Shown here: in pieces, positions 1 to 64,000 of the stretch | Position numbering within the stretch: position 1 is the stretch's first letter | How the letters are laid out: each line of letters starts with the position of its first letter | NCBI GenBank assembly: GCA_963971425.1 | Contig: OZ020520.1 | Coordinates: forward strand, 4,692,553-4,756,552 | Length of the DNA: 64,000 nucleotides | Direction of reading: 5' to 3' | Source: Bryoerythrophyllum caledonicum | Taxonomy: Eukaryota > Streptophyta > Bryopsida > Pottiales > Pottiaceae | Notes under the pieces: model-generated | Told to the model about the DNA's origin: nothing | Seen by the model: only the letters and a program-made list of their open reading frames with translations | Databases searched by the model: none | Translations under genes and position numbers: made by a program

Positions 1-12057: not shown

Positions 12058-12723
12058 CTGAAGGTCTGTTCGCACTAGGCAAAAGAACGCATGTTCGCGG
12101 CAAGTGCTGCAAGAATCTGCGTCACAAGGGTAACATGTAAAAAAACATTTAGAGAATTAATGAACTAAATCCCAAAAGTGAATAGTACTTGTGGCCACTT
12201 GAACAGTACATACTAACGCAAATTTATGGTTCATTTTGGCTTGCGTGCGGCAACCGCATGCAACAGTGACTTGAGTTGGTATGAGACAAGAGTCTATAAT
12301 GTTTTTGAATAAGAAAATATTTTCTGAAATTATCCTAACGCGGAACGCAAGTCAACCGCAAGTGCTAGTACGAACCGGCCTAGTTTGAAGGCCAGTTTGC
12401 ATCAGCACTTGTGGTCGACTTGTGGTCGACTTGCGTTTTGTATTAGGGTAATTTGAGAAAATATTTTCTTATTCAGAAACATTGTAGACTCTTATCTCAT
12501 ACCAACTCAAGTCACTGTTGCATGCGGTTGCCGCACGCAAGCCAAAATGAGCCATAAATTTGCGTTAGTAAGTACTGTTCAAGTGGCCACAAGTACTATT
12601 CACTTTTGGATTTTAGTTCATTAATTCTCTGAATGTTATTTTACATATTATCCTTCTAACCCAGATTCTTGCAGCACTTGCGGTGAACATGCATTCTTCT
12701 GCATAGTGCAAACAGGCCTTCAG
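12058..12723. mobile_element. Foldback element (near-perfect 0.66 kb palindrome)
   Basis: The left arm (about 12,058-12,381) and the right arm (about 12,390-12,723) are inverted copies over almost their whole length, separated by a few bases around TAGTTTGAA. The outer ends read CTGAAGG(T/C)CTGTT, continuing into GCACTA. Each arm also ends internally in a GGCC-type terminus, so the structure may be two copies of one MITE joined tail to tail. No clear target duplication was found. The TIR head resembles that of the 16 kb element (GGCC, G/C, TTTACACTA). Confidence 0.65.
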
Positions 12724-13183
12724 ACTAGAAGTTGTGTCTACAAAAGATGGCCATTTGCCGTTGTAAAAGAAATGTGTCATAAGTTGCATCAATTCTTCTG
12801 AAGTTCGTTGATCTGTACACAAAAAAAGATGCAACATCCAGATTTTAGACTACATGCAAAAATTGTTGCCTTCCGATCTTCAGAAAAACCTCAAGAATTA
12901 CGTATTGACATGTACTGTGCGAAAACATCTAGAATTTAGAATTAGCTGCTTCCTAGTTGAACAAAGGCCCCATTTGTGAACTTGCGATTGCCACAAGAGT
13001 GAATGCATCTTCAGCAGCGTCACGAACACCTCCATGACAATACCCTTAAGACCCATCTCTTCCACTAAGAGTCTTAGACTTGGAAAAACAACTGATGAAA
13101 CGAAAGGTTAGTGAAAAGAACCATTACGCCTATATAAGCCTCTCCCGTTTTTAATGAATAGGAGCTGCGGGCACTCATCCTTG

Positions 13184-13844
13184 TTAATGCCGAGAGTTCA
13201 GAAAAATACAAGCGTCATCTTCATCGTCACTTGTATCTTCTTCTCTTAAAAACTCATCCTTACTCTCTTGTCGACCTTCGAACGAAGAACTTGCTGCCTC
13301 TGGAATACTTCCATTGCCTGTACTACTTTCGATAGTAATATCTGCTGCACAGACAAGTCACAGGATAAGGCACAGAAGAGCTGAAAACATTCGTGCCCTC
13401 CAAACTGGACTAAACCTTTAAAACCTAATCCCTAGAAATGGCACAGTATCTCACCATTCGCTTTATCTGTTGAAGATCCCACTACCTCGGCTTCAATAAC
13501 ATTTGGAGTCCTTGCATGCTCCTCCTGCTCCTCCTGCTCTTGTTCAGTCCAGCCACTTTGGCTCCCATTTTCTATATGACTTGCTAATTCTCCAAAAAAG
13601 TCCCACTCCTCCTCGTCTTCCTCAGTTTCTTCCTGTCCATCTGCTTGACTAGTAGAAGAGCCCTCGATGTTCTTAACTTCTCTAGGACGCCCACTCTTCT
13701 GCCTTGTTGAACAACTGGAGCTCCTCCATCATCGCTGGAATTGCTGATTTCAATGTCGATTATCTCTGTGGAATTCTCCGAGCCCAAGTAGGACGCCATC
13801 ACAGGCGCTCTTCGGGAGCAAGGCTTTACAGTCACCCATTTCAA
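13184..13844 (-). CDS. Acidic, serine-rich protein of unknown function
   Basis: Two - strand exons are clear. The first ends at 13,455 with a GTGAGA donor, and the second runs 13,344-13,184 after a GTGCAG acceptor. They join in phase across an alanine codon. The encoded tail is acidic and low in complexity (DEEEWDFFGELASHIENG, then Glu/Gln runs, ending DDEDDACIFLNSRH). Upstream, a frame from an ATG at 13,844 (IIDIEISNSSDDGG) is offset from the exon frame, so there is either an additional short intron or a frameshift near 13,700-13,740. No domain was recognised. The acidic stretches recall nuclear or chromatin-associated proteins, but this is only composition. Confidence 0.5.
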
Positions 13845-15858
13845 CCCTAAACTGTCCCGAAACGCAACTGCTTGAGGTCTCTACGTCCACATACGAAGCC
13901 AACTTAATGAGTCAAATTCACAAACTAACTCACACTGACCCCAAAAAGACAGAAATTAAGCAGCGAATCCAAAACCCTTCGGTGTGCACGAATTCCAGGC
14001 TCCCTCCAAATGAAACTCCAGTGCTTGAACTCAAAGTAATCAAATTGCCATCTAGAAAACCATGCGAGAAAGGTGAGAGCAGAAAATACGACTATGTGAG
14101 CATGAGTCATGACCAGGACTTACAAGATAAAGCCGTCCACCGCAAGGCGCACGAAAAGACACGGGATACCCAAGCGAGAGCGCCAGAGACGAGCTGCAGG
14201 ACGCCATCGCAGCGTACATAATTCTCACCTACCCACCGACCTACACCCACAAGAGGAGCTTCGTGGTTCAGCGCACACCAGCAGGCAGATTAAACACTTC
14301 CACGAACGCGCACTAATGAGCTATACCACCACCACCTCCTACAAAAAAAACCACATCAAACAACATCAAACCACAACTCACGGTACCATTACCCAGGCTC
14401 ATTGATACGAACCGAATCCCCAAAAGGAAAAAAAAAAAAAAAAAAGGTGGAAAAACAGAACAGAGTCGACACCAGTGACCAGAACATAAAAATCCCCATG
14501 AAGCTTACGAGAAGGCCTTGTCGAGAAACTCTTGTGAACAGAATTGAAAGAGAGCTTTGAGAGAAAGGCTAACACAAGTCGCTCAATAAGTGAACCGAGA
14601 GAATGCAGTGCCAAACACCAAACGAGAACAGAAACTCAGAAACAAGGAGACAGTAGAATTGTAGAGGAAGAACTAGAACCCAACCCGCTGGTGAGTGTGA
14701 CTGAATTGAAGGCTAGCTACCAGCGAGCTAGCTCAGTGATGAAGCTCCTTAAACCCCTTGAGAGGCTCAAAGCTTAAACCCACAAGACAACCTAACTGAA
14801 CTCGACCAAAGCGATAGAGGAACTAGAACCATGGCACAAAGAACAATTGTTTTACTTACAGAAGGTTAGAGACAACAAAAATCCGCTTTTCCTGAACTTG
14901 TTGCGGATGATTTCAGCACTCTGGGAGCTTAAGATAAGTTAACAGGTCTGATGAAGACTGATCAGTGGTGATTGATACAATTCAGGCAAGCGGGTCTGTG
15001 CAGATGACGGTTAGGCTATGATGTGTAAGAATATGTCGGCGAGGATGATGTTGGGATGGGTTACACCCAAAGGACATGGTTTCCAACCAGAGTTTGAATC
15101 TCTGTTCAGGAGCTTCGATGTTGGCAGATGATTAGTAGCATGTGGGTTTCCGAAGGGTGTTGGATGTGATGAACTGGAACGTGGGAGGTGAACTTCGGGA
15201 TTTATCCTCAGATTTCGATCAGCAACTCTACCTGAATTGTGGACGACTACAGTGGAACGCAGTTTGGTTGGTTTGAATGTTGGGTTCGTTCTACCGGGTT
15301 CCAGGTTATGAGAGTTTCGAGCATGGCGAGCAAGTGGGGTTGATTTTCAGGTGTGTTTGAGGATGTCGTAGTTTGATGTTCTATGAACGTGTGTCTATGT
15401 GTCTATATTGACATTGTACGTTTGATTAGCCTTCAAGCTCTGTTGCACGTCTCTCTCATGTTCAGAGTTCCATGTTTAAGAGTATTGTGAGGTTTTCTTC
15501 TCTTTAGTTGATGGAATCAGGGTGCCACTTCAGAATCTGACGTAGTGCTCCATCGTGTCCAGAGATTACTCCGCGTATGCTCCTGTGGGAATCAGATGTG
15601 CGCTTGGCAAGCTTTGTGGGTTGAGGAGAGCTTATGTTGGAACCCTAATCGTCTGTAATTGCAGCAATTGTAATGCCTGACTTGATTTCCCATGCGGTCA
15701 TTACCACTGAAGGATGGAGATGATTCCAGAAAAATGAGAGGCTTCTACTTTGGCTGAAAAGCTTCATAGAATCACGTTCAAGGTTTTGGAAGGTAGGCAG
15801 AGTCATTCACTGGCCAGGTTCATCGGAGCCCTGAGGAAGTAAACTCGGAAGAAGAAGG
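13845..15858. other. Intergenic, gene-like composition, no recognisable product
   Basis: The base composition is close to that of the neighbouring genes, but no frame matches a known family. The left part is the probable 5' region of the acidic gene on the - strand. The right part, up to 15,858, precedes the kinesin exon and may hold its promoter and leader. A poly-A run lies at about 14,426-14,444. Confidence 0.35.
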
Positions 15859-16827
15859 ATGCCGTATCACGACGACACACCGCAATGCAGAATCAGGGTG
15901 CATCTCAGGTTGAGACCATCTGCAAAGCCCTCCACAGCGATCCACATCCAGGACGAGACGGCCACTGTGCTGATCGATGTGCAGAAGTCCAGCGGCGGAG
16001 GGCCGCCCAAGAGCTACATGGACCAGATTGTCTTCAATGTGGATAGCATCGTCCAGGTTTGGCTCATCTCCAATCCCCTCTCCATGGTTTGGGTTTTCTT
16101 AAACCAGACATTCGGCAGTGTTTCAATCGCCAATTTGCAGAGGTGGTGCTTGTCTTGCAAGTGTAGTGAGTTGCTACTCACTTTAAGGATTACCCTCGGT
16201 TGTGCTGGTCATTTTAATGTTTGAGAAATAGAATGAGTGACTGACTTCATTCAGAAATTAAGTGCTCTGTGGAGCAAATCTGCTTTTTTCGATAAACCTT
16301 CAAGAATTTGGTTTTTCATGCATAGGTTTTACCAGTTTATTGTATCAATGGACGCGTAGGGTTTTGGGAATGAGTGTGTATTACGCCCGGGATGTGCTAA
16401 AAAACGTTCGATATGCTCATGTCAATTGTCACTGTCCTGGGATTTCATCTTCCTATAGAGTAACCGTGTAGATTCTTGTGACATACTTGGCGCACAATTT
16501 AGGAATGTTTTTTGAGATATGTTATGAACAATGCATAAGAATTCTTTGTGGAGTATCGCAAAATGAATCTCTAGACTGCTCTTTTTGCAGCTCATATTAT
16601 GGCACTTATGCAGCTCTTTCAATACTGTAAAGAGCATGTGGGAGATATTGGTGTTTTATTGATTTTTATTTCCCGTGTGTGTTTTTCAGTCAACTGATCA
16701 ACAGCAAGTCTACGAACAAATTGCTAAGCCAAGTGTGGACGATTTTCTGAAAGGGTACAACAGCACTTTCATGGCATACGGTCAAGTTGGGGCTGGCAAG
16801 ACTTTTACAATGACTGGTGACATGAAG
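15859..16827 (+). pseudogene. Kinesin motor domain, 5' fragment (kinesin-9-like)
   Basis: Two exons (15,859-16,056 and 16,690-16,827) join in phase 0 with a GT-AG intron of 633 bp and give the first 112 residues of a kinesin motor. Exon 1 has the beta-1 strand RIRVHLRLRPS. Exon 2 has QQQVYEQIAKPSVDDFLKGY followed by the nucleotide-binding loop AYGQVGAGKTFTMTGD, where Val replaces the usual Thr or Ser of GQTGAGKT. The arrangement resembles the kinesin-9 (KIF6/KIF9) clade, whose members work in motile cilia (inference). No exon for the rest of the motor (switch I, switch II, neck) is visible before the P450 gene. The locus is therefore truncated, or the next exon is too divergent for me to see. 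Confidence 0.6.
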
Positions 16828-17410
16828 GTAACATCTGGGGTCTTGCTAACGGTTACAATAATTGAGTTTTTTTTTTGTTCGAACCGAGTATTTCATTGAA
16901 ATACCCCTCCTCAACTTCTCTAAAGTAGCTTCTTCTATCTGCTTTCTATCAGCAATAGAGAGAGACCTCAATGAAACCATTTTGCTCAATTTGCATACAT
17001 GATGTGTACTGAATAGGGACACAATTATAAATGTGAAGGCCAAGAACATGCCCATCCAAAAAATCAAACCCAGAAAACCACTTGTGCATGTAAGATTTGT
17101 AGCATTCATTGTGTAATCTAAGTGTGAGTATATCTAAGTTTTAGAGCTAATTTACTTTGATCTATATCTTTCTCAAATTATTTTACATTGTTGGACTTGT
17201 AATTTGGTAGCCACATCATTTACTTGCATGTATACTTGAGCCGTCAACCGATTTGACATTAAATGCAGTAAATTATAAAATATGAATGGCGAAAGGTCGA
17301 CAAAGATATTTTGTAGTCAATTTTGGCAGTCACTATATAAGACTCCAACTCAATATATCATGTATGAGTTGAAGCCCTTCCCTGATACCCGTCTACACCG
17401 GGTATGATTC

Positions 17411-17505
17411 TAGGGAGGGTATAGGGAAGTCTGGTTGGTGTAGTCGGTCATCACACTAGTCTCACACACTAGAGGTCCCCAATTTGAACCTGAGATCAGA
17501 TAATT
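17411..17505 (+). mobile_element. SINE-like tRNA-derived sequence
   Basis: An A-box-like TTGGTGTAGTCGG (17,434-17,446) is followed, at tRNA-like spacing, by AGGTCCCC and TTTGAACCTGAG (about 17,472-17,494), which resembles the T arm and B box of a tRNA. No cloverleaf acceptor stem is evident, so this is better read as a SINE head or tRNA relic than as a working tRNA gene. Confidence 0.4.
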
Positions 17506-17709
17506 TATCGTTCCCATTTTCTTAAATTTTGACACACAATTTATTAGAAGTTCATTAAACAAATTAATTGTTTTCAGTCATGAACCAAACCTTTTTCAAG
17601 TGGATTTCACTTTGAATTACACAAATATTGATCAGTAGGATGATGTGGATTAGGTGAATTAGGCTTAATCTCTAAGAACGCCACCTGTGATCAAGCCTGG
17701 GAGATGCCA

Positions 17710-17890
17710 GGAGTGGGTACATTTCACCGTGACTAGTCACTACATCATCTACATAGTGGGTACATTTCATCGTGATTGGTCACTTCAAACATCATTATAG
17801 TTCGCATTTCATTGTGACTAGTCACTACATCATTTACACAATGGGTACATTTCATCGTGAGTGGTCACTACAAACATCATTGTAGTTCAC
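17710..17890. repeat. Degenerate tandem repeat with GGGTACATTTCAYCGTGA core
   Basis: Three direct copies of GGGTACATTTCA(C/T)CGTGA start near 17,712, 17,757 and 17,841. They are interleaved with copies of GTCACTACATCAT and CAAACATCATT, indicating a duplicated unit of about 85-110 bp. No coding potential was seen. Confidence 0.6.
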
Positions 17891-19226
17891 TTGTCAGACT
17901 CCAGTGCACATTCTCACCGCATTTATTGGAAGCACAGGGATTCAAGGAGCATAAAAATTTGACCACTGATCAAATAGAGATGAAGTGTCGGTCCACCAAT
18001 TTGCAAATTACTCCAAGAGTGACCATCTATGGGCCTTTCGTCCTAAAAGGCTTAAGGATTTTATATTACAGTAAAAAATAAAAAATAAAAAAAATAAGTC
18101 TAGACGAAATGTTGCTGTGACTTTCGCCTCCTTTCATTGTGATGTCATGGATGATGGTTAGCAATAAGTCTCAGCATCTCACACGAGTTGTATGACGTTA
18201 TGAGTCATGATAATTTACTGAACAGTTCGGATGTCCTCGGTTCTTAGCTGTGGGGATACTACTCGCTTGGGAGAGCACGGTAGTGGTTTGTCTTATATTT
18301 TTATGCCAATGAGTGCAGTACCCACTACAACGAACCCTGTCGTTTTTCATTTGTGAGCGGGTGAATCATTTGGGTCACAAAGGAAAAAGAAAACGCTTTT
18401 CCACATTTTCAGTGAGTGAAGAGCGACATTTTGGTGAGTAAAGAGCAACACTTTGGAATGAGAAACGACAGGGTTCCTTGTAGTGACCATCTGTTGAATA
18501 AAACAATATGATTTGTGCCCGGCACGTATGATCCCGGCGTGTGATAATTTAACGTGATATTGTCATGGTGCAGAATGGATCTCAGGTTCGACGCTCGATC
18601 GTTGTAGCCACTGATGGATCGTAGATAATTCTTGGAAGCTTGCCAGCACAAAGTACTACTATTGCAGCTGATGTAAACTTCTCGTGAAACCTCAGGAAAT
18701 GTCAACTTTGTTGTCTCCTCGGATGTGGTGCCCTATACTTATTGGTAGAAAATGCCTTGTAACTCATGCACCACGGCAACCTAATCGAGTTGTTGATGGT
18801 GACCTCCGATTCACGCATCGCAATACGACATGTCATCTCAATATGCACAGCGAATCAGAAACGTGAAAGTCTTTCAGATAAGAGGACATGTACATACAGT
18901 ATACTAATGCTCCAGATCTCCATATTGAAACACAATACTAGAATATGAACTTTCATTGCATGACGTACGTCAATCTGGTTAACGAAACCTATGTTAACCA
19001 TTCTAACGAAGACGCTGATCAGTCTTGCTAGCAAGCGCACTAAACAAGAGCACTTGATTAAGAGACATGTGCATCAATCAATCGTGATCAGACAGTAAAT
19101 CGTCATGCTTGTCTCCAGCATTTGCCACTCTACCACGAGTAAGTAAGACTTTCAGGCTCATGGAGTTGCTCAGAGACCAATCAACCCTAGAATCTCACAC
19201 CATAGAGTATCGGAGATCGTGCCTAG

Positions 19227-21246
19227 TCAGACGTACAGGTGCGATGGCAACCGCGGTCTCGCAACCACGAGCAACGGGTCGAGCTTCGACACCACGAAGG
19301 TCGCCTTCTCCGACATATCCAGCTTCTCAATGTCACCGGCGCAGCTCAAATCAAACGCGTGCAACAAGCTGGCCACCTGCAGGTTCACCGTCATCGCCCC
19401 GAAGGACGCCCCGGGACACGACCTCCGCCCCGATCCGAACGGCAACATGTCGAACTGCTGCGCCTGGAGTCCCATGCCGGCGTGCAACCCGCCCTCCAGA
19501 AACCGCTTCGGCTGAAACGTCAGGGGACTCTCCCACACCTCCGGGTCGCGCCCGATCCCCCAAGTGTTCACGAACAGGCTCGTCTTCTCCGGGATGTCGT
19601 ACCCGAAGGCTTTCGTGGCGTGCAGGCTTTGGTGCGGCATCAGCATGGGGGTGGGCGGGTGCAGGCGCAGTACCTCTTTCACCACCGCTTGCATGTACGG
19701 GAGGTGGGGCATGTCGGATTCCGCGACGACGCGGTCGCTCCCAACCACGCGGTCTAGCTCGGCGCGGACCTCCTCGAGGACGCTCGGGTTGCGCAGAATC
19801 TCGGACACCGCCCACTCGCTCGATATCTTCGTCGTGTCGGTCGACGCAAATAATATATCCTGCATGCACATCATGTACGAGGACGAATCCACGCATTTTA
19901 GTGGCAAAACACGACTGTTTTCATAATGATTGAGAGATTTGAACCATGAAGATCATACCCAGATGAGGCAGGAGACGTGTTCTGTGGTGACGTCGACGTC
20001 CGGATTATCGAGCTCTTGCAGAAGCACATCCAGGAAGCTCTTCTTGTCATCAGAGACGGGGTTCAACTTCCGGTGCTCCTTGTGCTCATTGATGAGATTC
20101 GTGTAGAAGTTCTGCATGCGCTGCACGAGATTGCGAAACTGGGGCTCGAGGCGCTGCGGGTCAAACCACAGAGGCAGGAAGTTGAAGTAGTCCTGCGGGT
20201 GGACGGCGCTTAAGAGGCGCATTACGTCCTCCGTGATGGTGACGAACTCGAGCGCGTTGGAGTCCATCATGGTGGACATGGCGTCGCCCTCGCCCAGGAA
20301 CTGCTTGCCGAGCACCATGCGAGTCACGATGTTCGTCACGAAGATGTGGAAGTAGGTGTTGATGCGGACAGGGCCTTTCTCGCGGGACAGCATGCGGAGC
20401 GTGTAGGCGAGCTCCTCCGCGCGGATGTCCTTGGAAACCTCCAGGCGCTTCGGGGATGTGAGCTCGCTCACGAGAATCTTCCGCAGGTGGCGAGTGACTG
20501 GCGTGATGTCGTGGAATCCGATATCTGCACGGATAGAGGATCATGTGATTGATGAAACAATTGTGGGCTGTTGTTTCATCTCTACTCACGTGATGAATCT
20601 AACATGCCTTGCTGCATTGACACAATCGTGCCCATTGTCGATACAGATAAATGCTATCGGCAAACTTGAATTGCAGTTCATATTTGCTAAAACGTGCCCA
20701 AAATATCAACCACTTACTAATAAACATAGCCAATCAGTGGTTACATTTGTTCCGTATTGCGACATCACATCCGCACTTTTGCACAAACCTTCTCGTCGCG
20801 CATGAGCTGTTCCATATCGTGTCTATGTTCCCACAAGCGACACTATTGTGCAATTGCAGCAGGGCATGTTATATTCATCACATGAGTATCTAAGAAGAAA
20901 GTGAGATCTAGCTCACAAGAGTTTTACCTTTGGGAAGAATGACCTCGACGGCGCGGGCCGGGGGCCGGAAGCAGAAGTTGGCGTCCTGCACCTTGAGAAA
21001 CTCCCTGGCGGTCTCCGGGGACGTGGCGACGATGAAGAGCTTCTGGCCGAGGCGCACCGACATGAGAGGGCCATATGTCTTGGCCAGATCCGCGAGGTTC
21101 TTGTGCGGGAGCGTGCCGAGCAGGTGCAGCGAGCCGATGATGGGCAGCGGCGACGGCCCCGGAGGTAAGTTGAGTTTCTGTTGCGAGGAGAACCACAACC
21201 TCCTGGTCACGTAGATAACCAACAACGCCACTACCACAACCTGCAC
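19227..21246 (-). CDS. Cytochrome P450, A-type (CYP71 clan)
   Basis: Three exons (21,246-20,928; 20,524-19,959; 19,859-19,227) with GT-AG introns join in phase to 505 residues, the usual P450 length. An N-terminal membrane anchor precedes the proline hinge LPPGPSPLPIIG (27-38). The I-helix oxygen-binding motif is ASTDTT (300-305), ExxR is EVLR (357-360), the PxRF-type motif is PKRF (412-415), and the haem loop FGSGRRSCPG has Cys443. All signature residues are present. It should be a haem monooxygenase anchored on the endoplasmic reticulum and supplied with electrons by P450 reductase. A-type P450s act in phenylpropanoid, flavonoid and other specialised pathways. The substrate cannot be read from the sequence. 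The GC content is much higher than in the flanking DNA. No symbol is assigned because the CYP family needs a tree. Confidence 0.95.
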
Positions 21247-22566
21247 ATTAGAACCAGTTCACAACAAAAAAATATATCAAACCACGGACGTTGCAGACAG
21301 CTCATGAATCATACATGATCTACAGTAACTCAATCATAGTGAAGATAGCGTTCCAAAATGAGGTCTTGAGTCTCAAAATACATGTCTAGAAGACTAGATC
21401 TAAAGACTTCCTAAACTGCGAATCAAGAACTTCAAAAATAAAATCAATCGATTGACCCAATCAGCTTACACAGCTGCGACTACTGAATGGTGTACAGTAA
21501 TACGCAGATGTGAACTACAGGAAACCAGTACTTTTCCAACCGAGTTTCATGTCTAGAAAACATCAGACATGTGCCAAAACTGTCGACCTCCATGAACACG
21601 ATACTCCCTTAAACTAAAGTGCTGATCAATGCACCTAGTAGAGAGTATCAACGATGGACGAAGCGTACCGAGAGAGCCTCAGTGATCGGAGCCATGGTAG
21701 CAGCACTGCACAAGTTTGTCACTACACCCACTATCTCATCCAAGCAGCTCTCCGGAGACACGAGTGCAAAGAGCTTAAACTGCTAGTTCAGGCCCCAGTT
21801 CAGGTGCCATTACATCTGAGGGTCCGGAAACGTGATCCGCGGGCGGGCAACTGTAATCCTGCGGAACTGACGGTTGGTTTCGGAACTGCTGCGGCTGCGG
21901 TGGATTCTGATATACAGATAGGGTTGTCACAACTAGCAACCACGTACTATTTCAAGTATAAAGTCGGTCACTGAAAACAAGAATAAGCATCCTTTTCCAC
22001 ATTCTAGGTAGTTTATCATCCCTGCTTCCGAATGATGCCAAGAGTGATGCTCATTCGGGGCTATCGTGACGTTATTGACTTACATGGATCCCGTTACTGA
22101 CCCCGTCCACGTTGGATCGGGAACCTCGAAGATTCCCATTATCTTAAATCGGAGTTGCTCAACCACCTGTACTACCGAGAATAGATGCGGCTTCAAAACG
22201 GCCGCCACGAAATTATTCCACGATTTTTAGGGTTTCTGGTTGCTTGGAATGGTTTCAGTTTTGAGGGATTCTTGTTGTGTTTACTTGTTCTTGTTGTGTT
22301 CTTCTTCTTGCTCTGTTCTTGGTGTTCTTTGTGTTCTTTGGGTCCACGTTCATGGTGAATCTTTTTGATGCAATGTTGCATCTGAAAATTCCTATGAGTT
22401 TCTTGTCCATTTTGCTTTCAGTTTTTAGTGTATATAGGGTTTCTTTGATCTTCATCTGATTTCAGCATTGATATCTTTATGTTCCATTATGTATCAACTT
22501 ATGTTGCTTTCTCTTGCATGTCGGAGAGGTTTAGGGTTGGAGTAAACTAGGTGTTGGAGTAAACCG
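21247..22566. other. P450 upstream region, no gene seen
   Basis: This stretch lies upstream of the P450 start. A + strand frame at about 21,654-21,974 has no recognisable domain and no splice support. I see no repeat structure of note. Confidence 0.4.
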
Positions 22567-23265
22567 TCACTTAGGAGTTCGACCGGAGTTTCTCCCAGCG
22601 TCCTTACATACTGGGTCCCCGCCACACTTGCGACCCTTGCTACCATATCCAAGTCGTGGATATTGTTGCGACTCTGTTGGTATTGCAGCCTTCGCCCGAT
22701 GTTGCACCTTGAACTCACCGCCTGTCAATCTGGGCGGAGGTGGCGGGGCAAAAGGCATATCGTTCACGCCAAGTCTACGCTTCCGTAGAAAGGTGTAATC
22801 ATCGCCGCTGCTTAGGCACTCCACATGGCCACCGATGCGTTTGGCCACCAGAACGGCATTTGATGCTATCGTGGGCCCAAAACGATCCGATCCAACACTA
22901 GAACCTCAATGCAGTATTTAGCAAACACCTTCTTGATCTCAAGCATCCCATCTCGTCCACCTGCGGGGAAGATCTTCAAATCACCATGTTTGTTGTAGTC
23001 GAATGCCTTGCATTTCTTCATGTGCCAATGATAGCTGAGGTTGGCCTGGTCAACGAAGTCTACATCGCAATACTGACAAAAGTGTAAGTACTTGCCCTTT
23101 TCCCCGGTGACACCTCTTTATCTTCCTTGCGCCGATAAAGACTTATCAGGTGGACGAGTAAGTAATCATACTCACTCGCCGTGAACACGGCGCGCAATAT
23201 CTGTCTCTTCATGGAAGACATGGTCTGGCTAACTTTGCATTCTCCATTTGTAACTTTCCCGACAC
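22567..23265 (-). pseudogene. Decayed frame with a C2H2-like zinc-finger motif
   Basis: On the - strand, three protein-like segments in different frames follow one another: MSSMKRQILRAVFTASEYDY; then HFCQYCDVDFVDQANLSYHW, continuing HMKKC; then IASNAVLVAKRIGGHVECLS with a proline-rich tail. The middle segment fits a zinc-knuckle or C2H2-like spacing (C-x2-C-x12-H). At least two frame changes separate the segments without convincing introns, so a pseudogene or an expired element gene is more likely than an active one. The family is unknown. Confidence 0.35.
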
Positions 23266-24896
23266 GTGCAACTGCAACAGCGACAATGGAGATTTATTAG
23301 GAAATAAATAAATTTAACAATCCTAAACCTTAGGACCAAATGTGCGATATAAACCTACCTCTACAAAAATCCTAAAAATGCAAGTATTCATGTGAAGACG
23401 CTACTCTCGAGGAAGTTGGCCAACATCAAGTATGGTGGCTCTAGCACGCAAGAAATCTTCCACCATGATCTTTGTCAACCGTAGCGATGGGCGTGAACAA
23501 TACCCTAAACAATAAGTCACCACCATGTTGATTGGAAAAAAGGACATTGATCATCTAAGCCCCAAAAAATCCTAAACCCGTAGACCTGTACGGACAACTA
23601 TATTTAACCAAAATAATAAGCAAAGTACCACCATATCTTGTCCGGACAGCCGAAAACCAAAATCCTAAACCCTGGACTAGCATACCCTCTCCGAACAACT
23701 AAGTCAAACTTCTAAAATCCGAATCCCAAAACCCATTAACAATCCAAAAAAAACGTCCAGAAAAATAACAATACAACACAATAAGCAATAACCTTGAATT
23801 GGGGGGGAGGGAAATCAAGAACCTGTCCGGAACTCTAAACCAAATATAATAAATATCCCCTAGCATACCCTAAATCCCCCTACTGTATAAGTAAACAAGC
23901 CAAATTGTAACGACATCAAACATACCTCCTCCGATTGTCCCTTTGGTGGCCCGTGGAGGGTGCAAGACTTCCGTGCACCTCTGATATGTCCGTTCGCGAT
24001 CCCGATTTGCACTGTCACCGCACAGTCACCTTCTGCGCCAAGCGCATGACTCATCGCGTTACAATCGCAGCACGTGCTCTCACCTCCCTCTCACCTATCG
24101 CGCACTGACACCTCTCGTCCACGATCCTCCCGGTTACCTCCCTAAAACCGCCCTCGTACCTTTCTCGCCCTCACTATCCCATCAGCTGGCGCGCGGAGCA
24201 TCTGTCCCCCGCATGGCAATCGTGCCGCGAGTCTTAAACAACCGAACACCTAGATCGTCCCGCTCTTGTTGACCGCGTCTTGATCGAGCTCGCGATCGCC
24301 TCAACGGCCTGATGATCTCAGCGCCGCACGTCGCTCCCCTACATGGTGATCGCGTCGTGTACCCAAACCCTAAGCCAATCGCCATTAATGCCCTGCTCTT
24401 GTCTACCACGTCGCGACCAAGCCGCGTGCCCTCGCTGCCTTCACAACCCTCGCTGCCTTCACAACCCTCACCGCCTTCACCGTCCTGGCCGTCCTCACTG
24501 CTGTCACTGCCCTCCCCCACACCTCCTTACCGCCCTCCCCCACACCTCTTTACCGCCCTCCCCCCCACCTCCTTACCGCCCTCCCCTACACCTCCTTACC
24601 GCCCTCCTCTACACCTTCTCACTGCCCTCCCCCACACCTCCTCACCATCCTCCCCCACACCTCAATCACCGCCCTCATCCACAATTCCTCACCACCCTCA
24701 CACATACCTAGTGACCACCCCGTCGCACACCTCACCCTTAACTCCTCATTGCCCACGCTCCAAGCCTTGCCTCCCGACCTAGCGTTGACGGGGTCATTAA
24801 CGGGATCCAACTTACATTCGAGTTTTCCTGAAAGTCACCAAAATACACTGGATAGGTACCCCAAATCTTAGGGTCTTATGAACTTAGGGCCAAACC
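23266..24896. other. Intergenic, C-rich in the right half
   Basis: No gene is supported. The left part is AT-rich with scattered AACCCTAAA-like motifs. The right part becomes strongly C-rich and contains the tandem repeat listed separately. Confidence 0.4.
24430..24700. repeat. C-rich tandem repeat (about 23 bp unit)
   Basis: Units resembling CCCTCCCCCACACCTCCTTA, followed by CCG, are repeated about eight to ten times with drift. They are preceded by copies of CTCGCTGCCTTCACAACC. The proline/serine-rich open frames across this stretch are a by-product of the repeat. Confidence 0.75.
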
Positions 24897-25419
24897 ACAC
24901 GAGAGGAAAGGCAGTGAGTTGGATGACTCACATTGGTTCAAATTAGCAAGTGGTTGCCACATGAGAGGAAGTAGGGGGAGTGGCAAGAATGACATGGAGC
25001 AACTTTGTAGCTTTGGAATTTGCATTGGATGTTGCTTTGGAATCTACATGGCAATGACTTCGCACAATAATTGCCATTGAAAACTACCAGGCACTACACT
25101 AAAGATGATATTTAGTGTTAACCACACTAATTTGTTTAAAAGTGCTATAAGTTTTACTCTTGATGAATATTTTTACCAACTATGTGAACAATGATCACTC
25201 TCTTTAGATAGTATTGATAGTTGTGCCTCGGTAAAAATCTTCTTCGAAAGTAAAAAGTTATTGCATTACCAAAAACATTAATGTGGTTACACTAAATATC
25301 ATCTTTAGTGTAGTGCCTGTAAGTCCACAATGTAAGGAGGAAAAGAATATTTTTTGTGCCACTAGTGCCATGTTAGAGAAAGTTGTGAAACTTCCTCCCC
25401 CTCCCGTGTGGTAAGGCCC
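24897..25419 (-). mobile_element. MITE family B copy 2, with a nested insertion
   Basis: The TIRs match family B copies 1 and 3 but the orientation is reversed. TTA flanks both sides. It is longer than the other copies (523 bp) because a 214 bp mariner-like element is inserted in its centre. No coding frame is present. Confidence 0.85.
25097..25310. mobile_element. Mariner-like MITE inserted in family B
   Basis: This 214 bp element has inverted ends of about 35 bp starting CACTAAAGATGATATTTAGT and is flanked by TA on each side. The other family B copies preserve the uninterrupted palindrome GGCACTAGTGCC. Here it is split exactly at its central TA, which proves both the insertion and the TA duplication. 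This fits a Tc1/mariner (Stowaway-type) MITE. Confidence 0.85.
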
Positions 25420-25632
25420 TTAGTAACCAGGACCACATGCACATGGTGTCTTGCCTTGGGAAAGGTTTGGGGGAACTATTGATCAACCCTGTGAGAACTT
25501 AGGGTACTATGGGGGAGCTTTAGCTTGCATGGGGTAGGGCCCAAGAACATTGATTGCAAAGCATTTCATTGGTGCAGAAAAAGGTGATATGAAATTTCCT
25601 CATGCTCTCTTTCTTTCCGTTTATATATCTCA

Positions 25633-25990
25633 GGGCCTTACCACACGGGAGGGGGAGGAAGTTTCACAACTTCCTCCAACATGGCACTAGTGGCACAAAA
25701 AATATTCTTTTCCTCCAACATGGCACTAGTGGCACAAAAAATATTCTTTTCCTCCAACATGGCACTAGTGCCTGTGGACTTTCAGGCACTAGTGCCTGGT
25801 AGTTTTCAACGGCAATTATTGTGCCAAGTCATTGCCATGTAGATTCCAAAGCAACATCCAATGCAAATTCCAAAGCTACAAAGTTGCTCCATGTCATTCT
25901 TGCCACTCCCTCTCATGTGGCAACCACTTGCTAATTTGAACCAATGTGAGTCATCAAACTCACTGCCTTTCCTCTCGTGTGGTTTGGCCC
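25633..25990 (+). mobile_element. MITE family B copy 3, with internal triplication
   Basis: The TIRs are as in copy 1, and the flanking triplet is TCA on both sides. The interior contains three tandem copies of a unit of about 39 bp beginning TCCAACATGGCACTAGTGGC, and one extra copy of the GGCACTAGTGCC palindrome. There is no coding frame. Confidence 0.85.
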
Positions 25991-26542
25991 TCATACTCTC
26001 TGGCACCATGTTCCTCCTGACTTGCCCATTCGGGGCGCACTTTCAGGAAAACTCTATTATCTGCGCACCATAATTACGTGCTATTATTAGGCAATGACAC
26101 CATGCCATTATCCACCATTTTGACGTTGTCGATCACGTTTTTTGTGCACGCGAGGCAACGCTATGTCCGTGTCGGCTTCCAATCAGGTTCAAAGGATCCC
26201 GATATTCTCTGCTACGAGCTTTTCAAAGGGTGGGCCCTCGTCTTATTGTAACACTTGTAATGATTGATGAAAGGGAGAGAAGCAAGAGAGATGGAGGAAT
26301 CTGAATTCTAGAGACCTAACACTTATTCTACTCCTCTAAATTCATACACAATTGCAACCATCTTGCAAAACACACACACACACACACAATTGTCGATGCA
26401 GGAGCCCTTGGTTGCACTTGCAAAACCTCGACTGCCATCACGTCTTTCAAGTGACATCGCACCATGTCTACGGAAAGTATCATTTAATTTTGAAACTGTA
26501 AAAGCTTTGATGAACATGAAGAACTTGCTAGATTTTCACTGA
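25991..26542. other. Intergenic, with a (CA)9 microsatellite
   Basis: This is downstream of the PR-1 stop. A CA dinucleotide run lies at 26,371-26,388. Nothing else is assignable. Confidence 0.5.
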
Positions 26543-27049
26543 CTAGATGTTGAAGGGGCGCTCGCCGATCCAGTTTCCGGGGGGGTCGTAGCTGCAGATG
26601 AAGTACGCCGCGCCGTCGCTGCACGGAATCGAGGCGCACCCGAGATGCGTTGTGGACGTCCACACGACTTGCGTGTAGTGCCCGCACATCTTGCCTGGCT
26701 CGCATGCGTTCGTGCTGTAGCTGTAGTCTGGTGCTTCATTGATCCACGCGGTGATGGCGTCGAGGGGCGTCCAGGCCCCGCCCGCGGAGCCCCAGAAGAG
26801 ATTCTCGCCGTACTCGCCGTGGGAGTGCGTCAGCGGGAGACAGTGGGTGTGTTGCGTCGTGGCGTAGCTGCGCGCGTAGTCTGCGAGGCGCGCGCTCCAG
26901 GTGAGTGGTGGGGATCCAACCGCGGCGCGCGCTGCGTTGTGGGGGTCCAGGTACTCGGTGATCTGGGCGTCCACCAGCGCCAACGTGACGAAGATCGTGA
27001 CCATGATCGGCGCTAGAGTGCAATCTGGTCGACGTCGGTGTGATACCAT
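26543..27049 (-). CDS. Pathogenesis-related PR-1-like secreted CAP protein
   Basis: A single exon encodes 168 residues, typical for plant PR-1. The ATG at 27,049 is chosen because it places a basic then hydrophobic signal peptide (about residues 1-28, ending near LVDAQ) directly before the CAP domain. The upstream in-frame extension lacks a signal. The CAP signatures are clear: DPHNAARAAVGSPPLTWS near the start, HGEYGENLFWG, CGHYTQVVWTSTTHLGCA, and the terminal YDPPGNWIGERPF. Six Cys are placed as in PR-1. The product should be an apoplastic protein. PR-1 proteins bind sterols and are induced by pathogens or stress. The GC content is high compared with the neighbours. Confidence 0.95.
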   Translation of the reverse strand: MVSHRRRPDCTLAPIMVTIFVTLALVDAQITEYLDPHNAARAAVGSPPLTWSARLADYARSYATTQHTHCLPLTHSHGEYGENLFWGSAGGAWTPLDAITAWINEAPDYSYSTNACEPGKMCGHYTQVVWTSTTHLGCASIPCSDGAAYFICSYDPPGNWIGERPFNI

Positions 27050-27618
27050 TTTTCTCGAAGGATGTAGATCAGTACGTGAATCTGGAGTTGGAGGGGTGCA
27101 AGCGATGAAGAGACCGATTTGTGTGTCATGAATTCTTATGCTCTCAGACGAGGATTTATTGGCGTCTGTTATTCTGTAGTTGGTGGCGTCCTGTGAGAAT
27201 GAAGTCGCCAAATTCATGCACCAACTGCAGTTCTTGGCTTTCTCTTTTCTCGATTTTGAGGAGACTTTTCAGATGGTTGTAATCTGGTTGCTCTGATTTT
27301 GACACGAGATAAAAGCTAGGTTATGTTGTCATGGCTCCAATCTGAAGAATTCGTTTAGAGACTTGGTGTTTAGCAATAGTTGGGAAGAATGTCAGTAATT
27401 CTTGATAAGAGGATGCTCTGCACATCATGTATCCAAACTGCAGCCAACAGTGTGCTCGACTTCCAAATCTGTAACGATTGATTCAAAGCTCCGAGCATGA
27501 TTGGAGGCTGGAGCCTCTTCATATTATTCCGAAGCCCTCAAAACATGGAGATATTATGCAGTTTTGCCACCACGAAACGCGCAGATTTAAGAACTAAAAC
27601 TCTGGAAAGAGAGCATGA
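27050..27618. other. PR-1 upstream region
   Basis: This is the presumed promoter of the PR-1 gene on the - strand. The - strand has an AATAAAT motif near 27,150, a weak TATA candidate. No defence cis-element could be assigned with confidence. Confidence 0.3.
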
Positions 27619-27861
27619 CTAAGCTAATCGGGTGTCAAGCCCCATCTTCATTAAACCAAGCAACTCCTCGCTTTCAGTCACTACATACTGAGCACCAGAT
27701 CTCTGCAACAACCCACATCTGTCTCGGTCAATGAACCTTTGGCGCGTTCTGAGCGCCATGATGGCAACTTCACCACCCACTCTTGAAGGATGATTCTCGT
27801 CAGTTTCAGGACCGATCTCATATCGTGATTGCCAGTAGTTCAGACAGAGGAAGAACTTCAC
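27619..27861 (-). CDS. Small hypothetical frame, 80 residues
   Basis: A - strand frame starts with ATG and contains VAIMALRTRQRFIDRDRCGL and SEELLGLMKMG. It has protein-like composition but no recognised domain. It lies head-to-head with the F-box relic, about 90 bp apart. It may be spurious. Confidence 0.2.
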   Translation of the reverse strand: MKFFLCLNYWQSRYEIGPETDENHPSRVGGEVAIMALRTRQRFIDRDRCGLLQRSGAQYVVTESEELLGLMKMGLDTRLA

Positions 27862-27949
27862 AGATCAGCAGTCTTGATTGCACAGGAGTCGGTAGAAGGA
27901 ATTAAGTTAGGGTTGTTGGTTGATTTCCAGGGTGGTTGGAAATTGGGCG

Positions 27950-28822
27950 ATGCAGCAGCTGCCGAGTGCGCTGCTGATGGTGATTCTGGCCAAGGTGCCG
28001 GCGCCCGATTGCGCGAGCGCAGCGTGCGTGGTGCGCGCGTGGAAGCAAGTGGCATACCAGGAGAGCCCGTGGGAGTCGCGAGTTGCCTCTCTTGCACGGC
28101 GCGCAGCTTGACCCCTTCGATCGCCCCTGCGCCTTCTGGAAGGTGCACCTTCTTTCTCCCTCAAACTCTCCTGTTGAAGTTTAGGGTTTAACCATCTGCT
28201 GGTTTTTCTGATTGATTATTAAACCTGCTCATTGTGTATGTTCAGGAGTGCATGCGTAATTACAACCTTGATGATAGTTTTCTGTCGTTGAGTTTCTGTC
28301 TTTCTGTTTCAGGTTTGTTATAAGTGACCGTTATTTTGTAGGATCGTCAATGACCGCGTATGTATTGTGATTTTCTAGGCAGCGTACGAATCATGGGCAT
28401 CGTTGTGTTTAATTCAACGGAGTAAGCTTTGTTGGGATTCGTTGCAGTCTTGGACGGAGCGCAACTTCACTGATTCCAGGTATTTAAGTATGTCGTTGCA
28501 GAGAATTAGTTTCTGTCATCTTCTCAAAGAACGTATCCATGTATGTATGTTGCTTTAGGATTTAGGTTCTGTGGATTTTTTTGTAAACTGTTGTTTTTGT
28601 TGTGACTCAGGTGCTTCACATGAGGAGCTTGCGGAGGCAGAATGAGTTCTGAATGCCGCTTCCCGCCTGGTTGTTGTACCGTCTTGGTGATGGGCAGAGA
28701 GTGCCTCAGGCGAGCTGGACTTCGACGATGAAGATCAAGAGGACGCACATTATGTTGGCTTAATTGGAGTCTACAACTTCTCTCACCACTATGTGAATGT
28801 GCACCTCTTATCGTTACGCCAA
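27950..28822 (+). pseudogene. SKIP16-like F-box gene, broken and 3'-truncated
   Basis: Exon 1 begins with an F-box (LPSALLMVILAKVPAPDCAS, then a VVRAWKQVAY core). Its frame then shifts before the conserved segment LLHGAQLDPFDRPCAFWK. A second exon (about 28,383-28,479) encodes SKLCWDSLQSWTERNFTDS. A third (28,611-28,822) encodes ASHEELAEAE, hits a stop, and continues in another frame with EDAHYVGLIGVYNFSHHYVN before a GTACGT donor. The order matches Arabidopsis SKIP16: F-box followed by a SUKH/KNR4-like region. The C-terminal ApaG domain is missing. The downstream sequence is MITE and then the 16 kb transposon, so the gene is dead in this copy. Family recognition comes from memory of the SKIP16 sequence. 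Confidence 0.6.
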
Positions 28823-28923
28823 GTACGTTGGTGTTGAATCACACGTTGTGAAGTATCAGAAAGTTTTCACTACAAAAATCGTAGTTAGATTTAGCTGCCC
28901 TTCTTTCGACCTCACAAATAAGG

Positions 28924-29096
28924 TCTATGGAAGAGCTGGGTGGTCTTTAAACTCAGGTGAAAAGTAGTTGCAGACACCGTTGAGGATTCAGGAGAGGTGA
29001 CGATGCACATAAATCTTAGCCCACCTCCTTAACCCTTGACCTGATTATACATATTTATGGCTGAATAGAGACGTCAAAACTCATGGTATAGAGTTA
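28924..29096. mobile_element. Left half of a family H MITE split by the 16 kb element
   Basis: The segment starts with ATGGAAGAGCTGGGTGG and TCTTTAAACTCAGG, matching the family H arm at 10.45 kb. Its partner arm lies in inverted orientation at 45,085-45,196. The TTA at 29,094-29,096 is one copy of the target duplication of the large element. Confidence 0.6.
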
Positions 29097-29133
29097 GGGG
29101 GGTTTTACACTATGGTGGAGAACTCCACCGGCC
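29097..29133 (+). repeat. Left terminal inverted repeat of the 16 kb element
   Basis: The left TIR starts GGGGGGTTTTACACTATGG and contains the internal short palindrome GGTGGAG...CTCCACC. An inverted copy of the core (TAGTGTAAACACCC) lies about 115 bp further in, near 29,237-29,250, and may be a second transposase-binding site. Confidence 0.85.
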
Positions 29134-31697
29134 GGTCAAGAAGTCTCGGCCAAGACATGGTTATTTGAGGCGAGCGGTGGTGTTGGACAAGACAAAAAAA
29201 GAATAAAGTAATGCATGAAGAAGTCTTGACCGGTTAGTAGTGTAAACACCCAACGGTGAAGTCCACCGGCCAACTTCATAAGGTGAAGACCACCGGTGAA
29301 CTTCACCACCAAGAAAGTTTATGCTAGCCAATGGAAACCACAATATCTAATGGTCCCCATGGACATGTTATGTAACATTATGGGCTCCGTTGAACTACAA
29401 AATTTTATATCTTTTGCATCAAATGTCCAAATGTAGTACAGTAAAAGTTGTTGGGGAAAAAGCCCCTACTTGTCTAGTTTGTGTGGTAAAAATTTAACAT
29501 GAATACAATATACATATTGTTAGCACACACAACCATGTTATAATTGATTTGTTTCAAACCTTTTAATTATTTGCTTGCCTTTTCTTCAATTACCACATAA
29601 GGCTTGTTGATGCTGACAATAGACTAGGTAACAACACATCTATGTGCTTACTGTGGATTCTACTTTATAATTTTTATATTCCAAAAAAATCAATTTGGTT
29701 GTTCAAAATTTATTTGCCAAAAGTACATCAATAAAAATAAAAGGCAATTTTGTTCATATGTAGAATATATCAGAGATATGTGTTTCTTAAGGTCATATTG
29801 ATTCCATATGGGTCATAAATCGCATTCCATATCAATATTGACATAAAATCAATATTGTTTCAATCCTTCTTGAGATCATATTGTAAAAAGACAATATGAA
29901 GTTGGTATAAAATATTTTAAATACAATAATTATAAAAATGAAATATGAAAAATAACACATAATTTTTAAAAAATATTAGTATGAAACTTTAGGACATTGT
30001 TTTTTCGTCTGGACAATAATTGACCCAATTAATAGAAATGAAATAATTTTTGCATACTAGATGAGTGTGTAAAAGAAATCTCAAAAGATGTCAATATAAA
30101 AATAAGAATAAGATATACCTTGACAACGATTGATGTCCAAATATAAGGTCAAACTCAAAAGCAACTATTCTAGATAAAACATGTACCATCAATGTAAGTT
30201 GTTTTTTTAATTTCCTTCCCGCTTTTTGCCAATGTCATCTTGTCTTTTCCTTTTAATTTCTTCAATGCGCCAACTCTTTGTAGATGAAAAATCATTTTCC
30301 AAATTAGCTTTTGATTTCTTTGAACAAAGGATGGATATCTCCCATCTACTTATTGTTATAAGGTCCCACATGCATTTTTGGCCATAATCACCTTTCAAAA
30401 TCTATACATTCTATGTCAAGTGTAAAAATGTAGTAAAACCTATTGGAAAAAAAGGTCCTACTTGTCTAATTTGTGTAGTAAGAAGTTCACATGAACTCAA
30501 CATACAATGAAATTTTGAGAGCCATTTATTACACCAGGTTAACTCTACTTCTTGTTTAGAAAACATAATCTAGCATAGAGTTATTGGGTTACAATCAACT
30601 TTGAAAATCTAAGAAAAAGTAACACGTAGTAACCTCCTACTTGAAACACAAACCCCATAATCATGTCATTTACAAGTAAAGAACACTTGAAAATCAATAG
30701 CAATAAAAATTTGCAAATATGCAGAACCCTCTTCTACTAAAATGCATGTAACACACTCAATACTAATCAAACGGACTTGAAATTTACACCACATAAACTA
30801 GACAAAAATGCGCATCTCGGAAACAAACAAGTGTTGTAAAAGGATCTTCTACCAAGAAGTTACAGCACACCGAAGTAGCAATGTTCAAAACTAACCCTGA
30901 ATTTTATGGCAGAACCCCCTTCCACTAAAATGCACGTCACTCACTGAATACTTATCAAATAGACTTGAAATTTGTACCACAAAAACTAGACAAAAATGCG
31001 CATTTTATCCAATAATTATTTTTAAAAATTGACACTCGTGGAAGGAGAAACAAGAACTTGAACTTCAGTAAAATTCAACGAATTTGGAGGGGGAAAGAAT
31101 TTTTTTAGAAAGTTCTTCTTCTCCAAACATGCAATTAAGCAATTATGCACTTGGCCATTTAAAAGTGCACTTGGGTACAACGGCGGCCATTGCGAACAAA
31201 AGTGGCAAAATTGAAAAAAAAAAAAAAAAATCAAAGAAAAAAAATGTTTCCAAAGGAAAAAAAATTAAGCTTCTGCAACAATATTACGTACAATCATGGA
31301 TGTTCATATTGGAAGCAATTTTTTGGCATTTTCAACTAATTTGTGGTGGCCCCTCGTTAATACTAGATAAATATGTATTTAATATAGTTTCACAATATTT
31401 CAAAGATAGATTTGAAGGATTGTAGTATATAAACAGGCGTAATTACAAAAAAACATACTTTATGCAAGGGTTGGCAGTTGATTAAAATATATTCTGCGTA
31501 GTACATAATGCATACAATGGTGCAAACTAAATATAGATGCTTCAACAATTGGACTTAGCACCAATAGTAAACACAACTTTACTCTAAAGGATTAATGACA
31601 TAACGTCTTACATCACCCTTAGAATATACTACTCTTACACATACACTATATATCAATTACCATACACAACTACTATACTCTCAAAAAGGCACACTAT
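29134..31697. other. AT-rich left arm of the 16 kb element
   Basis: There are no convincing genes. The region contains two pairs of diverged direct repeats. One pair is near 29,440 and 30,430 (around CTACTTGTCTA, then TTTGTGT). The other is near 30,722-30,815 and 30,914-31,005 (around AAACTAGACAAAAATGCGCA). It is downstream of the DUF7869-like gene and may hold its terminator. Confidence 0.5.
30722..31005 (+). repeat. Direct repeat pair, about 95 bp each
   Basis: Two copies, starting near 30,722 and 30,914, share AGAACCC, then CTACTAAAATGCA or its near match, and end in AACTAGACAAAAATGCGCAT. Spacing between starts is about 192 bp. Confidence 0.6.
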
Positions 31698-34600
31698 CTA
31701 CTCCATAGAATTTAGGGCTGCTTGCAAACGGTCGTCATCGATAGCTTCGGTTTGCATTGCAATATATTGAAGGATGTAAGCCTTTGCCGATTGAGGAATG
31801 CGAATCCTGCTTTCAACCTGCACTCCAAATACATTGCGCTTTCTCCACCCGCCGGCCCCTGACATAGTTCTTTCCGGAGAGTCTGCCCATGAAAAAATGC
31901 ATGCATCTTTCTCTACCCAACTATGGCTCTCCCCAGATGGCTCCCAGATTGAGTCCATGCAATTAGCATACCGTTGTGCAGAAGACCCATGTCCATCAAC
32001 AACCCCCCTTTGGATGCTGGGCCAATACCAACAAACCTTAATCTTAAGTCTCCATCGATTTTTTCCTTCCTCAATCACTTTCCCTACAGAGAATGGTACA
32101 CCGCTTTCTATTTCTGCTCTATCAACACTCAAGGCTACAAATTGTCCATAACAGATATCAGATTGTGGATTAAATGGTGGAAATGGATCGTGATTACCTT
32201 CATACATTGCTCCTTCTTCGGCTCTTTCCTCAACATTGTTGCGCTTTGTTCGTTGTGCCCTGCGTAATGCTTGATTAGAGGGTCTTCCTCTACGAGGATC
32301 AAAGTATCCTCAAGCCTCGGCATTTGGAAGCATAGCCACTACCTGCTCTACGACATTTACCTCGCGATTTTCTTCACTTGCACCATCCATTACATCCAAA
32401 GATGCACTCCCTATAGGTCCGGTGTTGGAGAACTCTGAAGGCCAAAACGGTGAGGTACGATGCTCATTGCTACGATCTTTGTGTGGAAATTGAGCTAAAT
32501 AGAGTTTCAATCTTTCAGCCTCTACTTTTGCCTCACGATTCTTGTCCTCATGCTGCAACCTTTGAATGCATCTTTGTTTATATGCAATGAAGTCATCCAA
32601 CGCCTTCAACTCCCGTTCGTCCGCTGCAAATACTTCCGCAAACGATGGTCGCTCATCCCTATTTGGCAACGACCTCAAAGTTTTCGTCCCTGCCTCCGGT
32701 CCCCATGGATCCTTGCAATAATGCTTGTGTTGTACTCGAACCTCACGAGTCCCTTCCCGATTGTCCATGTAGAATCGCATGTGGTGCGGAAATGTTATGC
32801 CCACCAATGAATCCTGACCTGTCAGTAAGTGAGGAGTTATGAACAATTTCCAATCCCATACATTCTCTAGCAGCCGGGCGCTAACAAATGCCTCTGTAGG
32901 GGATGTTCCTCGTTCTATAAGACTAATCATTTCCTTCAACGAGTCGACGTCCGACCTCTTCAACATATTTGATATACAACTGAAGCGTTGATCAATATCT
33001 TCGTGGGTATGGCCCACTATAAGAAAAGATAGTTCCACCTCCTGGAAAAACCCCAATCCCACCAATGTAGCACATAGAGCAAACATATAAATATTTTTGT
33101 TCTCACGCGTGCAGTTGTCGGCCTGAATTCGCAATGTTGGTGGCAAAAAGCCCCTCCTCCGCAGCACATCTCCAATGACGTACAACAATGTACTCACGAC
33201 TTGATTGCTATCGTGTTTGTGGTGAGCCCCAAACCACACGTCGCAATATAAACCAATCCCATGTACAAGAGCACCACACAGATGGGTCTTCACAAACCGG
33301 TGCTCAATGTTCTTCACAGTCTGACGCATCCTCGGTACCATGGTCGTGTTTTGGTCCATGCCATCCACTATGATGCACATGTACAACTCAGGGCTAATAT
33401 AACACGACCTCTTAAATATCCAATAATGCCTACGTTCTTCCATCTGGTTGCGCAGATGCAACATAAACAACTCCTTTATCTTTATCCTTGCATCCGCATT
33501 GGTGGTTCCTTCCATGGCACATTTATACTCCCAACAATGATAACATTTTGAGAATCTCGAGAATGGAGGTACCTGAACGTGGGGATACTTCATGCGCCAC
33601 ATCCTCCGGAACGAACTCATAGAAATGGTTTCCCCATTACAAATACTCTTGACCTCCTCGTTCACGTAATTGAATACATCAAATTTGGCTGTATTAGTAG
33701 GAAGGAGAATAAGAGTCACCACTTCGTTGTCACTCTTACGGCGAATACAACGATGAGGTTGAGGACCACCAACTTCATTGACAAACGATTTAAAGCAAGC
33801 CTCTGCTGCAGACATTCTAGTAGTCTCTCTTATCGGATCTGAAAGGGTATTGCCGTGAATCGATGTCACTCTTCCATATATTAGACAATCCTTCTTCAAT
33901 TGCTTAAAGCACCTTTGTGAATATCCAACCCCAAGAGCGTAGCAAGCATTGCAAACTTCTTTCCCATCTAACTTTGTTACAAACTTGTCTCGACAAGTTC
34001 CTTCCGTCCTAGTGTAAAAACAAACCAGCATTTGTCTCATCCACGTACTTCGAACTGAAAACTCATTACCCCATGCATTATATCGCATGTCCAATAGATA
34101 CCTTGCTGGAACGTCCCTCAAACAATTGCGTTTGCAACCTCCTTGTGCCATTGCAATTTGCACGCTTCTAAGCGATACCTTAGATGGTGCAGCTTCTGTC
34201 AATGATGGCTCCCTTGAATCTCTCCTTCTCCTATTTTGCATAGAATATGGACGACGTGTTGGTCTAACACAAGCAAATCCATCTACATGGGGCAAATCTC
34301 GGATATTTGAGGGAGTAGATTGGGAAAATGGCGAATTTTCATCTATGGTGTTTGAAGCATGACTACTACGTCGAGACCTCTGGGTGGATCCTGGTGTGTT
34401 GATGAACTCAGGAAAATCAAATTCTGGGGCCATCACTTCTGTAGGCGCTATTTGTGATCCAATGTCACCATGGACACCTGTGATATCAGGTTCTACTGCC
34501 ACTATACGTAGCAAAGATCGATGCCAACGAATGATCAAGCCCACACACATGCCAAGGCGTTCTCCTACAATCTCTCCGGTCCAATGCAATGTATCATCTA

Positions 34601-34889
34601 CCCTAGTGATACGCACCGCCACCTCGAATGGGAACAACTTCGACCCATTCAATTCCATGCCACTTTCGAATGCATGCTCCCTGGTTGCTAAGCCCACCAC
34701 ATCTCCTCTTTCTGAAAGCAATTCTACTGCCCTTTCCAATTCAGAAGTCATGATCCCAATAGATCTTTGTTGAATTTGCCTTGCACGTGCTGCTCGTACT
34801 AATCGGGCCCCCACAGAGCTATTAGAAGGCATATTGTTCCTTTCGATGTGTGGCCGTATCAAAGGAGTCTGAATCGTGCGGCTCTCCAT
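31698..34889 (-). CDS. DUF7869-like protein, candidate transposase of the 16 kb element
   Basis: The frame starts at 34,889, just after a possible CTCAATAG acceptor. It reads 859 codons to an in-frame TGA at 32,312-32,310, then stays open in the same frame for 203 more codons to 31,698. Numbering is from this Met. A Cys-rich region (about 250-335, including CKRNC and CNACYALG) may bind zinc. The core (about 450-660) has CIIVDGMDQ (Asp509), LRIQADNCTRENKN (Asp591) and LIVGHTHEDIDQRFS (627-640). This pattern matches the DUF7869 family and looks like an RNase H-fold DDE/D nuclease. The part after the TGA has a basic stretch RRAQRTKRNN. Mutation of a CpG (CGA to TGA) is the simplest explanation for the stop. 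The role as transposase is inferred from motifs and from its place within TIRs. Confidence 0.75.
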
Positions 34890-35049
34890 TATCACTATTG
34901 AGAAGAAAAAAAACATTATAGTTGCACATTAGTCAAAATACATATACTAATTGTTAACCTCTAAAGCACCATTCATCTGATAGAAGATATGTTTCTGATC
35001 ACATATTTAGTGTTCATCATATGATGATGATACTAAACCTTTTGATAAA

Positions 35050-36040
35050 CTTCTTTGAAATGAGAAAATTTAATATTTGAAGAGCGTCAACTCCTTGCAA
35101 AGTGTCTTCCAATAAAATATACTTCTTCTCTATCCCTAAACGTTGGTGTACAAGGAACTAATATCATTCTTGACATGATGGTAATGAATCTAGACCCTAT
35201 GTAACGCAAACTTTTGAAACCAAGTAAAGTATAATTCCGGTAATCGACTCAATCTAGGGAAAAAATGAACCAGTTTTGTCTACTATAAAATTAAAAATAA
35301 ATCAATCCGTGCGGTCAATTTTATGAAACTTTGTGAGTATGTTACTTAACCCCTAAAAGCCCGTGACAATTTCACACCAAAAACACTTCAACATTATTCA
35401 TTCTAGTGCAATGGATAAGGAAGGAAATAAAACCTTAAATTTATCCTTTTGATCATAGGATCTCCATCAAGACTTACTAAGTAACATACTCATAAAAATT
35501 CATATACTTTGACCACACGGATTGAAAGATTATATTGTTTCAAGTCAAGAAAATGGTTGATTATGTTCCCTGCGTTGAGTGGATGAGCAAACTTTGATTT
35601 CACTTTGTATTATATATTTGCACTACAAAAGGTCTAAATCTTTTACCATTGTGGTAAGCATGATGTTAGTTCCTATTACACCAATTTTCAGAGGTAGAGA
35701 AGGGGTGTAGCATATTCAAAACAAGTGTGCAAGGAGTGGATGTTCAAAAATTGTCAATTCACAATATATTCTTTTGAGAATTTAATGTACTTTAGAATGA
35801 TATTCCAAACGGTCAATAAGAAGGTTTACGTCACATATTCTTGTTGAAAAAATAAAAAGTGAAAAATATGAAGATCTCTAGGTTTTATGTAGAAAATAAT
35901 AAGTTTTTTTCCCCGCTTGCCCGAAATGTGTAAAAATGTTAGACTTCAATTAAAATTATTTTTTACACTATAGACAAGATTTTTTTTAATTTTCAAAGAA
36001 GGTAATATTATCTACTTGTATGGAAAATCTCAATGTCAAT
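35050..36040. mobile_element. Two TTAA-family copies, opposite orientations, joined at TTAA
   Basis: At 35,346-35,349 a TTAA is followed by CCCCTAAAAG. The DNA to its right matches the inverse of the full copy at 45.2-46.2 kb, through ACACCAAAAACACTTCAA and GGGGTGTAGCATATTCAAA. The DNA to its left (35,050-35,345) matches the same family in the other orientation (TTTGTGAGTATGTTA). The right-hand copy appears to have inserted into a TTAA of the left-hand one. Confidence 0.6.
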
Positions 36041-36273
36041 AGAGACTCTCAGCAAAATTTTAGAGCTCCCCGGAGTCCCCATTTCTAACTTTCAGTGGTA
36101 CTAACTTTCACACCATGAATCCAAAAATCAAATTAAAAATATCTCCATGGAGATCTTATCCGGGACAATCAAGTATAAGATATTTTTTATTTAAATATTT
36201 AGTTTAGACTTTTAATAACCTACCCAAAATCTAAAACGTACCCCCCACGTACACTTGGGCTCTTAAGGATTAA

Positions 36274-36990
36274 TCCCTAAAGGACAGGCATTTTCACAAC
36301 AAAATCTCTTCAAAACCGCTCATTCTAGTGCCATGAGTAAAGTTGGAAACAAAAAGGTTTTCTGGATACGTCTAAGCGTACGACCTTAGTTCATACTTAT
36401 TAAGTACAAAGATTAACCGCACGAATTAAAAGATTAAAGTTTTAAGTAGACAACACGGTTAACTTTCTTTCCTAGGTTGAGGGAAATTTTCTTTGACTTT
36501 ACTTGGTGTCGAGTCTTTGCACTACAAAATGTTTAAGTTCATTACCATTATATTAATGATGATGTTGTATTCTTGTACATGAATTTTTAGAGGTTTAAAA
36601 GGGGTGTAGCATATTCAAATCCATTGTAGAAGGGGTAGAGATTCAAAACTTACCAAGTTGCGCTTTATTTTTTTGTGACGTAACCATGTCTTAGAATGAG
36701 AATCCGTATGTATTATGGTGAAAGAGAAGGTTTATACCACATCATTTGAGAGAGAAAATAAAATGAAATTAATGTAAAGGTCTCTAAGTTTCATGTGGAA
36801 AAGAAGAAGTTTTTTTGGTTCTTTGCCTTACAATGCGTGATCGTGTGGGCAAATGATTGACTTGGGTTAATGTAGAAATAATATTACTTGTTATTATTGA
36901 CACCATTGAAAGGGTTACAACTGCTAATACAAGAAAGGATTTCTAATTCCAAATGTAGTTCATTCTAACAACACAAAACAAAAGATTGAT
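36274..36990 (-). mobile_element. TTAA-family copy, 3' end unclear
   Basis: TTAA followed by TCCCTAAAGGACAGGCATTT starts this copy. The interior matches the family (CTAGTGCCATGAGTAAAG, GGGGTGTAGCATATTCAAA). The far terminus was not located. Confidence 0.55.
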
Positions 36991-37859
36991 CGGGAAAAAT
37001 TTCAAAAATGAATAACAAAGTAATTTCTCACCTCATAATAAGTTGCAAGTATAATTTCTCACCTCAAGATACGTTGCAAGTATTTGCGATACAAACACCG
37101 ATATTTGATGGCGCTTAACATTAAATCACCATTCCCCCACTGTTGGTAGACATGCTCTTCCACTCTTTCCTACTTGTGGAACCTGCATAAATTTTATACA
37201 GTGCTTTGTTGAAACTATGTGATGAAAACTTCCAAGTATCTATATATTTTATATACCAGAATAATTTAATATAATAAGTTAAAAGTTTAAACAAATAGAA
37301 AACAAAGTAAAATTTCGAAAGTCCAAAAGTAAAAATTGGACTATTCAACCTGAGGCACAAGGTTTCAACATGCATATAAGGTTCCGTACAAACCTAATTG
37401 CTCACTTCTCTTCCCACTTTCAAAGGTGAGCTCTCCTGGAATCGCAACATCAAAACCAAGTGTCTTCATTAGTTCATTTACTAATTACAGTTAGCTTTGT
37501 GTGGTGTGTAGATTGGAGGAGGCAAGTGGAGCTTCAAGGCAAATCACACGAGCTTGGTAAGCTTCTCTAACTCTGACTCATTGCAGAATCAAAACTAGGA
37601 AACTCAAAGTATAGGTCAGAATGAGGTGAGGCAATATCAATCATTGATCACAGAAACAAATACACCAACTTCAATATCTCTAAACTTTCAAATACATTAG
37701 AAGTCCAGTATTTACACATGATAATAGCCATTAACTACTGAGTGCAGCCCACAACATAGTACTGAAATGTTGGCTTCAAAACCACTGAGAACTGAAACGG
37801 TGAGGTAGTCCATAGTGTGACAATTAATCTGTGACTGCAACTATGCACACCGGCCCACA

Positions 37860-38820
37860 AAGCTAAACCCTAGCAGCCATGTAGAAAAAACCGCCAACCT
37901 AACTCAAACCCTAGCCGCCGCAACCAACAACCCAAACCCTAGCCGCCGCAACCAATAACCCAAACCCTAAAAAGTCAAACCCTAGTGGCCGCGTTCCCGT
38001 AGAGTCCTAGATGATCCCGTGAAGCTCGTAGACCAGAGGTGTGCGCGCGCACACCCTCCATCCCGTGAAGCTCGTAAACCAGAGGTGTGCGCGCGCACAC
38101 CCTCCACCTGTAGCTCCATCCTTCGCTCCAAAAACGTCCTCCAAGACATCCTTCATCTTCACCTCCATCCCACCTACCCTTCCTTGATGCAACGCTGGCC
38201 TCCACCAGCTCGTGCAGTAGATAGAGCCCCGGCCATGGCGGGCATGGCCTGCTCAGGGCGGCCATGGCCATGGCGGGCATGGCCTGTGAGCCAGGCGGCC
38301 TGCCGGCCAGGCGGCCTACCGGAGGTTGGCCTGCCGGAGGCTCTATGGTAGTGAAGGCGGCCTGCCGCGCAGGCTGGCCTCCCTCACCCACACACACATG
38401 ACCTGCTTTCTCACACCCAAACCCTCATTTCTTACACCTAAACTCACCCACATTGTCCTCACATTCGCCTTCCATTCTCCTCCCACCCAAACCCTCTCGC
38501 ATGCTCACATTCTCCTCCCACCCAAACCCTAGCCGCGGCGGCTCCCTCCCACCCTCATATTCTCTCACACTCCCCCTCCATTCCCCTCTCTCCCATACCT
38601 TCATTGTCTCTCTCCAAACCCTAGGCTCTCACACTCAGCCTCCCTCACAACTACTGCCTGGGGTGTGCGCGCGCACACCCCTCATACGACTACCAAAAGG
38701 TGCAATGCATTGATATCCGTCATTGATACCCGAAAATACAATACCCACATCCGAAACCCTAAGTTGACACCCTAAGTTGATACCTTGATGATAACCGGGT
38801 GTTGGTACTAAGGAAGTCAT
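37860..38820. other. GC-rich insert with telobox-like motifs and Z-DNA palindromes
   Basis: Inside an AT-rich region this segment is GC-rich. Its left edge has several AAACCCTA motifs (telobox-like, as in plant ribosomal and housekeeping promoters), alternating with GCCGCCGCAACC. It then holds three copies of the perfect palindrome GGTGTGCGCGCGCACACC at 38,038, 38,084 and 38,662, the first two within a 46 bp tandem duplication. Repeated GGCATGGCC and CTCACACCCAAACCCTC motifs follow. No long conserved frame is present. It looks like captured host DNA or a separate insert. Confidence 0.55.
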
Positions 38821-38899
38821 ACCCTGGTGGTGATACCCTCACTATTGATACCCACAGTACCTTGGTCAATAAATGATGTGGAGAATATCTCAACCAAAA

Positions 38900-39910
38900 A
38901 TCGTTAAAATTGCTTGTTTTTGTGCAATTAGCAAGGAAGAAAAAATTAAAAAAATTTTGGTAGTTTTAACCGTAGGATCTCATTAACGACTTATTAAGTA
39001 ATATGCATAAAAAAATTTATAAAGTTTCACCGCACGGATTGAAAGATTATAATGTTTGAAGTAGATAAAATGTTCATTTTCTTCCCTGCGTTTATTGGAT
39101 CAGCAGACTTTGACTTCAATTTGTGTCGAATTTTTGCACTAAAAAAGGTCTCAATAAATTACCATAATGTTAGGCATGATGTTAGTTCCTTACATACCAA
39201 ATTTCAGAGGTAGATAAGGAGTGTAGCATATTCAAAAAAATCGCGCAATGAGTGGAGGTTTAAAAAATCTCAATTCGCGTTATATATTTTTGTGCACTTG
39301 ATATTGTTTTAAATGAGAATCCAAATGGTCAATACGGTGGGTTACAACACATAATGCCGTAGGAAAAATCAAAAGTAAATGATATGAAGATCTCAAAGTT
39401 TTATGTGGAAATGTGGAAGTTTTTTGGTACCTTGGCCGAAAATGTGTGACAATGTGTGAAAATGATTGACTTGGATTAATATGCTATTTCACCAAAACTA
39501 AAAGGATCATGCTTAACACATTGATATTGGATTTAGATCTTGTGGAGTGCAAAAATTTGACACGAAGTGAAGTCAAAGTCTTTTGATCCAGTAAACATAG
39601 GGAATAAAATGAACCATTTGTTTTGTTTCAAACACTATAATCTTTCGATCCGGGCAGTCAAAGTTGATGGAATTTTGTGAATGGGTTATTTAACAAGTTT
39701 TAATTTAGATCCTACGGTCAAAAGTAGAGATAAAAGTTGATGTTTTTTTCTTTTATACATTGCACTAGAACCAAGGATTTTGAAGTTTATTTTTGAAATC
39801 GTCACGGTACCTTTGGGGTTAATCATGATGTTCGTTATTTGTTCATACATTTTTTCAAGTACATGAAGGGTGTTTAATGGAAGAGAAGTAGTATTGAATG
39901 GGAATTTAGG
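38900..39910. mobile_element. Inverted pair of TTAA-family copies
   Basis: A right-facing copy (about 38,900-39,490) and a left-facing copy (about 39,495-39,910) both carry the family segments GACTTTGACTTCA or its inverse, and ATAATCTTTCGATCC or its inverse. Neither has a clear TTAA end. Together they form a long imperfect inverted repeat. Confidence 0.5.
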
Positions 39911-40286
39911 GTTGGAGATGGAAGTGGATTAATTTTTCAATAGTTGATCTTCAATTAAAATGAACAACTTTGAAGTGTTTCTAGATGGATTTAGATAATG
40001 CATTTTGTTGCTTAACATATTAAACTTTCAAATTATCCATAGTATTGGTTCTACGTACACAAATTTTTGCAAATAGGAAAAAAATGTAATATATTAAAAC
40101 AATTGTCCCTAAAATCAAGGTCTTACCCTAAATCAATACACATTTTCTATTCGTGTGAAATGATCATCTATTAATGTAATTGTCATGCCTTTGTGAAAAA
40201 AATCTATATATGAAAAAAGAATCTTATTCCATACTAATAGTGACTATCGTTTTGTAATGATATACAGGTTTTTTGAGTGTTGCGTT

Positions 40287-43200
40287 ATGGCACCACCAAA
40301 TATTGATAGAATCTGGGAGAGCCACGGCTGGTGGATCGCGGAAGTGGATGAGTCGAGCGCCTTCTTATGGGTGACGGATTATCCCTTAGAGCTGGGGAAG
40401 CGTAAATCGGCGTTGGGGAAGAGTTTTGGCAAAATCCAGCCAATCACTCTTCGACGTGATGATATGGTATACGTTACTTGTGTAGTGGGTCCAGGTCAAT
40501 CGGAGGTGAAGACTTCTCTTTCGAAGAAGTTGCTTCTTGCACCTGTCCCTTTGAATCTTCTTCAAAATCCAGGTCAAGTGAAATTCCTCAAATCATTGCA
40601 GACGTTTTGGTTGAACATCTCTCTTGCGGTACGTACAGCTAGACACAACAACGTCTTAGTCTGTTTAGCGTTATCACCGGAGATGGTGCTGAAGGCTAAG
40701 AAGATTATGGAGGAACATATTAGATATGAAGCATTTCGGGAGAGGGACCCATCACGTGCGACAACTCAAGCCCCACCAGCGGAACCAGAAGAAACAGAAG
40801 TTTATCGAATTCTTGCTGAGCCGTTGCAACTGGATTGGCGACCACTGGAGGGGGGGAGAGGAAGTGGAGGCCAACATCCCACCACAACTTCTGAGGTACA
40901 GACATTACCGAATCCTCCATTAACGAGTAGACGTCCTACGAAGAGGCCACGACGTGTTGACAGTGATGTAGCTTCTGGTTCAAGAGAAAGCCCATCAAGT
41001 TTGGATCCAAGCGGGAGGAGGTTGATTGGGAGAAGTGCAAGATCAGGTGGCAAGATTCCTAGGTCGGGGCTCAGGACGTCTGATGGTCATCGTAGGGCCC
41101 TTACATCTACACTGGAAGATTTAGCTGATTTGTCAGCCATGGCGCCGGAGGAAGAAGATTTTCACAACCTTCCAGACAGTATATCAGAAGATTTTGAAGA
41201 CAATGCAGAGATACCACGGGATGTTCCAACTCCTATGAATTTAAAAGCACCAGTGCCTACAACAGAGGAGATTGCGAAAGGATCAGTGTGGGGGAATTTT
41301 GTGTTTAAGGCACACATAGACCGCATTGTCTCAGTAGAGAATCCGGAAACCAACCACCGGGTTTTATCACAGAAGAGGGTCATAGAAGTATTCAACCGCT
41401 TACGAGACCCAGAATCCGCGACTCGGGTGAGTAGATTGGTACTTCGACCGATCAGATACATCGTGCATACTACCACCGATGATGGTGTCGTTGAGAAGGA
41501 AGAGCTGCCATTTCCATTGGTAGGTACCGCACGAGAGTTTGAGCGCATGTTCATTGCACACGGGAGTGCTTCTGCACAGGGGGCTTTGGGATCCCAGTAT
41601 TCTTGGCTTCAAGATCATATCATTTGGGAACCGGTGGATGGGCAACACATAGTAGCAGCTTGTAAGTTTGCACAGCAGCAGTGGAGAGATGGTACTATGC
41701 CTTTAAACGAGTATCTGGACACGTTTGAGCGGCGGGAGGCCTCTTTTGTGGTGTATGATGATCGTCGCTTTTACATTGAGAAGTCTGCGCGGATCAACGT
41801 GGCGGAGTTCCAGAGACATTCATATTCTACCATGGAGGAGGATTTGAAGAAGATCCGTCAGATTTGAGATCTATACGGGGGGCCTGATAGCACACTACGT
41901 GCGGACGATGCACGCAGGGATGTTGCTTTGGTGAGTGCGGCAAGTGCAGTGCACAAGTTGCCCAAGGGGGATGGAGTTGTCACGGTGAAGAGGTTGGCCA
42001 AAAACATGGAGGATTTGACCAATTATGCATGGAATCCGAGCAATGACTGCTTCGAAGCTATCATTCAAGTATGCAAGGACTACGAAGACGGCATTCTCTT
42101 TTACAGCAAGGAGGAAGAGGACAAGTGGAAGGACATGGCGAGGAAGAAAGAGCTGGATCCAAATGTGGACGTACGACCAACAAGAAAGGAGATGACGCAG
42201 AATTGGTTGAGGCCTCTAGGTAGGGTTCCGAATCCATATTTTCTTCGGTTGGCAAAGTCTGCTGCAGCGAAGCCGGTGGGGGAGGATGGAGTAAGACCAC
42301 GTCAAGCATATTACTTTGACGGTGTAAAAGACAAGAATCCACATCCTCGTACGATTGCCGGTGTGGTTGACCGATATCAGAGACGAGAAGCTGTGATGAA
42401 TTCGATCCGTTGGTTGATGGTGGAGAACAAGGAAAGTACACATGATTCCATGGAGGAGTTCTTTCGTATCCGTGTAGCGAAGTATTTTCCGAAGAGTAAT
42501 GCAGAACATGATACGTTTGGGAAGCTTTTGAATGCTGCCACGAAAAAAGCTTGGACTGCTCCTGTGCGGGGGAAGGTGTCTAAACTGGAAGACATAGGCT
42601 ACCTCATCCCCCCTTCCATCAAGTTTCATTATGGTGACATTGCAGCAGGGGGGCGTGGATACATTGGACTGTCCGTGGATGTGGGAGAATTGGCTACTGC
42701 TAATTGGGAATGGCAGATGGAAGTCAAGAGGCCAGGCCAGAGCGACACAGAGAATCTTCTTCCGGTTCGGTGTAGAAGAGGGTTATTCCGCACCGACTAC
42801 ATAGAGTTGGGGAAACCATGTTTGTGGGTGATTGATTGTCGACGTGGCGGTGGGAGGCATGGAGATGGTCATTGGGGAGACGCCCAGTTATCCGCAGCTT
42901 TTGCACAGCTGACATTATGGATGGCAAATATTGAACGATGGAACGTCATCTTCTTGTTACCAGCGGCTGTGTATGCCAACGAAGACTTTTTCACGAAGGT
43001 GAAGCTTCCAGAGGGATGTACTATGCGACGTGGATGCTGGGCTTTTGATCCCAACTCGGTTAATCCCTATGCTCTTGATTTTACAGAGAATGGGCGTCTG
43101 GAGCAAGTAGTACAACCGATTGGCGATGTTGTGATTTGTATGCAGCACCCTGTGGGTACATCTCCTGGCCCGAACTATGTTTCTGGAGACGTTCCACTTC

Positions 43201-44231
43201 CACTTGTATTCTTGGATCACTGGAGTGAGGCACGCCAACCCTCTGAAGTTGATTCACTTGAGAGATCTCCATCAGAGCTGGCAAGACTAGTGGGCTCATA
43301 CTTGCCCCGTGGTTGGGGTTTAGTGGCGTGTAACATATCTACAGCCATTCCCACGATCCTTGAAGGAGATTTCCAGGGATCTGAGGTTTTCATCATTGAC
43401 GATTGTACAGACAGAGTTTCATTCCTGTACAATGAGTTGTCCGACAATTTCCAAGGACAACTGTTGGTCAGGACTGGTGAAACAAGTACTGGTTGCAACA
43501 TCGTACTTGAGACCGAAGATGCGGTTGGTGGAGTGAGGAATGAAGAGGACAATGAGGATGGAGGTGGTTTACATGAGAGATTGTCACGTTCAGGTACCAC
43601 TGAAGATTTCTCATCTGGCAGTGATTCAGACGCCGATGAGGATGGAGAGAGAATTCCATCAACGCAGCGGACGGTGGGAGATACTTCAGGGGCGACGTCT
43701 GCAACACCTATAGAGAGGATGCAAGATACAAGTGTAGTAGATGTTAGTTTGGCGGCAGGGGCAGGACGGGGGCGTACATTTGATGGTCCTAGGTTGGAGA
43801 TGGAGGAAGAAGGATTGGATTCATGTGAATTTTTTTCGGTGCAGAGGACGATTCGACAGCCTTCGATGCCTTCTCAATCAGAGCCTGTATCGGAGACACA
43901 AGAGACGTTCGGAGGTACTCAGAGTGATACCAGACCAGATTTGCCTCCCGTTCCAAGATCTAGCGTATCCGAGGACATCATTGCATTTCAGGGGGCCTTC
44001 TCATCAGAGCGAGAGATGTCCTTCAATGCAAAGGATGGCTTTTTCTATAATGATGACAGGGTAAGGCATACGCGGGAGGGTATTCCTGGCAATTACCGAT
44101 TTGTTGAGTGTGCGTCCATTGGCATCGAAGATGTGGGAGATCGTCCAGTGGAGGATCATGAACTATCCGCTATGGTAGGTAGCGCCATTGGACACGTGGA
44201 GGGAGTCGTTCCGCCAGCAGATGAGCTGTGA
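40287..44231 (+). CDS. Second gene of the 16 kb element, unknown family with a DGQH motif
   Basis: From the Met at 40,287 the frame reads 526 codons to an in-frame TGA (41,865-41,867). It then stays open in the same frame for 787 codons to 44,231, about 1,313 sense codons in all. There is no ATG just after the TGA, so the second half is not an independent gene. The start could also be the ATG at 40,257. Regions in order: a globular N-terminus (RIWESHGWWIAEVDES), a disordered middle with a nuclear-signal-like RRPTKRPRR (215-223), a segment with WEPVDGQHIVAACKFA (DGQH at 451-454) that resembles ParB/sulfiredoxin-fold proteins, then a large domain with Trp and Gly motifs (VIDCRRGGGRHGDGHWGDAQ), and an acidic serine-rich tail. 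I do not recognise the family. The ParB resemblance is tentative. Confidence 0.65.
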
Positions 44232-45047
44232 GCCGTGGAGCTATATACTTAGTAGAGCATGCACGCAGTTTAGGTGGCAAGTACGTTAGTATAATGCAGT
44301 TTGAGATGTGTCTATCATTCGGTTGGTGGTATATATTTATATATTGGGTGGTCCATATGATATGTTTGATTTTAGAATTCCTCAACAATAGTGTGGAATT
44401 GCTTGATTATGTATGTTTTTGCATTATAAAATACAATGAGGTACTTTACACTGTCTTAGGAATTTGCATATATATTTTTGTATCTCTTACACATTGTATT
44501 TGTAGTGCAGTACTCTAAAATCCTATGATAACTCATAACACATTTATAATCTCTTTGGGCACATGATCATAATTTTGTAGCAGGATTTGCAAACTAGAGT
44601 AGAAATCATATATTTTCTAAAAAAAGGTAGCGAATGTAAAAAATATATTACTGATATGAACATAAAGATGCCAATGTATGATACGACAAACACCAAAAAA
44701 ATTTGACAAAAAGCATACTAAAATTTTGCCAAATTTTGATTTAAAAAAAAGTTATGAGCAAATAACTTGCGGCTTTCTACCACCAACCAGTGCACTTGGC
44801 TAAGTGCATAATTGCTTAATTGCATGGACCAGTGGTTTGGTTTCTTGTATGGGGGGTTGAGGTCGGACAAGAAACTAATCCAGAGGAGAGGACCTCTTCA
44901 AAAAAGTGTTGCCACATAGGCATCCATGTCATTTTTTCATCCATGCTTGAAGTTCTTCACGGATCAAGTCTTGGCCATAGTGTAAACCCAATCCGGTGAA
45001 GAACAAATTGTTCTCCGATCATATTGCTCCATTTCCCTTGAATTCTT
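44232..45047. other. Right arm of the 16 kb element
   Basis: This is non-coding DNA after the second gene. A direct-oriented subterminal copy of the TIR core (CATAGTGTAAACCC) lies near 44,974-44,990. The rest is AT-rich, without recognisable features. Confidence 0.5.
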
Positions 45048-45084
45048 GGCCGGTGGAGTTCTCCACCATAGTGTAAAGCGGGCC
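45048..45084 (-). repeat. Right terminal inverted repeat of the 16 kb element
   Basis: Read inward on the - strand it starts GGCCCGCTTTACACTATGG and continues into the same CTCCACC hairpin as the left end. It differs from the left TIR at only four positions, all within the first seven bases. Confidence 0.85.
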
Positions 45085-45196
45085 TTAGGAACCTGTGGTA
45101 ATATTCATCAGGGTGTCTCATTCAAACTCTTCCTTCAAAGTAAAAGGTGGCTAAAACTACTTTGACTTGAGTTTAGAAACCATCACGCTCTTCCAT
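45085..45196. mobile_element. Right half of the split family H MITE
   Basis: The segment ends with GAGTTTAGAAACCATCACGC and TCTTCCATTGA, the inverse of the left-half arm at 28,924. It begins with the second TTA of the target duplication. Confidence 0.6.
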
Positions 45197-45214
45197 TGAT
45201 CGAATAATTGTTAA

Positions 45215-46171
45215 CCCCTAAATGAAAAAAGTCTTGAGGTGGGCTTTTGCAAATCTTGGGCACATTCCCATGGTTGCAATTCATATTTGCAATTCTTGAA
45301 ATTTTATTCAGAGATGCAAGAAGACAAGAGGTGCATGGGAGTATAATTTTTATTCTCAACGGACTTGTAGAAAGAAAGTTATGCCATCTTAAAGAGAAAA
45401 TTGTCAAGTGTGGGTAGGTTGGGCAACTCCAAAAACCTTTGCTAGGACACTCTAGTAAATTTGAGATTTTCAATACTATCAAGTAGTATTATTTCCTTTC
45501 ATATCGTCAAAAAACATTCTTATTTCTTGTCTTTAGTGAAAAAATGCATTTTATCTAAAGTCAAAGATTTTTACACATTGCCACACATTGTTGGGCAAGG
45601 AACCAAAAAACTTTTTCCTTTCCATATAAAACTTTGGCATCTTCATATTTTTTAATTTTTAATTTCTCTATTACAAGATGTGGTGTAAACCTTCTTATTG
45701 ACCGTTCCAATTACCATTGAAAAACATATTCCAAAAACCATTCCAAGAAATATACAACGTGGATTACCACTTTTTGAACCTCCACTCCTTGCACATTTTT
45801 TTTGAATATGCTACACCCCTTTTCTACCTCTTAAAATTGGTGTACAAAGAGTTGATATCATGATCAACATGATGATATAAAATTTTGACCATGTGTAATA
45901 CAAAACCTTTGACACCAAGTGAAGTCAAAGTCTGCAGACCCACTCAACGTAGGGATGAAAATGAACCATTTTTTCAACTTCAAACACTATAATCTTTCAA
46001 CCCGTGCTATCAAAGTTGATGAAATTTTGTGAGTATGTTATTTATCAAGTGTTAAATGAGATCCCACTGTTGAAATAGAAATACAATTTTTTGTTTCCTT
46101 CCTTATTCATTACACTAGAGTCGATAGTTTTGAAGTGTTTTTGGTGTGGAACTGTCAAGAAAATTTAGGGG
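45215..46171 (+). mobile_element. TTAA-flanked piggyBac-like element, 957 bp
   Basis: The ends are CCCCTAAAT and ATTTAGGGG, and TTAA flanks both sides. It contains no transposase frame. TTAA duplication with CCC/GGG ends is the signature of piggyBac-type transposons, so this is probably a non-autonomous piggyBac-like element. It is the only complete copy of the subfamily whose fragments fill the centre of the 16 kb element. Confidence 0.75.
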
Positions 46172-47385
46172 TTAAGAACGAGGAAAGAGTAGTCAAAAGA
46201 GAGGGTACCTTACTGAATTTTTCAAATAAATCTATTATTTCCTATGCTTGGAACTTGAGGTCCAGGTTTGATGATGTTAGTATTGAGCTAGTTCGGCAGT
46301 ACAATAAATAAAGAAGAGGGGATATCTTATTGAAACTCTCGCTGACTTCACAAATATCTCTATTATCTACTACACTTGGAATTTTGAAATCAAGGTTTGA
46401 TTTTTGTGCAAGTTTGGTGCTTAGGAGTATTTGTGCCATGTTGTCGAGAGTGGAGGAAATAGACAACACTTACTAGTTTTCCTACTCAGTGCTCATGCGA
46501 CTACCAAACCCAACACTGGGCCAGGTCGACACAATTTACACGTGCCAACTCCCAAATAAGCACTTGGTCATTTGTGCAAACGACACTATAGTCGCAGACA
46601 TGAGGTTTTGAAAGTGACCACTAGGTATGGTATTATAAGATTGGATGCAAAAAGAAGACAATTGCTTTTATGTTTTAAATTTATCCTCTCATGTAATGAA
46701 GAGGAAACAAAACTTCACCCAGGTATATTTTGGATTTTTATAAATAATGAATAGCTATGGAGGTACTTTTATATCCCAAACCCCCTCTAAGCTCTTTAAA
46801 ACATGCATTTTTCCAAGTCTTCATTCTTCAAATGTCAAAAATACTAGAGCATATGCACACTATCTTAGGTCAATGCCATAAATTACTTCAAGCTACCCAA
46901 TGGTCATATCATACACTTCTATGCAATTGCTCCTCCCATTTCTATTCACTCTAAACTTCACTAAAATTATCAAAATTTTACAATCACACTCAAAGGAGGG
47001 GATTTAAATATAAGATTGCTACGGAGACAACTTCTGTTGTTGTTTGATAAAAACCATTATTCAAGGAAGTAGTTTTAGATTCTTGAACATTTGAGGGTAG
47101 TTTATGATCCAAAACCACCTCCTAAGCTCCAATATAGATAAAAAGTTTTCCAAAATCTCAATGCTTGAAGGTTTCTTTTCCATCAAAGTTTTAAAAGGCT
47201 ACACCATACATGCCTATTTGAATCGATTTAATCACATTTCTTTCCTACCTCCATCTTGTTTTTGCTCATCATGGCTTTCCACAGCCTTGCCTTCAACCCT
47301 CGAATGACGGAGCCTATGACTGTGGCATCAATCCCAATTTCCATTTCAGGGCACTGTGCTCTAATTTTTCCTTAAATACTAACAG
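46172..47385. other. AT-rich intergenic DNA, nothing assignable
   Basis: Only short frames without domains are present. No repeat ends were found. Confidence 0.5.
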
Positions 47386-48745
47386 TTGACGCTTGCTTTG
47401 CAACGCACTAGTTCAACCATTTTAATGTAGTTTTTATATCACAAAATATATAAAAAAGAAAGATAACAACAATCTACATAAAATATAAATATGTCTTTGA
47501 AACCTATGTATGAATTTTAATAATGTAATAGAATAGAATAGGAAAAAAAAAATAGGTTTTAGATTTTTTGCATTTCAACATGGAATTTCAAAAATGTTTT
47601 GAACGTCAAATTTGTAATTAAAAGTTTCAAATTTGTTTTGGATAAGCATAAATTGCAACACACAAATGCAAATTTGACACACCTACAAACCCAAGACCCT
47701 AAATTTCAAAACCACGCGTTAAACCACACAACTATCAACCGCGCAGTCAACCATGCAGTCAATTGCACAGGACACGCGCAGATTATGATTTTAGTAGTAT
47801 GACTAGCAGTTGGCGCTTGCTTTGCAACGCATTAGTTCAACCATTTTAATGTAGTTTTTGTGTCACAAAATATTTAAAAAAGGTAACAACAATCTACATA
47901 AAATATAAATATGTCTTTGAGACCTATGCATGGATTTTAATAATGTAATAGAATAGAATAGAAAAAATAAATTAGGTTTTAGATTTTTTGCATTTTAACA
48001 TGGAATTTCAAAAATATTTTGAACGTCAAATTTGAAATAAAGAGTTTCAAATTTGTTCTGGACAAGTACAAATTGCAACACACAAATGCAAATTTTACAC
48101 ACCCACAAACTCAACTTGCAATTACAATCTCAATTTCACACACCCACAAATTCAATTTGCAATTACAATCTCAAAACTTGCAATCTCACCTCAAAACTTG
48201 TAATTTCAATCTCCACAACTCAAATATGCAATTTTGCAACTCCAACTTTGTATGCCAACCTCCAAGATCACAACTTCAACTTCACAACTTTTGTACTCCA
48301 AGTTTACAACTCATAATTTACAATTCAATCCTTAAGTGCTTAATTCAAAAAATATTTTGAACGTCAAATTTGTAATCAAGAGCACAAATTGCAACACACA
48401 AATGCAAATTTGACACACCAAGAAACTCAAGACCCTAAATTTAAAAAAAAGCGCAACAAACCACACAATAATTGGCAATTGGCGCTTGCTTTGCAACACA
48501 ATAGTCCAACCATTTCAATATAGTTTTTATTTTACCAAAAAAAAAAAAAACATGATTGACTACACGGTTGACCGCACAATTAACTGCACTATTGACCGCA
48601 CAATTAACTGCGCGGTTGACTACAACGTTTCTATAGTTCACTGCACGGTTCACTGCGTGGTTGATCGTTGCGTGGTTCACTGCGTGGTTGATTGTTGTGT
48701 GGTTCACTGCGCGGATTATGATTTTAGTAGTATGATTAGTGGAAT
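47386..48745. repeat. Head-to-tail repeat, three units with a terminal hairpin
   Basis: Three units start near 47,388, 47,812 and 48,481. Each opens with a hairpin-capable sequence (GCGCTTGCTTTGCAACGC in the middle unit: 7 bp stem with one bulge), followed by ACTAG, ATTAG or AATAG and then (T/C)CAACCATTT. Bodies share AACAACAATCTACATAAA and GATTATGATTTTAGTAGTAT. A hairpin shortly before CTAG, directly followed by TC, resembles Helitron 3' and 5' ends arranged in tandem, but this is tentative. Runs of GTTGAC and GCGCGGTT motifs lie in units 1 and 3. Confidence 0.5.
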
Positions 48746-49341
48746 TTTTTCTATTTCATTTTGGAGAGATGATATCACATGTCTTATCAATGTTCCAAAA
48801 ACCATAAATTTTTGTTGTGAAAATGTGAAATTATTGTGATATTATTATGAATTAATCTAGATGAAAATTCATATCAAATACAAAACTATGCTTGAAAATT
48901 CTGAAAATTTCACCAAAGGTGTACTTCATAGTGCAAAAATTTGTGGAGTAATTGAAACTTATATCTTCAGCTAAATTTAGAAAATCACTCAACCATGGTA
49001 AAGTTCAAATTACAAAAAACTTATTCAATCTTATGTATTTTTCAAAATTTCGAATTGGAATGAAAACTAGACTTCAAGATCTTCAAACTTTGGCATAAGC
49101 ATGTAGTCAAATTGAATGAGAAGCTAGTAATTTAATAAACCCCAATTTATACCTAAAAAGCCTAAATTCAAAACCGCCAGAACATCAACAATCCTCGAAT
49201 ATCATCAATTTCCACATCTCAAACCCTAATCCAGGTCGCTTAATCCAGGTCTCCACGAATGTTAGTTCAACGTCAAGCGTCATAAGAACGCAATGCCGAT
49301 TCCAATCCAATGCTCTTGGAACTTAAGAAATCCATGTTTTC
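48746..49341. other. AT-rich intergenic DNA
   Basis: No gene or repeat end was recognised. Confidence 0.5.
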
Positions 49342-49345
49342 TTAA

Positions 49346-50128
49346 CCCTTTACCGCCCAGCTATGTTTCTGGAAAAATCAAGATTTTTTTCTGTGAACCT
49401 GATTTTATGGAAATACAATGCCTAATATTGATATCTAACCTTACAAAATTGAACTTAACCCATGACCTTGAACTTTGGGGAAATTTTGCACAACATCCAA
49501 CGGTTGATGGAATAGGTTATAGTGTGTAAAGTTACTGTATAATGGTAGTGAAACTGTGGATTTTGGAGAGTGTACTACTTTAACCATCAATAGACTCTTA
49601 CAAGAATTTTTTTACTTTGAATTAGAGCGATTCACATGTGCACTAGGTTGATAGCTTTGCATTGACATATCATATGTGAAGAAAATATTTTAACATAATT
49701 ATTAGTGACTTTTTTCTACTTGATTGTATACAAAAATGTTCCAACCTTATACGAATCAAAACGGAAGTTTAATATGTGGAGAGAGAGAGATCAACAATCA
49801 CAAAACAATGAAGAATGTCTTGATGATGGAGTTCAATCAAAATTAAAGACCAAAATCAATGTGCATGTGTGCGAAATACAACATAGTATGTGGCATGGTA
49901 TTCATTGTATTCACTGTAGTTTAGTATATTTGGTGTATTTTGTGTTGTATTCCTTGCTTTTCCAAGAGTTCGGTAATTCAAATCATGATCTGATTGTTGG
50001 AGAGTGTTCATGTAATGTGTGCGCAAATCTGAACCTCGTATCTCAAAGCCTAATTCGTCATGGCTTTCATGCAAATTAAGCTTTAGCACCTCTAAAGTCC
50101 CATTTCGGGCTTCCTAGGCGATAAAGGG
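49346..50128 (+). mobile_element. TTAA-flanked element, CCCTTTA subfamily, copy 1
   Basis: This 783 bp element starts CCCTTTACCGCCCAG, ends GGCGATAAAGGG, and has TTAA on both sides. It is non-coding. It is homologous throughout to the copy at 51.2-52.0 kb in the same orientation, and its right end matches the fragment at 62.1 kb in inverse. It is probably a non-autonomous piggyBac-like element. Confidence 0.8.
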
Positions 50129-51216
50129 TTAACAACTTTGGAAGTGAATTCCAATTAGTGGATGGCATGACACCATGTCTATTCAACTTTTTAGTATGAA
50201 AGAGTTTGAAAGGCAAGGACATCAAAAGCAGGATTTGAGCCTCACCTTCAAAAGCAAGACAAGTGTAGATCCCCGTCGTCCCCAACGGAACAAGGGCAGT
50301 CTCTTGAGACCATGTCCTGGCCTGAGACCCTCGTCAGAAGCGATACCCTATCTTGGTCAAAGTCCTTGTCTTGGCACAATACCATGTACCTAGGTAATTC
50401 ACATTCTTTGGGTAATTCATATCCTAAAGCAATACAATGTCTCGGTGGCGGTAATTCACCTCAAGTATTTCATCTGATTAATTTTATCCCACTGGTCTAG
50501 GGATGTAACAACTTGAGACTGCTAGACAATGATTGCATTCTTTCTTTCTTTCATGTGCCTCTTTCTCAATTCCACGAAAGTCATTTGCATAGAAAATTGC
50601 CAAAATGGTGTCAACAAATATATAACCTCTCTTATAGCTCAATTCTACCCATATTATAATTTTATGTGTATGCTAAATCACACGCATGGACATCTTCATA
50701 GCTAGTAAACTTGTAACTTGTTCTTTGAACCAAGTGCTTTGATTGTGCCACTGATACTACCGTAGAAGCATACTCTTTTGCTTCAAAGAAGATGAAATTA
50801 AGTCGAGCGAAATCTTAAAGAGTGCCAAGATTCAAGAAGAAAAGATTCATCATACACACATGACACCATATTCATTATATTGGGAGATTTCCAGGACTTT
50901 GAAAGGTATGAATGGTTTTCCCAATAGAAACAGTTTGTGCACATTCAGCTCGACTTGAGCTGAATATGTACCCATATTGTACATATAGGACAAATTTCAT
51001 TGTGTAAATTCATTAAATATTTGCATGTTTAGCTCGACTTAAGCTTCATATAATATTTTGGGAGGCTCCCAATCTCCCAATATAATGAATATCATGGTGT
51101 TACATCATCAATTTCTACATAAAAATTGTTTGAATAATGTTTTTAAAATCTATTTTTTTTTAACCTTCAAACAAAAGTATGCTTATTGACATCTCCTTCA
51201 TGAAAGTTCTTCATTC
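50129..51216. other. Intergenic, contains one MITE
   Basis: No gene is supported. An inverted-repeat element lies at 50,863-51,102, and the rest is AT-rich. Confidence 0.5.
50863..51102. mobile_element. MITE with ATTCATTATATTGGGAGATT inverted ends
   Basis: Inverted ends share CACCAT and then ATTCATTATATTGGGAGATT over about 30 bp, enclosing about 180 bp with the direct repeat TTAGCTCGACTT(A/G)AGCT. No coding frame and no certain target duplication were found. Confidence 0.6.
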
Positions 51217-51220
51217 TTAA

Positions 51221-52016
51221 CCCTTTAGCGCCCACGTCATGTTTCTCCAAAACCACGAAATGTGCTAAAATTTTCCTTTGAACTAACTTTGATGAAAATA
51301 TAAAGCCTAATTTTAGTATCCAACCTTAAGAACTTGAACTCAATCCATGACCTCAACTTTGGAGAAAATTTGCACAACATCCAACAATTGATGGATTAGA
51401 CTATAGTCTTTAAAGCTACCGTATATTGGTAATGAAAATTGTGGACTTTAGAGGATAAACTATTTTATCCACCAATAGATTCTTGCAAAAAAAAATTTAC
51501 TTTGAATAAAAGAGGTTCACATGTGCACTGACATATCATGTGTGAGGAAAACATTTATACATGATTATTGATGATTTTGTTTTACTTTTGTCTACATGAT
51601 AGTATACAATAATGTTCCAAACTTATCCGAATTAAAAAAATAAGTTGTATGCAATGAGAGAGATCAACAATCACAAAACAATGAATAATCACTCATCGAC
51701 AAATTTTGATCAAAATTTAAGACCATAATCATTTTGCATGTGTATGAAATACAACATAGTTTGCGGCATGTTATTCACTGTATTTCAGTATATCTAATGT
51801 ATTTTGTGTGGTATTCATGGATTTTCCATGAGTTCTGTAACTCAAAATATTAATTGATATTTGTAGAGTGTTTTGTAATATGTGTGCAAATTTAAACTTC
51901 ACATTTCACAACCTAATTCCTCATGGATTTCATGCAAATTGAGTTTTAACACCTCTTGAGTGGGATCCTTTTAAAGGAATCTCTACTCCCATTTTGGATC
52001 TGTGGGCACTAAAAGG
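51221..52016 (+). mobile_element. TTAA-flanked element, CCCTTTA subfamily, copy 2
   Basis: This 796 bp copy starts CCCTTTAGCGCCCA, ends GGGCACTAAAAGG, and is flanked by TTAA. It shares segments such as AATTTTGCACAACATCCAAC or near matches with copy 1, including AATAGATTCTTGCAA. It is non-coding. Confidence 0.8.
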
Positions 52017-52437
52017 TTAAATCTCCTTCATTATATTTCACCAAAAGCACTTTACAACTACTACAACAGTATGTAGTGTGGATGCATTGATCATGTAAAT
52101 GAAAAATGATGTGGACCACATCAATTTTGGTTTTGGAACAAAATTAATGTGGATACATTTCAACTTGAGTCATGCTGCTCGCTGCCACCTCACCACAGCT
52201 CACCACCACCTCTCCATCAATCATATTAATTTTGTGTCAAAAATTTAGAAACTTCCCACATTATTTTCAGAGAACATGATTTGAAGTGGATTGATAATTG
52301 GGGAGTACCATTGTAATTTGCATTTACTGGAATTAGAGCAAGTTTTTTTAAATAGTCTAGTCTACAGTATATATACAATAAGTAATGTACTTGAAGTGCA
52401 AAGTCTATAGATGACCCAAAAACTATTTCTTTTTTAC
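52017..52437. other. AT-rich spacer between TTAA elements
   Basis: No feature was recognised. Confidence 0.5.
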
Positions 52438-52441
52438 TTAA

Positions 52442-53281
52442 CCCCTAAAGTGGAAAGCCCTCAAAACTGCCAAAAACCCTCAAAACTGCCCTCTTTCAAT
52501 GCAAGGTGAAAATTTTTAACTTTTGACAAATTTTCGAGTATATAACCGTAAGATCTAGTACCTAACTTGTACATGTACATGCATACCAAATCGTAGATTC
52601 AAATTCCTCACCATTTGTGAGATCGTGATGTTCAAAGTTGAAAAAAAAGATTTTTTCCTTGTTGTAGATTGGAAAACTAATGTTTTGGGGGCCAAAAAAA
52701 CCATTTTTGAAAGGAAATTTGACGTGAGGCTCTTCAAATTCTTGTTCCTATGTGAGTAAGGAATATGTCCATGTAATTTTCACACTCATAGGACCTATAA
52801 AACCTAAAGAAATGCTTAATTTTTCACATGGAGGTATGCTGAAATACAAATACAAATGCCCATTTTCAACAATTGAAAAGGCATGTAAAAAATTATTGGA
52901 TTGGAAATCCAAACGGTGAGATCATGCTTTACTACCTCTTTTACATGTGATAAAACAAAATTCTAAAAAAAGTGAAATCTCAACTTTTGGTGAATTTTTG
53001 AAGTTACTGCGATCTAATTGATTTTGGGCAGATTTTGAGAATAAATGAGCATATACCGCAGTTTTGGGCAGATTTCAGCATGCCCTAACAGTGTTTTCAA
53101 ACTTTGACCGTGAATATCTCCTAAAGTATGAGGAATTTTGAAGCATGAATAATGTCATTTTAAAGGTATGGGAAAACTCTACAATCTTCCAAAAGTTGAA
53201 CTTTACACGATCTAAATTTAGTAACTGAGAGCCTGACCAGAGTCAGATCGACCACATTCTGGTCGATTTCGACTTTAGGGG
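52442..53281. mobile_element. TTAA-flanked element, CCCCTAAAG subfamily
   Basis: The ends are CCCCTAAAG and CTTTAGGGG with TTAA on both sides, over 840 bp. The interior is non-coding and differs from the other copies, so it is a separate piggyBac-like non-autonomous subfamily sharing only the termini. Confidence 0.75.
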
Positions 53282-53720
53282 TTAAACTACACAATCTTCA
53301 TTTTAAGTTTCTCCGCAATGTGGAAATATTGTACACACAGGTCAATTTTTGCACCTCCCTGCTCCATGGTTTTGAAAATATGAATAACACCCAGCTAATA
53401 CATAGGTATTACCACTAGGTAATACATGGATATCACCTAGATGTTGCATGGATATCACTCTAGCATTACATGGATACCACCTAGAAAAATCTCTTGAATT
53501 TTCCAAAAAAATCGGGCATTTCTCCATTGCAAATGAAATATGTACAAAATTGATCAATGCCTAAAGTTAACTTTCCTCTTAGTAGCTTTTTAAGTTAGTT
53601 CGCATGTAGATAAATTCCCTTCTACAGATAGGGATGTATAGTGTTGTATTTTAATGACCTCCAAACTTAAGATAGTTGAAAAATCTTCAATTCAAAGGTG
53701 TAACTCTTGCTAAACTATAA

Positions 53721-53932
53721 TCCCTAAAGGACCAAGTACTATTCCCTCAAGAAACAATTTTTCAACTCTTTGATTGCAATTATATTTCAATCCGTACAGT
53801 AAAAAACGTCTCACAACAAATCTCATATAAGTTCAGAAGCAGATCCTACGCTTACATTCTCAAAAAGTTCATCCCGGTAGTTTTTACTCAATGAAGTAGA
53901 GATTCCTCTGAAATGCATTGGTCCTTTAGAGG
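53721..53932. mobile_element. Short TTAA-type MITE, 212 bp
   Basis: The inverted ends share CCTAAAGGACCAA or near match. The right flank is TTAA and the left flank is ATAA, a degenerate duplication. There is no coding capacity. Confidence 0.6.
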
Positions 53933-53936
53933 TTAA

Positions 53937-54746
53937 TACATTCCTTATATGCCACAAAGTAAAAGACATACGGTTTCCGAGTGACTTTCAATCCTTAAAC
54001 ATCCGAAGGTGACCACAACATTCTACATGTATGGTGTCGTATCCGAACACGATAAGGTTCAACTATTGAAATGACCTCCAAACGAAAGATGTTAGTTGAA
54101 GAACCTTCAATCCAAAGATACAACTTTAATACAATTTTTGTAATCCCAGAGTAAAATACATGTATTCCCAACTGACGTTTAAGGGTGAAGCACTAATTCC
54201 CCACACAACCAATCCCACAAGCGCACTCACCTCACCGCATCCAACCGCCACCAATCGCAGCGTAGAACGCGCTCCACCTTATCCACACCGCGTGGCCCCA
54301 AAACCACGACCCGAATCTACAATCCCGTAGATAACTCCCACCGAAGTCTACACGCCGACCACCGTAACGGATTTCGGGTGCCCCAACCTCTCGTCATGGG
54401 AAAAAATATCCAATCTCGACGAGTCCGATCGCGCATCGGTCGCGCCGCTGATCGAAAAGCTCAGATCGAGCACCATCGATCGACATGGATCGATGGCGCC
54501 TCGTCGCCATCATCACCGCCTTGGTGACGGGCTTCCGTGTGAAGTGCGCACCCGTGTGAAGTACTGGGCGCGACTGTCACCGTGTGTCGACAACGAGCTT
54601 TTTGGGCACCTTTTCCCTGCTTGCCACCGCTTCCTCTCGGTTCATAGTTTCCTGGCTCACATCGTCCTTCGTGGCCAGCCTCAGAGTGAATTCAGTACCT
54701 GGGTGCTAGATAGTTCTCGTTGAGTGCAGTGCAGTCTTCTCAGAAG
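53937..54746. other. Region upstream of the FLAP1-like gene
   Basis: The composition shifts from AT-rich to GC-balanced at about 54.2 kb. A + strand ATG at 54,485 opens a short hydrophobic frame (MDRWRLVAIITALVTGF) that stops after 24 codons. It could be an upstream reading frame or a relic. No other gene is seen. Confidence 0.35.
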
Positions 54747-54857
54747 TACACCAGTTTGATCAGGTTCGCGCTAGTTTTAAGGTTACACCAGTTTGATCAG
54801 GTTCGCGCTAGTTTCAAGATTACACCAGTTTGATCAGGTTCGTGCTAGTTTTGAGGT
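54747..54857 (+). repeat. Three tandem 37 bp repeats before the FLAP1-like start
   Basis: The unit begins TACACCAGTTTGATCAGGTT and continues CG(C/T)GCTAGTTTTAAGGT. It is repeated three times with few changes, ending 33 bp before the ATG. Its place implies that it lies in the 5' leader or proximal promoter. It contains the palindrome TGATCA. Confidence 0.85.
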
Positions 54858-54890
54858 TTCAGATTTGGATCAGGTTTAGGATTTGGCGTC

Positions 54891-57070
54891 ATGGCGCAGT
54901 TAGCAGTGATGGCAGCAGGTTGCGCGCACGGATTTGGTTTTCGATCACCTGCGGGTCTGGGTGAGCGGCACAGCAGTCTCTTCGGCACGGCGGTGCGGGC
55001 GAATCCGCGGAGAGTTTTGGTGAAGGGAGAGGATTCTAGGTGCGTGAAGGCGGTGATGGGCGATCAGGAGGAGGAGAGGGGGTGGTTGGAGAGGATAGGT
55101 GAGAGCGTGAAGCGCCTGTCGAAGCCGACCATGGCGGTGATGCTGAGCCTGATGTTGCTAGAGAACAGTCCCGACATGGCGGCGCTGGCTGCGAGCGGCG
55201 GGCGCGTGGGCGGGCGTGTGGGCGGCGGGAGCTCGTTCTCGAGCAAGTCGTTCTCCGCTCCGAGCCGGGCGTACTCCGGCGGTGGCGGCGGCGGCGGCTA
55301 CAGCGGCGGCTACAGCGCGCCCAGGCAGTACGTAGCGCCCAGCCCGCGATTCTCCTACGCCGTGCCCTACGCCGCACCATCGCCCTTCTTCGGCGGGGGC
55401 GTGTACGCCGCGCCCGCGTACGGGCTCGGACTGGGCGCCGGCGGCGTCTTCTTCTTCCTCATCGTCGGGTTCATCGTGCTGCAGGCGCTCTACGGGTTCG
55501 TGTCGGAGCGGTCCGGGTTGCGCGGCGGGTCCTCGATTCTGTCGGGGTCGCAACCTGTGAGTGTCTTGAAGCTGCAGGTATGTGTGCATGCCCCGAATCC
55601 CTACTCCCCGGATTAGTGTTCATTTCCTAGGATTGTTCACTAGCAGGATCTGAATCTCGAAGATTTGTAGATGAATATTTCGAGAGAGCATCCCTTAAAC
55701 AAACCGCCATCACTAAATGGAAAACTAGTAGATTGCTACCTTCAAAGATTGTTTCTCAGACTGCTAAAGTCGCATGAAAAACACTACATTATCAGGTGAA
55801 TAAATCAATTAGCGGAGTTAAGATTCCTCACATGTAGCTAAGCATGTTAGATTAGTCACATGCAGGAGAGAGAAATCAAAGTTCATTGGTGAGAGGAACT
55901 TCGCAATTTGAAAACCGCTAGAATTACGAATATTTCCTTGGCGGTTTGTCTGGACACTTCGAACAACGATCTATCAGGGGCTTTGAATTTCAAAGCAGGC
56001 CTTGATCATGGAACTGTATAATTGATCTTGTCTTCCTCATTGACCAATTTTGTGTTGCATTGACGTGATTCAGGTTGGCTTGTTGGGCATGGGACGGACT
56101 CTTCAACGAGACTTGGACAGAATTGCAGGGCAAGCTGATACAACGACAGCTGAGGGCCTACAACATATTCTCACCGGTGCGTAAAATTTACGATCATAAA
56201 CCTGCATGCAGACATTCACTAATTTGGCAGTTTCACACTTGCTAACATGAGGTTTTGTTCTTCGAAGTGCACTTGAAACTCACGAACAGAGAGGGCTTCC
56301 TGAAGCTAGGTGAAACTGCCAAATGGATAATGAATAGGCTCAACTCGTTTGAGTTTGGCTCTAACTAGAAGTTTTAAACACGGTAATGCTCATTCGGAAT
56401 GGTCTTTTTGATTGCAGAAACATGCTTGGCCCTGATGAGACATCCTGATTACTGCATCTCCGGCGTCACCTCGGTATGAATTCAAACCACTTTATGTATT
56501 TGGAGCTTCCTGCCATCTTTAAACCTAACAGATGTTTGAAGTGCAGCTAGCATCCGCATTTAGCAAGTTCGGAGTGAACATTGTTTTTTGTGTGTTACAG
56601 AATGATATGAACCGGTCAATAAGCGTAGCAGAGGAGCGATTCAACAGTCTCTCCTTGGAAGAGAGAGGAAAGTTCGATGAGGAGACTCTGGTGAACGTGA
56701 ATAACTTGAGGAAGCGGTCGGAAATGGGCGCACGCAGAGCCGAGCGGTTCAACAACGAGTACATCGTGGTGACGATTTTAGTGGCAGCTGAAGGCGAGTA
56801 CAAGCTTCCAACAATCAATGGTAACTCCGACTTGAAGGGTGCACTCAGGAAGCTGGGCTCCATACCAGCAGACGCCATTCAGGTACGTTCAAGATGTCAT
56901 GATCTTGTGATGTCAAAGTGGATTTGAATTAATCGAATACGTTCTAATTAGCTCTTGGTTTGTTGTGAATTTTGCAGGCTGTTGAGGTGTTGTGGACACC
57001 GCAAGATGAGAATGACACCTTAAGTGAACGGGAGCTGCTTCGTGACTACCCACTTCTAAGACCTTTGTAG
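54891..57070 (+). CDS. FLAP1: DUF1517 thylakoid-type protein, FLAP1-like
   Basis: Five exons (54,891-55,577; 56,074-56,176; 56,418-56,473; 56,601-56,882; 56,978-57,070) join in phase to 406 residues. The N-terminus looks like a chloroplast transit peptide. A hydrophobic segment (79-92) and a Gly/Ser/Tyr-rich linker (about 103-180) precede a transmembrane segment VFFFLIVGFIVLQALYGF (186-203). The C-terminal DUF1517 domain has ERGKFDEETLVNVNNLRKRS, NEYIVVTILVAAEGEYKLPT and AVEVLWTPQDENDT, ending DYPLLRPL. Arabidopsis FLAP1, in this family, affects photosynthetic acclimation to fluctuating light. The orthology rests on remembered sequence and should be checked against paralogues. The first ATG fits the transit peptide, and three tandem repeats lie just upstream. 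Confidence 0.85.
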
Positions 57071-57692
57071 ACATAGAAGAGTGGATTTAAAAATTTTGTT
57101 CGAGTGGTCTTGGCGAGAGTTTGGCTAGTTGATAGAAAGTAGATCATGAATTACGTGAAAGAGAAAATATTCTACAGATGTGTACAATAATAATGGTTTT
57201 TAACGAACAAGCTATTTGACGAAAACTGTCTGCGAAACCCGGTTGTCAACTGGATATAGAGCAGAGTGTTGCAGCTATTTTCTCTCCACTGAATGAGCGT
57301 TTAGAAGGATAATTAATTCTGCAATAATAAAAAGCCTCAGGCCGCCCTTAATGGATATTTAGAAGGATAAATAATTCTGCAATAATAAAAAGCCTCAGAC
57401 CGTCCTTAATGGATAGTTGCAGGACCATGGGAAATAGCTGCCGAATTCGAGATTTCTCGCCATAGCTATCAGGCTCACGGTTGTGGAAAAGAGCTGACGA
57501 ACTTTGTCTCTGCATCAGTTTCAAGATGGCCACCAGATTATCAAACTAAAGCATCTACGTACAACTTAACACAAAATAAGGCAGTACAGAACTAATTTTT
57601 ATGACCTTGCACCCAGTAACCTTACCAAAGCATAAAACTCTTGATTGACAAGCATGCTACAAGAACTACAATTATGGCGTTTTTCTATCACG
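57071..57692. other. Convergent 3' region of the FLAP1-like and RNase H genes
   Basis: Both genes end here. A 57 bp sequence beginning TTAGAAGGATAA is tandemly duplicated at 57,301-57,357 and 57,359-57,415, and each copy contains AATAATAAAAAG, a possible polyadenylation signal region. No gene was seen. Confidence 0.6.
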
Positions 57693-59441
57693 TCATACGG
57701 TACATGGAATACCTGGTAGAAATACAGCTTCGTTAGCTAGGTTGTCCGCCGCTGAATTGAATTCCTGGTAATCACACGGAAACAATACATAAAGCAGTGC
57801 CTGTCATAACCTTAGAGCTCCAGATCTTACTAATCATCCAATTACAAGCGCTTTGTAATAAGTGACCCACTCATATATTATGGAGCATCCATCAAGTGGA
57901 CCTTGAAAAAATTACTGAAGGCGTTACTGCACGAACTCCGACGTTTACTAAATAGTATACCATTATGTTCCAATAATGTAGAGAACGTACCCTGGCCACA
58001 TGCCGAATAGAGAATTCTGCAAAATTCTGAATCAATCTGAGTGCCTCCTCACACAAAGGGATGAGATCGACATTTCTCACCTTGTATCTACCCAAGATCT
58101 GCACCACTTACCAACATCACAAATACGTTAATTATGTAAAAGATGCATCTCTGTTTTCTAAGAAAATGTCGATATATAGAGTTGTATTCCAGAGTTGTAG
58201 CGGATACAAACTAGAAATAAAGAGGTAGAGCATACTTGCTCCACAAGAAGATTGGAATCTCCTTGTACTCTCACGCGATAAATTCCTCTGTCAAGGGCTC
58301 CCTTCAAACCTAAGATGAATGACCTGTATTCTGCAACGTTGTTTGATGCAGTCCCCAATCCTTCTCTGAGTTCACACACCTATCAAGTGAACACAACCAA
58401 ATGAGATAACAAAATGGCAGAAAATGATAAGAATATAAACTCTGAAACAACCATGTGAGCGTACCACAGATCCATCAGGATTCCGCACCAGAGCCCCAGC
58501 ACCAGCACGCCCTGGATTCCCTTTTGAAGCACCATCAAACTCTATTTGGTAAACATCACCCTGCAAGAAAAATCACATCACATGAATTAGAAAAAACTTG
58601 GTAGTCTAGTAAGTCAACAACAGTTTTAACTGTCTTTGAGAGTGAACAAAGAGTCTGCATGAATGTAAAGCCACTTTTCTCTCCTCATAGTTGATTGAGA
58701 ACTAATTCGAGCTGATTTCCATTGAATTCACAAAATGGATTAAGAGGAGGTAGCTCTAATGCTCTTGCGTATCCAACAGCTCTAGGGTTTAGGGTTCAGG
58801 ATAAGGTTTACAGTCCTATTATATGAAATGTGCAGCACTCGAGCTTATTCTGATTACCGATCCTGGCAACGAATACAGATTATCTCAATGTGAAACGCCA
58901 GCATCTCTACGATTTAGGGTTTATAGTCCCATCATATGAAGTATCCATACCTCTAGCTTATCAATCCCACTAAAGAATATACACAAGCAAGTAGTGAACT
59001 CACTGGTTGCTCAAGTGAAGCGCCAGCAGCACCGGCAGCCTGCAGATTCACACAAGGTTATACAATTCTCTCAAATGTTAGAAAACCCTCCAATGACAAG
59101 AAATAGCGACAAATTCAGATGATGTACCTGAGCGATGGTGGGCGCTTGGCTGATTTCAGACCTGCTGCGCTTCACCGCCGCAACCACTGAAGGCGAGGGC
59201 TGCGTCACCGCCCCACCCATGTACTCCTGGGCCTCCTTTTGGGAAGGGAAGCTCTTGAACTCCGATCCACGAAACCCCTTAGTCTGACACCACAATTTCA
59301 CAATCAAAACAGGTCAATGATCCCTGCAGATGAGAGAGATCCCAGTTCACGTAGTACCTGTCTCTCGCAGTCCGGCCAGGAGAGGTAGATCCCGGGCTGG
59401 TTGCCCTTGCGCACCGCGTAGAACTTGGTCTTGGGCGCCAT
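57693..59441 (-). CDS. Ribonuclease H1-like protein
   Basis: Seven - strand exons (59,441-59,358; 59,283-59,128; 59,039-59,004; 58,560-58,465; 58,379-58,236; 58,098-57,991; 57,764-57,693) join in phase to 231 residues. The N-terminus MAPKTKFYAVRKGNQPGIYL through QKEAQEYMGG is the RNase H1 hybrid-binding domain. The catalytic domain has all four acidic residues: Asp101 (IEFDGASKGNPG), Glu141 (NNVAEYRS), Asp165 (VQGDSNLLVEQ) and Asp215 (AADNLANEA). It should cut the RNA strand of RNA-DNA hybrids and so limit R-loops. Plants have nuclear, chloroplast and mitochondrial forms. No obvious transit peptide precedes the hybrid-binding domain, so a nuclear or cytosolic form is favoured. It is divergent from the + strand unit that starts at 59,724. 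Confidence 0.9.
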
Positions 59442-59723
59442 CGCTGGAGCAAGTGTGCGCGATAGTTGCCATAGCTTCGATCAAGGAGAGACGTTGTGGG
59501 ATTTGTGTTTCCGGATATCAGATGGCTTCTTCACGAATCCATCGGTGCTTTTATCCAGGCATCGTCGGGTTTTTATCCAGGCATAGCTGATGGATGAAAA
59601 TTTCGATATAAGAGAGCGGATGGAATACATACACGAGAAGAGGAGGACGAATCAGAACTGAGTTCCATTACCGCTTCGACTTCAATCCGGACATCGAAGC
59701 TGCACAATCGAGGTGCTGCCGCG
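59442..59723. promoter_or_regulatory. Candidate bidirectional promoter
   Basis: Only 282 bp separates the RNase H1 start codon (-) from the first start codon of the + unit leading to COX11. Both promoters must share this interval. No clear TATA box is visible on either strand, as is usual for housekeeping genes. It contains a duplicated TTTTTATCCAGGCAT-like segment at about 59,550-59,586. Confidence 0.45.
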
Positions 59724-59962
59724 ATGAGGGTAAGACGCCTTGACGCCTTCGCAGTTCACGTCTTTCGCAATTCGGGAGATGGGCGCATTTAAAACCCTAG
59801 TTGTAGGGTTTAGTGTATGAATTGAAGTTGGGTTTGTGGATGCAGCCTCGGTGGAGCTCCGTTCGGGTGGTGCAGGAAGCGTGGCATCGGTCCGGTCTAT
59901 CTGCAACCGATTCAAGTGTGGCGAAGTCGCTGTATGGTTACAACTTCCCACTTACATTCTAA
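59724..59962 (+). CDS. 40-residue reading frame upstream of COX11
   Basis: An ATG-AGG exon (59,724-59,729) ends at a strong GTAAGA donor. After a GGATGCAG acceptor the frame continues for 39 codons (59,846-59,962). The predicted peptide begins MRPRWSSVRVVQEAWHRSGL and ends VAKSLYGYNFPLTF. It is basic with aromatic residues, a composition seen in small mitochondrial proteins. About 10 bases after its stop a GTGAGT donor pairs with a CTGCAG acceptor just before the COX11 ATG, so both frames may lie on one mRNA. It could be a conserved upstream ORF, a dicistronic small gene, or chance. I do not recognise the family. Confidence 0.4.
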
Positions 59963-60168
59963 ATCAATTGAAGTGAGTGATGTCTTGAAATTAGGGTTTT
60001 TGAGGTGAACCTGCTCCTGTTGTAAGACTTTGGGAAGCCCTGGAACTTGCTTTTTTAATCAATTGTATGAAGTTATCAGGGTTTTAAGACGATCTGCACA
60101 TTCATTTGCGATTGTGATTTTTTCTAGGGTGAATTGAGGATTTTTTTTGCTGTAGCTGCAGGTCGAGA

Positions 60169-61664
60169 ATGCACGCCAGCTATGCTTGTACAAGTCGTTT
60201 AGCACCTCCTTCCATAGCGCATAGGACAGAGTTATTAAGCAGCAAGCCAAGGTTGAACAGAGAGTTGTCAACTTTTCTCCGGAGCTATGAATTTCAGTCA
60301 ATATCTTTAGGTTGTAGAACGCGCGGGTTTAGCAGTAAATCTGAAGCTGCTGCAGCGAAGGAAGCCTTGCACAGAGCCAAGCTAACATGGGAGAGTCAGA
60401 ATGCGGGGAAGAAGAAGTCGGAGGCGATGTTGATGTATTTGGTGGCCATGGTCACCGCCATGGTGGGCGCTACCTATGCTGCTGTGCCTCTTTATCGCAA
60501 GTTTTGCCAAGCGACAGGATTTGGCGGCACCGTCCAGAGACGAGAGGTAAGGGATCAAGTTGGACGTAATGTTGTTATTTGTGAAGTGAGGCGAAGGGAC
60601 CATGGGTTTAGACCTGAATCATGTTGCGATGATAGCTGTTGAGCTTGCATTCTCAGCTCTCGATCATGTTGTGATGATACGATAATTGTGTATAATATAT
60701 GATGATTAGCCATTTGATTGTTGATTGTGGTGAGGATGTTCTGTTTGACGTGATTAAATGTCGTCCCGCAGACCGTAGAAGAGAAGATAGCTCGCCACAA
60801 GGGTGAGGAGGCGGCGGTAGAATCCAGGTGAGGCTTTTGTGCCCATTCATCATTCTTGTTTACGAGAGAGGAATTTTGACAATGTTTAAGGTGTTGTGTT
60901 CGTGATGTGATGTAGGGAGTTGGTGGTTCAGTTCAATGCAGATGTTGCAGACGGCATGCCTTGGAAATTCACTCCTTGTCAACGTGAGGTGTGTTCATGA
61001 TGAGTATTCACTTGGCAATTTCTGTTGTATTGTAGCAAGACGAATTCTCATTCTCATCGTCCTGGTTGAAATTTGGTTATGTCTTAATTTACTCGTTGTG
61101 GATTTCATTCCAGATTCGAGTGAGGCCAGGACAGAGCACTCTTGCATTCTACACGGCGGAGAATACAAGCTCAACAGCTATCACTGGTGTCTCTACGTAC
61201 AATGTGACTCCCATGAAGGTCAGTCGAAGACCCAATCTGGTTCTTGTATCCGAAGTCGGTCTTCGTAATTCAGTCCTCCCTCCTAGAAGCACCACTGGTT
61301 CTACATTATTTGGAGGTGGAGAAGAACTCGTTGGTCACATCATTTGCATCTGAAGCCTTTCATGGATGCATGCAGGCGGGGCTTTACTTCAACAAAATTC
61401 AGTGTTTTTGCTTCGAAGAGCAACGACTTCTTCCCGGTGAAAAGATTGACATGCCGGTAAATCTCAGGCAACGAAATTTGCTCTTCACATCTCCATGGAA
61501 ACCACCTCTGTTTTGACCCCTCTTGTGGCATGGTGCAGGTGTTTTTCTTCATCGACCCAGAGTTTGCGACCGACCCCAACATGAAGGGTATCAATAACTT
61601 AATTTTGTCCTACACCTTTTTCAAAGTCGAAGAAGCTCCGGAAGAGACGACTCAAGCGGCGTAG
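60169..61664 (+). CDS. COX11: COX11, cytochrome c oxidase copper chaperone
   Basis: Six exons (60,169-60,546; 60,772-60,827; 60,916-60,988; 61,114-61,218; 61,376-61,456; 61,539-61,664) join in phase to 272 residues. A mitochondrial presequence is followed by a single transmembrane helix (about 87-106, [19 protein letters not shown]), the [15 protein letters not shown] motif, and an intermembrane-space CtaG/Cox11 beta domain. The copper-binding cysteines are present: Cys214 and Cys216 (QCFCFEEQ), plus Cys166 (WKFTPCQ). Further family motifs are [15 protein letters not shown] and [12 protein letters not shown]11 delivers copper to the CuB centre of Cox1 in the inner membrane. A 5' leader intron ending at the CTGCAG eight bases before the ATG is likely. 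Confidence 0.95.
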
Positions 61665-62107
61665 AGCCGCAGAAACGTCACCCACTTTGCCAGGATTCTA
61701 GCTCCAACACTTTTCCACTGAGATTCACGGAGATAACATCTCTTCAGCATTTGTGGAGTTACTTATGAGCTCACTGAACAAAGGACATTCCTCTGATTCA
61801 TCTTCCCTTAATCGTTGCCTTAATCGTCTGTATCAGCAATGAGCGGGATGTTAACTCTCAATTTGATCATCTTTTAATAAATTGGCATCACTCTTGTCTC
61901 TTGTACTGAGCACTCCTCAACTTACGGTATCCCATCTCTTCCTAGAGATTCATCTAGACGCTTGTGACGATGCTCTTTCTTGATCTGCGCACTGTTAATG
62001 ATTCGGCTCCACCATTCGCATGATCCATTCCGAGTCTGTGCTTCAATAAACGCTGCTTTCGTTTCTTCATCATCTTGTGATGGCGAAGATCCAAACTCAG
62101 ATATACA
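61665..62107. other. COX11 3' region
   Basis: This holds the probable 3' UTR (AATAAATTGG near 61,876 and AATAAACGC near 62,046 are polyadenylation candidates) and a short spacer. No further gene is seen. Confidence 0.45.
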
Positions 62108-62111
62108 TTAA

Positions 62112-62163
62112 CCCTTTACCGCCCAGGAAGCCCGAAATGGGACTCCGGAGATGCTAATGTAGA
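62112..62163 (-). mobile_element. Fragment of the CCCTTTA TTAA-family element
   Basis: TTAA at 62,108 is followed by CCCTTTACCGCCCAGGAAGC and CCGAAATGGGACT, the inverse of the right end of the 49.3 kb copy. Only about 50 bp is present before it meets the copia LTR, so that element probably landed in this one. Confidence 0.7.
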
Positions 62164-62164
62164 A

Positions 62165-64000
62165 GTGTAAGCTTACAAGCTTGATCAGAATGAGGTAGTG
62201 TGCCTGGTTAAGTACAAGTGTTTTGATGATGAGGTGAAGGATGAATCTACAGAGACTACGTTGGTGGTGACAATGTTACAGGGTATGCCTAAGCTTATGG
62301 TGCAAGGAGGTTTGATTGCTCCAACACCCCCTCTCAAACCTCATTGGAGTAGCCACGGTGTCAAAATCAAAGAGAGAGTTCAAGGGGTGATAACACAGCT
62401 GAGAAATCAGTTGAGGTGGCTAGTGACACGAAAGTACAAACTAATATTCACAGTAAGAGGACTAAGACTAGAATCATATTTTGAAGTGAGAAGAGAGGTG
62501 AAAAGATATATCTACACTTAGGATCATATACTATGTAGAGGTATAGCATGATGGTAAAGGTTTGAGACCTGTAAGATCTCTATTGGCAATAAATGGGTTG
62601 GTAGCCAAAGGTTTAGTGAGTAAGTCTGCCTGCTGGAGATTAGAAGGAATATATGTAATAACAATTGAGCCATCATTATATTTCTCTCGAATATAATGAT
62701 GTTCCAACTCGATATGTTTAGTTCTCTGATGCATTACCGGGTTACGAACAAGTTTGATACTACTAATGTTGTCACAGAAGATAGAGGTGGGAGAGGGGCT
62801 ACTGAGTTTTAGCTCATCTAGGAGATGTCGAAAGTAGGTGATGTTACGAGCTGCTTCTGAAAGAACACGATATTCTGCCTCGGTTGAGGATAAGGCAAGG
62901 ATGGGTTGTAGTTTACTAGTCCAAGCAATTGGAGAAGAACCTAGTTTATATAAAATGCCAGAGGTTGATCTTCGTGAGTCTGATTCCCCTGCCCAGTCCG
63001 CATCTGTGAAGACGGATAATTCTCCAATATCATTGGCAGGATAAAAGATGCCATAGTTGAGTGTCCATTTTAGATAGCGGAGAATGTTCTTTGCGGCAGT
63101 TAGGTGTGCTTGTTGAGGATTGCACATATAGCGAGAGACACAACTGACTGCATATTGTATATCCCAGCGGCTTATAGTAGCATAGAGTAATCCACCTACA
63201 AGACTCTGGTAGACAAGCTTGTCTACGGGATTTGTTTTTGTGGCCATGTAGCGCTTGTTGGAGTTTGCACACCTTGCCGCTATTTTCAAATCCGGGGGGG
63301 ATGATCATATAGACTTCCTCGTCAATTTTACCATTCAGAAAGGCAATCTTAACATCAAGGTGATGTATTTTCCATTTTTGTCGTGCGGTAAGTGTAATTA
63401 CGCTACGAATAGTGGACCAACGAACCACAGGAGCAAATGTTTCAAAGAAGTCAATACCCTCTTCTTGTTCAAATCCTCGAGCCACAAGTCTAGCCTTAAG
63501 TTTTTCAATTTTGCCGCTAGGTCCAGGTTTGGTTTTAAATATCCACTTTGCAGATATTGGACGTTTGCCAGGAGGTAGGTCTACTAATTTCCATGTGTCA
63601 TTTTCTTTGATTGAATCAACCTCTTGTTGGATAGCATCTTTCCACCCGGGGTGCTTGATGGCTTCAGTGTAGTTGCGAGGTTCAATAAATGTCCCCGTTT
63701 CTGCGGAGAAGAGGTAACTGTCTTTGAACCTCATACTAGGACGTCGTTCACGAAGTGGATATCTTCGTGGTTGATCAACTGGAGCTGCCTGAGGAGGTGA
63801 CGGTGGATCCTCTTCAACAACTGATGGATCTTGCGTAGGTGGATGATATGTGGGATCACCTGAGTTTGAGTTTGAGGGTTCGGGAAACAGTTCAATATCA
63901 TCGGGAGGATTGACCTTTGATGGGATAGCATTAAGTCCAATTTGATTCTCATCAAATACCACATCTCTGCTACGATGGATGCGTTTGGTTTGAGGATCAA
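62165..64000 (-). mobile_element. Ty1/copia retrotransposon, 3' part, broken, runs off the window
   Basis: This is a fossil LTR element on the - strand. A short candidate LTR (about 62,165-62,326) starts TGTTGGAGCA next to a purine-rich tract. Inward of it come the RNase H part (ADWAGESDSRR, LALSSTEAEY) and the reverse-transcriptase part (LDVKIAFLNGKIDEEVYM). A proline-rich linker then leads towards the integrase end, outside the window. Family motifs place it in Ty1/copia. The copy looks broken, with at least one break in the visible part. Frames are still long, so it is probably not very old. The other LTR and the target duplication are not in view. Confidence 0.85.

Follow-up and report, generated by a model that had tools for sequence, protein, structure and literature searches.

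A 13.7-kb transposon carrying two divergent genes (31126-44828) lies within an older, 2.3-kb element that is flanked by TTA, in a window by which we mean the whole 64,000-nucleotide stretch of DNA that was analyzed (C8:4692553-4756552). The inner transposon has inverted ends of its own, a 4-bp target duplication in most of the copies read, and a pair of genes that recurs in many copies in the genome. Our preferred reading, to which we assign a probability of roughly three in four, is that it is likely a Sola-type cut-and-paste element inserted into the older one, with gene 1 as its predicted DDD transposase.

Two nested elements and their boundaries

A sequence-only reading had described the 16 kb between the two TTA duplications as one nearly intact transposon, perhaps of a new group or an extreme Harbinger or Zator relative, and the features on which it was built are all present. 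The 37-bp inverted ends match at 33 of 37 positions by hand count, with the inner 30 nt complementary at 100%; the TTA duplications are exact; subterminal copies of the TTTACACTA type can be seen by eye near the outer ends; and the two divergent genes, put at about 1,060 and 1,310 codons, are frames of 1063 and 1314 codons with one stop each. In addition, a second inverted pair, of 31 bp, lies exactly at 31126/44828. The features of both elements are as follows.

29094..29096, no strand: target duplication TTA of the outer element, left, identical to the TTA at 45085-45087
29097..29133, + strand: left inverted end of the outer (TTTACACTA) element, from sequence and genome matches
29097..31125, no strand: left portion of the outer element, 2029 bp
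31123..31125, no strand: left remnant, CCA, of the inner target duplication
31126..31156, + strand: left 31-bp inverted end of the inner element, AACA[C/T]GCAATTAAGCAATTATGCACTTGGCC, from the inverted pair and genome matches
31698..34889, - strand: gene 1, DUF7869 protein of 1063 codons, predicted DDD transposase
32751..33299, - strand: Pfam DUF7869 match (PF25273, E 3.2e-50), starting after D509/D512
32991..33365, - strand: predicted catalytic Asp codons, D509 (33363-33365), D512 (33354-33356), D591 (33117-33119) and D633 (32991-32993)
34929..40196, no strand: central intergenic region, with diverged ~300-bp direct and inverted repeats; its length differs among copies
40287..44231, + strand: gene 2, 1314 codons, possibly ParB-like and methyltransferase-like
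41625..41666, + strand: WEPVDGQHIVAACK motif, ParB-box-like
42822..42848, + strand: LWVIDCRRG motif, at the site proposed by inference for methyltransferase motif IV
44798..44828, - strand: right inverted end of the inner element; the terminal TT is GA in the window copy
44829..44831, no strand: right remnant, CCA, of the inner target duplication
44832..45084, no strand: right portion of the outer element
45048..45084, - strand: right inverted end of the outer element
45085..45087, no strand: target duplication TTA of the outer element, right

The genome that was searched comprises 437 Mb in 894 contigs. The first 62 bp of the inner left end gave 40 scored matches (among 1028 candidates), all of them 98-100% identical. 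Ten copies were fetched whole and ten more were studied at both ends, all 20 being drawn from gene-1 matches that are free of stops. All ten whole copies become colinear with the window at element position 2029-2032 (window ~31126). Colinearity can be traced in nine of them as far as position 15730 (window 44826) and breaks off within gene 2 in L022. The TTTACACTA outer core, searched as 24 nt with up to three substitutions allowed, was absent from all ten, and the extra matches outside the inner copies consist of an internal ~300-bp repeat and a match at L012 to the right part of the outer element. All 20 copies have AACACGCAATTAAGC, or a sequence one base different from it, as their gene-1-side end, and both inner ends were found in 17 (this was not so in L022, L032, and L040). 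Of these 17, 14 have a target duplication of exactly 4 bp, with 11 different sequences; in the remaining three it measures 5, 0, and 2 bp. The 4-bp length argues against Harbinger and Zator, which make 3-bp duplications.

The window copy of the inner element retains CCA on either side. It is nevertheless a relic, with one internal stop in gene 1 (32310-32312), another in gene 2 (41865-41867), and right terminal bases altered from TT to GA. At L017, two family ends lie close together beside the L016 copy, at 976-1000 (-) and 2288-2312 (+), which suggests that a second family member was inserted next to or into that copy; this nearby insertion may explain why the target duplication is missing at L016.

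The outer TTTACACTA family is a separate, high-copy family with short (~394-bp) and long (~2.3-kb) forms. The first 64 bp of its left end gave 40 scored genome matches (among 372 candidates), every one 100% identical. All eight short loci read are ~394 bp long, with matching TWA duplications in six, and all eight lack the internal sequence that occupies 29225-31125. The window copy is of the long form, for which a probe of 30600-31125 recovered 54 matching stretches, a figure that includes the window's own and counts some loci twice. In all five of the other long copies read (L062-L066), the left part continues unbroken into the right part exactly where the window has its 13.7-kb insert, and these loci are paralogous empty sites for the insertion of the inner element.

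The TTA-flanked ends come from a family of their own, and the long outer copies are unbroken, so the earlier reading had attributed the genes of the inner element to the ends of the outer one. What survives of it is a large two-gene transposon whose divergent genes travel together in many copies; its ends, target duplication, and size have to be replaced, as the gene pair is bounded at 31126/44828, never lay between the TTA-flanked ends in the copies read, and is matched by empty sites for 13.7 kb rather than 16 kb. A single 16-kb TTA-flanked element, new superfamily or otherwise, draws on the end matches and exact TTA in the window and on the L012 match near an inner copy, but the whole-copy boundaries, the separate inverted ends with a 4-bp duplication, the paralogous empty sites, and the position of the L012 match on the wrong (gene-1) side leave it with a negligible probability. 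That match, at L012 2529-2756, is 71% identical to the outer right part and lies 260 bp outside the gene-1-side inner end; that site may hold a diverged element related to the outer family.

No transposase was found in the outer element. It resembles PIF/Harbinger-like non-autonomous elements in its 3-bp TWA duplication (six of eight short copies, and TTA in the window) and in its G-rich terminal inverted repeats. In CACTA/EnSpm elements, CACTA stands at the very terminus; we rejected this assignment for the outer element, in which CACTA begins at base 12 from its TWA-flanked end.

The divergent gene pair

All ten whole copies carry the two genes in divergent orientation; L022 has only part of gene 2, and in L016 and L028 the frame of gene 2 is shifted. 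The top matches listed for the two genes include at least 18 cases, that of the window among them, in which the genes are adjacent and divergent; 17 are spaced at 5.3-7.2 kb and one at 16.9 kb, and three further neighbors in these lists do not fit. The divergent pair is conserved, in many copies. The central intergenic region likely harbors putative divergent promoters. At 35200-39800 it contains three diverged direct copies, and also inverted copies, of a ~300-bp unit, relatives of which lie beyond the element as well in L012, L018, and L030, as if the unit were itself a dispersed repeat.

Gene 1 is predicted to encode a DDD transposase with an RNase H-like core, because its structural model is RNase H-like, its aspartates are nearly invariant, and its VIA matches are to integrases and transposases (50/50 rows listed). 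The aspartates, which are placed within the RNase H-like fold of the predicted structure, are conserved in 43 (D509), 44 (D512), 42 (D591), and 44 (D633) of 44 aligned rows, and the Pfam scan assigned the protein to DUF7869 only. There are 52 scored matches in the genome, including the window's own (of 3783 first-look candidates), which are 94-100% identical; 28 of the 51 others align without a stop, and 26 of them are listed with frames of at least 1071 aa. Relatives in the protein database are full-length, at about 1063 aa. The search found 311 relatives, and the 120 listed include more distant DUF7869 proteins from the liverwort Riccia, the charophyte Chara, the fern Ceratopteris, and many marine animals. 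DUF7869 is a large orphan domain family, and it would gain a predicted role: that of catalytic core in a transposase whose DNA element has defined ends and a 4-bp duplication.

Gene 2 is represented by 57 scored matches in the genome (of 1616 candidates) and is under constraint (dN/dS 0.32). Protein searches, in which the best ~8000 candidates were scored (7996 in the profile search), yielded 12 relatives by sequence and 25 by profile. The Pfam scan gave no domain, and the weak VIA matches to a ParB fold and to methyltransferases were not confirmed by profile tests, hhalign included. The WEPVDGQHIVAACK motif, which we take to resemble a ParB box, is strongly conserved: of 30 rows in total, those with a residue at the site show WEP in 22/22, DG in 23/23, Q in 24/24, and H in 23/24. 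Motif IV of methyltransferases has the signature [DNS]PP[YFW]. The LWVIDCRRG motif at the corresponding proposed site does not have it, and carries DCR in 19/19 of the rows with a residue there (again of 30). On these motifs and folds, gene 2 may encode a ParB-like protein with a degenerate methyltransferase-like domain.

In the mechanism that we propose, the gene 1 protein, modeled as an RNase H-like DDD nuclease, would bind TGCACTTGG sites, bring the two ends together, cut, and join the element into its target with a 4-bp stagger; TGCACTTGG is present three times in the 13.7 kb, in each case within 50 bp of an end. The gene 2 product would most likely be an accessory, ParB-like protein that binds DNA and whose methyltransferase-like domain is probably non-catalytic; it could sit on the DNA of its own element and aid transposition or escape from silencing. 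Candidate roles are end pairing, anti-silencing, or methylation, and the many genome copies with an open gene-1 frame make the accessory role testable.

Two other accounts of gene 2 were weighed. One is that it is an anti-silencing factor, unrelated to ParB proteins or methyltransferases, whose role would be like that of VANC, reportedly an anti-silencing protein of the Arabidopsis VANDAL elements. A large, constrained accessory gene that is linked to a transposase gene would suit this role, but the ParB-like motif and the weak ParB fold match point elsewhere, and we regard it as rather unlikely. The other, that gene 2 combines a ParB-like domain with an active N6/N4 DNA methyltransferase and marks its own element, in line with proposals for algal elements, is quite improbable given the uniform DCR at the inferred motif IV site and the lack of a match in the profile comparison with methyltransferases.

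Relationship to Sola and other transposon groups

Sola elements have a DDD transposase and a 4-bp target duplication, are mostly 2-9 kb but in some cases exceed 15 kb, and occur in Physcomitrella (PMC10741241; PMC9033089); their terminal inverted repeats are given as 11-1124 bp (PMC10741241). The inner element agrees with this description in its predicted DDD/RNase H-like core (D512 44/44, D591 42/44, D633 44/44), its 4-bp duplication (14 of the 17 copies with both ends), its 31-bp ends, its presence in a moss, and its large size. It differs in its second gene, which the Sola description in these reports does not include. Ectocarpus has a 21.5-kb Sola1 element, Sola1-1_Ec32, whose second gene encodes a ParB-like and methyltransferase protein of 1104 aa on the strand opposite the transposase (PMC12477816). 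Both elements are large and have a second gene, possibly of the same kind, in the same opposed orientation, whereas the inner element is shorter (13.7 kb vs 21.5 kb), its gene 2 is longer (1314 codons vs 1104 aa), and the ParB/methyltransferase likeness of gene 2 is at the level of a motif and weak folds, with the catalytic signature apparently lost. We consider the inner element likely to be Sola-like, although not proven Sola1, because a DDD transposase, a 4-bp duplication, and the size fit Sola; the assignment is by description. It probably adds a land-plant case to the large elements reported from algae whose second gene is big and of the ParB-methyltransferase kind.

The main alternative is that the inner element belongs to a DDD superfamily other than Sola, defined by DUF7869, the 4-bp duplication, and the gene-2 partner. 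It is favored by the exclusive Pfam label of gene 1, by 311 relatives whose 120 listed members span many animals, a charophyte, a liverwort, and a fern, and by the narrow gene-2 family (25 proteins by profile, with the best 7996 candidates scored). On the other hand, Sola already has the triad, the duplication length, and a moss record, and an algal Sola1 with a ParB-methyltransferase gene is known (PMC12477816), so that we hold this separate superfamily to be unlikely, if still worth keeping in view. More speculative, and a little less probable again, is the idea that DUF7869 defines a two-component superfamily across plants and animals which has here captured a ParB-like protein with a dead methyltransferase as a non-catalytic clamp that would pair or shield the ends.

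Harbinger or Zator, to which an extreme relationship had been proposed, were rejected for the inner element on its 4-bp duplication. Zator makes a 3-bp duplication. PIF/Harbinger elements have a DDE_Tnp_4-type transposase and a Myb-like partner. None of the 17 copies with both ends has the 3-bp TWA/TNA duplication of PIF/Harbinger; TNA duplications are termed classic for Harbinger in PMC12477816. The nested insertion had mimicked a new 16-kb superfamily, a trap for annotation.

Other features of the window

HET domains are unusual in plants outside mosses. The window contains a 770-aa frame with such a domain (PF06985, E 1e-25) at 7060-9372 (-). This frame, together with the P450 and CAP-domain frames and the repeats named below, suggests that the host is a bryophyte-like plant. 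A cytochrome P450 stretch (PF00067) at 19227-19952 (-) and a CAP-domain frame (PF00188) at 26543-27268 (-) are by appearance ordinary host genes, and repeats of the AAACCCTAG type are also present.
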